Source: Actinomyces mediterranea (GTDB lineage Bacteria; Actinomycetota; Actinomycetes; Actinomycetales; Actinomycetaceae). From it: DNA of 64,000 nt. Every line of letters begins with the position of its first letter. Positions within the stretch are counted from its first letter, which is position 1. Made by a program: the position numbers and the translations under genes. Below, one piece after another: positions 1 through 64,000 of the stretch. The stretch spans positions 1-64,000 of the forward strand of contig NZ_FTPB01000003.1 of NCBI RefSeq assembly GCF_900155595.1. Direction: 5' to 3'. The notes under the pieces are model-generated. The model was not told the DNA's origin. It did no database searches and saw only the letters and a program-made list of their open reading frames with translations.

Positions 1-161
1 AAAACAAACAAACAACACACTATCGAGTTCACAAACAACACCCCACACCCCCAGCCACCACCCACAACAAGCAGCAACCACAAGAGCCAGGCACACCACC
101 ACAACCACAACAGGCCACAGCGACAAATGAATAATTTAGTACCTTGCAGCACTCACGTCAA
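1..161 (-). promoter_or_regulatory. rRNA operon promoter and leader (rRNA genes lie off the left edge)
   Basis: On the minus strand a -35 box TTGACG (156-161) and a -10 box TAAATT (133-138) are separated by exactly 17 bp, which is a strong sigma-A type promoter. The G/T-rich leader that follows contains GAACTCGATAGTGTGTTG (about 13-30), close to the conserved boxA-like leader seen before 16S rRNA in actinobacteria. No rRNA sequence lies in the window, so the 16S gene is inferred to start beyond position 1. tyrS next to an rrn operon is a common actinobacterial arrangement. Confidence 0.75.
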
Positions 162-255
162 CTCAGAATCTATGCTCCCGATCACACTTGGACGAACCCT
201 CCCACGATCACAGGGAAAACGTCCAGCCCGACGCGGCCAATCATTGCCGAAACGC

Positions 256-287
256 CTGGTGGGGGCGCAAAAATGCACCCCCACCAG
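256..287 (-). terminator. Hairpin terminator after tyrS
   Basis: Inverted repeat CTGGTGGGGG...CCCCCACCAG with a short A/T-rich loop, lying just past the tyrS stop and before the rRNA promoter. There is no clear U tract. A role in insulating tyrS from the rRNA operon is inferred. Confidence 0.55.
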
Positions 288-302
288 CAACAACTATGTC
301 AT

Positions 303-1565
303 TCACAACAGCTCGACCACAGCGAGATTCCTGCGCCCTCTGCGAATCAGCGCGCGGCCGCCCGCGAGGAGATCCGACTGCATGATCGGAGCGTCCTCGT
401 CCTCGACCTTCACATTGTTGAGGTAGGCGCCTCCAGAAGCGACGGTGCGGCGCGCCGCACCGCGCCCCCTCTCCAGTCCCGTCTCCACGAGAGCGTCGAC
501 GATCGTTGATTCTCCCAGAGACAGCGACGCGCGCGGCAGATCGACCGTTGCAGCGGCCAGAGTCGCATCGTCGATCGTATGAAGATCTCCGCCGCCCCAC
601 AGTGCCCGAGTCGCGGCGAGAACTCTCTCGAGTTGCTCGTCGCCGTGCACGAGGCGAGTGACTGCAGCCGCCAGCGCCTTCTGGGCGGTGCGCGCATGCG
701 GCCGCTCAGCGACCTCGACCTCGAGCGCCTCAATCTCCTCGCGGGTCATGAAGGTGAAGATCTTGCAGAACTTGATGACATCCGCGTCCTCGACCCGGAG
801 CCAGAATTGGTAGAAGGCGTAGGGACTCATCATCTCGGGGTCGAGCCAGATGGCACCGCCCTCGGACTTGCCGAACTTCGTACCATCGGACTTCGTGATG
901 ATCGGGGTCGTCAGGACGTGGGATGGCGCGCCCTCAACCTTACGGATGAGGTCGACTCCGCCGATCATATTGCCCCACTGGTCATTGCCACCGGTCTCCA
1001 GCGTCGCGCCGTACCTGCGGTAGAGCTCGAGGAAGTCATTCGCCTGCAGGATCTGGTAGCTGAACTCCGTGTAGGAGATCCCCTCATCGGAGGCGAGCCT
1101 CCTGGCGACAATGTCCTTCGACAGCATCGTGCCAACGCGGAAATATTTGCCGACTCCGCGCAGAAGGTCGATAGCCGACAGTTCGGCGGTCCAATCGAGG
1201 TTGTTCACCATCGTTGCACCGTGGTCGCCCTCGAAATCGAGGAACTGCTCGATTTGTGAGCGCAGACGATCCGCCCATCCCTTGACGACATCAGCGGATT
1301 GGAGAATGCGCTCGCCCGACTGGCGAGGATCACCGATCTGACCCGTCGCGCCGCCGACGAGGGCGAGGGGCCGGTGGCCCGCGAGCTGAAGGTGGCGCAT
1401 GAGGAGCACCTGAACGAGATGGCCATGATGGAGAGACGGAGCCGTCGGATCGAAGCCGCAATAGAAGGTGACGGGTCCCGCAGCCAGGTGCTCGCGCAGA
1501 GCATCAATGTCGGTGTGCTGGGCGATGAGGCCCCTCCACTGGAGCTCATCAAGGATGTCCGTCAC
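303..1565 (-). CDS. tyrS: Tyrosyl-tRNA synthetase
   Basis: Class I aminoacyl-tRNA synthetase that charges tRNA-Tyr with tyrosine in the cytoplasm. The product is 420 residues from the chosen start, close to the bacterial norm. The HIGH signature is HHGH (46-49), the KMSKS-type loop is KFGKS (230-234), and a C-terminal S4-like RNA-binding region covers roughly 350-415. I chose a GTG start because AGAGAGG sits about 8 nt upstream and the product then begins VTDILDELQWRG, like its relatives. An upstream ATG (1590-1592) has no Shine-Dalgarno sequence. It lies 70 bp downstream of argH and upstream of the rRNA promoter. Confidence 0.95.
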   Translation of the reverse strand: MTDILDELQWRGLIAQHTDIDALREHLAAGPVTFYCGFDPTAPSLHHGHLVQVLLMRHLQLAGHRPLALVGGATGQIGDPRQSGERILQSADVVKGWADRLRSQIEQFLDFEGDHGATMVNNLDWTAELSAIDLLRGVGKYFRVGTMLSKDIVARRLASDEGISYTEFSYQILQANDFLELYRRYGATLETGGNDQWGNMIGGVDLIRKVEGAPSHVLTTPIITKSDGTKFGKSEGGAIWLDPEMMSPYAFYQFWLRVEDADVIKFCKIFTFMTREEIEALEVEVAERPHARTAQKALAAAVTRLVHGDEQLERVLAATRALWGGGDLHTIDDATLAAATVDLPRASLSLGESTIVDALVETGLERGRGAARRTVASGGAYLNNVKVEDEDAPIMQSDLLAGGRALIRRGRRNLAVVELL

Positions 1566-1635
1566 GGCAGTAGCCTCTCTATCATTATTCATGTGATCGT
1601 TTCGTCTGATGCCCCGGATCAGGTGCGATGACAGT

Positions 1636-3075
<1,440 letters not shown>

Positions 3076-3106
3076 TCAAGAATCATCCACGATGACGGCG
3101 CATTCG

Positions 3107-4558
3107 TCACCTTCGGCTTAAGAAACGGACAAAGGCGTGCACCTTCGACTGGTAGTGGCGCTCATAGTGGGACAGCAGCGGCTGTTGCGAGGCGACCCAC
3201 GCCGACACAATGACGAAGAGCAGCCAGTTGCCCTCGGACAGGAGCCTAGATTCGACGAAGGACTGGATGAACAAGGCGGTCATCAAGAGTGCGGGCGCAC
3301 AGTCGATGGGCTTGCGCTCGAGGGCGCGCGATGCCAGGACGAAGCTGCCGTAGAAGGTGACGGCGACCGCCACGACGATGATGCCCATGCCGATGAAGCC
3401 GGTCTGGAAGAGGGCCTCGATATAGGCGTTATGCGCCTGGGTCGTGGGCGTCCCGTCGAAACGGACGACGAGGGTCGCGAACATCTCGATGTCGGTCGGC
3501 CAGCCGAGCGTCCATCCCCAGCCGAGGATGGGCCGCTGCTCGATGAGCGGCAGCAGCGTCCGCCAGATGTCTCCGCGCCCCGACATATCCGGCGAGCGTC
3601 CGAGGAGGTCGGTCAGTTGAACCCTGAAGATCAAGCCGAGGAGTGCGAGGAGGAGCGCCACGAGAGTGTGCGCTGAAATGACCCTCGCCCGGTAGCGGTA
3701 GGGAATGTAGGAGATGGCGATGAAGGCAATGGCCACGGCGAATGCCGCAGCGATGATAACGATCACCGTGGAGGATCGCGTCAGTGCGAGTGTCGCAACG
3801 CCCGCGCCGACCCACACCAGGGTCATGATGGTGTCATTGCGCCGCTGCACCCAGCGGACGCACAGGCAGATGATGAGGAGCAGGGCGATAAAAGCGAGGG
3901 GGTTGCGGTTGCCGACGAATCCTTTGATCGGCCCCCCGAGGAAGAGGTTGTTGTCCACCCAGTAGTAGAACTCGGGCACTTCCTCCCAGTCGCGCATGGT
4001 CAGCGGGGCGAGGCGTTCGCGCAGTACGAGGGAGACGAAGGCTTCGAGTATCAACGAAACGATGAGGACGGACTTGAAGGTGGTGATGAGCAGATCGACG
4101 ATCTCCTCGAGGCCGGAACTCGCTTCGATGCACAGCGCCGTCAGTGTCGCACCGATGGACACGGCGGCATTGAGTGCGCTTCTGACAGGGTAGAACGACC
4201 ATGTGACGGACAGGGTGCACACGAGGACGAAGAGCAGCGGCGCCACCGTATAGCGGCGGCGCCTGAGCGTATGCTCCGAGGAGAGGTAGGCGAGGAAGAA
4301 GACGAGGAAGATGACTCCCATGACGATGCCGGAGCCGTAGTAGCCGACGATATTGCGAACGCCCTGACCGGCGAAGCCGAAGAAGAGGACGATGATAGTC
4401 GACAGTCGCAGCACCTGGTCGGACCACGGGCCGAATCGGCTGCGCAGCGGGGCACGCAGGGTGTCGATCGCGGTGAAGAATGCGTCTCTTCGTGACGGAC
4501 GGTACCCCTGGGCCTCAGTCCTCGAGGAATCATCCATGGGCACAGCGTCAACCTTCAT
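3107..4558 (-). CDS. O-antigen ligase family (Wzy/WaaL-like) membrane protein
   Basis: Polytopic membrane protein of about 483 residues with about ten or more hydrophobic segments. The diagnostic part is the Wzy_C-type region: GRGDIWRTLLPLIEQRPILG is followed by a hydrophilic loop with HNAYIEALFQTGFIG. Such proteins polymerise or ligate surface polysaccharide at the outer face of the membrane. The substrate here is unknown. The start is uncertain: ATG codons at 4558 and 4537 are both possible and neither has a convincing Shine-Dalgarno site. It sits between argG and argH, which is not a usual place for this family, and no other polysaccharide gene is nearby. Confidence 0.8.
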   Translation of the reverse strand: MKVDAVPMDDSSRTEAQGYRPSRRDAFFTAIDTLRAPLRSRFGPWSDQVLRLSTIIVLFFGFAGQGVRNIVGYYGSGIVMGVIFLVFFLAYLSSEHTLRRRRYTVAPLLFVLVCTLSVTWSFYPVRSALNAAVSIGATLTALCIEASSGLEEIVDLLITTFKSVLIVSLILEAFVSLVLRERLAPLTMRDWEEVPEFYYWVDNNLFLGGPIKGFVGNRNPLAFIALLLIICLCVRWVQRRNDTIMTLVWVGAGVATLALTRSSTVIVIIAAAFAVAIAFIAISYIPYRYRARVISAHTLVALLLALLGLIFRVQLTDLLGRSPDMSGRGDIWRTLLPLIEQRPILGWGWTLGWPTDIEMFATLVVRFDGTPTTQAHNAYIEALFQTGFIGMGIIVVAVAVTFYGSFVLASRALERKPIDCAPALLMTALFIQSFVESRLLSEGNWLLFVIVSAWVASQQPLLSHYERHYQSKVHAFVRFLSRR

Positions 4559-4685
4559 ATGTCGTGACTCTAGACGACTCAAGTCGCCGAGCGCCCTCTG
4601 CGAGCGCCCATGGAAGCATCTCATATGAATCGTGCGGAGAGGGCCATTGAGCCTTCTCCCCATGATTCCGATTCAGATCTGCAAC

Positions 4686-5909
4686 TCAGTACCCGGTCGA
4701 CTTGCCCATTCGGGCGTCACGAGCCGCAGCGAGCTTCGACTGCAAGCCGTAGATGTCGATGAATCCGCGCGAGGACGATTGGTTGAAGGTATCGCCGGTT
4801 TCATAGGTCGCGAGGTTGAAGTCGTAGAGCGAGGCATCCGAGCGTCGGCCGCTGACCGTCGCGCGTCCCCCGTGCAGTACTATGCGGATATCGCCCGACA
4901 CGTATTCCTGAGTGTCTTCGATGAACGCGTCGAGGGAGCGTTTGAGGGGAGAGTACCATTGCGCCTCGTAGACGAGTTCCCCCCATGTCTGCTCGATCTG
5001 TCGCTTGTAGCGGCGCTGGAGGCGCTCGAGGGTCAGCGATTCGAGCGCCTGATGCGCCTCGATAAGGGCGACGGCTCCGGGAGCCTCGTAGATCTCTCGG
5101 GACTTGATGCCGACGAGACGGTCCTCGACCATGTCGATGCGGCCGACGCCCTGGGCTCCGGCCCGCTGATTGAGTTCTTGAATCGCTTCGAGGGGCGTCA
5201 TCGGGCGACCGTCGATCGCAACGGGGATTCCGCGGTCGAAGGTGATGACGACTTCGTCGGGAAGCGGCGGGTACGTCGGGTCGTCGGTGTAGACGTACAC
5301 GTCCTTGGTCGGTGCATTCCACAGGTCTTCGAGGAAGCCGGTCTCGATGGCGCGGCCCCACACGTTCTGGTCGATGGAGAAGGGGTTGTGCTTCGTCGTC
5401 TCGATCGGCAGCTCATGGGTGTTCGCGTATTCGATGGCGACATCGCGAGTCAGAGCGAGGTCGCGGACCGGGGAGATGCAGTCCATGTCGGGCGCCATCG
5501 ATGTGATCGACACTTCGAAGCGCACCTGGTCGTTGCCCTTACCGGTGCAGCCGTGGGCGACGGTGTGGGCGCCGAATTCGCGTGCGGCATGCACCAGGTG
5601 CTTGGCGATGACGGGGCGCGACAACGCGGAGACCAGCGGGTATTTCCCCTCATAGAGGGCATTGGCCTTGAGGGCGGGCATGCAGTATTCGCTCGCGAAC
5701 TCATCACGGGCGTCGGCGACATAGGCCTCGACCGCTCCACAGTCGAGCGCGCGCTGACGAATGGCTTCGAGGTCCTCGCCGCCTTGGCCCACATCGACTG
5801 CTACTGCGACGACCTCGCGGCCGGTCTGCTCGCCGATCCATCCGATTGCGACGGATGTGTCGAGTCCTCCCGAGTAGGCGAGAACAACCCGATCCTTATG
5901 TTGACTCAT
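4686..5909 (-). CDS. argG: Argininosuccinate synthase
   Basis: Joins citrulline and aspartate, using ATP, to make argininosuccinate in arginine synthesis. The 407-residue product begins with the PP-loop ATP-binding motif [12 protein letters not shown] near the N terminus, and its length is normal. The Shine-Dalgarno sequence GGAAG precedes the ATG. It lies 45 bp downstream of argR and is probably part of the same ARG-box-controlled transcript. Confidence 0.96.
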
Positions 5910-5954
5910 TTTTCTTCCTTGTTCCTAGTCTTCTTGACGTTGAGTGGGAGCCGG

Positions 5955-6470
5955 TCAGAAGCCGTCCGCATCCTGGCCGGGTTCGGCGAGTTCGAGGAGC
6001 AGGCGTTGGACGTTCTCCGCGTCCAAGGCGCTGCGGCAGATCACGAGGATCGTGTCGTCTCCGGCGATCGTGCCTGCGACTTCTTCCATCCTCACGGCAT
6101 CAATCGCCGATCCGAGAAGATTCGCCGCACCGACTGTGGTGCGCAGGACGAGTTGGTGTTCGACCCGGTTGGAGGTGACGAGGAGGGATTGGCACCACTT
6201 GGCAAGTCGGACGTGCCCCGCCTCGCCGTCGTGGGTCGCTCCTCCGTCGATGTCAGGCAGCGAGTAGACACGGGTGCCTGCGGCATTGCGGACCTTCGTC
6301 GCCCGCATGTCGACGAGGTCGCGCGAAAGGGTCGCCTGGGTGACATCCACTCCCTTGGCGGCTAGGCGCGTTTGGAGGTCCTTTTGCGATCCGATTTCCT
6401 CAGAGGCGAGTAGGGCGCGGATGATCTCTTGGCGCGCAGCCCTCGTCTGCGGGATGGCTCGCGGTGTCAT
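5955..6470 (-). CDS. argR: Arginine repressor
   Basis: Arginine-responsive repressor of 171 residues. The N-terminal winged helix spans about residues 10-75 and contains SQKDLQTRLAAKGVDVTQAT. The C-terminal oligomerisation and arginine-binding domain carries the GDDTILVICRS segment. AGGAGG lies 8 nt before the ATG. The start overlaps the argD stop as ATGA, so argR is translationally coupled to the enzymes it controls. Its operator is expected at the ARG box upstream of argC. The open frame extends further upstream inside argD, but that part is a shadow. Confidence 0.95.
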   Translation of the reverse strand: MTPRAIPQTRAARQEIIRALLASEEIGSQKDLQTRLAAKGVDVTQATLSRDLVDMRATKVRNAAGTRVYSLPDIDGGATHDGEAGHVRLAKWCQSLLVTSNRVEHQLVLRTTVGAANLLGSAIDAVRMEEVAGTIAGDDTILVICRSALDAENVQRLLLELAEPGQDADGF

Positions 6471-7699
6471 GCTGATTCCTCCTGGCTGGCCATGGCATCG
6501 GAGATGATCGACGGGAGCGCGCGGGTGAAGTCGGCTGCCTCGTTGCGTCTGAGTGTGAGCGCCGGTGCGAGCCGGAGTGTTGACGGCCCGGTCGCATTGA
6601 GGATGAATCCCCTGGCCCGCCCAGTCGTGACGACGGCGGGGGCGATAGGAGCGTCGAAGTCGATTCCGATGAGGAATCCGCGTCCGCGTACCGCACTGAC
6701 GTGCTCGACACGGCTGAGCTCGCCCATCCATTCCTCCGATACTCCCCTCACGTGGGAGAGAAGACTCTCGCGCGTCATGGTGGCGAGGACGGCGAGCGCG
6801 GCGGCGGCGCAGATCGGGTTGCCGCCGAAAGTCGTGCCGTGCATCCCGGGGCCGAGGATGAGCGAGGCGGGTCCCAGTGCGACGCATGCGCCGATCGGCA
6901 TGCCGCCGCCGAGCCCTTTCGCCAATGTGACGACATCCGGGCGCACACCGGAGGCATGATGGCCCATCCAATCGCCGGTTCGCCCGACGCCCGTCTGAAC
7001 TTCATCAACGACCATGATGGCATCGAATCGGGTACACAGGTCCCGCACCCTCTGCAAATAGGAATCGGAGAGCGGATGGACTCCCGCCTCCCCCTGGATC
7101 GGTTCGACGAAGATGCCCGCGACGTCGTCCCCCATCGCGGCTTCGAGGGCGGCGAGGTCATTAGGGGCGATGAATTCAACGTCGTTGATGAGCGGGGCGA
7201 AGGGGAGCCTGTAGGGCTCCTTCCACGTGAGGGAGAGCGCCCCGAGGGTGCGTCCATGGAACGCGTGGTCGAGGGCGAGGATCCTCCGTTTGGGCGTTGT
7301 GGAGGCGTTCGCGTGGGCCTTGACGATCTTGAGCGCGCACTCATTCGCCTCGGTGCCAGAGTTCGCGAGGAACACCCTCGAATCTACGGGGGCGCCCTGC
7401 GGTTCGACGATGGAGAGGATCTTCTCGGCGAGTTCAATCTGGGGCGGCGTGGCGAAGAAGTTCGAGACGTGGCCGAGAGTCGAGGCCTGCGATGCGATCG
7501 CATCGACGACCGCGGGGTGACACTGTCCGAGGACGTTGACGGCGATGCCCCCGAGCAGATCGAGGTAGCGATTGCCGTCGGCGTCAATGACATGCGCGCC
7601 CTCGCCCTTGACAAGGGTGAGCTGGGGCGTGCCGAAGGTGTTCATCACCGATGAGGCGTATCTGTCGGTCCAGTTCGATGCCGGAGTGGGAGTCGTCAT
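6467..7699 (-). CDS. argD: Acetylornithine aminotransferase
   Basis: PLP-dependent class III aminotransferase that converts N-acetylglutamate semialdehyde to N-acetylornithine. The product is 410 residues. The PLP lysine lies in TLAKGLGGGMPIGA, preceded by VVDEVQTGVGRTG, which holds the conserved Asp and Gln around the cofactor. It overlaps argJ upstream and argR downstream by 4 nt each (ATGA). In many actinobacteria argB lies between argJ and argD; here the overlap leaves no room for it. Confidence 0.95.
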   Translation of the reverse strand: MTTPTPASNWTDRYASSVMNTFGTPQLTLVKGEGAHVIDADGNRYLDLLGGIAVNVLGQCHPAVVDAIASQASTLGHVSNFFATPPQIELAEKILSIVEPQGAPVDSRVFLANSGTEANECALKIVKAHANASTTPKRRILALDHAFHGRTLGALSLTWKEPYRLPFAPLINDVEFIAPNDLAALEAAMGDDVAGIFVEPIQGEAGVHPLSDSYLQRVRDLCTRFDAIMVVDEVQTGVGRTGDWMGHHASGVRPDVVTLAKGLGGGMPIGACVALGPASLILGPGMHGTTFGGNPICAAAALAVLATMTRESLLSHVRGVSEEWMGELSRVEHVSAVRGRGFLIGIDFDAPIAPAVVTTGRARGFILNATGPSTLRLAPALTLRRNEAADFTRALPSIISDAMASQEESA

Positions 7700-8880
7700 G
7701 ATGAGTAGGCGCTGTTCTCGTGTACGTAGTCGTGGGTGAGGTCATTCGTCCATACGGTGACGGTGTCCTCGCCGGCGTGCAGATCGATGAGGACGCGGAC
7801 CTCGCGGGGGGTCATGTCGACGAGGCCGCGGTCCTCCCCAGCGCCGCCGCGGCACACCATGACCCCGTTGATGGACACGTCGACGTGCGCGGGGTCATAG
7901 GGGGCGATGGTGGCGGGAACGGTGCCGACTTCGGAGAGGATGCGCCCCCAGTTGGGGTCATTGCCGAAGACGGCGGCTTTGAAGAGGTTGGAGCGGGCAA
8001 CGGCCCTGGCGACCGCCTCACCTGCGGCTTCGCTCGACGCGTGGACGACGGTGATGTCGATGTCGTGGCTGGCGCCCTCCGCGTCCGCGATGAGCTGGCG
8101 GGCGAGACTCTGGCATGCGGCGCGCAACTCCTCGGTGAATTCCGCCGCCTCGGGGGCGATGCCCGAAGCGCCCGATGCGAGCAGGAGGACGGCGTCGTTG
8201 GTCGACATGCAGCCGTCTGAGTCCGTGCGGTTGAAGGTCGTGCGGACGGCCTCATCAAGGGCCGCCTGCGCCTGGGCGGAGCCGATGAGCGCATCGGTGG
8301 TGATGGTGCACAGCATGGTGGCCAGTCCGGGGGCGAGCATTCCCGCTCCCTTCGCCATGGCGCCGATCGTCCACCCCGCCTCAGTCGTGTGGGCGTAAGT
8401 CTTGGAGACGGTGTCGGTGGTGCGGATCGCGTCTGCCGCGCTCGTTCCCCCCTCAACCGAGTCCGTCAGTGAGGCGACGGCGTCGGCCGCGCCCGCGAGG
8501 AGTTTGTCCATCGGAAGGCGCACGCCGATGAGGCCCGTTGAACACACGCCGATCTGCGCGGCGTCGAATCCGAGTAGTGAGGCGACGTGGAGCGCGGTGT
8601 GTTCGGCGTCTTCCATTCCCGCCGCGCCCGTGCAGGCATTGGCCCCGCCCGAGTTGAGGATGACGGCGCGCATGGTCTGGCGCGAGAGGTGATCGCGGGT
8701 GAGGGTCACGGGGGCGGCGACGACGCGATTGGTCGTGAACACTCCCGCGGAGGCGGGGCTGGGTCCGTCATTGACGACGAGGGCGAGATCCCTCAGGCCC
8801 GCGGTCTGTTTGATTCCGGCGCACACGCCCGCCGCCCGGAATCCCCTGGGCGCTGTCACTGCTGCTGACTGGCTGTTCAT
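7696..8880 (-). CDS. argJ: Bifunctional ornithine acetyltransferase / N-acetylglutamate synthase
   Basis: Transfers acetyl groups between acetylornithine and glutamate in the cyclic arginine pathway. The 394-residue precursor contains the self-cleavage region KGAGMLAPGLATMLC, where the Thr of ATML becomes the N-terminal nucleophile of the beta chain. Whether it also uses acetyl-CoA cannot be told from the sequence. Its start overlaps the argC stop and its stop overlaps the argD start, both as ATGA, which indicates tight translational coupling. Confidence 0.95.
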   Translation of the reverse strand: MNSQSAAVTAPRGFRAAGVCAGIKQTAGLRDLALVVNDGPSPASAGVFTTNRVVAAPVTLTRDHLSRQTMRAVILNSGGANACTGAAGMEDAEHTALHVASLLGFDAAQIGVCSTGLIGVRLPMDKLLAGAADAVASLTDSVEGGTSAADAIRTTDTVSKTYAHTTEAGWTIGAMAKGAGMLAPGLATMLCTITTDALIGSAQAQAALDEAVRTTFNRTDSDGCMSTNDAVLLLASGASGIAPEAAEFTEELRAACQSLARQLIADAEGASHDIDITVVHASSEAAGEAVARAVARSNLFKAAVFGNDPNWGRILSEVGTVPATIAPYDPAHVDVSINGVMVCRGGAGEDRGLVDMTPREVRVLIDLHAGEDTVTVWTNDLTHDYVHENSAYSS

Positions 8881-9938
8881 GGTGCGACTCCGATCATGGG
8901 GATGGCTGTGAACTCGTCAATGCCGAGGGCGATATTCGCGCTCTGAACGGCCGCTGCGGCTGTGCCCTTGCCGAGGTTGTCGATGGCCGCCAACGCGATG
9001 AGTGTGTCCGCGCGTTCGTCGATGGCGGCGTGAATGAGAGCGAGGCCGGTTCCCTGAATGGGACCGGTGGTGGGGACGGCGCTGGTGAGTCGAATGAGCG
9101 TCTCATCGTCGTAGACCGAATACGCGGCTGCAACTGCGTCCGCATCGGCACAGTCGACCAGCGGCGCGACCACTGTTGCAAGGATCCCCCGTGAGGTCGG
9201 GACGAGGACCGGGGTGAAGCTCAGACCAATGTCACCCGGATTCGCCCCATTGACCGCCCAGTTCTGGATGATCTCGGGGATGTGGCGGTGGGTTCCGCCC
9301 ACGGCGTAGGGCGCCATGGTGCCGAGGGCCTCGGATGCGAGCAGATGCGCTTTGAGGGAGCGCCCCGCTCCCGAGTAGCCGACGGCGAGGGTGGCGACAA
9401 CATGAGAGGAGTCGACGAGTCCCGCTGCGATCGCGGGCTGCATTGCGAGGGTCACGGCAGTGACATTGCACCCGGGGACGGCGATGCGCATGGTCGATGC
9501 GAGAAGTCGGCGTTGATGCGTCGCATGGGCCTCTCCGACATGGAGGAGTTCGGGCATCCCATAAGTCCAGGCCGGTGAGAATTCAGAGCCGTAGTAGTGC
9601 GCCCAGGCCTCGGGATCGGTGAGACGGTGGTCCGCAGCGCAGTCGACGATGAGGGCCTTCTCCCCGGCCGCTTCGAGTTCGGCGGCGAGGGCTCCCGAAT
9701 GGCCGTGCGGCAGCGCAAGGAAGATGACATCGTGGCCCGCGAGCGTGCCGACGTCCGTCGGCTGGATGACGAGGTCGGCGCAGGGGGTGATGTGGGGGTG
9801 GATGTCACCGAGCCGCTGTCCGGCGGATGACGCCGCCGTCACCGTTGTGACGGTGATCTCGGGATGCGAGGCGAGGAGTCTGATGACTTCCCCGCCCGCG
9901 TAGCCGGAGGCTCCGGCGACTGCTGCAGTCACACTCAT
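8877..9938 (-). CDS. argC: N-acetyl-gamma-glutamyl-phosphate reductase
   Basis: NADPH-dependent reduction of N-acetylglutamyl-phosphate in arginine synthesis. The product is about 353 residues. It begins with the nucleotide-binding motif GASGYAGGEVIRLL and carries the family active-site segment PGCNVTAVTLAMQPAI with the catalytic Cys. Two in-frame ATGs (9944 and 9938) are possible. Neither has a Shine-Dalgarno sequence, and the upstream ATG lies inside the ARG box, so the mRNA leader must be very short. First gene of the arg run. Confidence 0.93.
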   Translation of the reverse strand: MSVTAAVAGASGYAGGEVIRLLASHPEITVTTVTAASSAGQRLGDIHPHITPCADLVIQPTDVGTLAGHDVIFLALPHGHSGALAAELEAAGEKALIVDCAADHRLTDPEAWAHYYGSEFSPAWTYGMPELLHVGEAHATHQRRLLASTMRIAVPGCNVTAVTLAMQPAIAAGLVDSSHVVATLAVGYSGAGRSLKAHLLASEALGTMAPYAVGGTHRHIPEIIQNWAVNGANPGDIGLSFTPVLVPTSRGILATVVAPLVDCADADAVAAAYSVYDDETLIRLTSAVPTTGPIQGTGLALIHAAIDERADTLIALAAIDNLGKGTAAAAVQSANIALGIDEFTAIPMIGVAP

Positions 9939-9940
9939 AT

Positions 9941-9988
9941 GCATGAATATACATATTCATGCATAATTCTAATTCAGGTGTCCATCAA
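9941..9988 (-). promoter_or_regulatory. ARG box operator and argC promoter
   Basis: Positions 9941-9962 form a palindrome with two perfect 10-bp arms, GCATGAATAT and ATATTCATGC, around a 2-bp centre. This matches the ArgR operator pattern TGAAT-N4-ATTCA. A second, degenerate box (TGAATTAGAATTAT on the minus strand) follows at about 9961-9978. A candidate promoter is TTGATG (9983-9988), 17 bp, TATGCA (9960-9965), which places transcription start inside the box. Repression of argCJDRG by ArgR is therefore inferred. Confidence 0.8.
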
Positions 9989-10003
9989 CCGAACACCGGT
10001 TCG

Positions 10004-10495
10004 CTACAGAGAGGCCAACTCCGCGTCAATGGAGTCCGCCCATGCGTCGACCTCTCCCCAATCGCGGAAATCGCCCTCAACGACACCGGCGAGGCGCGCC
10101 ACCGATCGCTCCCGCAGGGTCAGGAGCGACGGCTTGTAACGCCCGGCGAACATATGGACATCGCGCGCCTTGATGCGCGTCAGCAGAGGTCCAATGCGGG
10201 TGGCATCCTGCGGCGCGTGCTTGGGCACCCCGTTCATTCCGACGGAGAATGCCCACACCGGCTTGTCCTTGAGCTGGGCCGAGAAGCGCTCCATGAAGTG
10301 ACGGGCTCCATTCATCCACTGGAGGATGTACACCGGGGACCCGCACACGACCGCATCATAAGAATCAATGGATTCGACGTCATCCGGGGCAATCCGATCC
10401 ACTGCGTGGCCCGCCGTCTCGAGGCGCCGCGCAATGGCGTTGGCGACCTCATCGGTAGAGCCGTGCTTGGATGAGGCGGTGACAAGGATGTGCAT
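10004..10495 (-). CDS. Flavodoxin-domain protein
   Basis: FMN-binding flavodoxin-like protein of 163 residues. The N-terminal phosphate-binding loop is VTASSKHGSTDEVA, and CGSPVYILQWMNGARHFM resembles the second FMN loop. It looks like the HemG-like or plain flavodoxin-domain proteins common in actinobacteria; the electron partner is unknown. The start MHILVTASSK fits the fold. CACACT lies 6 nt before the ATG, which could be a -10 box of a leaderless message. It lies between argC and pheT with no obvious functional link to either. Confidence 0.8.
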   Translation of the reverse strand: MHILVTASSKHGSTDEVANAIARRLETAGHAVDRIAPDDVESIDSYDAVVCGSPVYILQWMNGARHFMERFSAQLKDKPVWAFSVGMNGVPKHAPQDATRIGPLLTRIKARDVHMFAGRYKPSLLTLRERSVARLAGVVEGDFRDWGEVDAWADSIDAELASL

Positions 10496-10516
10496 GAGTC
10501 CAGTGTGACAGATGCT

Positions 10517-10575
10517 CCGGCCCGCTGTGTGTCCGTTGGTCCCACCTGAGGCGGGATGCACACACGGCGGGCCGG
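10517..10575. terminator. Long inverted repeat between the flavodoxin gene and pheT
   Basis: Arms at 10517-10532 and 10560-10575 (CCGGCCCGCTGTGTGT / ACACACGGCGGGCCGG) pair with one mismatch around a 27-nt loop. The position just past the pheT stop suggests transcription termination, but there is no T tract on either side. Confidence 0.45.
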
Positions 10576-10600
10576 TAGCGGGTTCCTCGTCCGAGAAGGA

Positions 10601-13252
10601 CTAGGAGCGCAGCTCGGCGCCCAGGGTCTTCGATGCGCGAGCCACGATATTCGCGCGGACATCCGCGGACTCGGCAGCAGTGAGCGTATGGTCCTCGGCC
10701 CGCAACTTCAGCGCGAACGCGTAGGACTTCACCCCCTCGCCGAGTTGATCGCCCTCATAGATATCGAAGAGGACGGCGTCTTCAAGGAGAGGGCCTGCGC
10801 CCTGGCGGACGACCTGCTCGATGCGTGACACGGGCACCGATGCGGGAAGCACGAGGGCAATGTCTTCCTTGGCGGCCGGATAGGTCGAGACGGGCTTGAC
10901 CTGGATGGGTTGAGTCGCCATCTGCGCCACCAGCGCTGACAGGTCGACCTCCACCGCGCATGAGCGCTCAGGCAGTCCGAAGGAGCGGCACACCGACGGG
11001 TGGAGTTCACCGGCGAGGGCGACATCAACGAGGTCGCGCCCGGAGCGGACGAAGAAGCGGGCGAGGCGACCCGGGTGCCAGGGGGCGACACGAGCGGGAT
11101 CCTGCTCGGAAGGGGGCATCGGGGGCCCTTTGACGACAACGACCTCAGGCTCCCACGCTCGGCACGCCTCCAAGCGCACGCCAATGGATTGCGCGATGAT
11201 GCGGACGATGTCAACGGAGTCGGACCAGTCGAAGCTGCGCTCCTCCTCGACGATGGGAGAGCCGGATGCACGTCCCGCCAGGACGACGCCGATATGCCAC
11301 GGCTGGTTCGGAGTCCCTGCGTTCAAAGCGGCGAGTTCTTCGTCGCTCGGACGCTGCTCTGCGCTGAGCAGACCCATCGGAACGGTCCCCTCGGGTCGGA
11401 TGACCAGACCCGACTCGAAGATCGCGACCCGGTCCGCGCCGCGGGAGATATTGCGCCCGGCGGCGTCGAGGAGGGTGTCGAGGATCGATGTGCGCAGCCA
11501 CGGCGCATCCTCTGCGAGCGGGTTGCGCAGGCGCACTGCTCTCCTTCGCGGATCATCGTCGGTGAAGCGCTGGCGGTCGAAGGAGTCCGACACGAAGGGG
11601 TAGGTGAGCACCTCCGTGAGCCCCGCATGGGCGAGGGTCTCTGAGACTCGGCGACGTGCTCTTTGGGCGGAGGTCAGCCCCCTGCCCGCAGGGGCGACCG
11701 GGAGGATCGAGGGGATCTCGTCGAAGCCGTGAAGCCGGGCGATCTCCTCGACCAAGTGGGCGGGGCCCACGAGATCGGGGCGCCACGACGGCGGGGTGAC
11801 GAGGAAGCACTGCTCGTCGGTCGAGTCGCTCACCGTGCACCCGATCATCTCGAGGTAGGAGCGGAGCCCGGGGGGCGTGTGCTCCACGCCGGTCAGGCGC
11901 TCAGTCTCGGAATATGCGAAAAGAATCGGCTCGGCGCCGACCGTGTTGTCCATATCGAAGACTGCGGGATCGGCCGCTGCTCCGCCGTATTCGACGAGGA
12001 GGTCGACGGCGCGCTGCGCGGCGACGGCGGGCAGGCGGGGATCGCTTCCGCGTTCGAAGCGCTTCGACGCCTCCGAAGGAAGGCGGTGCCTGCGCGCTGT
12101 GCGGGCGATCGACACCGCGTCGAAGTGGGCGGCTTCGAGGAGGATATTCGTCGTCGACTCCTCAACCTCGGAATACTGGCCGCCCATGACGCCGGCCATG
12201 CCGATGATGCGCGACCCGGTCCCCTCGGGGGAATCCGTGATGAGGAGGTCTTGCGGGTCGAGCGCATGATCCGCATCGTCGAGCGTCGTCAAATGTTCTC
12301 CGGGGCGCGCCCGGCGCACAACGATCGGGGCGGCGAGCGCATCGAGGTCGTAGGCGTGCATCGGCTGCCCCAGGTCGAGCATGACGTAGTTCGTCACGTC
12401 GACGGCCAGCGACAGCGAGCGCATGCCTGCGGCCTCGAGTCGTTCCACCATCCACCGGGGCGTCGGAGCGGTGGGGTCGATTCCGCGGACGATGCGCGTC
12501 ACGAAGCGGTCGCATCCTGCGCGCCCGTTGATCGGCGCGTCGTCGTCGACGACGACGGGGAAACCGTCCTTCGTGGGATCGGGAACCGAATCGACGAGGG
12601 TGCCCACGAGCCCGGGGTCGCGGAAAGCCGCTCCCGTCGAATGGGAGAACTCCCTGGCGACTCCGCGCATTGAGAAGCAGTAGCCGCGATCGGGGGTGAC
12701 GTTGATCTCGAGGACTTCCTCTCCGAGACCGAGGAAGGAGACCAGATCGGTACCGGGGGCCGGGATCTGCCTATCGGGGAAGTACTCGGTCAGCACGATG
12801 ATGCCAGTGTGGTCGGTGCCGAGTCCGAGTTCGCGCGCCGAGCAGATCATGCCGTCGGAGATGTGTCCGTACGTCTTGCGCGCCGCGATTTGGAAGTCGC
12901 CGGGGAGGACGGCCCCGGGCAGGCTCACCGCAACGAGGTCCCCCTCGACGAAGTTATGCGCGCCGCAGACGATGCCGCGACTGGCGACATCTGCGGGTTC
13001 TTTGCCTGTGCCGGGTGCATCGTTGTAGTCGCCGACATCGACCCTGCAGTAGTTGATGGTCTTGCCATTGGACGCGGTCTCCTTGATGAGGGACAGCACC
13101 TTGCCGACGACGAGGGGGCCGATCACCTTCGCCGGGTGGATCGTCTCCTCTTCGAGGCCGACCTTGACGAGGGCGGCGGCGAGTCCGGGGGCATCCATCC
13201 CCTGGGGCACGTCGACATGGTCGGCGAGCCAGCTGAGCGGAACCATGGGCAT
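10601..13252 (-). CDS. pheT: Phenylalanyl-tRNA synthetase, beta subunit
   Basis: Beta subunit of the heterotetrameric enzyme that charges tRNA-Phe. The product is 883 residues, slightly longer than many. The N-terminal start MVPLSWLADHVDVP is typical. An EMAP/OB-type tRNA-binding domain lies at about 40-160, followed by the B3/B4 editing and B5 domains, and a C-terminal anticodon-binding (FDX-ACB) domain containing TYPAAKEDIALVLP. The start directly follows the pheS stop, with AGGGG as Shine-Dalgarno inside pheS; the ATG at 13246 is an alternative. Confidence 0.95.
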   Translation of the reverse strand: MPMVPLSWLADHVDVPQGMDAPGLAAALVKVGLEEETIHPAKVIGPLVVGKVLSLIKETASNGKTINYCRVDVGDYNDAPGTGKEPADVASRGIVCGAHNFVEGDLVAVSLPGAVLPGDFQIAARKTYGHISDGMICSARELGLGTDHTGIIVLTEYFPDRQIPAPGTDLVSFLGLGEEVLEINVTPDRGYCFSMRGVAREFSHSTGAAFRDPGLVGTLVDSVPDPTKDGFPVVVDDDAPINGRAGCDRFVTRIVRGIDPTAPTPRWMVERLEAAGMRSLSLAVDVTNYVMLDLGQPMHAYDLDALAAPIVVRRARPGEHLTTLDDADHALDPQDLLITDSPEGTGSRIIGMAGVMGGQYSEVEESTTNILLEAAHFDAVSIARTARRHRLPSEASKRFERGSDPRLPAVAAQRAVDLLVEYGGAAADPAVFDMDNTVGAEPILFAYSETERLTGVEHTPPGLRSYLEMIGCTVSDSTDEQCFLVTPPSWRPDLVGPAHLVEEIARLHGFDEIPSILPVAPAGRGLTSAQRARRRVSETLAHAGLTEVLTYPFVSDSFDRQRFTDDDPRRRAVRLRNPLAEDAPWLRTSILDTLLDAAGRNISRGADRVAIFESGLVIRPEGTVPMGLLSAEQRPSDEELAALNAGTPNQPWHIGVVLAGRASGSPIVEEERSFDWSDSVDIVRIIAQSIGVRLEACRAWEPEVVVVKGPPMPPSEQDPARVAPWHPGRLARFFVRSGRDLVDVALAGELHPSVCRSFGLPERSCAVEVDLSALVAQMATQPIQVKPVSTYPAAKEDIALVLPASVPVSRIEQVVRQGAGPLLEDAVLFDIYEGDQLGEGVKSYAFALKLRAEDHTLTAAESADVRANIVARASKTLGAELRS

Positions 13253-13253
13253 G

Positions 13254-14360
<1,107 letters not shown>

Positions 14361-14477
14361 TCAATTCATTGAGCGCATATGCGTCACGCCATGATAGTGC
14401 CTCTGGCAGTATTCTTCGTCGACCGTCCGCCGATGGGTTGTACGACCCTCCGGGCGCGCGGGTCTACCCTGGGAGCC

Positions 14478-15365
14478 ATGACTCATGAAGAAGATCTCGC
14501 CAAGCGAGCCCCCCTGGGGACGCTCGCTCCGGGACGCGTCTCCGCGCTGCGGGCGGTCCCCGAACACATCGCCCGCCCCGAATACATGTTCCACACGGGG
14601 CCCGAGCGCGTCACCGCCTCCGATGTGAAGGATGCGTCCACGATCGAGCGCATCCGCACCGCTGGGCGCATCGCCGCCCAGGCGCTCGAGGCCGTCGGAC
14701 GCGCGGTGGCCCCCGGAGTGACAACCGATGAACTCGACCGGATCGGCCACCAGTTCCTCATCGCCCACGACGCCTACCCCTCATGCCTGGGATACATGGG
14801 ATTCCCGAAATCCCTGTGCACCTCCATCAACGAGGTCATCTGCCACGGCATCCCCGACGACCGCCCCCTCGAAGAGGGCGACATCCTCAATGTCGATATC
14901 ACCGCGTATGTCGACGGCGTTCACGGCGACACCTGCGCAATGTTCGAGGTCGGCGCCGTTGACGAGGAGTCGCACCTGCTCATCGAGAGAACGCGCACTG
15001 CGATGATGCGCGGCATCAAAGCAATTGGCCCGGGCCGCGAGATCAACGTCATCGGCCGCGTCATCGAGAAGTACGCCAAGCGCTTCGAGTACGGCGTCGT
15101 GCGCGACTACACGGGGCACGGCGTCGGCGAGGCCTTCCACTCCGGGCTCATCATCCCCCATTACGATGCCGCGCCCGCTCATGCGACGGTGATGGAGCCG
15201 GGCATGGTGTTTACGGTCGAGCCGATGCTCACCCTCGGCGGAGTCGAGTGGGAGCAGTGGGACGACAATTGGACGGTCGTCACCGCGGATCGGTCCCGGA
15301 CCGCTCAATTCGAGCACACGGTCGTCGTCACCGAGGACGGCGCCGAGATCCTCACCCTCCCCTGA
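14478..15365 (+). CDS. map: Methionine aminopeptidase, type I (MapB-like)
   Basis: Removes the initiator methionine from new proteins. The product is about 295 residues and carries the N-terminal extension found in mycobacterial MapB, ending IARPEYMF. Metal ligands can be seen in NVDITAYVDGVHGDT (two Asp), GHGVGEAFH (His), FTVEPM (Glu) and QFEHTVVV (Glu). I chose the ATG of MTHEEDLAK because conserved sequence starts soon after it. GGGAG is too close to be a good ribosome site, and TACCCT lies 7 nt upstream, so it may be leaderless. Divergent from pheS. Confidence 0.93.
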   Translation: MTHEEDLAKRAPLGTLAPGRVSALRAVPEHIARPEYMFHTGPERVTASDVKDASTIERIRTAGRIAAQALEAVGRAVAPGVTTDELDRIGHQFLIAHDAYPSCLGYMGFPKSLCTSINEVICHGIPDDRPLEEGDILNVDITAYVDGVHGDTCAMFEVGAVDEESHLLIERTRTAMMRGIKAIGPGREINVIGRVIEKYAKRFEYGVVRDYTGHGVGEAFHSGLIIPHYDAAPAHATVMEPGMVFTVEPMLTLGGVEWEQWDDNWTVVTADRSRTAQFEHTVVVTEDGAEILTLP

Positions 15366-15376
15366 GGGATCGCTTC

Positions 15377-15417
15377 GGGGTGTCCGGCGTGTTCATTCGC
15401 GTCGGACACCCCCTTTT
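15377..15417 (+). terminator. Rho-independent terminator of map
   Basis: Perfect stem GGGGTGTCCG / CGGACACCCC with a 16-nt loop, ending in CTTTT. It lies 12 bp past the map stop codon. Confidence 0.9.
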
Positions 15418-15473
15418 GCCCCGCGCGTGGGTTATGATTTCGATCACATACGCTTTACTGCCCGGGAGGCATC

Positions 15474-16232
15474 ATGACCACAGTCGCATGCGGAATCGAT
15501 ATCGGCGGATCAGGGGTGAAGGCGGCACTCGTCGACCTGGGAAGCGGTGAGTTCATCGGAGAGCGCATCCGGATCACCACACCCAAGCCAGCGACCCCCG
15601 AAGCCGTCGCCGAGGTGTGCCGCCAGCTCCTCGAACAGTTGAATGTCGGCCCCGAAATCCCGGTCGGCATCGCCTTCCCCGCCCCCGTGATCCACGGCGT
15701 TATTCCCTTCATGGCGAACCTTGACGACTCGTGGGTCGGCGTTGATGTCAACGCCCTCATGGACTCGGTCCTCGGCCGCGACGTCGTCCCGCTCAATGAC
15801 GCGGATGCGGCGGGCCTCGCAGAAATCGCCTATGGGGCGGCGAAGGGTGTTGAAGGCGTCGTCATCATCACGACTCTCGGCACCGGCATCGGCTCTGCCG
15901 TCGTCGTCGACGGGACCCTCGTTCCCAATACCGAACTCGGCCACCTGGAGATCGATGGCTACGACGCTGAGAAACGCGCCTCCTCGGGACAGAAGACTCT
16001 CCAGGACCTGTCGTGGAAGAAGTGGGCAAAGCGCCTTCAGCGCTACTACGGTCACGTCGAGATGCTCTTCTCGCCCGATCTGTTCGTCGTGGGCGGGGGC
16101 GTGTCGAAGAACCATGAGAAGTTCATGCCGCTGCTCAAGCTGAAGACTCCGATGGTACCCGCCAAGCTCTTCAACACGGCTGGCATTGTCGGCGCCGCCT
16201 GGTACGCGGCGTCGAAGACGGCGACCGACTGA
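15474..16232 (+). CDS. ppgK: Polyphosphate glucokinase
   Basis: Phosphorylates glucose using polyphosphate (and usually ATP) as donor, the typical actinobacterial glucokinase. The 252-residue ROK-family protein begins with the phosphate-binding motif GIDIGGSGVKAALVD. It has the sugar-contact NDADAAGLAE, the TTLGTGIGSAVVVDG loop, and TELGHLEIDG. SWKKWAKRLQRYY matches the segment characteristic of PPGK in this family. The Shine-Dalgarno GGGAGG lies just before the ATG. Single gene between two terminators. Confidence 0.93.
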   Translation: MTTVACGIDIGGSGVKAALVDLGSGEFIGERIRITTPKPATPEAVAEVCRQLLEQLNVGPEIPVGIAFPAPVIHGVIPFMANLDDSWVGVDVNALMDSVLGRDVVPLNDADAAGLAEIAYGAAKGVEGVVIITTLGTGIGSAVVVDGTLVPNTELGHLEIDGYDAEKRASSGQKTLQDLSWKKWAKRLQRYYGHVEMLFSPDLFVVGGGVSKNHEKFMPLLKLKTPMVPAKLFNTAGIVGAAWYAASKTATD

Positions 16233-16253
16233 GCCGCCACTATTCGTGTGACG

Positions 16254-16295
16254 GGCCCCGCCCTCGTCCCCGATGAAGAAGACGAGGGCGGGGCC
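16254..16295. terminator. Bidirectional terminator between ppgK and acnA
   Basis: A perfect 15-bp inverted repeat (GGCCCCGCCCTCGTC at 16254-16268 and its complement at 16281-16295) with a 12-nt loop. It lies between the convergent ppgK and acnA stops. T tracts are absent. Confidence 0.75.
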
Positions 16296-16309
16296 GTGGG
16301 CTATCCTCC

Positions 16310-19000
16310 TCAGCCGCGGCGGGCGAGGTTGCGCAGCACGTACTGCAAAATGCCGCCATTGCGGTAGTAGTCGGCCTCGCCGGGGGTGTCGATGCGCAGG
16401 CGCGCGTCGAACTCGATGGGCTGCGCACCCTCACGCACCGCTCTCACGCGCAGCGTGCGGGGCGTGACCCCGTTGTTGAGTTCTTCGACCCCGGTGATGG
16501 TAATGACCTCGTCGCCCGTCAAGCCGAGCGAGTCGCGGGTCGCGCCGTCGGGGAACTGCAGAGGCAGCACCCCCATGCCAATGAGGTTCGAGCGGTGGAT
16601 GCGCTCGAAGGACTCGGCGATGACGGCCTTGACACCGAGCAGGGACGTGCCTTTGGCGGCCCAGTCGCGCGATGATCCCGAGCCGTATTCCTTCCCGCCG
16701 AGGACGACGAGCGGAGTCCCCTGGGCGAGGTAGTCCTGCGCCGCCTCGTAAACGGTCGTCGTCGGCGCGCCCTCGCGAGCGAAATCCTTCGTGAATCCGC
16801 CCTCGACTCCGGGGAGCATCTCATTGCGGATGCGGATGTTCGCGAAGGTCCCGCGGATCATCACCTCGTGGTTGCCACGCCGCGACCCATAGGAGTTGAA
16901 GTCCCGCCGCTGCACCCCATTGTCGAGGAGATAGCGCCCGGCGGGAGTATCGGGAGCGAAAGCGCCTGCGGGTGAGATGTGGTCGGTCGTCACCGAATCG
17001 CCGAGCTTGAGCAGCACGCGAGCGCCGTGGATATCCGACACGAGTGCGGGCTCCAGGGTCATACCCTCGAAGTACGGGGGCTTGCGGACATATGTGGAGT
17101 CTTCATCCCAGGCGAAGACATCGCCCTGCGGGGTGTCGAGGCTGCGCCAGCGCTCATCCCCGGCGAAGACATCCGCGTAGTCTTTCTCAAACATCTCACG
17201 ATCGATGGACGCGTCGATGACGGCCTGCACCTCAGCCGGGTCGGGCCAGATGTCGCGCAAGAACACTTCGGAGCCGTCCGCAGGGTCGATGCCCAGCGCC
17301 TCGGCGTCGAAGTCGAAGTCCATGGTTCCTGCGAGTGCATAGGCGATGACCAGCGGCGGGGAGGCCAGGTAGTTCATTGTGACATCGGGGTTGATGCGCC
17401 CCTCGAAGTTGCGGTTACCCGAGAGCACGGACACGACGGCGAGGTCGTTGTCATTGACGGCTGCGGAGACCTCGGGGGCGAGGGGCCCGGAGTTGCCGAT
17501 GCAGGTGGCGCAGCCGTAGCCGACGAGGTTGAAGCCGAGGGCGTTGAGGTCCTCCCACAGTCCGGCCTTCTCGTAGTAGTCGGTGACGACCTTCGAGCCG
17601 GGGGCGAGCGACGTCTTGACCCACGGTTTCGAGGCCAGTCCCCTCTTCACGGCGTTGCGCGCGAGGAGCCCCGCGGCCATCATCACCGACGGGTTCGACG
17701 TATTCGTGCACGATGTGATCGAGGCGATCGCAACATCGCCGTGGTTGATACGGGTACGCGTCCCATCAGCGAGGGTGATGTCGACGTCCTCGATGGGATC
17801 GCCCGGCGCATAGGTCGAGATCGTCGCAGCGAAGGACTCCTTTGACTCGGCGAGGGGGATGCGGTCCTGCGGGCGCTTGGGCCCTGCGATCGAGGGGACG
17901 ACCGTTGACAGGTCGAGTTCGAGGTACTCGGAGTACGCGGCCTCACGCGACGGGTCGTGCCACAGGCCCTGCTCTTTCGCGTACGCCTCGACGAGGGCGA
18001 CCTGCTCGTCGGAGCGCCCGGTGAGGCGCAGATAGTCGAGGGTGACGTCATCGATCGGGAAGATCGCGGCGGTCGAACCGAACTCGGGCGACATATTGCC
18101 GATGGTCGCGCGATTGGCGAGCGGCACTGCGCCCACGCCCTCGCCGTAGAACTCGACGAACTTGCCGACGACGCCGTGGGCGCGCAGCATCTGAGTGATC
18201 GTGAGGACGACGTCGGTGGCGGTGGCGCCAGCGGGGATCGACCCGGTGAGTTTGAAGCCGACGACGCTGGGAATGAGCATGGAGACGGGCTGGCCGAGCA
18301 TTGCCGCTTCCGCTTCAATGCCCCCGACTCCCCATCCGAGGACGCCCAGGCCGTTCACCATCGTCGTATGCGAGTCGGTTCCGACGCAGGTGTCGGGGTA
18401 GGCGACGCGGGTGCCGTCCTCGGCGACAGCGGTGAAGACGGTGCGGGCGAGGTGTTCGATATTGACTTGGTGGACGATGCCTGTCGAGGGCGGGACGACG
18501 CGGAAGTTCTCGAAGGCGCCCTGGCCCCAGCGCAGGAACTGGTAGCGCTCCTGGTTGCGCTCGTATTCTCGTTCGACATTGCGCTCGAATGCGATCGGCG
18601 ATCCCGCGACGTCGATCTGCACGGAGTGGTCGATGACCATTTCCGCGGGGGCGAGAGGATTGATGAGGGTGGGGTCCCCTCCGAGGTCGGCGACCGCCTC
18701 GCGCATGGTGGCGAGGTCGACGATGCAGGGGACGCCCGTGAAGTCCTGCATGATGACGCGGGCGGGGGTGAACTGGATCTCGGTGTCGGGCTGGGCTTGG
18801 GGATCCCAGTTCGCCAGGGCGAGGATGTGATCGCGCGTGACATTCTCGCCGTCTTCGGTGCGCAGGAGGTTCTCCGCGAGGACTTTGAGTGAGTACGGGA
18901 GCGCATCGAGGCCGTCGACAGCGGAGAGCCTGTAGATCGTGTAGTCAGTGGTTCCGACTGTCACAGTCGAGCGCGCACCGAAGCTGTCAATGCTCGTCAT
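16310..19000 (-). CDS. acnA: Aconitate hydratase
   Basis: Isomerises citrate to isocitrate in the TCA cycle using a [4Fe-4S] cluster. The product is 896 residues, the size of the AcnA/IRP type. Cluster ligands are visible as SCTNT (first Cys about 431) and [11 protein letters not shown] (Cys about 497 and 500). The C-terminal swivel domain contains [18 protein letters not shown] chose the inner ATG because AGGAGG lies 5 nt before it; an upstream ATG at 19033 lacks one. Confidence 0.96.
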
Positions 19001-19060
19001 ATGTCCTCCTGGCTCGGACTCATTGAGGTTCATGGCCTATTCATGGCTCGTTCTTTACCC

Positions 19061-19088
19061 AGGGTACTGTGGCGAACCCGCCGTGCAA
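19061..19088 (-). promoter_or_regulatory. Candidate acnA promoter
   Basis: On the minus strand TTGCAC (19083-19088) and TACCCT (19061-19066) are 16 bp apart, about 60 nt before the acnA start. The rest of the 19001-19279 gap shows nothing else clear, apart from an imperfect hairpin (19255-19283) over the end of the next gene. Confidence 0.45.
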
Positions 19089-19279
19089 GCGAACGTCTCG
19101 CTTATGCGCGGCAACGGCCCCAGCGCGCGGGAAACGGCGCGTCCACGGGATCGGGAGGCTGCTGACATCCCGCCGCTGCCGCCTGGGAAAATGGTGACGG
19201 CGCGTGCGCGTATTATCCGCCGGTCAGCCGAGCACCGTGTCGACATTGTCCGCAGTGACGACCCGTATGAGCAGGGGCG

Positions 19280-20593
19280 TCACCCTTGCCTCACGGCTAC
19301 GGCGAGAGTCTCCACGTGGTGCGTATGGGGGAAGAGGTCCCATGCGGCGAAAGACTCCAGCCCATAGCCCGCCTCTGTGAGGAACCTCAAGTCGCGCGCG
19401 CCCGCAGCCGGATCGCAGGACACGAGGGCGATGCGCGTCGGCGCGACTGCCGCGATCGCCTCGCACACGTCGCGCCCCGCTCCCGCTCGGGGAGGATCGA
19501 GGAGAACGAGGTCAATCGGCCCTCCCGCCTCACCCGCCAATTCGCCCGCTCCCGCAGCATCGACATCGCCGACGAAGGTCTCAGCCCACGGGTAGTCGGA
19601 GACATTCGCATTCGCGTCGCCCACCGCCCCCTCATCGCCCTCGAGGGAGACGAGTCTCCCCGAGCTCCCAATCGCATCGGCGAGGATGGAGGTGAATAGC
19701 CCGGAGCCGGAGTAGAGCTCCATCACCGTCATCCCCTCAGTGATGCCGCATGAGTCGTTGATGGCGCCCGCGAGGACCTGCGCACCCGCGATATGCGTCT
19801 GCCAGAAGCCCGTTGGGCGCACCCTGTAGGAGTAGTCGCGCCCGGCGACGCTGATAGTCCAGGTGAGGGCGTTGATGTCGGTGGGGCGTGCTTGGGCGTC
19901 GAAGATGCCCACGGGCGTGATGACGACCGGATCGGTGCCATTCGGGGCGACGACGCGGACCCTGTCGGCGGGTGCGAAGCGATCCCTCCATGGTGAATCG
20001 TCGTCGAAGAGGCCGAGGCTGCGGATCGAATCGACGGCGAGCGGCATATCGTCGAGGGCGACGACGTCGCTGCTGCGGTAGCGGTGCATCCCGGGGCGTC
20101 CGTCCTCGTCGATGACGAGTTCGATGCGGGTGCGCCTGCCCGTGAGCAGATCATCCGGATCCGTGTCCGTGGGGGCGGCTTCGACGCGCACCCCTCCCAG
20201 TTCGTTGACGGCCCGGGCGAGGTCCTCCCCGCCGACTCGTCTGAGCTGGCCCGCGATGACGTCGCGCTTCCACGCGCGCTGAGCCGCAGGGCGGACATGG
20301 GCGAGTTCCCCGCCACCCACTCCCCCGGGCCCGGCCTGCGGCCACACCGAATCGATGCGGTCCTCGGAGGGCCCGAGGATCTCGACCGCATCCGCCCAGG
20401 CGAGAGTTTTGCGCGTCGATGTGATGCGCGCGCGGACCCTCTCACCGGGCAGTGCGTGTCTGACGAAGACGACGCGCCCGTCCTCGTCCCTGGCGACACA
20501 GGCCCCTCCGTGGGCGGGCCCGCCGACGGTCAGTTCGACGATGCGCTCAGCGGGCTCAGTGCGCCGAGGGCGCTGGTATCTGCGTCGTGCCAT
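19280..20593 (-). CDS. TrmA/RumA-family RNA (uracil-5-)-methyltransferase-like protein
   Basis: SAM-dependent methyltransferase of 437 residues that probably makes 5-methyluridine in rRNA or tRNA. A TRAM-like RNA-binding domain fills about residues 12-75 (ERIVELTVGGPAHGGACVAR). The SAM-binding motif is MELYSGSGLFTSILAD. LLDPPRAGAGRDV and SCDPAAGARD follow, the latter with the nucleophilic Cys. The end WDLFPHTHHVETLAV is typical. The RNA site cannot be assigned, and the Fe-S cysteine motif of RlmD is not evident. It starts 4 bp after the permease gene ends, on the same strand. Confidence 0.88.
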   Translation of the reverse strand: MARRRYQRPRRTEPAERIVELTVGGPAHGGACVARDEDGRVVFVRHALPGERVRARITSTRKTLAWADAVEILGPSEDRIDSVWPQAGPGGVGGGELAHVRPAAQRAWKRDVIAGQLRRVGGEDLARAVNELGGVRVEAAPTDTDPDDLLTGRRTRIELVIDEDGRPGMHRYRSSDVVALDDMPLAVDSIRSLGLFDDDSPWRDRFAPADRVRVVAPNGTDPVVITPVGIFDAQARPTDINALTWTISVAGRDYSYRVRPTGFWQTHIAGAQVLAGAINDSCGITEGMTVMELYSGSGLFTSILADAIGSSGRLVSLEGDEGAVGDANANVSDYPWAETFVGDVDAAGAGELAGEAGGPIDLVLLDPPRAGAGRDVCEAIAAVAPTRIALVSCDPAAGARDLRFLTEAGYGLESFAAWDLFPHTHHVETLAVAVRQG

Positions 20594-20597
20594 GGGG

Positions 20598-22646
20598 TCA
20601 GTCTCTTCCGTTCGATTCGGATCGGGTGTCGTCAGCGGTGGCGTCGTGCGCCCGCGTGGGAGTCGACTCGCGTTTGAAGGGGTCGTTGACGAGTTGACGG
20701 CCCTCGACCTCGTCGTCTTCGCCGAGCTTCCACGGGACCGTTGTGATGACTACTCCGGGCACCGACAGCAGCGCCCTGCGCAGGCGCAGCGCCGTCTGGT
20801 TGTGCATGATGTTCTCCCACCAATGGCGCACGAGGAACTGCGGCATGTAGATGACGAGCATCTCGCCGGGGGACCTGCGCCGCCTCCCCCGCACGTATCC
20901 GAGGACGACCTGGTTGAGGTCTCGGTAGGGGCTGGACAAGAGGGTGAGTGGGATCGGCAGACCCGACTGCTCCCATTCCTTGCGGATGTGGGCCTCTTCG
21001 TCGGAGTCGGCGACGACGGAGACGAGTTCGAGGGCGGAGGGCTGGGATGCCCGGGCGGCTGCGACGGCGCGCATTGACGACTTCGACAGGTTGGAGACGA
21101 GGACGAGGGCGCGCACGCGGGTCGGAAGCGCGCGTTTGGCCGACCAGTCGTCGACGCGCAGCTGCTGCCGGACGATGTCGTAGTGGTGATGGATTCCCTG
21201 CTGGATGAGGAACACCGTAAAGATCATGATGAGGGTGATCCACGCGCCATGCGCGAACTTCGTGACGAGCACGACGATGAGGACCAGTCCAGTCATCATG
21301 AAACCGATGACGTTGACGGCGCGCGAGCGCAGCACCTGTCCGCGTTCGATTCCAGTCTGCCGCGTACGCAGCGCACGATTCCAATGCCGAATCATTCCGA
21401 ACTGGGACAGGGTGAAAGAGATGAACACGCCGACGACGTAGAGCTGGATGAGTCTCGTCGTTTCGGCGTTGAACCCGATAATGAGCGCAATGGCGACAAG
21501 CGCGAGGACGACGATGCCATTCGAATAGGACAGCCGGTCTCCCCGCTTGTACATCTGACGCGGCAGGAAGGAGTCGCGCGACAGGACAGAGGCGAGGGTG
21601 GGGAACCCGTTGAACGCCGTGTTCGCCGCGAGGACCAGGATGAGACCGGTGACTGCAGTGACCAGCAGGAAGAGGGGCGATCCGTGACCGAAGACCGCAG
21701 ATGCGATCTGGCCGATCGCGGGGGCGATCGCCGTGTCCGCGGGCAGTGGCTGCCCATTGTAGGTGAGCTGCGTGGCGGGGTCCTCGACGATTCTCACCCC
21801 CGCCGCGCGCGACAGCAGCAGGATGGACAGCATCATGGACGCTGCGATCGCGCCGAGCAGGGCGAGGGTCGTTGCGGCGTTCTTCGACTTGGGCCGCTTG
21901 AACAACGGGACGCCGTTGGAGATCGCCTCGACTCCGGTGAGGGCGGCGCATCCGGATGAGAAGGCCCTCATGAAGAGGAATGCCCCTGCGAGTCCGACGA
22001 GGCCGTTCGCATGCGCCGCGTCGGGGACGATGTCGAAGTCAGCCGTGGGCGCCCGCCCCAGTGAGCCGGTTATCCATTCGGCGGCGCCGACCGCGATCAT
22101 GAGGGCGATGGAACCCATGTAGATGTACGTCGGGATCGCGAAGGCACCGCCCGCCTCCTTCGTTCCCCTCAGGTTGAGGAGGGTCAAGATGATGACGAGC
22201 CCGACGGCGATGGCGACCTCGTGTCCAGCGAATCGCGGCACAGCCGTCGTGATGTAGGCGGCGCCCGAGGAGATGGACACGGCGACTGTGAGGATGTAGT
22301 CGACGAGCAGCGCCGCGGCGACGACGAGTCCCCATGTGCGTCCCAGGTTCGTCGACACCACTTCGTAGTCCCCGCCGCCCGACGGGTAGGCGTGGACCGT
22401 CTGGCGATAGGACAGGACGACGACCACGAGGACGCAGACGACTGCGACGCCCACCCAGAAAGAGTTCAGGGCGGCGAGGCCGCCCGCTAGGGCGAGGGTC
22501 AGGAGAATCTCGTCGGGAGCGTAGGCGACGGACGACAGTGCGTCGGAGGCGAAGATGGGAAGTGCAATGCGTTTGGGCAGCAACTGTCGCCCCATGGCAT
22601 CGGATCGCATGGGGCGACCGATGAGGAGTCTCTTCACTCTGGACAT
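20598..22646 (-). CDS. APC-superfamily permease, KimA-like
   Basis: Integral membrane transporter of 682 residues with about 12 membrane segments and a long C-terminal cytoplasmic domain from about residue 470. The start of the core, LPIFASDALSSVAYAPDEIL, and the segment YRQTVHAYPSGGGDYEV, match the KimA/YdaO-like group, where the Bacillus protein imports potassium. Substrate here is inferred: the gene is divergent from two TrkA proteins, an order also found in mycobacteria. No riboswitch is seen upstream. The ATG at 22646 is chosen; a GTG at 22661 is an alternative. Confidence 0.82.
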   Translation of the reverse strand: MSRVKRLLIGRPMRSDAMGRQLLPKRIALPIFASDALSSVAYAPDEILLTLALAGGLAALNSFWVGVAVVCVLVVVVLSYRQTVHAYPSGGGDYEVVSTNLGRTWGLVVAAALLVDYILTVAVSISSGAAYITTAVPRFAGHEVAIAVGLVIILTLLNLRGTKEAGGAFAIPTYIYMGSIALMIAVGAAEWITGSLGRAPTADFDIVPDAAHANGLVGLAGAFLFMRAFSSGCAALTGVEAISNGVPLFKRPKSKNAATTLALLGAIAASMMLSILLLSRAAGVRIVEDPATQLTYNGQPLPADTAIAPAIGQIASAVFGHGSPLFLLVTAVTGLILVLAANTAFNGFPTLASVLSRDSFLPRQMYKRGDRLSYSNGIVVLALVAIALIIGFNAETTRLIQLYVVGVFISFTLSQFGMIRHWNRALRTRQTGIERGQVLRSRAVNVIGFMMTGLVLIVVLVTKFAHGAWITLIMIFTVFLIQQGIHHHYDIVRQQLRVDDWSAKRALPTRVRALVLVSNLSKSSMRAVAAARASQPSALELVSVVADSDEEAHIRKEWEQSGLPIPLTLLSSPYRDLNQVVLGYVRGRRRRSPGEMLVIYMPQFLVRHWWENIMHNQTALRLRRALLSVPGVVITTVPWKLGEDDEVEGRQLVNDPFKRESTPTRAHDATADDTRSESNGRD

Positions 22647-22668
22647 GACGTTATACGACACGCAGGTA

Positions 22669-22696
22669 AGCCTAGACCCCGATGGCGCCTAATCAA
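22669..22696 (-). promoter_or_regulatory. Candidate promoter of the KimA-like permease
   Basis: TTGATT (22691-22696) and TAGGCT (22669-22674) on the minus strand are separated by 16 bp, about 25 nt before the ATG. It is a moderate match only. Confidence 0.35.
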
Positions 22697-22762
22697 GCCC
22701 CGCGCTTCAATTCCCCCCAGCGCTCAGCGATTGTGTCGGCGCGGGGTGTTTCCTTGGCATTG

Positions 22763-22791
22763 TTGGAAGGGCGGGCTCAAGCGAGTAGGTT
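22763..22791 (+). promoter_or_regulatory. Promoter of the trkA pair; leaderless start
   Basis: TTGGAA (22763-22768), 17 bp, TAGGTT (22786-22791), then exactly 6 nt to the GTG start at 22798. The spacing predicts that transcription begins at the start codon itself, so the message would have no leader. Confidence 0.65.
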
Positions 22792-22797
22792 AGGGGT

Positions 22798-23463
22798 GTG
22801 CATTTCGTGATTTTGGGCTGCGGGCGCGTGGGATCGATCCTTGCCACGGAGTTGGACGGGGACGGCCACTCGGTTGCCGTCATCGACATGGATCCGAAGG
22901 CGTTCTCGCGCCTTCCCTCGGACTTCTCAGGGCGCCGGGTCACCGGGGTCGGCATGGACCGCGCGGCCATGCGTCAGGCGGGCATCAAGGACGCCTATGC
23001 CTTCGCGGCAGTGTCCAGCGGCGATAACTCGAATGTCATCGCGGCCCGAATCGCCCAGGAGGTGTTCCACGTCCCCCACGTCGTCGCCCGCATCTACGAT
23101 CCGACGCGCGCCCACGTCTACGAACGCCTCGGCATCCCCACTGTCGCCACAGTGAAGAGGACCGCCGAATCAGTACTCAGGCGCATGCTCCCACCCGATG
23201 CAGCCGTCACGTGGACCCACCCCACCGGGGAGGTCTCCCTCGTCACGGCGACTCCCGAAGCATCGTGGTACGCCACCCCCTTCCCCGTTGTGGAGGAGCT
23301 GACGGGTGAGCGCATCGCCTTCGTGTCCCGGCTCGGCAACGTCGTCCCCGCCAGGCGCGACCTCGTCGTCCAAGAGCATGACCAGCTGTACTTCGCCGTT
23401 GCGGGCAACGATTCGACGCGCCTGCGCACCATCCTCACGTCAGCGCCGAAACTGGAGGACTAA
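22798..23463 (+). CDS. TrkA-family potassium uptake regulator, first copy
   Basis: Cytoplasmic RCK protein of 221 residues that regulates potassium transport. The N-terminal NAD-binding Rossmann domain starts HFVILGCGRVGSILATEL with the GxGxxG pattern. A C-terminal RCK_C domain covers about 135-221. The start is GTG and the mRNA is probably leaderless. It lies 2 bp before a second TrkA gene and is divergent from the KimA-like permease, matching the ceoB-ceoC order of mycobacteria. The two RCK proteins probably work together on one transporter (inferred). Confidence 0.88.
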   Translation: MHFVILGCGRVGSILATELDGDGHSVAVIDMDPKAFSRLPSDFSGRRVTGVGMDRAAMRQAGIKDAYAFAAVSSGDNSNVIAARIAQEVFHVPHVVARIYDPTRAHVYERLGIPTVATVKRTAESVLRRMLPPDAAVTWTHPTGEVSLVTATPEASWYATPFPVVEELTGERIAFVSRLGNVVPARRDLVVQEHDQLYFAVAGNDSTRLRTILTSAPKLED

Positions 23464-23465
23464 CG

Positions 23466-24158
23466 ATGAAGATCGTCATCGCGGGGGCGGGCTCCGTCGG
23501 CCGTTCCGTCGCCCTCGAGCTACTCGATCACGGCCACGAGTGCACGCTCATCGACAATCAGCCCGATCAGTTGCGCGTCTCATCGGTTGCCGACGCCGAC
23601 TGGGTGCTCGCCGACGCCTGCTCTCCCGACGCTCTGCGCGACGCGGGGCTTGTCGATGCGGATGTGATGGTTGCGGCGACCGGCGACGACAAAGCGAATC
23701 TTGTCATCTCCCTGCTCGCCAAGACCGAGTTCGCGGTCCCCCGTGTCGTGGCCAGGCTCAACAACCCGAAGAATGAATGGCTCTTCGATGCCTCCTGGGG
23801 CGTCGACGTGTCGGTGTCGACCCCGCGCATCATGACCGCCCTCGTCGAAGAGGCCGTGTCCGTCGGTATCCCCGTGCGCCTCTTCTCCTTCAACAGCGCC
23901 GAAGTGTCGATGTACGCGATCGTCATCCCCGACAAGTCACCAATCGTCGGCTCCAGGATCTCCTCGGTGGTGCTTCCGCCCCACTCGGTGCTCACGTCGC
24001 TGCTGCGAGACGGCCGCCCTCTCACGCCCTCGCCCGATGACCTCTTCGAGGCGGGCGACGAGTTGCTCCTTCTGATCTCGGACCGGGAGACGACGGCGCT
24101 TGAGGCGCTTCAAGACCTTGTCGACCCACGGGCCGACGAGGAGGAGACCCCCGTCTAG
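23466..24158 (+). CDS. TrkA-family potassium uptake regulator, second copy
   Basis: Second RCK-type regulator, 230 residues, with Rossmann motif IAGAGSVGRSVALELLDHG at the N terminus and an RCK_C domain in the last third (GDELLLLISDRE). It follows the first TrkA gene by 2 bp, so the pair forms an operon. Its last 4 bases overlap the end of the convergent DUF3159 gene. No dedicated TrkH/TrkG-type channel lies nearby; the KimA-like permease is the likely partner by context. Confidence 0.88.
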   Translation: MKIVIAGAGSVGRSVALELLDHGHECTLIDNQPDQLRVSSVADADWVLADACSPDALRDAGLVDADVMVAATGDDKANLVISLLAKTEFAVPRVVARLNNPKNEWLFDASWGVDVSVSTPRIMTALVEEAVSVGIPVRLFSFNSAEVSMYAIVIPDKSPIVGSRISSVVLPPHSVLTSLLRDGRPLTPSPDDLFEAGDELLLLISDRETTALEALQDLVDPRADEEETPV

Positions 24159-24832
24159 CAGTCCTTCACGGCGCGGGAGGCGTCGGCGAATGGTCTAAGC
24201 CCCACCCATGTCGCCCAGCACGCGAGGGCGAAGAGCGGCAGACCGAGGATCAGTTTTGCCACCCCGAGTTCGGCAATCATCCCCGCCTGCCACAGGGGCA
24301 GTTGAACGCCGAGCCTGATCGCGAAGAGCCCGGCCCACATCCACGTGAGGCGGCGGCAGCGGATGACGAGCGGACGCCACTGCGGGTCATCGTGCCAGCC
24401 GTCGGACATCTGCCACACCATTGAGACGCCGAGGGCGACGACTGATCGTTTGACGACGATGGATGCGACGATGCCGACGAGGAAGACTGCTGCGGTGATG
24501 AGTCCCCAGGTGAAGTAATTCTCTCCGCGGCCTGATGCGGTCGCCCAGATGACACCGACGGCGACGCCGCCCAGGCCCGACAGCGCCTGGGTGAGGGGCT
24601 GTCGCTGGATGACGCGGATGAGGCACGCGATGAGCGCGGCAACGATCGCGGCGCCGCAGGTCCACCACAGGTTGTGGGTAGTGATGAATGCGATGACGAA
24701 GACGAGTCCGGGCAGGAGGGACTCGACGACTCCCCTCCGTCCTCCGACGGCGGCGCTCCACGAGAAGGATTCGTCGTCGAGGCTCTTAGCCCACGCGGGA
24801 AGCGGGCTCTGACGGGGGGAGGGGTCGCTCAT
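24155..24832 (-). CDS. DUF3159 family membrane protein
   Basis: Protein of 225 residues with about five or six hydrophobic segments between residues 38 and 215. WSAAVGGRRGVVESLLPGL near the N terminus and SDGWHDDPQWRPLVIRCRRL in the middle fit the actinobacterial DUF3159 family, whose function is not known to me. It is the last gene of a minus-strand run DUF4193-DUF3710-OB-DUF3159. Its start overlaps the OB-fold gene by 4 nt (ATGA). Confidence 0.85.
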   Translation of the reverse strand: MSDPSPRQSPLPAWAKSLDDESFSWSAAVGGRRGVVESLLPGLVFVIAFITTHNLWWTCGAAIVAALIACLIRVIQRQPLTQALSGLGGVAVGVIWATASGRGENYFTWGLITAAVFLVGIVASIVVKRSVVALGVSMVWQMSDGWHDDPQWRPLVIRCRRLTWMWAGLFAIRLGVQLPLWQAGMIAELGVAKLILGLPLFALACWATWVGLRPFADASRAVKDC

Positions 24833-25227
24833 AGGGACTCCGTCGCGATGATTCGGTACAGCGGGTTGATGATCGTGAGATGGTCGCCCTGGTATCCGGC
24901 CGTTCCCTCGACCTCGATGTGTTCGCCTACCGACAGTCCGGGGATGTCGTTCCTCCCGGGCCAGCGCAACTCGATCGAGGCGGTCCCGTCGTAGAGGGTC
25001 GCAATAAGCACTTTCGCACCTGTGGCGGGCGGGTAGGTCATCGACATGAGAGTGCCGAACAGGGTCACCCGCTGACGGTCCTCGACTTCGCGGATCGGGA
25101 TCGTCCCTCGGCTCAGGCGGGTGCGCTCCTCGTCTTCGGCTTCATCCTCCTGACGCGAGTCCTCCTGCCAGTGGGACAGACGCGCGCGCCACCACGACGC
25201 CAGTCGCTCAACGAAGCCCTCAGACAT
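24829..25227 (-). CDS. OB-fold nucleic-acid-binding domain protein
   Basis: Small protein of 132 residues. A charged N-terminal segment of about 50 residues precedes a beta-rich domain, VTLFGTLMSMTYPP...IELRWPGRNDIPGLSVGEHI...NPLYRI, like the OB-fold proteins beside DUF3159 in actinobacteria. DNA or RNA binding is inferred. The ATG at 25227 fits the family start MSEGFVERL and overlaps the DUF3710 stop by 8 nt. The longer open frame upstream is a shadow of DUF3710. Confidence 0.82.
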   Translation of the reverse strand: MSEGFVERLASWWRARLSHWQEDSRQEDEAEDEERTRLSRGTIPIREVEDRQRVTLFGTLMSMTYPPATGAKVLIATLYDGTASIELRWPGRNDIPGLSVGEHIEVEGTAGYQGDHLTIINPLYRIIATESL

Positions 25228-25870
25228 TGGGGACTTCCACCGCCGCCGTGGGCACGTGGATCGGGAGCAGGTCGAGGCGCGCCCGGGGCTTGTCATCACG
25301 GACGATGACGATCCTGTCGATGATCTTCTCGATCTCCTTGCCCGCCTCGGCCGATTGGGCTGCGGGACCGAGGATGTCTATCCTCGAGAACCACCGTGGC
25401 CCTTCACATCCGATGATCCGCATGCGTGACGTCGCCTGGCGTCCGTCGGGCATCTGAACGGGGACATCCGCGTAGAGTTCGTCGCCGTAGCGGCCCTCGG
25501 TCTCGGTGACCGTTGCGCCATCGGATTCGAGGCCCTCGCGGATCTGAGCGCGCACTTCGTCCCACACACCGCCCGAGCGGGGCGCAGCAGCGGCTGAGAT
25601 CTGCACGCCGGAGTCGCCTAGGACAAGGAGGATCTTCAGGACCGTCTTCTTATCGTCGGCGACTTGGGTGCGTAGTTGCATGCCCTTGACTGCGGGCAGG
25701 AGGATCGCACCCATGTCGATGTAGCCGACGGAGGCGTCAACCTCGGCCGCGGAGCGCGGTCCCGGGGTCTGCCACAGGGGATGGTCATCGTCGAGGCGCG
25801 GAAGACGCTCCTGGGCGGAGGCGTCGACTGGGTCGATTGTGTCGTTGGTCTTCTTGGATCGTCCGAACAT
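25220..25870 (-). CDS. DUF3710 family protein
   Basis: Soluble protein of 216 residues beginning MFGRSKK and including AAPRSGGVWDEVRAQIREGL and RIIGCEGPRWFSRIDILGP, hallmarks of the actinobacterial DUF3710 family. Function unknown. It starts 11 bp after the DUF4193 gene and overlaps the OB-fold gene. In mycobacteria dut and other genes lie between DUF4193 and DUF3710; here they are missing. Confidence 0.86.
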   Translation of the reverse strand: MFGRSKKTNDTIDPVDASAQERLPRLDDDHPLWQTPGPRSAAEVDASVGYIDMGAILLPAVKGMQLRTQVADDKKTVLKILLVLGDSGVQISAAAAPRSGGVWDEVRAQIREGLESDGATVTETEGRYGDELYADVPVQMPDGRQATSRMRIIGCEGPRWFSRIDILGPAAQSAEAGKEIEKIIDRIVIVRDDKPRARLDLLPIHVPTAAVEVPNV

Positions 25871-25881
25871 GACCCCTGGCC

Positions 25882-26184
25882 TCAGCCCGCGCACTCGGTG
25901 CACACGGGAAGACCGGCGTCATCCGTGTAGGCGAGTTGTGACGTGTGGTGGACGAGGAAACAGCTCGAGCAGGTGAATTCATTGTCCTGGCGGGGCACCA
26001 CGTGGACCGTGAGCTCCTCCTTGGACAGGTCGGCGCCGGGAAGCTCGAAATTCTCGGCGGCCTCGGTCTCGTCTTCTTCGATCTCCGCTGAACCGGCATC
26101 GTTGCGACGCGATTTCAGTTCTTCGATCGAATCCTCTGCGACGTCATCGTCGTGTTTGCGCGGTGCATCGTAATCGGTCGCCAT
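25882..26184 (-). CDS. DUF4193 family protein
   Basis: Acidic protein of 100 residues. The start MATDYDAPRKHDDD and a C-terminal zinc-ribbon-like pair, CSSC and CTEC, are typical of DUF4193, a conserved actinobacterial family without a known function. GGAAGGA precedes the ATG. First gene of the minus-strand run, divergent from sepH. Confidence 0.9.
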   Translation of the reverse strand: MATDYDAPRKHDDDVAEDSIEELKSRRNDAGSAEIEEDETEAAENFELPGADLSKEELTVHVVPRQDNEFTCSSCFLVHHTSQLAYTDDAGLPVCTECAG

Positions 26185-26371
26185 TGTTGTTCCTTCCCAC
26201 GGGTGGGAACTATTCCCCGATGAGGGGAACCGCCCCCGTGTTGGTGTCCAGCGCAGGGAGGATAACACTTGTAGAGGGCAAATGCTATTAACTTGGGACA
26301 CGCGGCGGCCACAGGCTTCTTCGAACGCCCGCATTTGAGACGATTCGGCTGATACCCACTAGGAGGTGCCC

Positions 26372-27466
26372 ATGATCGAGCTGGAACTGCTCGGCGTCGG
26401 AGGCGACGGAGAATCACTCGTTTTCACCGATGTTGAAGGCGAGCGATACCGGATTCAGATCACTGACGAACTCCGCGGGGCGATCCGTCGCGACCGTCCG
26501 CGCATCGAGTCGGCGCCCGACCTCGCCACGCAGACCCTGCGCCCGCGGGACATCCAGGCGATGCTCCGAGCGGGCATCACCCCCGAGGAAATCGCCGCTC
26601 GTCATGGCATCGATATTACAAATGTCACCCGTTATGAGGCGCCCATCGCAGCGGAGAAGGCTTACGCCCTCCAGCGCGCATTGACAACCACCATTGGCGC
26701 CTCCGCCGACGGTCCCGCAATGGGGGATCTCGTCGTCGATCGACTCGCTGCAAGGGGCGTCGACCCATCCTCCTTGTCGTGGACGGCGCAGCGAGAGGCG
26801 AATAATCCGTGGCAGATCTGCCTCACCTTCGTCCAGGGGGCAGCCGAGCGGGGCGCGCACTGGCTCCTCTCCCCCCAAGGCGGTCTCGAAGCAGTCGATC
26901 AAGAGGCGCAGTGGCTGACGGAAACCGTCGCCTCCACCCCGGCGGCCTCGATCTTCACTCCCCTACCAGTCCAGGATCGCGTCGGCGCCGATGATGACGA
27001 TGCCGACGCCCGTGAAACCCTCATCGACCAGTTGAACGCCGCACGCGGCAAGCGCCAGGACATCGAATACGATCTCGACGAAGGCGAAGAGATCCCCGAT
27101 GATTTCCCCTCCCCGCTCAAGCCCAACAAGTCCCATGATTCGGCGTCCGAGTCGATTTCGGCGCGCATCTACTCTCTCGCGAACGCCCGTACGAAGGATG
27201 ACGAACCCGAGTCCGTGGCCAGTGACTCCCCGGCGGAGCCCGATGCTACGGCGTCGACGGACACGACCTCCGCGTGGATCACACCCCCCTCTGAGCGACC
27301 CGCGCCTGCGGTGCCCGTTGCCGAAGCCGACTCGGAGTCGTCGGATTCTGATGCTCTGCCGGGCATGGAGTCGCTCGCCCCGGCTCAGTCCTCAAAAAAG
27401 TCGAAGTCGCGCCGCCGATCAGTCCCCTCCTGGGATGAGATCGTCTTCGGCGCCAAGCCCCAGTAG
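26372..27466 (+). CDS. sepH: SepH-like septation protein (DUF3071)
   Basis: Cell-division protein of 364 residues. In Streptomyces and Mycobacterium, SepH binds FtsZ and promotes its assembly. The conserved N-terminal domain (about 1-170) starts MIELELLGVGGDGESLVFTD and contains a helix-turn-helix-like segment, LRAGITPEEIAARHG. A long acidic, Ser/Pro-rich linker follows, and the conserved C-terminal end is PSWDEIVFGAKPQ. The Shine-Dalgarno AGGAGG lies 5 nt before the ATG, which rules against the in-frame GTG 6 nt upstream. Confidence 0.9.
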   Translation: MIELELLGVGGDGESLVFTDVEGERYRIQITDELRGAIRRDRPRIESAPDLATQTLRPRDIQAMLRAGITPEEIAARHGIDITNVTRYEAPIAAEKAYALQRALTTTIGASADGPAMGDLVVDRLAARGVDPSSLSWTAQREANNPWQICLTFVQGAAERGAHWLLSPQGGLEAVDQEAQWLTETVASTPAASIFTPLPVQDRVGADDDDADARETLIDQLNAARGKRQDIEYDLDEGEEIPDDFPSPLKPNKSHDSASESISARIYSLANARTKDDEPESVASDSPAEPDATASTDTTSAWITPPSERPAPAVPVAEADSESSDSDALPGMESLAPAQSSKKSKSRRRSVPSWDEIVFGAKPQ

Positions 27467-27484
27467 CGGGAACAGCCTCCGCGC

Positions 27485-28618
27485 TCAGCTCAGTTGGACC
27501 AGGGGGATCCGCATCTCCTCGGGGGTGAGCGACCCGTGGACTCCGGGCATAGCAATCGCCTTGTCGCTCTGTGTCCTCGAGTCGACGATGCCGTAGCGCC
27601 CGCTCATGAAGACGAGGGCGTCTCCGACGGCGTCGAGTCCGGGGCCCTCACCGAGAAAGGGCGCCAGTTCGCCCCGGGGGATCACTGCGCCGCGCTCCCC
27701 GAGAAATTCGGTCCACCGGTCGACGACCCCCTCGGCGCAGTCGGGCAGGGCGTGGATGTGGGCGGCGCGGGTCTCCCCCGCCACGATGCGCACGCCTTCG
27801 CGCAGAGCCGGAGTCGATGCGACATCAACGAGGTCCGAGCCCGATACATCGACCATCCCGTGATCTGCGGTGAGCAGGGTTGTCACGCTGGTGGGCAGGC
27901 GCCGCAGCAGTTGCCCAAGCCCCCGATCGAACTCTTCGAGTGCATCGGCCCACTGGGTCGACTGGACTCCGTGCCCGTGGCCCTCATGATCGATATCCGA
28001 CCAGTACAGGTAGACGACGCGGGTGCCTGCTCGCAGTTCGTCGAGGGCGGCGCCGCAGCGCTGGTCCCACGAGTAGGCGCCGACGTGGCGGGCGCCGCGC
28101 AGGGCCGCCCTCGTCAATCCGGAGCCCGCGAAGGTCGGCGGAGATACGACCGCCGATTCGACGCCCGCAGTGCTGAGTCGCTCGAAATGCGTGGGGCACT
28201 CCTGCCAGGACTCGGGCGCGGGCCCGTCCTCGAAGGCGAGGAGGTTCATCACCGAATCCCCGCGCGCGACGCAGTAGCCGACCATGCGTGTGAGCCCGGG
28301 TTCGCGTCCCGTGCCCAGTGATGTGATGGCGGCGGCAGTGGTCGACGGGGCGATCGTGTGGATCGATGCGATCGAGTCGCGCATCGCCCTCAGTGTCGGC
28401 GCATGTCCGAAATGGTCGATCAGCGGGTGGTAGCCGAGCCCGTCGACGAGGATGATCAGCAGCTGTGAGCCCGTCGATTCGATCCTCAGAAGGTCTTTCG
28501 CGGCGGTGTCGCCTCCGGGGAGGCCCACTGCTGCAAGTCCCGCACCGACGATGTCAGTGATCCGCGGATCGCCGGGGCAGGGAAGATCCATCCACTCGGC
28601 CATGCGCGTCTCAGACAT
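27485..28618 (-). CDS. Alkaline phosphatase family protein (nucleotide pyrophosphatase/phosphodiesterase-like)
   Basis: Metal-dependent hydrolase of 377 residues. Metal-binding motifs of the alkaline phosphatase superfamily are visible: LVDGLGYH at the start, the nucleophile threonine region IAPSTTAAAITSLGTG, DIDHEGHGHG and TADHGMVDV, and a late His in PGVHGSL. The substrate is unknown. No signal peptide is seen, so it is probably cytoplasmic. Its start overlaps the DUF5998 stop by 8 nt. Convergent with sepH. Confidence 0.86.
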   Translation of the reverse strand: MSETRMAEWMDLPCPGDPRITDIVGAGLAAVGLPGGDTAAKDLLRIESTGSQLLIILVDGLGYHPLIDHFGHAPTLRAMRDSIASIHTIAPSTTAAAITSLGTGREPGLTRMVGYCVARGDSVMNLLAFEDGPAPESWQECPTHFERLSTAGVESAVVSPPTFAGSGLTRAALRGARHVGAYSWDQRCGAALDELRAGTRVVYLYWSDIDHEGHGHGVQSTQWADALEEFDRGLGQLLRRLPTSVTTLLTADHGMVDVSGSDLVDVASTPALREGVRIVAGETRAAHIHALPDCAEGVVDRWTEFLGERGAVIPRGELAPFLGEGPGLDAVGDALVFMSGRYGIVDSRTQSDKAIAMPGVHGSLTPEEMRIPLVQLS

Positions 28619-29144
28619 GAGTGCTCACGAGTCGAGTGAGGTGGTCGACGAAGAGTCTCGCCTCGTCGAGGAGGTCCGCGCCGTCGGCGGCTGCGGAGAC
28701 GCGGATATTGAGGTCATCGGGGAAGGAGGTCGCGGAGTACCCGTGGTCCGCCTGACAATTCGGATCCTCGCAGTGGGCGGGTTCGATCTCGGTGCGGCTC
28801 ATGCCGCCCAGGTTGACGGACATGGTGAGTTCGCTGAGCGTTCCCCCGCTCTCGGGTTCGTCCCACACCTCCATCGTGGATACCGCGCCCACTTTGGAGA
28901 TCGGGTAGACAGCGGTTCCCACGCTCGCTCCTACGTTCTCCAATTCGTCGACGTGGATGTGTACGAGGACGGAATCGGTAATCGCGGCGAGGGTGAAGTG
29001 ACGGAACATCGACCCGTGATCGAAGGCGGCGTCGAGTTGGCACACTGATGCGACGGGTTCAATCCCGGCGAGCGCCCTGCGCAAAGCAGTCGAGATTATC
29101 CGAGGAAAGAAGCCCGTATGGTCGATCCGATCCCAAGTATTCAC
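28611..29144 (-). CDS. DUF5998 family protein
   Basis: Cytoplasmic protein of 177 residues. THPCREDPNC-like family features appear here as [20 protein letters not shown], and the start [13 protein letters not shown] fits DUF5998, an actinobacterial family of unknown function that is usually beside this phosphodiesterase. The start codon is GTG; the purine-rich GAGGGG abuts it, so the start could be wrong by a few codons. Divergent from parC. Confidence 0.8.
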
Positions 29145-29212
29145 CCCCTCATTGTGCCCGCCTTCGGCGTGGGAGTCGAAATAGAGCGCGGATCAGCGAC
29201 ATAATGCCGCTC

Positions 29213-31681
<2,469 letters not shown>

Positions 31682-31704
31682 GGGGTGTCGTCCGTTCGCG
31701 GAGA

Positions 31705-31803
31705 CTAGATCTCCATGGCGTACAGGCGGGACTGCCCGACTGTCGTGAACCCCAGGTAGTCATATACGGCGAGGGCGCCCGAGTGGTTCGCCGACCCGAG
31801 GCT
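31705..31803 (-). pseudogene. C-terminal fragment of a GNAT acetyltransferase
   Basis: The last 31 codons, GSANHSGALAVYDYLGF to the stop, match the C terminus of the intact GNAT protein at 34665-35711 nearly residue for residue. At the DNA level 25 consecutive bases are identical (31778-31802 and 34738-34762). Upstream of 31803 the homology stops abruptly and no acetyltransferase domain is present. It is a relic of a duplicated or broken gene, next to the fructokinase/MFS cassette. Confidence 0.8.
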
Positions 31804-31985
31804 CACCTCGTGGGCGAAACCCAGGGACGCCACCGGGCTGAAGCACCGTGCCCGCCTCGGCTGGAAAACCCCTTCGGCAACGCGTCGCTGACTGATCGCA
31901 CCGAGCGGCGAGCGCGAAAGGGCGGGCGCGCAAAGGGGGCGGGGCGACCGATCACGGCCCACCCCACCCCCTCACTGGGGATGTT

Positions 31986-32937
31986 TCAGCCCCGCAGGTT
32001 CTTGCTCACCGCCAAGATGGCGGCCACCTCCTCCTTCGTGGGCGAGTACGCGCCCTCGTGGTAGACCGTGATCCCCGAGGTGATGATCCCCCGGTGGATG
32101 GCGGGCATCAGGTCGGCCCAGCGCGCCTCGCGCAGTCGCTGCTTCGCCTCCGCGCTACCCAACAGGTCCGCATCGACCAAGCCGGAGATGAGGCCCGCCA
32201 TGAGCGAGTCCCCCGCCCCGACGGTGTCGACCAGTTCCACGTCTAGGGGATCCACGACCAGCATGTCGCGCTCGGCAGCGGTCTTGATGTACACCCCCCC
32301 AGGGGCCCCGCGTGCACAGCACTAGGGCGGGTCCGGCCTGGCTCCACTCGCGGATGATCTCCTCGACCGGGCGGCCCGGGTAAAGCCACTCGAGGTCCTC
32401 GTCGGACGCCTTGACGACGTCGGACAGGGCGACGATGGCCTCGATCTGGGGGCGCACCTCGTCGGGGGTGCCCAGCAGAGCCGGGCGGATATTCGGGTCG
32501 TAGGAGACCGTTCCGTGGATGGCCTGCCGCTTGACGGCGGCGAGCACCTTCGCGCCCCCGGGTTGGAACGTCGCCGCGTAGGACCCGGTGTGCATGTGGC
32601 CGACGCCGTCCTGGTTGGGGATGACCGGCACGTCCCACAAGACGTCGAACTCGTAGGTGGCGCGCGCCTTCTCGTCGATTGTCGCGTGGGCAACCGTCGT
32701 GAACTCGGCGCCGTCGGAGCCCTCGACCAGGGTGACGCCCGCCTCCTCGGCGTGGGCGCGGACCTTGTCACCGCGCTCGTCGCGGCCGAACCACGTGGCC
32801 AGCTCGGACTCGTGGCCCAGGCGGGTCAGGCCCGCCGCCACGTTGAGCATCGAGCCGCCGACGACCTCGACGGGCGCGGTATTGGGACGGTTGATCTCAT
32901 CAATGAGCGCTTCACCGATGTTGAGGATCCTAGTCAT
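31986..32937 (-). pseudogene. frk: PfkB-family fructokinase, frameshifted
   Basis: Ribokinase-type sugar kinase that would phosphorylate fructose. The N-terminal part (from 32937) has ILNIGEALIDE, VGGSMLNVAAGL and WLYPGRPVEEII. The C-terminal part (31986 to about 32294) has the catalytic VDTVGAGDSLMAGL. The two parts are in different frames and meet at a run of seven C (32294-32300). With one base fewer the protein reads through as RGPWGVYIKT and would be about 316 residues, a normal length. Either a true frameshift, a slippery phase-variable tract, or a sequencing error. It overlaps the sugar transporter stop by 8 nt. Confidence 0.82.
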
Positions 32938-34387
32938 CGCTCAACCCCAGCTTCTCTTCCATTTCTTCCAGCGGAATGCCCTTGGTCTCGGGCATGACTT
33001 TCAGGACCCAGAGTAGCTGGCCGACCATGCACAGGAAGAAGATTCCGAAGGCGAAGCCGCCACCGAGGCTGTCGGTGAGGACGGGGAAGGCGTAGGTGGT
33101 GATGAAGGCGAAAGTCCAGTGCGTCAGGGAGCCCAGCGACTGGCCGCGCCCGCGCACGCGGTTGGGGAAGATCTCTGAGATGAACACCCAGATCACCGAG
33201 CCCTGGCCGAAGGCGTGGGATGCGATGAAGCCGAGCAGGCCGATGAGTACCAGCCACACGGCGGCGGCGCCGGTGACCGCGCCCGCCTCGTAGGCGAACA
33301 TCATGCCCGCGAGGAAGCCCAGGGACACCAGGTACCCAATGGAGCCGACGATCATGAGCTGGCGGCGGCCGAGCTTGTCGATGACGGTCAGGGCCGCCAT
33401 CGTCGCAATGAGGTTCATGAGGCCGACGACCACGGAGGCGATGTAGGGGAAGGCCGCGCCGAAGATCGCCTCGCCGCCGGCGAGCCTCATGACCTTGGGG
33501 GCATAGTAGAGGATCGCGTTGATGCCGGAAAGCTGGTTGAACATCGCGATGCAGAAGGCCATGAGAATGACCTTGCGGTAGCGGCGCGTGAAGAAGGGGA
33601 CGTGCCCGGCGGCGCGGTCCTCGGCCAGCTGGTCGGCGATCTCCTTCATCTGCTCCTCGGACTCCTCCGCGGAGTTCGTGAGGCGGGCGGAGATCTCGCG
33701 CGCCTGGTCCTCGCGCCTGTGGGCGAAAAGCCAGCGCGGCGTTTCGGGGACGGACATGAGGAAGATCAGGAAGAGGACTGCGGGCACGGCCATGACGCCG
33801 AGCATCCACCGCCACGCGGTTTCCTCGTGGACAATCTCGCGGATGATCGCGTTGGAGGCGTAGGCTAGGAGGATACCGAAGACGATGTTGAACTGGACGA
33901 GGCCGACCAGGCGCCCTCGCACTCGCGCGGGGGCGATCTCCGCGGTGTAGATGGGGGCGACGACCGAGGACATGCCCACGCCGATGCCGCCCAAAAAGCG
34001 GAAGACCATGAAGAAGGTGATCGGGAAGGCTGAGGAAGCCGTCATCGAGCCGTCCGCAGCGGAGATCAGGGTGGGCGTCGGGGCCAACGCAGTGGCGAGC
34101 GCGCCGACGCCGAAGAGGACGCCGATGCAGAAGAGGATCGGCTTGCGCCCATGGCGGTCGGCGAGGCGGCCCGCGATGATCGCTCCGAAGATCGTGCCGA
34201 TCGTGGCGATGGCGACGATCATGCCCTCTCCGACGGAGGAAAGCGCGTAGAGTTCTTTGAGTTTCTCTTCGGCGCCTGAAATGACAGCGGTGTCAAAACC
34301 GAAGAGCAGTCCGCCCAGGGAGGCTACAATAGCGCTTCGAATGACAAGCGGCGAAGTCTTTGACTGCGATGTAGACGACGTGGTCAT
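32930..34387 (-). CDS. MFS sugar porter
   Basis: Sugar transporter of 485 residues with about 12 membrane segments. Sugar-porter signatures are GRLADRHGRKP after segment 2, RFLGGIGVGMSS, PETPRWLFAHRRE before the central loop, and GRRQLMIVGS and PETKGIPLEEME near the C terminus. Proton-coupled uptake of a hexose is likely, and fructose fits the fructokinase gene overlapping its end (inferred). GGAG lies before the ATG at 34387. The upstream extension of the frame is not coding. Confidence 0.9.
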   Translation of the reverse strand: MTTSSTSQSKTSPLVIRSAIVASLGGLLFGFDTAVISGAEEKLKELYALSSVGEGMIVAIATIGTIFGAIIAGRLADRHGRKPILFCIGVLFGVGALATALAPTPTLISAADGSMTASSAFPITFFMVFRFLGGIGVGMSSVVAPIYTAEIAPARVRGRLVGLVQFNIVFGILLAYASNAIIREIVHEETAWRWMLGVMAVPAVLFLIFLMSVPETPRWLFAHRREDQAREISARLTNSAEESEEQMKEIADQLAEDRAAGHVPFFTRRYRKVILMAFCIAMFNQLSGINAILYYAPKVMRLAGGEAIFGAAFPYIASVVVGLMNLIATMAALTVIDKLGRRQLMIVGSIGYLVSLGFLAGMMFAYEAGAVTGAAAVWLVLIGLLGFIASHAFGQGSVIWVFISEIFPNRVRGRGQSLGSLTHWTFAFITTYAFPVLTDSLGGGFAFGIFFLCMVGQLLWVLKVMPETKGIPLEEMEEKLGLSDD

Positions 34388-34530
34388 ACATGTCTCCGTG
34401 TCGATTAGTGACGGGACGCGCGGGGACTCGCGCATCGAAATCCTCGTGAGAACATGGGCGATTCTTCTGTGATGGTAGACATACAACAAACACCGGCGCC
34501 TGTGACCTGACTCACCTTATCAACCAAATA

Positions 34531-34607
34531 GCAGCGCTATTGACCGGTTCCGCGCCGTTTATCCCAGAACATGAAGTGATTCACATAATGGTCGTTAGCG
34601 CTGTCAA
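34531..34607 (-). promoter_or_regulatory. Possible LacI-type operators and promoter of the sugar cassette
   Basis: The 277-bp gap upstream of the transporter is AT-richer than its surroundings. It holds two AGCGCT cores, in GCAGCGCTAT (34531-34540) and TTAGCGCTGTC (34595-34605), the centre typical of LacI-family sugar operators. A TTGACA on the minus strand (34602-34607) overlaps the second; its -10 partner is unclear. Regulation by a sugar repressor is inferred only. Confidence 0.35.
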
Positions 34608-34664
34608 CGTCCACGAAGTGAGCAGATAAGGACCAAAGTCGCAAGTGGCGCCGGGCGAGGCCGC

Positions 34665-35711
34665 TCAGACGTCACGGGCGTACAAGCGGGTCTGCCCCAC
34701 TGTGCGGAAACCCAAGTAGTCGTAAACGGCTAAGGCCCCCGAGTGGTTCGCCGACCCGAGGCCCGCCCCAATGCGGTCCATGCCGTCGCGCGCCATCGCC
34801 CGCATCGAGGCGATGATGAGGGCGTCGACCGCGTGGGTATTGCGGTACTCCTCGAGGACGCCCATCTGATCGATGTAGCCCTCCTTCCAGCCGAGGGCCG
34901 CCCAGTCCTGCACGTAGCGGGAGGCGAGGAGGAAGCCCCCGACTCGGGGACGGTCCCCCGTGCGGTCAATGACGAGGAAAGACCATTCGGGGACGAAAGC
35001 GGTGCGCCCCATCAGCCATTGCTCTCTCGTGAGCGGGGGGCGGCCCCATTCGATTTCGGAGAGGCGATTCGAGGCGTGGCGGGCGGGTTCCTCCCATTCG
35101 GAGGCCCACGGTTCAATACTCAAATAGCGTCTGAGTTCGGGTGCTTTGGGGATGTCCGTCAATTCGGTGCGCAACTCGTAGTAGGTGCGCGCCCAGTGGA
35201 ATCCGCGGGCCTGGAGCTGCATCTCGAGGTCGTCTTGTCCGGCTTCGACATACATGGAGATGAGGGCGCGCTCGGCTGAGGGAATTTCGGCGAGCATCTG
35301 ACGCGCTGTGCCCTCTTGCCATTCGACGAGGGATCCGCCCAATCCGATGCGGCGGAAGGACGGGTCGACCCCTCCTTGGCACATGCATTCGATCTGGTCG
35401 TTTTGACGGATCACGACCTGCGCGAAGGCGACCATCCGCCCCGCTGCGATGCCCTTCGTCGCGATCGCGCAGACACCCCGCCAGGAGCGATTCGACTCGA
35501 GCATCTCGGCGACCTCATCGGCGGAGGTCCGATACGGGGGGTTGTCCTGCGCTTCAATGCGGGCGATGAGTGATGCCATGAGGTAGCGGTGAGCGGCTTC
35601 GAGCGGCTGCCAGACGATGCCGTGATGACTGTCGGGGGCCGAGACCTCTCGTGGTGCCGCTGCGCGCACAGACAGGGGGGTTTCGCCTACGACGGGGTCT
35701 GCATCATCCAT
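34665..35711 (-). CDS. GNAT acetyltransferase with two tandem domains
   Basis: Acetyltransferase-like protein of 348 residues. It shows two GNAT-type halves: residues about 40-190, with the acetyl-CoA loop FRRIGLGGSLVEW, and about 210-348, ending NTHAVDALIIASMRAMA and GSANHSGALAVYDYLGF. The architecture resembles mycothiol synthase, but the substrate is unknown. GGAGGGGG precedes the ATG at 35711, so the ATG at 35735 is not used. It follows a related two-domain GNAT gene, and a copy of its C terminus lies at 31705. Confidence 0.82.
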   Translation of the reverse strand: MDDADPVVGETPLSVRAAAPREVSAPDSHHGIVWQPLEAAHRYLMASLIARIEAQDNPPYRTSADEVAEMLESNRSWRGVCAIATKGIAAGRMVAFAQVVIRQNDQIECMCQGGVDPSFRRIGLGGSLVEWQEGTARQMLAEIPSAERALISMYVEAGQDDLEMQLQARGFHWARTYYELRTELTDIPKAPELRRYLSIEPWASEWEEPARHASNRLSEIEWGRPPLTREQWLMGRTAFVPEWSFLVIDRTGDRPRVGGFLLASRYVQDWAALGWKEGYIDQMGVLEEYRNTHAVDALIIASMRAMARDGMDRIGAGLGSANHSGALAVYDYLGFRTVGQTRLYARDV

Positions 35712-35731
35712 GTGTTCCCCCTCCCCTTTCC

Positions 35732-36751
35732 TCATAGCTCAATCGTGTAGTAAACCTCTGCCCTTTCGTCGACGAAGCCGAGATGCTCGTAAATGCTGTG
35801 CGCATTCGATTCGCTCCTCGTGTCGACGTCGAGGCCGATGCGGCTGATACCGCTCGCCGACGCCGCCGCAACGGCCGCACTCAGCAGTGCGCTCGACACC
35901 GAGTGTCCCCTATGGGGCGCGTCGACGCCAAGAAGAACAACATACGCCTCAGTTCTTCCCGTCGACGCCCAACGCTCGGCGGGGCGTGCCGTCAGAGCAT
36001 ACCCGATCACATCGCCATCGGGGCCGAGGGCCGCGAACGACCACCTCGGGTCGAGTTCTCCGAGGGCCTCGTCCCACCAGAAAGCACGGAAGTCGGGAAG
36101 GGAATGATCGCGGAAGACCCTCATATGCAGGTCTTTGACGTCGAAGGGATCGACCTGCCCCCATGGGATGATCGTGTAGTCGCCGCGCGGAGCCATGGGG
36201 GTTTCGGAACCCTCGAGATCGCGGTACATCACCTGGAAGATGCGCGTGGCGTAGAAGCCTGCGGCGATATAGAGTCTACGCCGATCCGTCATATGCGCAT
36301 CGACGACATTCGAGATGGAGGCCGGGATGTCGGCATCGGCACCGAAGGCATCGACGAGCATCTGCCGGGCGCGGCCATCTTGCCAATACAGCAGCGCCCG
36401 TCCCAGGCCGCGCCCTCGCCAATGGGGCAGGATATAGGCGTTGACAACCGCATTCGCCGATTCTTCAATGCTTCTGAGGATTCGGACTGTTCCGACTGCA
36501 CAGATCTGATGATCGGCGTCAATGCCGACGATGGTCTCGACCCAGTCGCGTCCCTTCTCCCCTTCGATCATGTCGGCGACATGATCGGCGCTGATACGCT
36601 GATGCGTGTCGTCCGCGGCTTCGACGAAGCGGATGAGGTCGTATACGGCGGGCGCGTCGGAGGCGATGATGGGCCGCCACCGCAAACCCAGATGCACCCC
36701 CGGATAGGCGACGGACGCGGGCGGGGATAGTCGCTGCGCAAGTCCAGTCAT
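35732..36751 (-). CDS. GNAT acetyltransferase with two tandem domains, paralogue
   Basis: Protein of 339 residues related to its downstream neighbour. The first half has the acetyl-CoA loop HWRGRGLGRALLYW; the second has APHRGHSVSSALLSAAV and ends NAHSIYEHLGFVDERAEVYYTIEL. Substrate unknown. The ATG at 36751 is chosen: TATGAT lies 7 nt upstream (36759-36764), consistent with a leaderless message. The long open frame reaching into parE is a shadow. Probably a local duplication with the gene at 34665. Confidence 0.82.
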   Translation of the reverse strand: MTGLAQRLSPPASVAYPGVHLGLRWRPIIASDAPAVYDLIRFVEAADDTHQRISADHVADMIEGEKGRDWVETIVGIDADHQICAVGTVRILRSIEESANAVVNAYILPHWRGRGLGRALLYWQDGRARQMLVDAFGADADIPASISNVVDAHMTDRRRLYIAAGFYATRIFQVMYRDLEGSETPMAPRGDYTIIPWGQVDPFDVKDLHMRVFRDHSLPDFRAFWWDEALGELDPRWSFAALGPDGDVIGYALTARPAERWASTGRTEAYVVLLGVDAPHRGHSVSSALLSAAVAAASASGISRIGLDVDTRSESNAHSIYEHLGFVDERAEVYYTIEL

Positions 36752-36818
36752 GACGTCCATCATACTGGGTACCCGGGCCTTAAGTCGCACACTGCCGTCA
36801 GGAGTGCGCCGGGCGCCC

Positions 36819-38924
36819 TCAGGCGTCGATGCGCTCCCTGTCGAGGGCGGCTGATCCGTCGACGATGAATTCGCGCCGTGGGCCGACGGTTGAGCCCATG
36901 AGCAATTCGAAAACTTCCTCCGCCTCCCTGAGGGATTCCTCATCCGCCAATGTGATCCGGCGCAAGGAGCGGTGGGCGCGATCCATGGTGGTCTCCGCCA
37001 ACTGGTCGGCGTCCATTTCGCCCAGGCCCTTGTAGCGTTGGATCGGCTCTTTCCAGGTGCGGCCCTGTTTGCGCAGTGTCGCAAGCGTCCGGTGGAGCTC
37101 ATCCTCGGAGTAGGTGTACACAAACTCGCGGGGCTTGCGGCCCCTCGCCATGACGTCGATGCGATGCAGGGGCGGCACGGCCGCATAGACGCGTCCGGCC
37201 TCCACCATGGGGCGCATGTAGCGGAAGAAGAGTGTGAGGAGCAGCGTACGGATGTGGGCGCCGTCGACATCGGCGTCCGTCATGAGGACGACTTTGCCGT
37301 AGCGCGCTTGTTCGAGGTCGAAGGTCCTTCCCGAGCCTGCACCGATCACTTGGATGATATTCGCGCATTCCGCGTTGGCGAGCATGTCCGCAGTCGATGC
37401 CTTCTGCACATTGAGGATCTTGCCGCGTATGGGGAACAGTGCCTGGTACTGGCTGTTGCGCGCCGCCTTAGCGGTGCCCAGCGCCGAGTCGCCCTCAACG
37501 ATGAACAATTCGGTCTGCACGGCGTCTTCGAGACGGCAGTCGGCGAGTTTCGCGGGCAGCGACGAGGTTTCGAGGGCGTTCTTCTTGCGGGAAATCTCCT
37601 TGTGGATGCGCGCCGACACGCGCGCCTTCATTTCGCCTGCGACCTTCTCCATGAGCAGCGATGTCTGCTGCTTGTCGTCGCGCTTGGAGGAGGAGAACTT
37701 CTTGTCGAGCCACTCGGACACGACTCGGGCGATGACGGCGCGGATCTGGGGGGTTCCGAGGACTTCCTTCGTCTGCCCCTCGAATTGGGGTTCGGGGAAT
37801 CGCACGGTAATGACGGCGGTCATCCCCGCCTGGACGTCCTCTTTCTCGGGCCGCCCGTCTTTCGCCCCGATTTTGAGTTTTCGTGAGTTCTTGTCGATGT
37901 GAGCGCGCAGCACCTTGAGAACCGCCTGGTCGAAGCCCGCGACGTGGGTCCCCCCCTTGGGGGTCGCGATGATATTGACGAATGATCGGATGCGGGTGTC
38001 GTAGCCGATGCCCCAGCGCAGGGCGCAGTCGACTTGGCATGTGCGCTCCACCTCGGTCGCTGCGAGGTGGCCGGAATCGGGGTCGAGCGCCTGCACGGTT
38101 TCGGTGAAGGTTCCCTCTCCGGTGATGTGCCAGGTGTCGGTGACGGGTCCGTCGGAGGCGATCCAATTCGCGAAGTCCACGACTCCCCCGTCGAATCGGA
38201 AGGACTCGTGCAGTGGCTCGCCGCCGCGTTCGTCCCAGCAGTTGATGGTGAGTCCGGGGACGAGGAAGGCGGTCTGGCGTGCGCGTGCGAGCAGATCCTC
38301 CCAGGAGAATCCCTCCGTCGAGGGGAAGATCTGGAAATCCGCCCAGAAACGGACCCTCGTGCCTGTGACGCTCTTCTTAACCCTCTTGACGGTTTTGAGG
38401 CGAGAGGAATCGGTGAATGCCGTAAAAGGAGAATTCGGGGTGCGCTGCGCGGAGTCGTCGAACTCGCCGGGTTCTCCGCGCCTGAAGCACATCTCCCAGG
38501 TCTTCGCCCCCCGGTCGACTTGGACATCCATGCGCGCCGAGAGGGCGTTGACGACGGAGGCGCCGACTCCGTGGAGGCCGCCGGATGAGGCGTAGGAGCC
38601 GCCTCCGAACTTCCCGCCCGCATGGAGCTTCGTGTAGACGACTTCGACGCCGGATAGCCCGACCCCGGGGACTTCGTCGACGGGAACGCCGCGGCCGTTA
38701 TCTGCGACCGAGGCCGAGTGGTCGGGGTGCAGCCGCACGTCGATGGTGTCGCAGTAACCCTCGAGGGCCTCGTCGACGGCGTTGTCGATGATCTCCCACA
38801 GGCAGTGCATGAGTCCGCGGTGATCCGTCGAGCCGATATACATGCCGGGCCGTTTGCGCACCGCTTCGAGCCCTTCGAGGACGGACAGGTGGCGCGCTGA
38901 GTAGTCGGAGGCTGGTGGAGTCAC
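36819..38924 (-). CDS. parE: DNA topoisomerase IV subunit B
   Basis: ATPase subunit of topoisomerase IV, 701 residues. The GHKL ATP-binding domain starts LEGLEAVRKRPGMYIGSTD and includes EIIDNAVDEAL and the glycine loop SSGGLHGVGASVVNALS. The TOPRIM domain has FIVEGDSALGTAK and LMTDADVDGAHIRTLL. The C terminus has RYKGLGEMDADQLAET. The start is GTG, and TAAAAT (38931-38936) lies exactly 6 nt before it, so the mRNA is probably leaderless. Partner of the ParC at 29213. Confidence 0.93.
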   Translation of the reverse strand: MTPPASDYSARHLSVLEGLEAVRKRPGMYIGSTDHRGLMHCLWEIIDNAVDEALEGYCDTIDVRLHPDHSASVADNGRGVPVDEVPGVGLSGVEVVYTKLHAGGKFGGGSYASSGGLHGVGASVVNALSARMDVQVDRGAKTWEMCFRRGEPGEFDDSAQRTPNSPFTAFTDSSRLKTVKRVKKSVTGTRVRFWADFQIFPSTEGFSWEDLLARARQTAFLVPGLTINCWDERGGEPLHESFRFDGGVVDFANWIASDGPVTDTWHITGEGTFTETVQALDPDSGHLAATEVERTCQVDCALRWGIGYDTRIRSFVNIIATPKGGTHVAGFDQAVLKVLRAHIDKNSRKLKIGAKDGRPEKEDVQAGMTAVITVRFPEPQFEGQTKEVLGTPQIRAVIARVVSEWLDKKFSSSKRDDKQQTSLLMEKVAGEMKARVSARIHKEISRKKNALETSSLPAKLADCRLEDAVQTELFIVEGDSALGTAKAARNSQYQALFPIRGKILNVQKASTADMLANAECANIIQVIGAGSGRTFDLEQARYGKVVLMTDADVDGAHIRTLLLTLFFRYMRPMVEAGRVYAAVPPLHRIDVMARGRKPREFVYTYSEDELHRTLATLRKQGRTWKEPIQRYKGLGEMDADQLAETTMDRAHRSLRRITLADEESLREAEEVFELLMGSTVGPRREFIVDGSAALDRERIDA

Positions 38925-39086
38925 CCCGATATTTTAGGGGGAGCGTCCAGCAATTGCGGTGCAGGCCCGCCGAGGGCGCGCATGTAGACATCCCATGGTT
39001 CGGGATCGACCGGGGCGAATTGCGCCAGCGGTGAACATGGCACCTCCGGATGGGCGTTCGACGCATCGGTGGTGTGTGATGGAGTC

Positions 39087-39314
39087 ATGACTGCTTCGAC
39101 TCTCGTCCGCCCCGCGAACACTCCGACTCCTCAGTTGACGGCCGCCGACCGCTGCGATCAGTGCGGTGCCCGTGCATGGGTCCGCGCAACGATGTCGTCG
39201 GGCTCCTGCCTCTACTTCTGCGCTCATCACGCAAACCGCAACATCGAGGCCTTCATCAAGCAGGGCGTGGAGCTTCTCGATGAGCGTCACCTCCTCCTCG
39301 AAGACGTGGACTGA
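39087..39314 (+). CDS. DUF7455-type small protein
   Basis: Protein of 75 residues, MTASTLVRP to EDVD. A possible zinc site is CDQC followed by CLYFCAHHANRN, with NIEAFIKQGVELLDE after it. It resembles a small actinobacterial family (DUF7455) of unknown function commonly found by parE or sigma factor genes. The ATG at 39087 is preceded by TGTGAT at 6 nt spacing (39075-39080), so initiation may be leaderless. Divergent from parE. Confidence 0.8.
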   Translation: MTASTLVRPANTPTPQLTAADRCDQCGARAWVRATMSSGSCLYFCAHHANRNIEAFIKQGVELLDERHLLLEDVD

Positions 39315-39334
39315 CCCTCCTCCTTGATCGCCTC

Positions 39335-39365
39335 GGCGCCTCCGGATGTCACATCCGGAGGCGCC
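39335..39365. terminator. Bidirectional terminator
   Basis: Perfect 13-bp stem GGCGCCTCCGGAT / ATCCGGAGGCGCC with a 5-nt loop, between the convergent small zinc protein and the 2-hydroxyacid dehydrogenase. Confidence 0.8.
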
Positions 39366-39387
39366 ACAGTACGACAGGAGTGTTGTA

Positions 39388-40353
39388 TCAGGAAACCGGG
39401 GTGAGGGGCGCGCGCCCGCCGAGAACGGCGATGACATTGTCGACGGCGAGTCGGCACATGTTGTCACGGGTCGCCTCTCCGGCGGATGCCGTGTGGGGCG
39501 TGCAGACGATGGCCTCGCGTTTGAAGAGTTCCGGGTTGACATTCGGCTCGCCCTCGAAGGTGTCGATGCCGGCGCCGCGCAGGTGGCCCGAATCGATGGC
39601 GTCCATGAGTGCCTCTTCGTCGATGACTCCGCCGCGCGCGCAGTTGATGAGGTAGGAGCCCTTTTTCATCTGCGCGATCGTCTGAGCGTTCATAAGATGA
39701 CGGGTGGATTCGAGGAGCGGCACGTGCAGGCTCACGACATCCGACTGGGCGAGCAGGTCCTCCTGGGAGACGATGTCGACGCCCGCGACGACGTCGCCGA
39801 CTGAGCGGGTCGCGTCTGAGGCGATGACCCTCATGTCGAATGCGGCGGCGCGTTTGGCGACGGCCTGTCCGATCCGTCCGAATCCGATGATGCCGAGGGT
39901 GGCACCCGCCGACAGGTCGAGTCCGACCATCATGCGCGGGCCCCAGATCCACTCATTGCCCTCGTGGAGGAAGCGATCGGCTTCGACGATGCGGCGGCAG
40001 GCCGCCAGGATGAGGGCGAATGTGTGGTCGGCGGTTGCGCCGTCGAGGACGCCGGGGGTGTTCGTAATGATGACGCCGTGGCGCTTAGCCGCGTCGAGGT
40101 CGATGTTGTCGAATCCGACGGCGACATTGGCGACGACTGTGAGCTCGGGGCCGGCTGCGAGGAAGAACTCTTCGTCGATGCGCTCGGTGAGGGTGACGAT
40201 CGCGGCGTCCTTGCCCGCGACCCTGGCGAGGAGTTCGTCGCGCGGGGGTGGGGCGACCTCGCCGATATCGAAGGCGACGCCCTCAATGGCGTCGAGACCC
40301 TTGTGGACGGTGTCGGTGAGCAGCCGGGCGATGTAGACGTTCTTCTCGCTCAT
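39388..40353 (-). CDS. D-2-hydroxyacid dehydrogenase (glyoxylate/hydroxypyruvate reductase-like)
   Basis: NAD(P)-dependent dehydrogenase of 321 residues. The Rossmann motif is GIIGFGRIG (155-162). The catalytic triad is visible as Arg in NCARGG (about 240), Glu in FEGEP (about 268) and His in CTPHTAS (about 287). It lacks the ACT domain of SerA, so glyoxylate, hydroxypyruvate or a related 2-keto acid is the likely substrate. The ATG gives the normal family length; the upstream extension is not conserved. It has its own promoter with a palindromic operator. Confidence 0.88.
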   Translation of the reverse strand: MSEKNVYIARLLTDTVHKGLDAIEGVAFDIGEVAPPPRDELLARVAGKDAAIVTLTERIDEEFFLAAGPELTVVANVAVGFDNIDLDAAKRHGVIITNTPGVLDGATADHTFALILAACRRIVEADRFLHEGNEWIWGPRMMVGLDLSAGATLGIIGFGRIGQAVAKRAAAFDMRVIASDATRSVGDVVAGVDIVSQEDLLAQSDVVSLHVPLLESTRHLMNAQTIAQMKKGSYLINCARGGVIDEEALMDAIDSGHLRGAGIDTFEGEPNVNPELFKREAIVCTPHTASAGEATRDNMCRLAVDNVIAVLGGRAPLTPVS

Positions 40354-40466
40354 GTCATTCCATTCGCTGTGGGAGGTAACGGGTATTCGTAACGGATCCA
40401 TCCGGATCACGCGGCGTTGCGCGAGCGTGCGCGTCGACGGTGACTGGTGAAGCGGATCTGAATTCA

Positions 40467-40498
40467 ATACTAGCCACTATTGACAACTGTTAACAGTT
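40467..40498 (-). promoter_or_regulatory. Promoter and operator of the 2-hydroxyacid dehydrogenase
   Basis: AACTGTTAACAGTT (40485-40498) is a perfect 14-bp palindrome. A minus-strand promoter TGTTAA (40490-40495), 17 bp, TAGTAT (40467-40472) overlaps it, so a bound regulator would cover the -35 box. The regulator is not identified. Confidence 0.5.
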
Positions 40499-40575
40499 CT
40501 TTTGGGGTAGTCACCACTTTCCCACATTTGCAGTTCATCGGGCGGATGCACGTGCGCCGAGCTGTACTCGCGCAC

Positions 40576-43500
40576 TCACGCATCGAGGCGCTGTGATACG
40601 ACGGCCGTCACCCCATCGCGCATCGTCACCCCATAGAGGGCATCGGCGATCTCCATCGTCCTCTTCTGGTGGGTGATGACGATCAGTTGGGATTCCTCGC
40701 GCAACTCGGTGAAAATCGTGAGCAGGCGAGACAGGTTCACGTCATCGAGGGCGGCCTCGACTTCGTCCATCACATAGAAGGGCGAAGGCCGCGCCTTGAA
40801 GATCGCCACGAGGAAAGCGATCGCTGCAAGCGAGCGCTCCCCGCCTGACAGCAGCGACATGCGCTTGACTTTCTTGCCCGCGGGCCTCGCTTCGATCTCA
40901 ATACCGGTCGTCAGCGGAGAGTCGGGATCCGTAAGCACCAGATCCCCCTTACCGCCCGGGAAGAGGACGTCGAAAGTATGGATGAACTGGTCGCGAGTGT
41001 CGATGAACGCCGACGTGAAGGCCTCTTCGACGAGGCGATCGACATCCGCGATGATTGTCAATAGATCCGCCTTCGACTTCTTGAGGTCTTGCACCTGGGA
41101 GACGAGGAACTCGTGGCGCTTCGACAGGGCGTCGTGTTCTTCAAGGGCGAGCGGGTTGACACGGCCCAGACGTTCGAGTTCGCGCGTCGCAGTGCGCAGC
41201 GCCGCCTCCTGCTCGGAACGCACATAGGGGGTGACCGCCTCGGGATCCGCCTCATCGTCAGGGTCCGACGGGAATGACGGGATGAGATTGTGGGGCCCGA
41301 ACTCTTCAATGAGAGCATCGGGTTCGATAGACAGTTCCTCAAGGCTGCGCCGCTCGAATTCCTCGACTCGCAGCTGCATCTGCGTGCGAGCGATCTCATC
41401 GCGCTGCGACTCCCCTGTCACCTCGGCCAGTGCCTCGTTGAATTCGTCGAGTCTGCGCCGCTCGTCAACGATGAGTTCGGCTGCACGGGAGCGCTCGGCC
41501 TCGAAACGGCTGCGAGTGTGTTCCGCCTCCTCAAGGGCAGTCGCCGCGGCCTCCAGCGCCGCCTTCGCCCAACGTTCGGCATCGCGGGCCGTCGCGAGAT
41601 CGCGCAGGCGCTTCGCCTCTCGTGCCGCGAAACGCTGGCGCTCCTGCCTCTCCCTGGCGGCCTGGGACCGCAGATGACGGACCCGGGATTGAATATGACG
41701 GGATTGCTCTTCGATCGCCCGCAGTCCCAGTCTCGCCTGGGTCTCCGCCTCGCGGGCGTCACGCGCCCGGGACTGTGCCCCCGTCGCATTGTCCTGCGCC
41801 GTGTCGAGGTCCTCCGCCGGTGCCGTCCCGGCGGACTCGTCGAAGCGGGCGCGAGCGGCCTCGACCCGCTGCGTCGCCCATTCGACCTGGTCACGGGCGC
41901 GCTGTGCATTGGTCACGGCGCGCTGCGCCTCCGCCTGTGCGGCTTGGAGGGCCGACTGTGCGCGCGCAGCGTCCTGAGCGAGCCGCGCCTTCGCCGCGTC
42001 CTCGGCGCGCAATTCGCGTAGCGCCTCATTCGCCGCCCTGACGGCACCGTCGAGGACGGTGTTCGCCTCGGTGAGTCCATCGGCGAGGCGGTGCATCGCC
42101 TGCTCGGCATCCTCCGCCTTCGCGACGGCCTCCTCGAATTGGGCGTGGATCGCGATCATTGAGTCCGAGGGAGTGCCGGTGCCCGAGGCGCTGGTCGCGC
42201 TCAGCACATCGCCCTCGCAGGTTGCGACCGCGTGCACCCCCTCCGAGGCGAGCAGGAGGTGCGCCGCGTCGAGGGAATCGACGATGACCACGCCGTCGAG
42301 GATCCTGGTGATGACGCCCGCGACCTCGTCCTGCGCGGTGATGGAGTCGATCGCCCAGCGCCCCTGGGGGAGGTTCCCCCGTTCGCTCTCGACAGTGCTC
42401 TCTGCCCGGATCAGCATCCGCAGTTGGCCACTCCCTTCGCGGTGGCTGCGCTCGAGCTGTTCGATCGCGGCAGTGAGGTCTTCGATGAGGACGGCGTCCG
42501 CGAAGTGGGCGAGGATCGCAGCGATCGCATTCTCATCCCCCGGCGTGACCCGCATGAGCGTCGGGACGTGCCCGATGACGCCGTCATGCCCGAGCAGTCC
42601 TGCCGTGTCGTCGGCGGGGGTGAGCATGGAGGCGAGGGCGTCTCTTCTCGCCTGCCAATGCGCTGCCGTGGCACCCGCTTCGCGTTCGGCGCCGAGAAGC
42701 TCATCGACCCGGGCTCTCGCCTCGTCGCGGGCCTGCACTGCGCGCGCATGGGCCTTGGCGGCATCGGAGTCCGCCTCGGTGGGCATGGGCGCCTCATCGG
42801 CCTGCGCCTTCGCCCGCTCCAGCCTCTCCTGCGCTTCGACGGAGGCAGTCTGCGCCCGGTCCGCCTCCACGATCGCCGCGTCGAGGCGCGACTGGGCAGA
42901 GGACACGTCACCAGTGAGGCGCGCGACGGACTCCCTGTGGTCGGCGATCACTCGATTCACGCGAGACAGTTCACGGGCAGCGGCGTCGTCGGCGCGTTCG
43001 GCCTCTTCCTTCGCGCGGGTTGCTTCGGCGAGGGCGGTGCGCGCCTCCTCTACGCGTTCGAGGAGTGCGGCCTCTTCCCGCCCGGCGTCGAGGGCGCGCT
43101 GGTCGAGTTCATCCGGGTCGTCCCCGTTGGGCTCGGCAGTCGGTGAGGAGAGATTGCGGACCCGCTCGCCTGCCGCCATGAGGGTGCCGCGGAGCCTGCC
43201 GTGCAGGGTCGTGAGTTCCTGCCACTGCTCGGTGGCGCGTTCGAGTGATGGGAGGGACTGCCTCTCGCACTCCTCCAGTTCCTCGAGTGCCGCTCGGGCG
43301 GCGCAGATCTGGTTGTCGAGGTGCTGACGGCGCTGGGCGAGCACCGATTCATTCGCGCTGTGCGAGAGGAGGCGGTCGCGGGCAACGACGAGGTCGTCGG
43401 CGAGCAGACGCGCCTTCGCGTCGCGCACTCTCGCCTGGATGATTGACGCCTTGCGGGCCGCTTTCGCCTGTCGGGCGAGCGGCCCGAGCTGGCGATGTAT

Positions 43501-44091
43501 CTCCTGGGTGAGGTCGAGGACGCGCACGAGGTTCGCATCCATATCGGTGAGCTTCTTCAGCGCCCTCTCCTTGCGGCGGCGGTGCTTGAGCACGCCTGCG
43601 GCCTCTTCAATGAAGCCGCGCCGCTCGTCGGGAGTGGCACCGAGAATCGCATCGAGCTGGCCCTGACCGACGATGACGTGCATCTGGCGACCCATGCCGG
43701 TGTCGGAGAGCAGTTCTTGAATGTCGAGCAGACGCGCGGGCGTCCCATTGATCGCGTACTCGGAGCCGCCCCCTCGGAAGAGGGTGCGGCTGATCGTCAC
43801 CTCGGTGTAGTCGATCGGCAGCAGTCCGTCGGAGTTGTCGATCGTAAGGTCGACCTGTGCGCGTCCGAGGGCCGCTCGCCCCGATGTACCCGCGAAGATG
43901 ACATCCGACATGTTGCCGCCGCGCAGCGATTTCGCACCCTGTTCACCCATGACCCACGCGAGGGCGTCCACGACATTCGACTTTCCCGAACCATTGGGGC
44001 CGACGACACAGGTGATCCCAGGTTCGAGGCGAAGCGTCGTCGCACTCGCGAAGGACTTGAAGCCCCGCAGCGACAAGGTCTTGAGGTGCAC
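40576..44091 (-). CDS. smc: Chromosome segregation protein SMC
   Basis: Structural maintenance of chromosomes ATPase, 1171 residues. The Walker A motif GPNGSGKSN lies at 31-39. Long coiled coils follow on both sides of a hinge around residues 500-640. The C-terminal head has the signature LLSGGERSLAAIAFLVAIF and Walker B FYVMDEVEAALDD. GTG (44091) is chosen because the product then begins HLKTLSLRGFKSF; TATCCT lies exactly 6 nt upstream (44098-44103), so the message may be leaderless. Confidence 0.95.
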   Translation of the reverse strand: MHLKTLSLRGFKSFASATTLRLEPGITCVVGPNGSGKSNVVDALAWVMGEQGAKSLRGGNMSDVIFAGTSGRAALGRAQVDLTIDNSDGLLPIDYTEVTISRTLFRGGGSEYAINGTPARLLDIQELLSDTGMGRQMHVIVGQGQLDAILGATPDERRGFIEEAAGVLKHRRRKERALKKLTDMDANLVRVLDLTQEIHRQLGPLARQAKAARKASIIQARVRDAKARLLADDLVVARDRLLSHSANESVLAQRRQHLDNQICAARAALEELEECERQSLPSLERATEQWQELTTLHGRLRGTLMAAGERVRNLSSPTAEPNGDDPDELDQRALDAGREEAALLERVEEARTALAEATRAKEEAERADDAAARELSRVNRVIADHRESVARLTGDVSSAQSRLDAAIVEADRAQTASVEAQERLERAKAQADEAPMPTEADSDAAKAHARAVQARDEARARVDELLGAEREAGATAAHWQARRDALASMLTPADDTAGLLGHDGVIGHVPTLMRVTPGDENAIAAILAHFADAVLIEDLTAAIEQLERSHREGSGQLRMLIRAESTVESERGNLPQGRWAIDSITAQDEVAGVITRILDGVVIVDSLDAAHLLLASEGVHAVATCEGDVLSATSASGTGTPSDSMIAIHAQFEEAVAKAEDAEQAMHRLADGLTEANTVLDGAVRAANEALRELRAEDAAKARLAQDAARAQSALQAAQAEAQRAVTNAQRARDQVEWATQRVEAARARFDESAGTAPAEDLDTAQDNATGAQSRARDAREAETQARLGLRAIEEQSRHIQSRVRHLRSQAARERQERQRFAAREAKRLRDLATARDAERWAKAALEAAATALEEAEHTRSRFEAERSRAAELIVDERRRLDEFNEALAEVTGESQRDEIARTQMQLRVEEFERRSLEELSIEPDALIEEFGPHNLIPSFPSDPDDEADPEAVTPYVRSEQEAALRTATRELERLGRVNPLALEEHDALSKRHEFLVSQVQDLKKSKADLLTIIADVDRLVEEAFTSAFIDTRDQFIHTFDVLFPGGKGDLVLTDPDSPLTTGIEIEARPAGKKVKRMSLLSGGERSLAAIAFLVAIFKARPSPFYVMDEVEAALDDVNLSRLLTIFTELREESQLIVITHQKRTMEIADALYGVTMRDGVTAVVSQRLDA

Positions 44092-44178
44092 GGTCCCAGG
44101 ATACGCGGTAACTGCGCATATCCCGGCCACACGCCGCCGGGCGTCATGCCGTGGTCGGGCTTGCGACGAGCGGGCGGG

Positions 44179-44634
44179 TCACTCCCCTGTGAGCTCGGGG
44201 AACCACAGGGCGATCTCACGTGCGGCGGATGCGGGCGAGTCGGAGCCGTGGACGATGTTCTCCATGTGCTCGCTCCCCCAGTCGCGCCCGAGGTCACCGC
44301 GAATGGTACCGGGCGCCGCGAGCGTCGGATTCGTCGTCCCCATGAGAATCCTCATGCCCTCGACCACGCGGTTCCCCTCAACGGCGATCGCGACGACAGG
44401 ACCGGAGCTCATGAATTCGAGGAGGCCGGGGAAGAAGTCGCGATCCTTGTGCTCCGCATAATGCTGTGCAAGCAACTCCGTCGATGCCCGCAGCACTTTC
44501 AAGCCCGCGATGACATAGCCCTTCGCCTCGATGCGGCGCAGGATCTCACCCGTGAGACGGCGGGCGTACCCATCGGGCTTGACGAGGATGAGGGTGTGTT
44601 CCTTGTCCGGGTCGAGGAGCGCTGGAGTCGACAT
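44179..44634 (-). CDS. ndk: Nucleoside diphosphate kinase
   Basis: Transfers gamma-phosphates between nucleoside triphosphates and diphosphates. The 151-residue product has the active-site His in NIVHGSDSP (His 129) and TLILVKPDGYARRL at the start of the fold. It is about ten residues longer than usual owing to an N-terminal stretch. GGAAGG lies before the ATG at 44634. It lies between smc and dhaM on the same strand with moderate gaps. Confidence 0.94.
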   Translation of the reverse strand: MSTPALLDPDKEHTLILVKPDGYARRLTGEILRRIEAKGYVIAGLKVLRASTELLAQHYAEHKDRDFFPGLLEFMSSGPVVAIAVEGNRVVEGMRILMGTTNPTLAAPGTIRGDLGRDWGSEHMENIVHGSDSPASAAREIALWFPELTGE

Positions 44635-44753
44635 AGTCGCACCTTCCACATTGACGGCATCGCACGAACATCATGCCTGAAATGATGTCGGCGCGCATCG
44701 TGCATGACACATGTGCACACGATCGCGCCGAGAGGTCCATCGGTGACGCGCGC

Positions 44754-45494
44754 TCAGCGCCCCTCGATCTGATCAACGAGGGCGTCGAGAGCCTCTTGAG
44801 CCTGCGGGCCGCTCGCACGCAGATGCACCGTGTCGCCCTGCACGAGGCCGAGCGTCATGATCTCAAGGAGGGAAGCGGCGTCGACGCCATTGGCGCTGAC
44901 CTCGGCGTCGAAGCTGCCCGCGAGGCGGGCGAGGAGGGCGGCGGGCCTGGCGTGCATGCCCACCGGATCCGCGATGACCGCTGTTGCCTCCAAGAACTCC
45001 TCGGGCTCGGATTCGGCCTCATCGGAGGCGTCCGCATCAGAGGGAAGCGCGTCGGGGGTAACCACATCGGGGGCGTCCGCTGTCCCGCCATCGACGTAGT
45101 GGGCGCCGACGCCCCGGGCCGCGGCCGCGACCTCGTCGAGGCTGTCCCCGACTTGCGCGCGCACCGCGGCGGCGACCGCCCCCTCGACGAGGGGCGCGTC
45201 GATGAAGCGCAGTCGATCCGGGTCGTCGGCGAAGTCGAGGACGGATTCGACGGTCATCGTCGCGGACCCGAGATCCGTGAGGATCACGACGCCCGCCCCC
45301 TCCTCGTCGTCAACGGATTCCAGGGCTGTGGTGACGGCGGCATCGATACGGTCGAAGGAGGTTCCGATTCCGCCCTCGTCGGTGCCGCCTGCGGCCTCGA
45401 AGCGCACATCCGGGGCCATCTGGCCCGCAAGCTCGACGACCCCGCGGGCCAGAAGATCCGAATGGGATGCAACGACAAGTGCGACGCGCACCAT
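44754..45494 (-). CDS. dhaM: PTS-dependent dihydroxyacetone kinase phosphotransferase DhaM, EIIA-HPr fusion
   Basis: Passes phosphate from the PTS to DhaL-bound ADP. The 246-residue protein has an EIIA-Man-like domain (1-130) with His 11 in ASHSDLLA. An acidic linker follows. The last domain is HPr-like (about 167-246), with its active His in DPVGMHARPAALL (about 181) and Ser in SLLEIM. The enzyme I domain found at the C terminus of E. coli DhaM is missing. The start overlaps the dhaL stop as TGATG. Confidence 0.9.
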   Translation of the reverse strand: MVRVALVVASHSDLLARGVVELAGQMAPDVRFEAAGGTDEGGIGTSFDRIDAAVTTALESVDDEEGAGVVILTDLGSATMTVESVLDFADDPDRLRFIDAPLVEGAVAAAVRAQVGDSLDEVAAAARGVGAHYVDGGTADAPDVVTPDALPSDADASDEAESEPEEFLEATAVIADPVGMHARPAALLARLAGSFDAEVSANGVDAASLLEIMTLGLVQGDTVHLRASGPQAQEALDALVDQIEGR

Positions 45495-46126
45495 CAGGAC
45501 TCCTCTGCTGCGACGAGTGCCTGAGCGAGGATGAGGGAGGAGGAGACCGCCCCCGGGTCGAGGTGGCCCTTCGACCGCTCGCCCAGGTAAGAGGCGCGTC
45601 CCTTCGTCGCCTGGAGGGGCTCTGTCGCGGCTGCGCCCGCGGCTGCCGCCTCGGCCGCTGCGGCGAGGACGGCGATGGGCTCGGCGCCCGCCTCAGCAGC
45701 CTCAGCGGCGGCGTCGGATGCCGGGCCCCACGCATCGACCATGGTCTTCTCACCCCTGGTCGCCTTGCCGCGCGCCTGAATGCCCTCGAGCGCGGCGGTG
45801 ATGAGCGCGGCGAGGCTCTGCGATGTCAGGCCCTCGCTTCCGGCGGCCTTCGCCGCTCGCAGGAACGCGGTCCCGTACAGGGGGCCCGCCGCGCCGCCGA
45901 CCGTCGACATGAGGGTCTTCGCCGTGACTTTCAGGACGTCTTGGACGCTTGACGCGCCACCCGCCTCCAATGCGGCCATGACCTGCGCGAACCCCCTGTC
46001 GAGATTCTCGCCGTGGTCGCCGTCCCCGATTTGACGATCGAGGTCGATGAGGTATTCGCGCTGCTCGGCAATCGCCTGTCGGGTCAGTTCCATCCAGCGC
46101 ATCGCCCATGCGGCATCCAGAGCCAT
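45494..46126 (-). CDS. dhaL: Dihydroxyacetone kinase subunit DhaL
   Basis: ADP-binding subunit that transfers phosphate from DhaM to the DhaK-bound substrate. The product is 210 residues. The Mg-ADP site is IGDGDHGENLDRG (conserved Asp residues), and GGAAGPLYGTAF and TKGRASYLGERSKGHLDPG are characteristic. GAGGAC lies just before the ATG at 46126; a GTG at 46138 is an alternative. Eight bases separate it from dhaK, so the genes are coupled. Confidence 0.92.
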   Translation of the reverse strand: MALDAAWAMRWMELTRQAIAEQREYLIDLDRQIGDGDHGENLDRGFAQVMAALEAGGASSVQDVLKVTAKTLMSTVGGAAGPLYGTAFLRAAKAAGSEGLTSQSLAALITAALEGIQARGKATRGEKTMVDAWGPASDAAAEAAEAGAEPIAVLAAAAEAAAAGAAATEPLQATKGRASYLGERSKGHLDPGAVSSSLILAQALVAAEES

Positions 46127-46134
46127 CTGCGTCC

Positions 46135-47127
46135 TCACTTCCAGGCCGGGGTGTTCACCGGCGCGTCGAACAGATCGAGCAGCTCATCGTCGACGCGCAG
46201 CAGCGTCACTGAGACGCCGGGCATCTCCAGGCTGGTAACGTAGTCGCCGACGAGGGCGCGAACGATCTCCACGCCGTCCGCCGCGAGCAGCTGGGCGAGT
46301 CGGCGGTGGCAGATGTACAGCTCAGAGGAGGGCGTGCCGCCCATGCCGTTGACGAGGGTGATGACGCGCTCTCCCGCCGTGAGACCGAGATCGTCGCGGA
46401 CCTTCGTGTAGAGCTCTTCAATGAGGGCGTCCGCACTCTCCATGGCGCCGCGCCGGTATCCGGGTTCTCCGTGGATGCCGATGCCCAGTTCAATCTCGTC
46501 CTCACCGAGGTCGAAGGACGGCTTGCCCGCGTGGGGCACCGTGCAGGGTCCGAGGGCCAGGCCCATGGAGCGCATTTGGGAGTTGACGTGCTCGGCGACG
46601 GCGGTCACCGCGTCGAGGTCGTCTCCGCGTTCAGCGGCGGCTCCTGCGATTTTCTCGACGAAGATCGTGCCGGCGACGCCCCGGCGCCCCGCAGTGTACA
46701 GCGAGTCCTCGACGGCGACGTCGTCATTGACGACGACGCTGCGCACTTCGATGTCGTCCATCTCCGCCATTTCGGCTGCGGTTTCGAAGTTGAGGACGTC
46801 GCCCGTGTAGTTCTTCACGATGTGGAGGACGCCCGCGCCGTGGTCGGCGGCCTTCGTCGCTTCGAGAATCGGGTCGGGGGTCGGCGAGGTGAAGACGGCG
46901 CCGGGGACGGCGGCGTCGAGCATGCCCTCTCCGACGAAGCCCGCGTGGAGGGGTTCGTGGCCAGAGCCCCCGCCGGAGATGATGCCGACCTTGCCGTCGG
47001 CCTTCGGGTTCTTGCGGGTGACGTAGTCGGGGTCGAGGTGGACGTCGACGATGTCGGCGTGTGCGAGTGCGAATCCTTCCAGCGTTTCCTTCACAACGCT
47101 GTGAACGTCGTTGACCAGCTTCTTCAT
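46135..47127 (-). CDS. dhaK: Dihydroxyacetone kinase subunit DhaK
   Basis: Substrate-binding subunit, 330 residues. Dihydroxyacetone binds covalently to a histidine, here His 219 in GIGIHGEPG. GGGSGHEPLHAGFVG near the N terminus forms the pocket. AGGAGG lies before the ATG at 47127. It is first in dhaK-dhaL-dhaM and, with the glpC end at the right edge, suggests glycerol/dihydroxyacetone use (inferred). A short hairpin CGTGG-TCTG-CCACG lies upstream, but no clear promoter. Confidence 0.94.
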   Translation of the reverse strand: MKKLVNDVHSVVKETLEGFALAHADIVDVHLDPDYVTRKNPKADGKVGIISGGGSGHEPLHAGFVGEGMLDAAVPGAVFTSPTPDPILEATKAADHGAGVLHIVKNYTGDVLNFETAAEMAEMDDIEVRSVVVNDDVAVEDSLYTAGRRGVAGTIFVEKIAGAAAERGDDLDAVTAVAEHVNSQMRSMGLALGPCTVPHAGKPSFDLGEDEIELGIGIHGEPGYRRGAMESADALIEELYTKVRDDLGLTAGERVITLVNGMGGTPSSELYICHRRLAQLLAADGVEIVRALVGDYVTSLEMPGVSVTLLRVDDELLDLFDAPVNTPAWK

Positions 47128-47215
47128 GGTGCCTCCTTGCATCGGTGCGTGGTCTGCCACGACCAATGGTGCCACCTCGGTGCACGTTCAACCACTCATT
47201 TGGAAGGGTGTGCAG

Positions 47216-48964
47216 TCACTCCGCCTGCTTTCCGGCCAAAGATAGCAGATGACCTGCGAGAACAACCGACCCGAAGACGATGACGCCGGCCTTATCCGCG
47301 GGGTCCGTCGTTGCCTCGGCGAGCTGGGCCGCCAGGTCCACCGCGTCCGCAAGGGATTCGCATGCGTCGACCCGGTCCTCGCCGAAGACATCGGCGGCGA
47401 TCCGCTGCAGCTCGCGGACATCGGCGGCCCTATCCCCCGGCATCTGCGTGACGACGATCGAATCGAGGTGCGGCTCCATTTCGGCGAGCACTGATTCGAT
47501 GTCCTTGTCCGCCATCGCCGAGTAGACGCCAACGGTGTGCGCGAAGGGGAAGGACTCGTCAAGGGCGCGGGCCAATACCCGGGCTCCGGCAGGGTTGTGC
47601 GCGGCGTCGGCGATGATCGTCGGCGAATGGCGGACGACCTGGAGGCGCCCGGGTGAGGTCGCCGCCATCATGCCGCGTTCGACGATGCCCCCGTCGAGTT
47701 CGCGCCCTCCCATGAATGCTTCGACGGCGACGAGGGCGGCTGCGGCATTGTGCGCCTGGTGCTCGCCGAAGAGGGGGACGAAGACGTCCTCGTATACGGC
47801 TGCGGGGGTGCGGATGGTGACGAGCTGACCGCCCACGCCCATCTGGCGGTCGAGGACCTCGAAATCGCGTCCTTCGAGACGGACGACGGCGTCGACTTCG
47901 CGCGCGCGCGCAAGGAGGATGTCGAGAGCCTCGTCGGGTTGGTCGGCGATCACGACGATCTGGCCGGGTTTGATGATGCCCGCCTTCTCCATCGCGATTT
48001 CGGCGATGTCGGAGCCCAACCACGACTGGTGGTCGCGATCGATCGGCATGATCACGCTCACCCCCGCGTCGAAAACGTTCGTCGCATCCCATAGCCCGCC
48101 CATTCCGACTTCCACGACGGCCGCGTCGACCGGGTAGTCGGCGAAGGCCGCGAAGGCCATGACGGTGAAGACTTCGAAGAAGGACAGGCGCGGCCCGCCC
48201 TCGGCTGCGGAGTGCTCATCGACCATGTCGATATAGGGTGCGATATCCTGCCATGCGGCGATGAATCCCTCGCGACTGATGGGGGCGCCTTCGATGCTGA
48301 TGCGCTCGCGAGCGTCGAGCAGGTGCGGGGAGGTGAACCTGCCGGTCTTCATGCCGAAGGCGGTGAGCAGGGAGTCGATGATCCGGGCTGTGGAGGTCTT
48401 GCCATTGGTCCCCGTGATGTGGATGGCCGGGTAGGCGTTCTGGGGGTCGCCGAGGATGTCGAGGACTGCGCGGACCCGCTCGGTGGAGGGCTGGACCGAG
48501 TGTTCGGGCGCGCGGGCGACGATCTGGCGGTAGATGGTGCCGACCTGCTCGTCGAGGGCGACACTGTTCGCGGCTCGGTCGAGGGATGCTGCGTGTTCAG
48601 GGCGTTCGGCTTCTTCGTCGGCGGCGTCGGAGGCGAACTCATTGTCGTAGTCGCCGTCTTCGATCTCGGCGAGGATGGAGGGGTCGGGTCCGAGTAGGAG
48701 GGATTGTTCGACGAGGACGCGCAGTGCGGCGGCGCGTTCAGCCTCGGGATCCGCATTCATCCCGTCCATGCCAGTGATGTCGGTGAGGGCGAGTTCGTCG
48801 GGAGCGTCGGCCTCTTCGAGGTACGGGAGGAGATCAGCGGGGATGGTGCCGGGCAGGTCCTCGTGGTACTCGTCGTGCTGGTGCTGCTCGCGGTGCTCAT
48901 GAGCATCCGTCTTCTTGCTCTGCTGCTGGTCGTCACCGAAAAATGCGGGGTGCTCGTTTGCCAT
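47216..48964 (-). CDS. folC: Folylpolyglutamate/dihydrofolate synthase with long acidic N-terminal extension
   Basis: Adds glutamate to folates (and dihydropteroate). The product is 582 residues. The Mur-ligase-type P loop HITGTNGKTST lies at 182-192, and FTSPHLLDARERI and ADAAHNPAGA are family motifs. The first 140 residues are extra compared with usual FolC: they are rich in Asp, Glu and, at 18-35, His. The ATG at 48964 has GGGAGG before it, so the extension is probably real. The frame upstream of it is not conserved. Confidence 0.9.
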   Translation of the reverse strand: MANEHPAFFGDDQQQSKKTDAHEHREQHQHDEYHEDLPGTIPADLLPYLEEADAPDELALTDITGMDGMNADPEAERAAALRVLVEQSLLLGPDPSILAEIEDGDYDNEFASDAADEEAERPEHAASLDRAANSVALDEQVGTIYRQIVARAPEHSVQPSTERVRAVLDILGDPQNAYPAIHITGTNGKTSTARIIDSLLTAFGMKTGRFTSPHLLDARERISIEGAPISREGFIAAWQDIAPYIDMVDEHSAAEGGPRLSFFEVFTVMAFAAFADYPVDAAVVEVGMGGLWDATNVFDAGVSVIMPIDRDHQSWLGSDIAEIAMEKAGIIKPGQIVVIADQPDEALDILLARAREVDAVVRLEGRDFEVLDRQMGVGGQLVTIRTPAAVYEDVFVPLFGEHQAHNAAAALVAVEAFMGGRELDGGIVERGMMAATSPGRLQVVRHSPTIIADAAHNPAGARVLARALDESFPFAHTVGVYSAMADKDIESVLAEMEPHLDSIVVTQMPGDRAADVRELQRIAADVFGEDRVDACESLADAVDLAAQLAEATTDPADKAGVIVFGSVVLAGHLLSLAGKQAE

Positions 48965-49274
48965 TCGTTCCTCCCGGAATCTTTCCCGGGGTCCCGGGAC
49001 GCGAAAGCCGATTCTATCCCGGCACGCTGCATCATGGCTCACCGCCCGGGTGCGTGGGTGCCTGACGCGAGATGCACGCTCCCAAGGCTTGGCACCGCAC
49101 CTGTGCGCCTTACAGCCACAAGTCGGACCCTCACGGCCCTTCTCCCCGGCAAACGATCGCATTTGCCCAGGTCACAAGCCGGGATTCACACCATTTCCCC
49201 TCTTCTCGTCCGACTTGTGCCCACCGAGGGATCCAGCACCCACCCTCAGAGCGGGACTGCGACCCCCAATTCGT
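48965..49274. other. Non-coding gap upstream of folC
   Basis: About 310 bp between folC and the ATPase gene. Short GC-rich inverted repeats occur near 48986-49003 (CCGGGGTCCCGG). I see no conserved gene, tRNA or clear promoter for folC here. Confidence 0.4.
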
Positions 49275-49343
49275 CCAACTTCACCAACCAAATCCGGCCA
49301 ACTTACCCAATAGAAACCAGCCAACTTGCCCAATGAACACGGG
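49275..49343 (+). repeat. Three 23-bp tandem repeats
   Basis: CCAACTT recurs at 49275, 49298 and 49321, at an exact 23-bp period. The second and third units share CCAACTT-N-CCCAAT; the first is more diverged. They lie just upstream of the ATPase promoter, on which a protein could bind cooperatively (inferred). Confidence 0.6.
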
Positions 49344-49350
49344 TTTTTCA

Positions 49351-49379
49351 TTGCAATCACAATGAATCTGCCCTACCTT
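49351..49379 (+). promoter_or_regulatory. Promoter of the DUF4143 ATPase; leaderless start
   Basis: TTGCAA (49351-49356), 17 bp, TACCTT (49374-49379), then 6 nt to the ATG at 49386. Both boxes and the spacing are good. The 23-bp repeats end 7 nt upstream. Confidence 0.7.
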
Positions 49380-49385
49380 AGACCC

Positions 49386-50651
49386 ATGGTTAAGACTTAT
49401 CTTCCGCGCATTGCCGATGGCATCCTCGCGAAGGCTCTCGCAAGCAGCGGTGCCGTGCAGATCCGAGGTCCGAAATGGTGCGGGAAGACAGCAACAGGCT
49501 CCCGCGCTGCAGCCTCACTCCTCTACATGCAAGACCCAGACCATCAACGCCAGTATCTCGCACTCGCCGACTCTAAGCCTTCGTCTCTCCTCGAGGGGGC
49601 CACACCTCGGCTCATCGATGAATGGCAAATGGCGCCTCAGCTGTGGGATGCTGTTCGCTTCACCGTCGACCAACGCGGGTTGCCCGGTCAATTCATCCTC
49701 ACCGGTTCTTCTACACCAACTGTCCAGGGAGCACACTCTGGCGTCGGACGTATCGAGCGCTTCAGTATGCGAACGATGTCCCTCTTTGAATCGAAGGAAT
49801 CGAACGGACAGGTGTCACTGGCTTCATTGTTCGACGGAGCCGTTGATATCGGAGCCGTCTCCCCACTTGATGTCGACGGAATCGCTCGCGTGATGTGCCG
49901 GGGCGGCTGGCCCGTCGCCGTCACCGCTCAAAACCCTGACCAGGCGCTGCGCCTCCCCCATGCTTACGTTGATGGGCTTATCTCGTCAGATGTGTCGCGA
50001 ATGGACGGTGTTCGGCGCAACGAGACACGCATGCGGGCACTCATGCGTGCATACGCCCGACATGTATCGACTCAAGCATCGATATCAACGATCAGCGCAG
50101 ACCTCGCGGCGCATGATGATGCCGCGTCCCCCGGAACGGTCACCGATTATCTTGATGCTCTCACCCGCTCCTTCGTCATTGAGGATTTGGAAGCGTGGGC
50201 GCCGGCACTACGGTCTCGAACGGTCATCAGGACTACTCCGACTCGTCATTTCGTAGACCCGTCGATCGGACTCGCAGTGATGAGGGCCTCGCCGCGAGAC
50301 CTCTTGGGAGATTTTGAGATCTTCGGCTTGCACTTTGAATCCTTGTGCGTGCGCGACCTGAGAACCTATGCCGAGGCGATCGATGGCACGGCCTATCATT
50401 ATCGAGACAAAACCGGTCTTGAAGCGGATATCGTCCTCGTTCTCGCCGATGGGCGGTGGGCCCTCATTGAGGTGAAGCTTGGTTCATTGCATCTTGATGC
50501 TGCCGCTGCGAATCTGCGCAAATTGTCCGACCGCGTGGACTCGAAGCGCATGGGCGCCCCCTCGTTCCTCGCAGTCGTCACTGGCACTGCGACCGCCTAC
50601 AGGCGCGATGACGATGTGTTCGTCATCCCCCTTGCGTGCCTCGCGCCGTAA
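49386..50651 (+). CDS. AAA_14/DUF4143 ATP-binding protein
   Basis: ATPase of 421 residues of the large AAA_14 plus DUF4143 family. Walker A is RGPKWCGKTATG (about 27-38), Walker B-like LIDEWQ, and FILTGSST is the following sensor segment. The DUF4143 C terminus has GLHFESLCVRDLRTYAEAI and HYRDKTGLEADIVL...WALIEVKLG, which resembles a PD-(D/E)XK nuclease core (E-A-D, E-V-K). Role unknown; the family is common in accessory regions. No Shine-Dalgarno, leaderless promoter directly upstream. Confidence 0.9.
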   Translation: MVKTYLPRIADGILAKALASSGAVQIRGPKWCGKTATGSRAAASLLYMQDPDHQRQYLALADSKPSSLLEGATPRLIDEWQMAPQLWDAVRFTVDQRGLPGQFILTGSSTPTVQGAHSGVGRIERFSMRTMSLFESKESNGQVSLASLFDGAVDIGAVSPLDVDGIARVMCRGGWPVAVTAQNPDQALRLPHAYVDGLISSDVSRMDGVRRNETRMRALMRAYARHVSTQASISTISADLAAHDDAASPGTVTDYLDALTRSFVIEDLEAWAPALRSRTVIRTTPTRHFVDPSIGLAVMRASPRDLLGDFEIFGLHFESLCVRDLRTYAEAIDGTAYHYRDKTGLEADIVLVLADGRWALIEVKLGSLHLDAAAANLRKLSDRVDSKRMGAPSFLAVVTGTATAYRRDDDVFVIPLACLAP

Positions 50652-50661
50652 GGCTTCGCCT

Positions 50662-50826
50662 TCACGCCATCACAAGGTTCATAAGCTCCTCGTAGTCGGT
50701 CACCACGTCGTAGACGACTTCTTCTTTCGTCTGCTCACTGATCGTTCGGGAAAAAGTCTGGCGCACTCGATCTTCGCTTCTTCGGCCCCTTTGAGCTGGA
50801 GCGTCGACCACCCGTGCGGACGTCGG
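50662..50826 (-). pseudogene. Probable relic of the 3' end of a restriction (DEAD/type III R-like) gene
   Basis: The minus strand carries two coding-like segments in different frames. One reads GWSTLQLKGAEEAKIECAR (to about 50760). The other reads RTISEQTKEEVVYDVV and ends in YEELMNLVMA before a TGA at 50662-50664. Joined by one frameshift near a run of A (about 50752-50757), they resemble the C-terminal end of restriction subunits that end LK-AEEAKI-CA...YDVV-SYEELL. The match is from memory of the family, so the assignment is tentative. Confidence 0.45.
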
Positions 50827-50879
50827 TATCAACGCCGATCAGTCAATGAACGGCGACGATCAGCGGTAATCCCTCGGCT

Positions 50880-52442
50880 TCACTTGTCCGAGACTCGTCG
50901 GTCGATCCGCCGCGCGATGAACCATTGCAGGCCCCTCGGGCCGACCAAGAGGCCGAGAACCACAACCATTGCGAACACAGCAGCATTGACCCACCACGGC
51001 CACGTGAACCACGACAGCACATCGAGAGTGATCGTCGCAGGGAGCAGCACCGTCGCAATGAGGCCGACCACCTCGTTGAATTCACGCTCCGCCCTCGCCT
51101 CGCGACGATCCAGAGCACTGAGCCTGCGCTGATTCTCGGCCTCAACCTCTTCGGACTCTATCTTCGCGAGCTGCCCCAAGTGATCAAGGTTGTCGCGCGT
51201 GCGCTGACGGAGACGGCTGATCCTGTCAGTGAACTGGGATTCGAATCCGATGAGGACTCTCGAGTGCGCATATTTCGACGACGCTTCCGCGATGTTGTAG
51301 CGCGCCTGGAAGGCGATGAACTGCGTCCACAGTGCGCGCGCAGTCGGGCCGATCTGCTCCGACGATGCGACATCGAACTCTTCTCCCCCACGGATGGATA
51401 CCCGTCGGCCATATTCTTCCGCGAGCAGCGCGGCGCGATCAGCGAACCACTCGATGATTGAGAACTGCAACAGCTCAAGCGCGACCAAATCGACCCAGGC
51501 ATCAGAGATGACTTTGCGAAGGCTCCGCGCTTTGTCATCATTGTCGAGGTCGGAGCAGAAGAATCCGGCGCCGAAGTCGGAGAATGCGATGTTCCAACTC
51601 TGAACGCACACGCTGCGCGTTGCATAATCAGCGTCGCATGTGCCCCCAGGCTGTGCTCCCGTGTCCAAGACGCACAGGCGCCGAGCAGATTCAGAAGGTT
51701 CCCGCCCATGAGTGACGGCACGTGCTCCGTCGGCGTCCGTCAGCACGTAGTACAGGGGGATCTGACTGGTGCGCAAAGTCGCGCTAGTGCCGACAATGCG
51801 AACCGGCCTGCCGATCGGAGCAGCAGAGGCGGGATCGATCACGGATTGCAGGCATTCGACGAAGTCACAACGCCTCTCCCCCATTGCAAGGTGCCTGATG
51901 CTCCACAAGCGGTTGTCATCGAAGAGCGGGAAGTCCATCGCCTGAGCATCGTCGTCACCACAGTCCGCAGGAATGAAATGCACGATGAGCACCGCGGGGA
52001 CCACATGGTCCCCATCGGTATCCGTTGCGTTGCGGGGCCTGCGCACAATCGTGTTGTCGTCGGTACAAATCAGGTCGATTCCAATGACGTGAACGGGGTC
52101 GCCATTGTCTCCGGCGATGTCGAATTCGATTGGCAGGTGGAAGCGGTTGACCGAGCCATTGACATTGTGAGTGAGGCGGGAGATGTCGGGGCCCAGAATC
52201 CTCTGGCGCTGCTCATCGGGGCGAATATGGCGCGTGTTCTTGGTCCGCGCCCTGTTGCCGCTCCGAAGCGGGAGAGGCCCCTCTATCCATGTGCCCTTAT
52301 CGAGGCATCGCTCCAAGTCGCAGAAGCAGACGTCCGCTGCGAGAAGGAATGCACAGCCGTAGACGTGATGCGCGTCGGCACTCCACCGAGCGGCTTCCAC
52401 GACAACCTTGCGATTGTGCCCCTCGTAGGAAGATCTGATCAC
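50880..52442 (-). CDS. Unrecognised protein with two C-terminal membrane segments
   Basis: A protein of about 520 residues that I do not recognise. A soluble region of about 395 residues contains several Cys (FCDLERCLD, GGTCDADYATRSVCVQ). A charged helical stretch follows (about 395-455, SRLRQRTRDNLDHLGQLAKIESEEVEAE). Two membrane helices at about 459-479 and 485-505 end in the basic tail RRIDRRVSDK. The topology recalls CorA-like proteins, but there is no GMN motif. GTG at 52442 is chosen for GGGGGGAACA just upstream; the longer frame overlaps the PKD gene. Confidence 0.7.
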   Translation of the reverse strand: MIRSSYEGHNRKVVVEAARWSADAHHVYGCAFLLAADVCFCDLERCLDKGTWIEGPLPLRSGNRARTKNTRHIRPDEQRQRILGPDISRLTHNVNGSVNRFHLPIEFDIAGDNGDPVHVIGIDLICTDDNTIVRRPRNATDTDGDHVVPAVLIVHFIPADCGDDDAQAMDFPLFDDNRLWSIRHLAMGERRCDFVECLQSVIDPASAAPIGRPVRIVGTSATLRTSQIPLYYVLTDADGARAVTHGREPSESARRLCVLDTGAQPGGTCDADYATRSVCVQSWNIAFSDFGAGFFCSDLDNDDKARSLRKVISDAWVDLVALELLQFSIIEWFADRAALLAEEYGRRVSIRGGEEFDVASSEQIGPTARALWTQFIAFQARYNIAEASSKYAHSRVLIGFESQFTDRISRLRQRTRDNLDHLGQLAKIESEEVEAENQRRLSALDRREARAEREFNEVVGLIATVLLPATITLDVLSWFTWPWWVNAAVFAMVVVLGLLVGPRGLQWFIARRIDRRVSDK

Positions 52443-52464
52443 TGTTCCCCCCTTCGTGGCTATC

Positions 52465-52491
52465 AGCGTTGTGTCATTGCTAGCGTTGTGT
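52465..52491. repeat. Two direct repeats upstream of the unknown membrane protein
   Basis: AGCGTTGTGT occurs at 52465-52474 and 52482-52491, a 17-bp period, in the 58-bp gap between the PKD gene and the 520-residue gene. Two copies facing the same way at under two helical turns could be a regulator site (inferred). Confidence 0.4.
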
Positions 52492-52500
52492 TGTGTGTGT

Positions 52501-53448
52501 TTAGTGGGTGGGGGTGGTGTTCCAGAGGTGGCATTCTTGTGTGGAGCGGCGCTCGAACTCATCGAGGTGGGCTTGTTCTTCGCGGGTGCGTTCTTCTGGG
52601 AGAGGAACCGTGTAAATATGCGCCTTACACACCTTAAATGGCTGTGTGGACTCTACCGTCGTCACCACACCATTCAAAGAGGCTGTCGATCCGTCAAAAG
52701 GACTGGTCACCCTCCCCCGCCATGTCGTTGTCAGCGTGATCACCACATCCGGCTGCTTACGCTGATACACGTGATACACGCGCGTGGCCGGATACGGGGC
52801 ACCCGGGTCTGTGGTCACCACCGGCGCAGTCCCGTCCCCGAAGTCATAGGAGAACCGTGTCGCCTCCAAGGTGAGGGTCACCTGTGCGCCGAACAAGGTG
52901 GTGGTCAGCGTCTGCGTCGGGGCAGTGACATACACCAGGGTGGGCACATCGATGAGCGTGTCCCACGTGGGCTGCTTCACCAAGCCAGCGCCACTAGCCT
53001 GCACGCGGGCGACCGCATACTCCAACAGCACGCGAGCGTCAGGAACACTGTCAACAGGCTCCTCATCAGTGGTGGGCACAGGCAAGCGAATCCTCTGATC
53101 GTGGTTATCGTCAGGAACCCCATTCGCCCCCGCAGTCCACGTCACGTTCTTGCACGTAGGATCCTCCAGATCCAAATTCCCCGCATCCCGCTTCTGCCAA
53201 CACGACAACCTCCGCTCCACCTCAGGAGCCACCCCCACACGCACCTCACCCGACTCAACCACAGACGAATCAACAGACGCCCCAGAATCCTGCTCCGCCT
53301 GCCGCTCCGCACCAACAGTGACCGTGTCACCATCAGTTGAATGCTGAATGGCTTTGGTATCGATCGAATCGGCCACTGCGGTCGGGGATGAGAACACCGT
53401 TGCAACCAGTGTGAGCGCAACTACTGCGACGAAACGTCTACCCCTCAT
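52501..53448 (-). CDS. Secreted PKD-domain-like protein
   Basis: Exported protein of 315 residues. The signal peptide MRGRRFVAVVALTLVATVFS ends near the Ala cluster before DSIDTK. A PKD-like beta domain is visible at about 195-275: TRFSYDFGDGTAPVVTTD, then a tyrosine-rich strand VYHVYQRKQPDVVITLT. Function unknown. It overlaps the end of the lipoprotein gene by 11 nt, and AGGAGG inside that gene serves as its ribosome site, 9 nt from the ATG at 53448. An ATG at 53454 is possible but too close to it. Confidence 0.8.
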   Translation of the reverse strand: MRGRRFVAVVALTLVATVFSSPTAVADSIDTKAIQHSTDGDTVTVGAERQAEQDSGASVDSSVVESGEVRVGVAPEVERRLSCWQKRDAGNLDLEDPTCKNVTWTAGANGVPDDNHDQRIRLPVPTTDEEPVDSVPDARVLLEYAVARVQASGAGLVKQPTWDTLIDVPTLVYVTAPTQTLTTTLFGAQVTLTLEATRFSYDFGDGTAPVVTTDPGAPYPATRVYHVYQRKQPDVVITLTTTWRGRVTSPFDGSTASLNGVVTTVESTQPFKVCKAHIYTVPLPEERTREEQAHLDEFERRSTQECHLWNTTPTH

Positions 53449-54073
53449 ACTCATTCGCCTCCTGTTCATACACGTACCACTTTTCTCCATCCCAATGCAT
53501 CAACAAATCAACGAGCGCGAGCGACTCAGGATGGTCAGTGAGGACCCCATCCCGATAGGTCTGTGCCGCTTCGTTGCGGACGAGGAATCTCACTGCGAAA
53601 GAATTCGGAATGCCTACCCGATCAGACAAATCAATGGTCTCGTGAACCTCAACAACCGTGTACTTCCCGTGATGTGACCATCCACCCGAAGCGTACAAGT
53701 TCTCGGCCCGCTCAATGAGGTCCATGCACCCGGCGCAGGTATCGGCGTTGACGAACGCTCGAATGGAGGTGGTGTCTCCGGTCTCCCACGCGTAGTCCAT
53801 GAGCGCCAGGTAATGCTTCGCGGCTTGTTCTGCACCAAAAGCCGAATACGTATACGCATTGGACTGAAGCTGCGGCTCGTGCACGTGGACGGGGATCTTC
53901 GACAACGTCCCATCAGGGTTGAGAATGTACTCCCCCGACATCTGACGCTCCACACCAGACTGCACGCCGGAAGCGGCCTCAGTCCCACCAGAAGACCCAC
54001 ACGCCCCCACACCCAGCCCCACCACACATAACGCCACAACACCACCAACAAGACGACGCACGCCACCAAACAC
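53438..54073 (-). CDS. Lipoprotein, DUF6318-like
   Basis: Membrane-anchored lipoprotein of about 211 residues. With a GTG start at 54073, AGGAGG lies 6 nt upstream and the product begins with a textbook signal peptide: RR, a hydrophobic run VVALCVVGL, and lipobox GVGAC. The exported domain has YLALMDYAWETGDTTSIRAF and CAGCMDLIERAENLYASGG, then ends in WDGEKWYVYEQE, as in actinobacterial DUF6318 proteins. Function unknown. Coupled with the secreted PKD-type gene. The open frame upstream of 54073 has no support. Confidence 0.8.
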   Translation of the reverse strand: MFGGVRRLVGGVVALCVVGLGVGACGSSGGTEAASGVQSGVERQMSGEYILNPDGTLSKIPVHVHEPQLQSNAYTYSAFGAEQAAKHYLALMDYAWETGDTTSIRAFVNADTCAGCMDLIERAENLYASGGWSHHGKYTVVEVHETIDLSDRVGIPNSFAVRFLVRNEAAQTYRDGVLTDHPESLALVDLLMHWDGEKWYVYEQEANEYEG

Positions 54074-54870
54074 ACCACACCCTCCTGTCCTACCGCGCAC
54101 ACCTCGTACAACCGCACCCACAAGACGACACACATCAAACACCGCACGGTGATATGCGCCAACAAAAGTACGCGTGTCCAAATGAAGAGCAGAACTCGCG
54201 TGCGTGGGGGGAGCGGGGTGGCGGCTCACAGTAGTGACATCGTCGGCACCGACCTCAGTGTCCGGGCCAAAGATCCATGCCGCCTGCCGACAGCGAGTGC
54301 CGCGCTTGGAAGGACGGTTCGGGGAGTACATGTTCGGGGTCATAGACGCACCCTAAAAGACCCCCACCACCCCTGGCTACCCCCAACACACAGCCTCCAC
54401 CCATCCACATGGTTACACACCAACCCTTGAAAACGTATACACAGACCACACCCGTAACGACCGACCCTAATAGAGACCCACGCAAAGAAACCATGCGCAA
54501 ATGAGCCCGGTTCGAAACGGCGCGGCAAGGACACGCCAACGGTTTGAGGAGAACACGACGCCATTGCCGGATCATGTCTTCTCATCCGGTCATGAGGTCA
54601 ACCAGTCGATAGGACGGTGTCGATGCGCCGAGAACTCTGCCCTGCCCACCACTTGATCGGCAGGACGAACGATAGACGTGGGGACGCCGCATGAACGGCG
54701 AACGAATAAGCGCGGTGCGCGAGAAATGGGGAGCGGACGGGGTGCGGGAAGCGGGAAGATTCCGACGTGCAGAGGGTGAGTGCGCGGCAGCGGGCGGGTG
54801 GAGGTCCGCGTGATGCGGGACCGCAGCAAAGGCGTGGGGCGCGAGCAGTTCCCTGCCCGCGCCCCGTTCA
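54074..54870. other. Non-coding stretch between the lipoprotein gene and the tandem repeat
   Basis: About 800 bp with no gene I can support. The first 330 bp are C/A-rich on the plus strand (long runs of CACACC), so they look G/T-rich in the transcript sense. A T-arm-like CCGGTTCGAAACGG occurs near 54518 but no tRNA cloverleaf can be built round it. No clear promoter was found for the lipoprotein gene. Confidence 0.4.
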
Positions 54871-55014
54871 CGCTCGACAAACACTTCTCAGGCGCGCCCT
54901 CAGTCGGTCGAGCCGTGCCATCGCTCAGGCGACCACGCCGCGCGCTCGACAAGCGAGTCGCAGGCATGCCCTCAGCCGGTCAAACCACACTTCCGCTCAG
55001 CCGATCACACTCAC
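54871..55014. repeat. Two diverged 72-bp tandem repeats
   Basis: CGCTCGACAA begins at 54871 and again at 54943. Over the next 66 bp the two units agree at roughly seven positions in ten, with shared blocks such as GCCCTCAG, CGGTC and CGCTCAG. The second copy runs into the ileS stop. Function unknown. Confidence 0.6.
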
Positions 55015-58000
55015 AGCTTCACCACTGTGATGCTCAGAGCATCCGCAGTCTCGACCGATACCGACAGAGCGAGAGTCTCCGCCGCGATCATCTCGCGGTG
55101 CACTTCGACGGCGCCGACATGCTCTGCGGGCACGCCCAGGGTGAGCGCGATCCGATCGGCGACGTGCAGGCCCGCGTTCTTGCGCTCATCTTGGATGGCA
55201 CGGATGACATCGCGCGCATACCCCTCGGCCTCAAGCTCGGGCGTGAGCTCAGTGTCGAGCACGACGAAAGTGCCATTCGCCAAAACATCCGCAACTTGTC
55301 CCTCGTCGGCGTTCACCGAGGTCGTCACACTGAACTGCTCGCCGCTCAAAGAAACAGGTGCACCATCGACCATAACGCCGGAAAAGACGCAAGACGCCCC
55401 GTCCTCGGACACCTGCCACTCCCCCGCCTTCTGTGCCTTGAAGAGCTGCGAAGTGAGCTTGCGAATCTCAGGCGAAAAGGCACGCGGGTTGAGGGAAAGC
55501 TCAGTGGAGACCGACAGGCCAGACTCGGCCGGAGTCAAGAGGCGAACATCCTTGACATTGACCTCGGAAGCAATAAGTCCCGCGAAAGAAGAGAGCGCCT
55601 CAGCCTGCTCGGACACGACCCGCAAGCCCTGGAGAGGCTGGCGCACGCGCAACTGGTTCGCCTTGCGCAACGCATGAGCAGAAGACACGACATCACGCAC
55701 CTCGTCCATTGCTGCAACGAGGGCATCGTTGGCCACGGCCTCGGGCAGGATCGGGTAGTCAACCAGGTGCACAGACTCACCGCCGGTCAAGCCCTTCCAG
55801 ATCTCCTCGGTCAGCAGGGGCAGCAGCGGCGCGGCAACCTCCATGAGGCGCACCAAAGCCGTGTACAGCGTCTCGAAAGCCGCCTGGTCCTCATCCCAGA
55901 AACGCTGACGCTGAGTGCGCACGTACCAGTTCGTCAGCACGTCGAGGTAGTCGCGCACCAGCTCGCAGCCCTTCGCGATGTCGTATTCGTCGAGGCTCGC
56001 CTTCACGCCGCTCGCGAGGTCTCGCGTGTGGGCCAGCAGGTAGCGGTCCATTTCGACGAGGCCGTCAACGACACGTGGGTCACCGAGGTCGAGCAAGCGC
56101 CCCTCAATGCCTTCGCCCTTGTTCGCAGCTCCCGCGTAGAGGGTGAAGAAGTAGTAGGCGTTCCAGATCGGCAAGAGCACTTGACGGACGGTGTCGCGAA
56201 TGCCCACGTCCGTGACCATGAGGTTGCCGCCGCGAACGACGGGTGAGCTCATGAGGAACCAGCGCATCGCATCGGAGCCGTAGGAGTCGAACACTCCGTT
56301 CACGTCCGGGTAGTTGCGCAGCGACTTACTCATCTTGCGCCCGTCGTCGCCCAGCACGATGCCGTGCGAGACGACGTTCGTGAACGCCGGACGATCGAAG
56401 AGGGCGGTCGCCAGGACGTGCAGGGTGTAGAACCAGCCGCGGGTCTGACCGATGTATTCGACAATGAAGTCACCCGGGTAGTGCGACTCGAACCATTCGG
56501 CGTTCTCGAAGGGGTAGTGGACCTGCGCATAGGGCATTGATCCGGATTCGAACCAGCAGTCGAGGACGTCGGGGATGCGGCGCATCATGGACTTGCCGCT
56601 CGGGTCGTCCGGGTTGGGGCGAACGAGCTCGTCAATGAAGGGGCGGTGCAGGTTGTCGACCTTCACTCCGAAGTCGCGTTCGAGTTCAGCGAAGGAGCCG
56701 TAGACGTCTTCACGCGGATAGTTCGGGTCGTCCGAACGCCACACGGGGATCGGCGCTCCCCAGAAGCGGTTGCGCGAGATCGACCAGTCGCGTGCGCCCG
56801 CGAGCCAGTTGCCGAAGATCCCGTCCTTCGTGTGCTCAGGCACCCAGGTGATCTCCTGGTTGAGCTCCACCATGCGGTCACGGATCGCGGTGACCTTCAC
56901 GAACCAGGAGGACACGGCCTTGTAGATCAGGGGCTTGCGGCAGCGCCAGCAGTGCGGGTAAGAGTGCACGTAGGACTTCTGCTGGACGAGGACGGCGCGC
57001 CGCTCCTCAGGGATACGAGCCATCGGGCCCGAGCCGTCGCGAAGGTCCACGATGATCGGCTTGTTCGCTTCGAAGACTTGCATGCCCTCGTAGTCGGTGA
57101 CTTCAGAGGTGAAGCATCCGCCCTCGTCGACGGGGATGACGGGCTTGATGCCGACCTCCATGCACACGAACATGTCGTCCTCACCGAAGGCGGGGGCGAT
57201 GTGCACGAGGCCGGTGCCGTCCTCAGTGGACACGTAGTCGCCGGGGATGATGCTCCAGCCGTTCGGACCGGGGGCTGCACCCTCGGACCGGTGTTCGGCG
57301 GTGTTGTAGTAGTCGAAGATCGGATGGTAGCTGCGACCCGCCAGGTCTGAACCCTTCAGGCGTGCAACGACCTCGGGGTTTTCTCCAACTTCTTTCACGT
57401 AGGCACCCAGGCGGGCTTCAGCGAGGATGACGCGCTGGCCGGCGAGGGGCGATTCGAGGTCTTCTGCGACACGCACGACCGCATAGTCGATTGTTGGGCC
57501 CACGGCAACGGCCAGGTTCGAGGGGAGGGTCCAGGGAGTGGTCGTCCAGATGAGGACGAGTTCGGTGTCCTCAGCGCCCTCGACGATCGGTTCGGTCAGG
57601 CGCATGCCGACGGTGACGGTGTTGTCCTGGCGGTCCTGGTAGACCTCGTCATCCATCTTGAGTTCGTGGTTGCTCAGCGGCGTGCGGTCGTGCCAGCAGT
57701 AGGGCAGCACGCGGTGGCCCTCGTAGGCGAGGTTCTTGTCATAGAGAGTCTTGAACGCCCAGATCACCGATTCCATGTACTCCGGGTCGAGGGTCTTGTA
57801 GTCGTTCGCGAAATCGACCCAGCGGGCCTGGCGGGTGACATAGTCCTCCCACTCGTCTGTGTAGCGCAGGACGGAGGAGCGGCAGGCGTCATTGAACGCG
57901 CCGATGCCGAGGCCACCTTCGCGGGTGATCTCGGTGACGTCGTCGATCCCGAGGATCCGCTGGGCTTCGAGTTCTGCGGGCAGGCCGTGTGTGTCCCAGC

Positions 58001-58292
58001 CGAAGCGGCGTTCGACGCGGTGCCCGAGCATCGTCTGGTAGCGGCCGACGATGTCTTTCACGTAGCCGGTGAGGAGGTGGCCGTAGTGGGGCAGGCCGTT
58101 CGCGAAGGGAGGGCCGTCGTAGAAGACGAACTCGTTCTCGCCATTGGCTCCGGCGGGACGGTTGTCGATGGACCTGTGGAAGGTGTCATTGGCGGCCCAA
58201 AAGGCCAGTGTCTCGCCTTCCATCTGCGGGAAGGACGGGCTCGGGTCCACCTCGGTGTCGCGGTGGCGGGGATAGAAGCCGTGCTTCGTCAT
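55011..58292 (-). CDS. ileS: Isoleucyl-tRNA synthetase
   Basis: Class I enzyme charging tRNA-Ile, 1093 residues. The HIGH signature is HYGH (69-72) in [15 protein letters not shown], and KMSKS is at 653-657. Overall features ([33 protein letters not shown]) match the eukaryote-like type 2 IleRS found in actinobacteria, a type often poorly sensitive to mupirocin; resistance here is inference. GAGGAC lies before the ATG at 58292 and is predicted to be masked by the T-box sequestrator upstream. Confidence 0.96.
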
Positions 58293-58545
58293 GGTGTCCT
58301 CGTCTGTTCGTTGCACAGGGACGAGGACCGGCGACGCCGGGACCCGCGGTACCACCCCGCTTGCCGCTCCCCCGACTCGGGGGTGCAGCCGCTTATTCAC
58401 AGCTGTGTCGGGCTTACCCGTCCGGTTCTAATGAGGCACTGCCACGAAGCGGGCGCCCGTTCTTCCGAAAACTCCCCGGTGATACCCCCGTCTGCCGCCC
58501 GAAGGCGAGGATCCGGGGCCGGATCAGCGTCACCGCCTACTCTAG
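58293..58545 (-). promoter_or_regulatory. ileS T-box riboswitch, translational type
   Basis: The T-box motif GGGGTGGTACCGCGGG is seen on the minus strand at about 58342-58357. Its UGGU would pair with the 3' end (ACCA) of uncharged tRNA-Ile. An isoleucine specifier AUC (58481-58483) lies in the upstream stem I region, GGGGGTATCACC. Downstream, GTCCTCGTC (about 58319-58327) is complementary to GACGAGGAC, which contains the ileS ribosome site, so it is an SD-sequestering hairpin instead of a terminator. Uncharged tRNA-Ile is predicted to free the site. Confidence 0.9.
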
Positions 58546-59564
58546 CGACTAGTCGTCTCATCTGCCGCATCGGTATGCGTGCGCTTGGACTCAGTCGGCT
58601 GCTCGCCGAGCTGGTCCTCCATGGGGCCGCAGGGGCCGACGACCTCGAATCTGAAAGCGTTCCTGGGCACGATGAGGCCGCGTGCACGTGCGGCGACGAG
58701 CAGCACGACCGCAACCGACAGGCAGAGGAGGACGGCCGTCACCGATCCTTCGAATCCCATGTCACCGCCCGTCAACCACCAGGGCCCCTCGATACGCGCG
58801 GAGAGGAGCCCTGTGTTCTCCAGGCCGTTGCCGGACACGTCGGAGGAGAAGATCCCGCCCTGCATAAAGTTCCATGCGGCGTGGACCCCCATGACCAACC
58901 ACAGTCGGCGTGTGACGATATAGCAGGCACCGAGCAGCACTCCCGCTTCGAGGGCGATCGCGATGGCTCCCCACCAGTCGGCCTCCGGGTTGGCGAGGTG
59001 AGCGGCACCGAAGAGCGCGGAGGTGAGGACCAACGCCCACCATGTGCCGAGCCGGTGCTCGATGAGGCGCAATAGTCCCGCTCGGAAGGCGATTTCCTCC
59101 ACGACGCCCGCGAGGGCGGCCTGAGCGCCGGATGTCACGATGAGCCTGTTCGGGTTGATGCCGACTACTTCGTACGCGCCTAATGCCCACGCGACGGCGA
59201 CGACGATGCTCATAATGATCGCGCCGAGAAGGATGCCAACCGCGAGTTCGCCCGCCCATCCGCGCTTGTCGAAGTCAGTGGCGGGTCGTTGGGCGACGAA
59301 ACGGACGGCGACGATGTAGACACCGATTGAGAGCATGATTGCGACGAGGCTGCGAAGGACTTGCGCAGCCTCGCCCCCGAACATTCCGTGGGGAATGATC
59401 GTGTGGGCGATGATCTGGGCGGTGATCACCCCGAAGCAGAGGACGAGGCCCTGGAGGATCGGCATGCGCCCGGTCGAGGACAGTGCGGCGAGGGCCTTCG
59501 GTCCAGGAGCGGGGATAAAGGGGGCGCCAACGTCAGCACGCCGAGGCGGGATCCAGGTCGTCAT
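58542..59564 (-). CDS. CPBP-family intramembrane metalloprotease
   Basis: Membrane protein of about 340 residues with about eight membrane segments. The CPBP/Abi motifs are present: EEIAFRAGLL (glutamates and Arg), FGAAHLANPE (His) and HAAWNFMQG (His, Asn). In other bacteria such proteins process membrane substrates or give immunity to bacteriocins; the target is unknown. The ATG at 59564 starts MTTWIPPRR; GACACT lies 6 nt upstream, so a leaderless start is possible. Its stop overlaps the start of the ileS leader. Confidence 0.85.
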   Translation of the reverse strand: MTTWIPPRRADVGAPFIPAPGPKALAALSSTGRMPILQGLVLCFGVITAQIIAHTIIPHGMFGGEAAQVLRSLVAIMLSIGVYIVAVRFVAQRPATDFDKRGWAGELAVGILLGAIIMSIVVAVAWALGAYEVVGINPNRLIVTSGAQAALAGVVEEIAFRAGLLRLIEHRLGTWWALVLTSALFGAAHLANPEADWWGAIAIALEAGVLLGACYIVTRRLWLVMGVHAAWNFMQGGIFSSDVSGNGLENTGLLSARIEGPWWLTGGDMGFEGSVTAVLLCLSVAVVLLVAARARGLIVPRNAFRFEVVGPCGPMEDQLGEQPTESKRTHTDAADETTSR

Positions 59565-59588
59565 GCCTCTAGTGTCGCAGAGGCGCAC

Positions 59589-59688
59589 AAATGCACACAG
59601 TCTCGCTCGTGCGACGACCGTCACCGTAACGTGAACCGCAGTATCATGCGGATCGAACGAACACGATGATCGAAGAGTGTGTGCATTT
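59589..59688. repeat. Perfect 11-bp inverted repeat pair upstream of the CPBP gene
   Basis: AAATGCACACA (59589-59599) and its exact complement TGTGTGCATTT (59678-59688) are 78 bp apart, in the gap between the divergent CPBP and trp leader genes. The first copy overlaps the region where the CPBP -35 box would be. A regulator binding both and looping the DNA is possible (inferred). Confidence 0.45.
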
Positions 59689-59751
59689 TCGCGGGTGGTG
59701 GCGCTGGGGCAGATGATGCCTACCCCGCGCATCCAGAATGCGGACATCGGA

Positions 59752-59779
59752 TTGCGCAGGTCACTCCCATCGCTACAGT
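59752..59779 (+). promoter_or_regulatory. trp leader promoter
   Basis: TTGCGC (59752-59757), 16 bp, TACAGT (59774-59779), then 7 nt to the GTG of the trp leader peptide. The spacing suggests the leader peptide itself is translated from a leaderless message. Confidence 0.6.
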
Positions 59780-59786
59780 CATCACC

Positions 59787-59828
59787 GTGACGACATGCAC
59801 AACCCGCACCTGGTGGCGGCTCCCGTAA
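59787..59828 (+). CDS. trpL: trp operon leader peptide
   Basis: Thirteen codons, GTG start and TAA stop, reading MTTCTTRTWWRLP. Two tandem Trp codons (59811-59816) stall ribosomes when charged tRNA-Trp is scarce. The Trp codons lie at the front of strand 1 of the attenuator. No Shine-Dalgarno is present; initiation would be leaderless. Confidence 0.85.
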   Translation: MTTCTTRTWWRLP

Positions 59829-59885
59829 GGCGAGCCGCTCACTGTTGTACCCTATTCACGCTCGCCCTCGTCGGCGGGCGTTTTT
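59816..59885 (+). promoter_or_regulatory. trp transcription attenuator
   Basis: Four pairing segments can be read. Strand 1 GCGGCTC (59816-59822, over the last Trp codon) pairs with strand 2 GAGCCGC (59832-59838). The overlapping strand 2 element GGCGAGC (59829-59835) pairs with strand 3 GCTCGCC (59860-59866) as antiterminator. Strands 3 and 4, CGCTCGCC (59859-59866) and GGCGGGCG (59873-59880), form a terminator followed by TTTTT (59881-59885). A ribosome stalled at the Trp codons frees strand 2, so low tryptophan would allow trpB expression. Confidence 0.88.
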
Positions 59886-59934
59886 CGCACCCGGGCCCGC
59901 CTGACACTCGACCATCAACTCAGGAGAAACCCCG

Positions 59935-61215
59935 ATGACCGCTCACAACCCCGCAGGAGCCGCTCCCACCGCCAACCGCATCCCGACGGGAAGCATTGAC
60001 GGACTCGGCGAGGCGAGAGTCCGCGACACCATCCTCCCCGCATTCTTCGGCCGCTTCGGCGGCCAGGAAGTCCCCGACTTCCTCCTCCCCGCACTCGACG
60101 AACTCGAAGCCGCCTTCACCGAAGCGATGAGCGACTCGGAGTTCCTCGCCGAACTCGACGAGTTGCGCCGCACCTACCTCGGACGCGAGACCCCTCTCTT
60201 CGAATGCCGCAACCTTCCCGTCGGCGGCGGAGCGCGCATCGTCCTCAAGCGCGAGGACCTCGCCCACGGCGGCGCCCACAAGGGGAACAATGTCCTCGGG
60301 CAGGCGCTCTTGGCCAAGAGGATGGGCAAGAAGCGCCTCATCGCAGAGACCGGCGCCGGCCAGCACGGCACCGCCACCGCCATGGTCGCCGCACTCATGG
60401 GAATGGAGTGCACCATTTACATGGGTGCTCACGACGTCGCCCGCCAGCGCCCCAATGTCGAGCGCATGGAGCTCATGGGCGCAACTGTCATCGGCGTCAC
60501 CCAGGGCAATCAGGGCCTCAAGGACGCGATTGACGTCGCCCTCGAAGAGTGGAGTACGCGCCTGGAGGACACCTTCTACCTCCTCGGCTCTGCCACCGGC
60601 CCCCACCCCTTCCCCACTATCGTCCGCACCTTCCAGGAAGTGATCTCCCAAGAATCACGCGCCCAGATGCTCGATCGCTATGGGCGCCTCCCCGACGCGG
60701 TCGTCGCAGCCGTCGGCGGCGGCTCGAACGCCATCGGCTCCTTCGCCAACTACATCGCCGACGAGGGCGTGCGCCTCATCGGCGTTGAGCCCGCCGGAAA
60801 GGGCCTCGATTCGGGCGAGCACGGCGCGCCGATCTGCGCTGGCAGGATCGGTTCCCTCCACGGCATGCGCTCCTTCGTCATGATGAGCGACGAGGGCGAG
60901 GTACTCCCCTCGCATTCCATTTCGGCGGGCCTCGACTACCCGTCGGTCGGCCCCGAGCATGCGATGCTCGCCGACACCGGCCGCGGCGAATACGTCGGCA
61001 TCACCGACGACGAGGCTCTCGAGGCGTTCAAGCTGTTGAGTTGTTGCGAAGGCATCATCCCCGCGATGGAGTCCTCGCACGCCGTGGCGCAGGCGCTGAA
61101 GATGGCGCGCGAGAACATAGAGGCGAATGGGGCGGACGCCGAGCCGCTGCTGCTGCTCGTCAACCTGTCGGGCCGGGGCGACAAGGATATGGAGCAGGTC
61201 GCCGACCGGCTCTGA
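59935..61215 (+). CDS. trpB: Tryptophan synthase beta chain, stand-alone
   Basis: PLP enzyme of 426 residues joining indole and serine to give tryptophan. The PLP lysine is about 116 in [16 protein letters not shown], with [10 protein letters not shown] and the phosphate-binding [10 protein letters not shown]. The motif HKGNN differs slightly from the usual HKTNQ. AGGAG lies 8 nt before the ATG. The gene follows the attenuator, but no trpA or other trp gene is beside it: the next genes are on the other strand after a terminator. Indole salvage, or a partner TrpA encoded elsewhere, are both possible. Confidence 0.95.
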
Positions 61216-61244
61216 ACGGGCCATTTCAAGGACCTGCGAATCGA

Positions 61245-61274
61245 GGCAGACCGGGCGCTGGCGCCCGGTCTGCC
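61245..61274. terminator. Terminator between trpB and the small membrane protein gene
   Basis: Perfect 14-bp palindrome, GGCAGACCGGGCGC facing GCGCCCGGTCTGCC with a 2-nt centre, 29 bp past trpB. No T tract. It lies between convergent genes and could serve both. Confidence 0.7.
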
Positions 61275-61294
61275 CGAATGCGGGCAAGGGAGTC

Positions 61295-61579
61295 TTACTC
61301 GCGCGTCTCTTGCGGCGAGTCTTCCCTGCGTCCCTCGGGCGAGGGCGGCGCCCCCTCTTCGACCTCGACGGCGAGGCTCGACTGTGCCTCTTCCTCCTCA
61401 ACGAATCGGGGCGCTCCCGTTACGAGGATCTCATTCATCGCTTCGAAGGCCGCAGCACCGGACCCGGATCGGCGGCGCCGCCAGTAGATCCACCCTCTTG
61501 ACTCGGCCCGCAGTAAGAACCTATCGATGAGGAGCACTCCCACGACCACGAGAACGAGGATCAGGAGGATTCGCCCCAT
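61295..61579 (-). CDS. Small single-pass membrane protein, DUF6191-like
   Basis: Protein of 94 residues. An N-terminal membrane helix, ILLILVLVVVGVLLIDRFLL, is followed by GWIYWRRRRSGSGAAAFEAMNEIL and an acidic tail. The WRRRR plus FE--NEIL pattern recalls DUF6191 proteins of actinobacteria, whose function is unknown; the match is weak. The ATG at 61579 has GAGGGAG before it and is 8 bp past the SDR stop, so it belongs to the DUF4349-SDR operon. Confidence 0.65.
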   Translation of the reverse strand: MGRILLILVLVVVGVLLIDRFLLRAESRGWIYWRRRRSGSGAAAFEAMNEILVTGAPRFVEEEEAQSSLAVEVEEGAPPSPEGRREDSPQETRE

Positions 61580-61587
61580 GCTCCCTC

Positions 61588-62334
61588 TCAGCCCTTCCGC
61601 GCGACGAGGGTGTTCGTCGCCTGTGCGACGGGCCGGATGATGAGGGAGTCGATGTTGACATGCGAGGGACGAGTGAGCGCCCACACGATCGCGTCAGCGA
61701 CATCCTCAGCGACGAGTGGCGCGGCGACACCCTCGTAGACCTTCTCCGCGGCTTCGGCGCTGCCCAGACGGTTGAGCGAGAACTCCGGCGTCTTCACCAT
61801 GCCCGGAGCGATCTCAATGATGCGGACGGGTTCGCCGACGAGTTCTTGACGCAAGGTGTTAGCGATGATGCGTTCGGCGTGCTTCGCCGCGACGTAGCCG
61901 CCCCCACCGGGGTAGGTGTCGTGCCCCGCCGTCGAGGTGAGGAAGAGGAGGTCACCGCCGCGCTCGCGCATCGCGGGCAGGAATGCACGGGTGCAATGCA
62001 GCGCCGTCATCACATTGCGCTCGTACATGGCGATCCACTTGTCTGGGTCTGCCTCGGCGACGCTGTCCACTCCGAGCGCACCGCCCGCATTATTGACGAG
62101 GGCGTCAACGGGGCCTGCCTCGCTCACCCGTTGGGCCATCGCCTCTACTGCGGCACCGTCACGCAGGTCGACTGCTTCGAATGAGCAGCCCGTTTCAGCG
62201 GCGAGTGCGCGCAGCCGCTCCTCGCGGCGCGCCACTGCGACGACGTCCCATCCGAGCTTCCTCAGTTTGCGAACAGTGGCTTCGCCGATTCCAGTCGATG
62301 CCCCGGTAACGACGGCTTTGCGACGTTCACTCAT
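61588..62334 (-). CDS. Short-chain dehydrogenase/reductase
   Basis: Classical SDR of 248 residues. The cofactor motif TGASTGIG is at 10-17, NNAGG at 81-85, and the catalytic Ser 134, Tyr 147 and Lys 151 are in place (STAG, YVAAK). Basic residues after the second strand (ARREER) suggest NADP(H). Similar to YdfG-like 3-hydroxy acid dehydrogenases, but the substrate is unknown. The start overlaps the DUF4349 stop by 8 nt (ATGAGTGA). Confidence 0.88.
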   Translation of the reverse strand: MSERRKAVVTGASTGIGEATVRKLRKLGWDVVAVARREERLRALAAETGCSFEAVDLRDGAAVEAMAQRVSEAGPVDALVNNAGGALGVDSVAEADPDKWIAMYERNVMTALHCTRAFLPAMRERGGDLLFLTSTAGHDTYPGGGGYVAAKHAERIIANTLRQELVGEPVRIIEIAPGMVKTPEFSLNRLGSAEAAEKVYEGVAAPLVAEDVADAIVWALTRPSHVNIDSLIIRPVAQATNTLVARKG

Positions 62335-63376
62335 GGTCGGCCTCCTCGCTTATCGGGGCGGATTCGCCCTCGATGGATGTCGTGTCGACGCCGACCGCTG
62401 TAGTCTCCGCAGGAGCGAACGCCCCATTGGAGACTGTGGTGGCCGTGGGCGCATTGCGGCGCCACCAGCGCCCCGCGCCATTGTCGGTATTCGTCGCCTG
62501 GAGCGCTCGACGTGCGCGCCGTCTGCGCCACCACCAGATGAGCAACGCCACCAGTGGGACGATGACGATGAGCCACGGGGCGAGCATGATGAGGACGTAG
62601 GCGATGATGTTCATTCCTTCGAGGAAGGACTCCCACGATCTGACCCACACCGACCGCGAGGGGGCGGCTTCGACTGACGGGGAGGACAATTCGATGTCGA
62701 GCGTCGACAGGGCGACGCGGTCCGCGTACCAGGCGCGCTGGGAGTTCAACGAGTCGAGGTCGGCCTGGCGGTTCGTGAGTTCGCGCTCCGCCTCAAGCAC
62801 CTCCCCCGTTGTCGCCGCATCTTTCATGAGTTCGGTGAGCCGAGCGATTGAGGATTCCAGTGCGGCGATCCGCGCATCGAGGTCGGCCACCTGCGCACCG
62901 ACGTCCTCGTTCGTCGTCGTCATCGATTTGACGTCTCCGAGTTCGTGAATCTGGGAGAGGGCTTGATCGAAGGAGGCCGCGGGGATTCGCGCCGTCATAT
63001 TCGCATACGGCAGGTTGGAGCGCGTTGAGAGGGACTGGGAGGCGATCTGGCCTCCATGGGCTCTCACAATATCCGTGATCTGCGATGCGGCGTCGCCGGG
63101 ACTCTCGACGACCATCCGCAGCGATCCAGTGACGATGATCTGTTCATCAACGTCGATTCGAGAGGCGTCTGTGGGGGAGGCGGAGCCAGCGGTCCCCGCG
63201 GTCTTGGTGCCGGAATCCATCGGTTCCGCTGATGAGTCCGCACTGCCCATGCTGTACGAATAGTCTCTGGCCTCGCTGGCCGACGGCATCGAGGACGAGC
63301 ATCCGGACACTGCGATGGCGCATGCGACGCCCAGTGCCGCAGCGTGCGTGAGGACACGGCGGTGTCGAGTGGTCAT
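62327..63376 (-). CDS. DUF4349 lipoprotein
   Basis: Membrane protein of 349 residues. A lipoprotein signal peptide ends in the lipobox AVSGC near residue 25. The DUF4349 domain covers about 75-255, with SLRMVVESPGDAASQI, a coiled coil (about 165-220), and a membrane helix at about 265-290, WLIVIVPLVALLIWWWRRRR. A cytoplasmic tail follows. The function of the family is unknown. AGGAGG lies before the ATG at 63376. First of three overlapping or abutting genes with the SDR. Confidence 0.88.
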   Translation of the reverse strand: MTTRHRRVLTHAAALGVACAIAVSGCSSSMPSASEARDYSYSMGSADSSAEPMDSGTKTAGTAGSASPTDASRIDVDEQIIVTGSLRMVVESPGDAASQITDIVRAHGGQIASQSLSTRSNLPYANMTARIPAASFDQALSQIHELGDVKSMTTTNEDVGAQVADLDARIAALESSIARLTELMKDAATTGEVLEAERELTNRQADLDSLNSQRAWYADRVALSTLDIELSSPSVEAAPSRSVWVRSWESFLEGMNIIAYVLIMLAPWLIVIVPLVALLIWWWRRRRARRALQATNTDNGAGRWWRRNAPTATTVSNGAFAPAETTAVGVDTTSIEGESAPISEEADHE

Positions 63377-63537
63377 ATCAGCCTCCTTGATCGCCACGTG
63401 TCACTACTGTCTCAAAGACTCGCCCCCTCCGCCAGCGTTTGACCGCTTCGCACCCCGATCGACACCTCGGTGCACGACTGCGACACGACGACGATGGCTC
63501 GCAGACATTGGTGGCTGCGGGCCCCTGTCACGGTGGA

Positions 63538-64000
63538 TCAGTGCAGGCCGTAGGCCTTGTGGATCAGCCAGATCGGGTGCACGACATTCGCACCCGTCGC
63601 TGTGCGCAACTGCCAGCGGCAGGTCTCGGTGTCGCACGCCGCCAATTCGACATTCACTTGTTTGATGAAGTCGAAGACGGGTTTGCCGACCGCCTGAGCG
63701 ATGTCGTACTTCTCCTTCTTCATGCCGTAGGTGCCCGCGATGCCGCAGCACGGCTGGTTCGATTCTTTGACGGTCACGCCCGGGATAAGTTCCATGAGTT
63801 CAACGGCGGGCAGGCCCAGCCCCTGTGACTTGAGCTGGCAGGGAGCGTGGTACGGGATGGTCACGTCGATCCGGTTGAAGCCCAGGTCGAGTTCTCCCCT
63901 GTCGTACAGGTGCATGAGGAACTCGCAGATGTCCCATGTGCGCGAGCCGACGTCCTTCAGCTCGGGCGTGTCCATTTCGAGGATCTCGTGGGCCTCGTGG
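63538..64000 (-). CDS. glpC: Anaerobic glycerol-3-phosphate dehydrogenase subunit C, 3' end
   Basis: Last 154 codons of a gene that runs off the right edge. It holds the second CCG domain of the GlpC type: YHAPCQLKSQGLGLPAVELM, SNQPCCGIAGTYGMKKEKY and CDTETCRWQL. These cysteine-rich domains bind haem or Fe-S and anchor the GlpAB dehydrogenase. The frame is open to position 64000. The 160-bp gap before the DUF4349 gene contains no clear promoter. Confidence 0.85.
   Translation of the reverse strand, partial: HEAHEILEMDTPELKDVGSRTWDICEFLMHLYDRGELDLGFNRIDVTIPYHAPCQLKSQGLGLPAVELMELIPGVTVKESNQPCCGIAGTYGMKKEKYDIAQAVGKPVFDFIKQVNVELAACDTETCRWQLRTATGANVVHPIWLIHKAYGLH

Follow-up and report, generated by a model that had tools for sequence, protein, structure and literature searches.

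A tryptophan attenuator of known kind before a lone trpB gene in Actinomyces mediterranea, a setting that recurs among its relatives

Why does Actinomyces mediterranea, in whose genome trpA, trpD and trpE were not found, keep an intact trpB gene behind a trp attenuator, and what might that gene still do? The locus lies in a window of 64,000 nucleotides, the whole stretch of DNA that was analysed (positions 1 to 64,000 of contig NZ_FTPB01000003.1; features in Table 1). A classical ribosome-mediated attenuator, with a leaderless leader ORF that carries Trp codons, is likely to control a stand-alone TrpB used for indole salvage. The anatomy of the attenuator and the isolation of the gene are secure; from the evidence set out below, we infer regulation by tryptophan and indole salvage by trpB. 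The trpB frame of A. mediterranea is intact (426 aa), and its product scored 555.3 bits against TIGR00263, the model of classical TrpB (cut-off 392.45). Against TIGR01415, which we take to cover the TrpB2 type, it scored 148.9 bits, under the curated cut-off of 518.85. The nearest conserved neighbours of trpB, one upstream (presumably a CPBP-type protease-like gene) and one downstream (presumably an SDR-type gene), are both on the opposite strand, so that trpB stands alone. An earlier note on this DNA had claimed as much, reporting a lone trpB with no trpA or other trp gene attached. A strong GC palindrome with no T run lies 3' of trpB (61245-61275), ahead of opposite-strand genes.

Table 1. 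Features of the trpB locus of A. mediterranea (positions in the window)
Feature	Position	Strand	Evidence or remark
-35-like hexamer TTGCGC	59752-59757	+	3/6 consensus matches; 16 nt upstream of the -10 box
-10 box TACAGT	59774-59779	+	7 nt upstream of the leader GTG (59787)
Leader peptide ORF VTTCTTRTWWRLP*	59787-59828	+	GTG start, 13 codons plus TAA
1:2 hairpin	59790-59848	+	Fold; outer-stem swap test
2:3 antiterminator	59829-59866	+	59829-59835 (GGCGAGC) with 59860-59866 (GCTCGCC); swap test
3:4 intrinsic terminator	59858-59885	+	59858-59866 with 59873-59881, then T5 at 59881-59885
Shine-Dalgarno AGGAG of trpB	59922-59926	+	Sequence; ends 8 nt upstream of the trpB ATG
trpB, stand-alone tryptophan synthase beta subunit	59935-61215	+	TIGR00263; trees

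The same note had described a 13-codon leader peptide with tandem Trp codons, a 1:2 stem, a 2:3 antiterminator and a 3:4 terminator with five T, and each of these elements is present in the sequence. The tandem Trp codons of A. mediterranea, two in number, occupy 59811-59816. The 1:2 hairpin consists of an outer stem, in which 59790-59794 pairs with 59844-59848 (a stretch that separates regions 2 and 3) and which begins right after the start codon, and an inner stem, in which 59812-59824 pairs with 59829-59843. The 2:3 and 3:4 helices are mutually exclusive, because the region 2 and region 3 strands of the antiterminator are exactly complementary. The fold of the 99-nt leader reached -42.9 kcal/mol, against a mean of -32.36 for 200 dinucleotide shuffles (z = -3.10), none of which was as stable. 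A simple terminator scan found 2 sites against an average of 0.9 in shuffles, which is hardly above chance. Rfam (4227 families), a library that presumably includes a Trp leader family, gave no match across the 64 kb at gathering scores and none in 59700-59960 at E up to 10. The beyond-chance evidence for the attenuator is the fold z-score and, above all, its conservation in relatives.

For this comparison, 31 leaders were gathered by scanning related trpB loci for an in-frame TGGTGG leader; since they were picked by this motif, they are unfit as a sample for leader frequency. WWW occurred in 27 of the 31, A. mediterranea counted in, and the rest had two Trp codons. In A. mediterranea, codon 59817-59819 is CGG, where most relatives have a third Trp codon. 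At this position the pair in the inner 1:2 stem, read by eye, is U-A in L012, U-G in L004 and C-G in A. mediterranea, so that a sensing codon was lost and the inner stem strengthened. Outside the Trp codons, the leader peptides of the relatives were judged by eye to be variable. One locus of a Halodesulfovibrio MAG (L074, 4775-4919) carries a WWW leader, MQKINNSSILSLRNWWWRW, upstream of a trpB near the contig end, and its genome has a trpA match.

Swap tests, which take the leaders without correction for kinship, were applied to each helix. A set of 28 leaders was made of the 31 minus L013, L018, L019, L021, L090 and L074, plus L182-L184. The 1:2 tests took 22 of the 31, leaving out the near copies L013, L018, L019, L021 and L090 and the oddly spaced L014, L016, L017 and L074. 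For the outer 1:2 stem, native pairing gave -9.27 kcal/mol against -6.2 for swapped strands (0 of 5000 permutations; 22 leaders), and for the 2:3 pairing -14.69 against -12.37 (0 of 5000; 28 leaders). The value for the 3:4 pairing (-16.30 against -11.43; 0 of 5000; 28 leaders) is biased, since the best hairpin was used to define its strands. The inner 1:2 stem varies so little between leaders that it offers little covariation (231 of 5000; 22 leaders). The earlier note had let its reading depend on covariation of the stems among relatives, and such covariation was found in the outer 1:2 stem and the 2:3 helix. The T run is weak or absent after the 3:4-like hairpin upstream of trpB in L077, L015, L018 and L019, so that termination there may be weaker or of another kind. 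A further helix, region 4:5, was considered between region 4 and a complementary GGGCCCGCC block 3' of the terminator (about 59891-59902). This block recurs in several relatives; the swap test gave 134 of 5000 over the 28 leaders and 1895 of 5000 in ten leaders hand-picked for a seeming block, and on these counts region 4:5 was rejected as an unsupported functional helix.

A strict sigma-70 scan found no promoter at the trpB leader of A. mediterranea. Given the distance between the -10 box and the leader start (Table 1), the 5' end of the transcript would be expected to coincide with the GTG or to lie next to it. A TANNNT box lies 6-8 nt upstream of an in-frame leader start in 26 of the 28 leaders, whereas shuffled upstream regions averaged 1.70 of 28, with a maximum of 7 over 2000 trials. 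When only the start nearest the Trp codons was counted, the spacing was seen in 13 of 28 (shuffle mean 1.37, maximum 6, 500 trials). SD-like 4-mers precede the leader start in 2 of 28 leaders. The conserved placement of the -10-like box (26 of 28) indicates that the trp leader ORF is probably leaderless, and it bears out a suggestion made previously from the promoter spacing of the single locus.

The A. mediterranea assembly (G000; 2.4 Mb, 4 contigs) is rated 99.99% complete. A search of this genome for trpA gave 0 matches, with 14 of 14 control genomes positive. The best trpD match reached 25.8 bits (cut-off 199.05), and the best trpE match reached only 102.8 bits, at the place of a gene in L002 that looks like an isochorismate synthase gene. 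An orphan trpC lies between two genes that we take to be hisI and lgt (L001 1492-2337; G000:C3:363992-364735). trpC often adjoins lgt in family genomes without a trpA match; it has perhaps been retained through coupling to lgt, or perhaps has another role. Of the genes for which the earlier note had proposed a genome-wide search, trpA, trpD and trpE were thus not found, and trpC turned out to be present elsewhere in the genome.

A covariance model built from six leaders was searched against the genomes. In A. mediterranea, the trpB leader element scored 103 bits, and a second attenuator, with the leader MMTTRSLRWWWLS, scored 63.2 bits (E 8.6e-15; G000:C1:142572-142683, minus strand). Downstream of the second attenuator lie the start of trpE, the end of trpB and a trpA fragment (L185 5200-6900), the trpB piece being most like TrpA-paired TrpBs; judging from these pieces, the second attenuator fronts what appears to be the scar of a collapsed trp operon. 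Seven further matches were at most 15.6 bits each; the search in this genome scored 150 of 676 first candidates and may have passed over weaker attenuators. No intact gene other than the lone trpB was found downstream of a strong match to the attenuator model in this genome. A "one-gene trp regulon", as the locus had been called, therefore holds for the intact genes found, but a second attenuator of the same family stands before operon debris.

Lone trpB genes with intact frames were found in a matching neighbourhood in A. culturomici (L003), S. cardiffensis (L004) and S. suimastitidis (L077). In A. culturomici, about 4 kb occupied by other genes separates trpB from the CPBP-type gene upstream, and the three downstream genes are the same. 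In S. suimastitidis, ileS is directly upstream, and the same three downstream genes are present with two swapped. In S. cardiffensis, ileS and the CPBP-type gene precede trpB, and the locus stops shortly after it. The IleS of A. mediterranea is 95% identical to that of Schaalia cardiffensis over the part compared, which suggests that the two species are close. Besides the lone trpB, the genomes of A. culturomici and S. suimastitidis retain trpA, trpC, trpD and trpE at other loci. S. cardiffensis, Schaalia sp. Marseille-Q2122 and S. canis resemble A. mediterranea in that searches of their genomes found trpC and did not find trpA, trpD or trpE. In several Actinomyces, the same trpB leads a trpB-E-G-D-C-B-A run, as far as the loci reach (L005, L010, L011, L022); the overlapping loci L009 and L047 of one contig together also form such a run. 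Members of genus g23 (G077, G108 and G141, corresponding to L182, L183 and L184; no trpA match) carry a lone trpB of a different TrpB lineage. Their leaders contain WW (MNITHNIRFWWTA, MQTHNNTYFWWIA and MHSITRFWWTA) and are followed by a GC hairpin with a T run; the covariance model scored 27.4 bits in G141 and 25.4 bits in G108, and G077 gave no clear match. These results suggest that the arrangement of an attenuated lone trpB arose or was kept more than once.

Across the family, 118 of 151 genomes gave a trpA match (E up to 0.001), G050 being counted among these with a match under the cut-off. The other 33 comprise 20 genomes listed directly and 13 obtained by comparing genome lists. Full-length trpB is present in 16 of the 33 (G000, G024, G027, G030, G054, G074, G077, G092, G098, G108, G109, G121, G122, G141, G142 and G148), and 13 of these 16 genomes carry an in-frame TGGTGG leader ahead of it. 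Within 420 nt of trpB, G030, G074 and G092 show no TGGTGG leader; the same holds for G050, and the trpB genes of all four (loci L178-L181, in the order G030, G074, G050, G092) are lone. Among the same 33 genomes, trpD exceeded its cut-off in one (G113, an assembly that is 57% complete), and trpE reached at least 283 bits in one (G025). None of 42 genomes and only 5 of 14 controls reached the TIGR00564 cut-off for trpE, so that "trpE present" rests on our own line of 283 bits, which falls between intact trpE genes and matches of at most 118 bits. trpC is found in 18 of the 33, some of them without trpB; as it is thus kept more often than trpB, retention alone is no proof of use. A search for tnaA gave no match in any of 23 genomes, with the E. 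coli control positive. Indole would then not come from an own tryptophanase, but from neighbours. The loss of tryptophan genes in Actinomycetaceae is already known (PMC5404923), from a paper in whose main text the string "trpB" does not occur.

In a tree of 78 trpB rows, the A. mediterranea TrpB belongs to a clade of 49 rows (support 100/96), which holds 23 lone genes, 14 heading trpE and 12 with their context hidden by a short flank or contig end. A trpA neighbour was found for 0 of the 49, and for the 12 hidden-context rows the genomes gave no trpA match. The sister of this clade holds 16 of 18 TrpA-paired rows (support 92/93). A tree of 95 rows agrees, with a clade of 45 rows (100/97) and 35 of 41 paired rows together (96/92). 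The 95-row tree was built without L158-L176 (presumed copies), a step that removed, along with other proteins, those of L012, L013, L024 and L030. The 78-row tree restores those proteins, reduces the 41 TrpA-paired rows to 18 and omits seven Corynebacterium rows; a program warning indicated that long branches meet in it. A single origin of the lone state was rejected, since the "lone" label takes 6 changes in both trees; lone trpB genes thus arose or remained several times. Also rejected was the idea that the lone trpB is a fallen TrpA partner: the tree sets its clade apart from the TrpA-paired one, and the gene piece closest to TrpA-paired TrpBs is the broken one in the scar.

Positions relaxed in this lineage were sought among 229 positions conserved in 35 paired TrpBs, which were compared with 56 lone-or-lead rows assembled by hand from both trees and including at least G027 twice. 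The top relaxed position was E. coli beta-175, which is Arg in 35 of 35 paired TrpBs and in 9 of 9 other paired ones (44 of 44 in total), and in 0 of the 56 lone-or-lead TrpBs and 0 of 7 lone TrpBs of other lineages. In A. mediterranea TrpB, the corresponding residue, 204, is Glu. Position 175 sits in a helix facing TrpA. According to a simulation study, Arg175 is on helix 6 of the COMM domain, Arg175, Ser178 and Gly179 contact TrpA loop 6, Ser161 and Gly162 contact TrpA residues 65 and 66, and the bond of Arg175 was steady with the TrpA variant A198W but not with the wild type (PMC8187860). Seven of the 14 most relaxed positions fall in the stretch 162-179 (162, 164, 167, 168, 172, 175 and 179) and seven elsewhere. 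Res6, a count of the six LBCA stand-alone residues, was tried as a marker and rejected, its mean being 2.36 in the clade and 2.06 in paired TrpBs; A. mediterranea TrpB has 3 of the 6, with positions mapped from the alignment. As Res6 does not separate the groups, it is the relaxed TrpA-facing stretch, together with the gene context, that suggests stand-alone activity.

The proposed mechanism would run as follows. Transcription would start at the GTG, and the ribosome would load straight onto the 5' end. When charged tRNA-Trp is present, the ribosome would clear the Trp codons and cover region 2, the 3:4 helix would form, and transcription would terminate. When charged tRNA-Trp is lacking, the ribosome would stall at the tandem Trp codons, the 2:3 helix would form, and RNA polymerase would enter trpB. 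TrpB would then condense external indole with serine to form tryptophan, a salvage reaction in an organism that appears unable to make indole. In the absence of TrpA and of any evident supply of indole-glycerol phosphate, indole plus serine is the only tryptophan-forming reaction left, and trpB is probably kept to turn scavenged indole into tryptophan. In favour of attenuation and salvage, we counted the fold, the covariation, the conserved spacing of the -10-like box, the missing trpA, trpD and trpE, the scar, the clade of 49 TrpB rows with no trpA neighbour, the loss of Arg175, the retention of trpB, the low dN/dS values and the lack of a tnaA match. Counted against it were the negative promoter scan, the permutation count of the inner stem, Res6, the highest dN/dS value, the frequency of trpC in genomes without a trpA match, the three trpB genomes lacking a TGGTGG leader and the seven relaxed positions that lie outside the TrpA-facing stretch.

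The attenuator and trpB could instead be useless leftovers of a lost pathway, intact only through recent decay. The same genome does contain a collapsed trp operon and an orphan trpC, the leader has lost its third Trp codon, and trpC, a gene without an evident partner, is kept in 18 of the 33 genomes without a trpA match. NG86 dN/dS, computable in 17 of 45 trpB pairs (range 0.019-0.193) and rough because dS is high or saturated in most pairs, was highest between A. mediterranea and L003 (0.193), a point on the same side; A. mediterranea and L004 gave 0.121. However, the value was 0.044 between the trpA-less relatives L012 and L013, and the frame is intact not only in A. mediterranea but also in the lone copies of A. 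culturomici, S. cardiffensis and S. suimastitidis. Furthermore, trpB survives in 16 of the 33 genomes without a trpA match against one each for trpD and trpE, and the operon pieces are broken in the very genome in which the lone trpB is unbroken. We therefore regard a mere relic as improbable.

Doubt could also fall on the enzyme and not on the switch: the attenuator may be real and TrpB may catalyse something else, for example the deamination of serine or a beta-replacement with a different nucleophile. TrpB enzymes are promiscuous. At residue 90 (E. coli numbering), close to the PLP lysine, 23 of the 56 clade rows have Asn, and all 35 paired TrpBs in the sister clade have Gln. Even so, all 56 rows keep the PLP lysine, E109 and D305, A. 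mediterranea TrpB scores as a classical trpB product, and regulation through Trp codons is fitting for a tryptophan-forming enzyme, so that we rate another reaction as distinctly improbable, somewhat more so than a relic. Least credible, with a very small chance of being right, is the idea that the leader RNA or peptide also acts in trans, like rnTrpL/peTrpL of Sinorhizobium meliloti, control of trpB being secondary. The leaderless layout is the same as that of S. meliloti trpL (PMC7298713), but the apparent variability of the leader peptides outside the Trp codons argues against a trans-acting peptide, and the parts that covary are the helices that serve attenuation.

Several known systems come close to the attenuation with indole salvage that we favour. 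A trp attenuator upstream of trpB1EDGC of Corynebacterium diphtheriae was predicted in 2005 (Seliverstov, PMC1262725); for its leader, MTNMNAHNWWWRA, a study found no transcription start, and the same study states that leaderless transcripts serve 20% of C. diphtheriae genes (PMC5784534). The predicted attenuators of C. diphtheriae and other Actinobacteria resemble that of A. mediterranea in the short tandem-Trp leader, the antiterminator, the terminator and a trpB apart from trpA (PMC1262725). In C. diphtheriae, however, trpB leads a biosynthetic operon, whereas in A. mediterranea it is alone and trpA, trpD and trpE were not found. Parts 1-2 of the C. diphtheriae account contain no mention of an outer 1:2 stem or a stand-alone TrpB (PMC1262725). 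The transcript of S. meliloti trpL likewise begins at the ATG of the leader ORF, but the gene under its control is trpE(G), and S. meliloti has three trp operons (PMC7298713).

On the side of the enzyme, the orphan trpB of Mycoplasma californicum is likewise without trpA, and use of external indole has been proposed for it; this bacterium is unrelated to A. mediterranea, and the passage concerned describes no attenuator (PMC4081997). In Bifidobacterium, mutation shows that trpB is needed to turn external indole into tryptophan and indole-lactate, but there TrpB is part of a TrpC-TrpB fusion in organisms with trpA (PMC11085991). Chlamydia trachomatis, with trpRBA, is also a tryptophan auxotroph that salvages indole with tryptophan-controlled genes, but it retains trpA and uses the repressor TrpR rather than a leader peptide (PMC7755916). 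plTrpB is a classical-type TrpB that is active without TrpA, an activity demonstrated for plTrpB and presumed for A. mediterranea; it has all six LBCA residues as against 3 of 6 (PMC11917138). Among the matches listed in a literature search that left most subscription literature outside, there was no description of an attenuator-controlled lone trpB in trp-less bacteria. The switch is of a known type, and the repeated survival of a one-gene attenuated trpB unit in relatives looks new.

The A. mediterranea locus thus represents a real attenuator of known kind in an unusual and recurrent setting. A broader proposition, to which we give about even chances, is that a stand-alone TrpB lineage dedicated to indole scavenging, which has given up TrpA docking, is present in Actinomycetaceae and corynebacteria, where it heads trp operons or occurs alone, often behind a leaderless Trp attenuator. 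The attenuated trpB would remain after the pathway is lost, and the same one-gene regulon for indole salvage would have arisen at least once more with another TrpB lineage, in g23 (G077, G108, G141). If so, these would be natural TrpBs freed from TrpA, a goal of protein engineers, and the leaders would be a clear example of an attenuator that includes leaderless translation. It would also mean that selection keeps the last step of a pathway together with its sensor when the end product is usually supplied, the step being fed by the indole of a neighbour, and would predict indole cross-feeding in host-associated communities.
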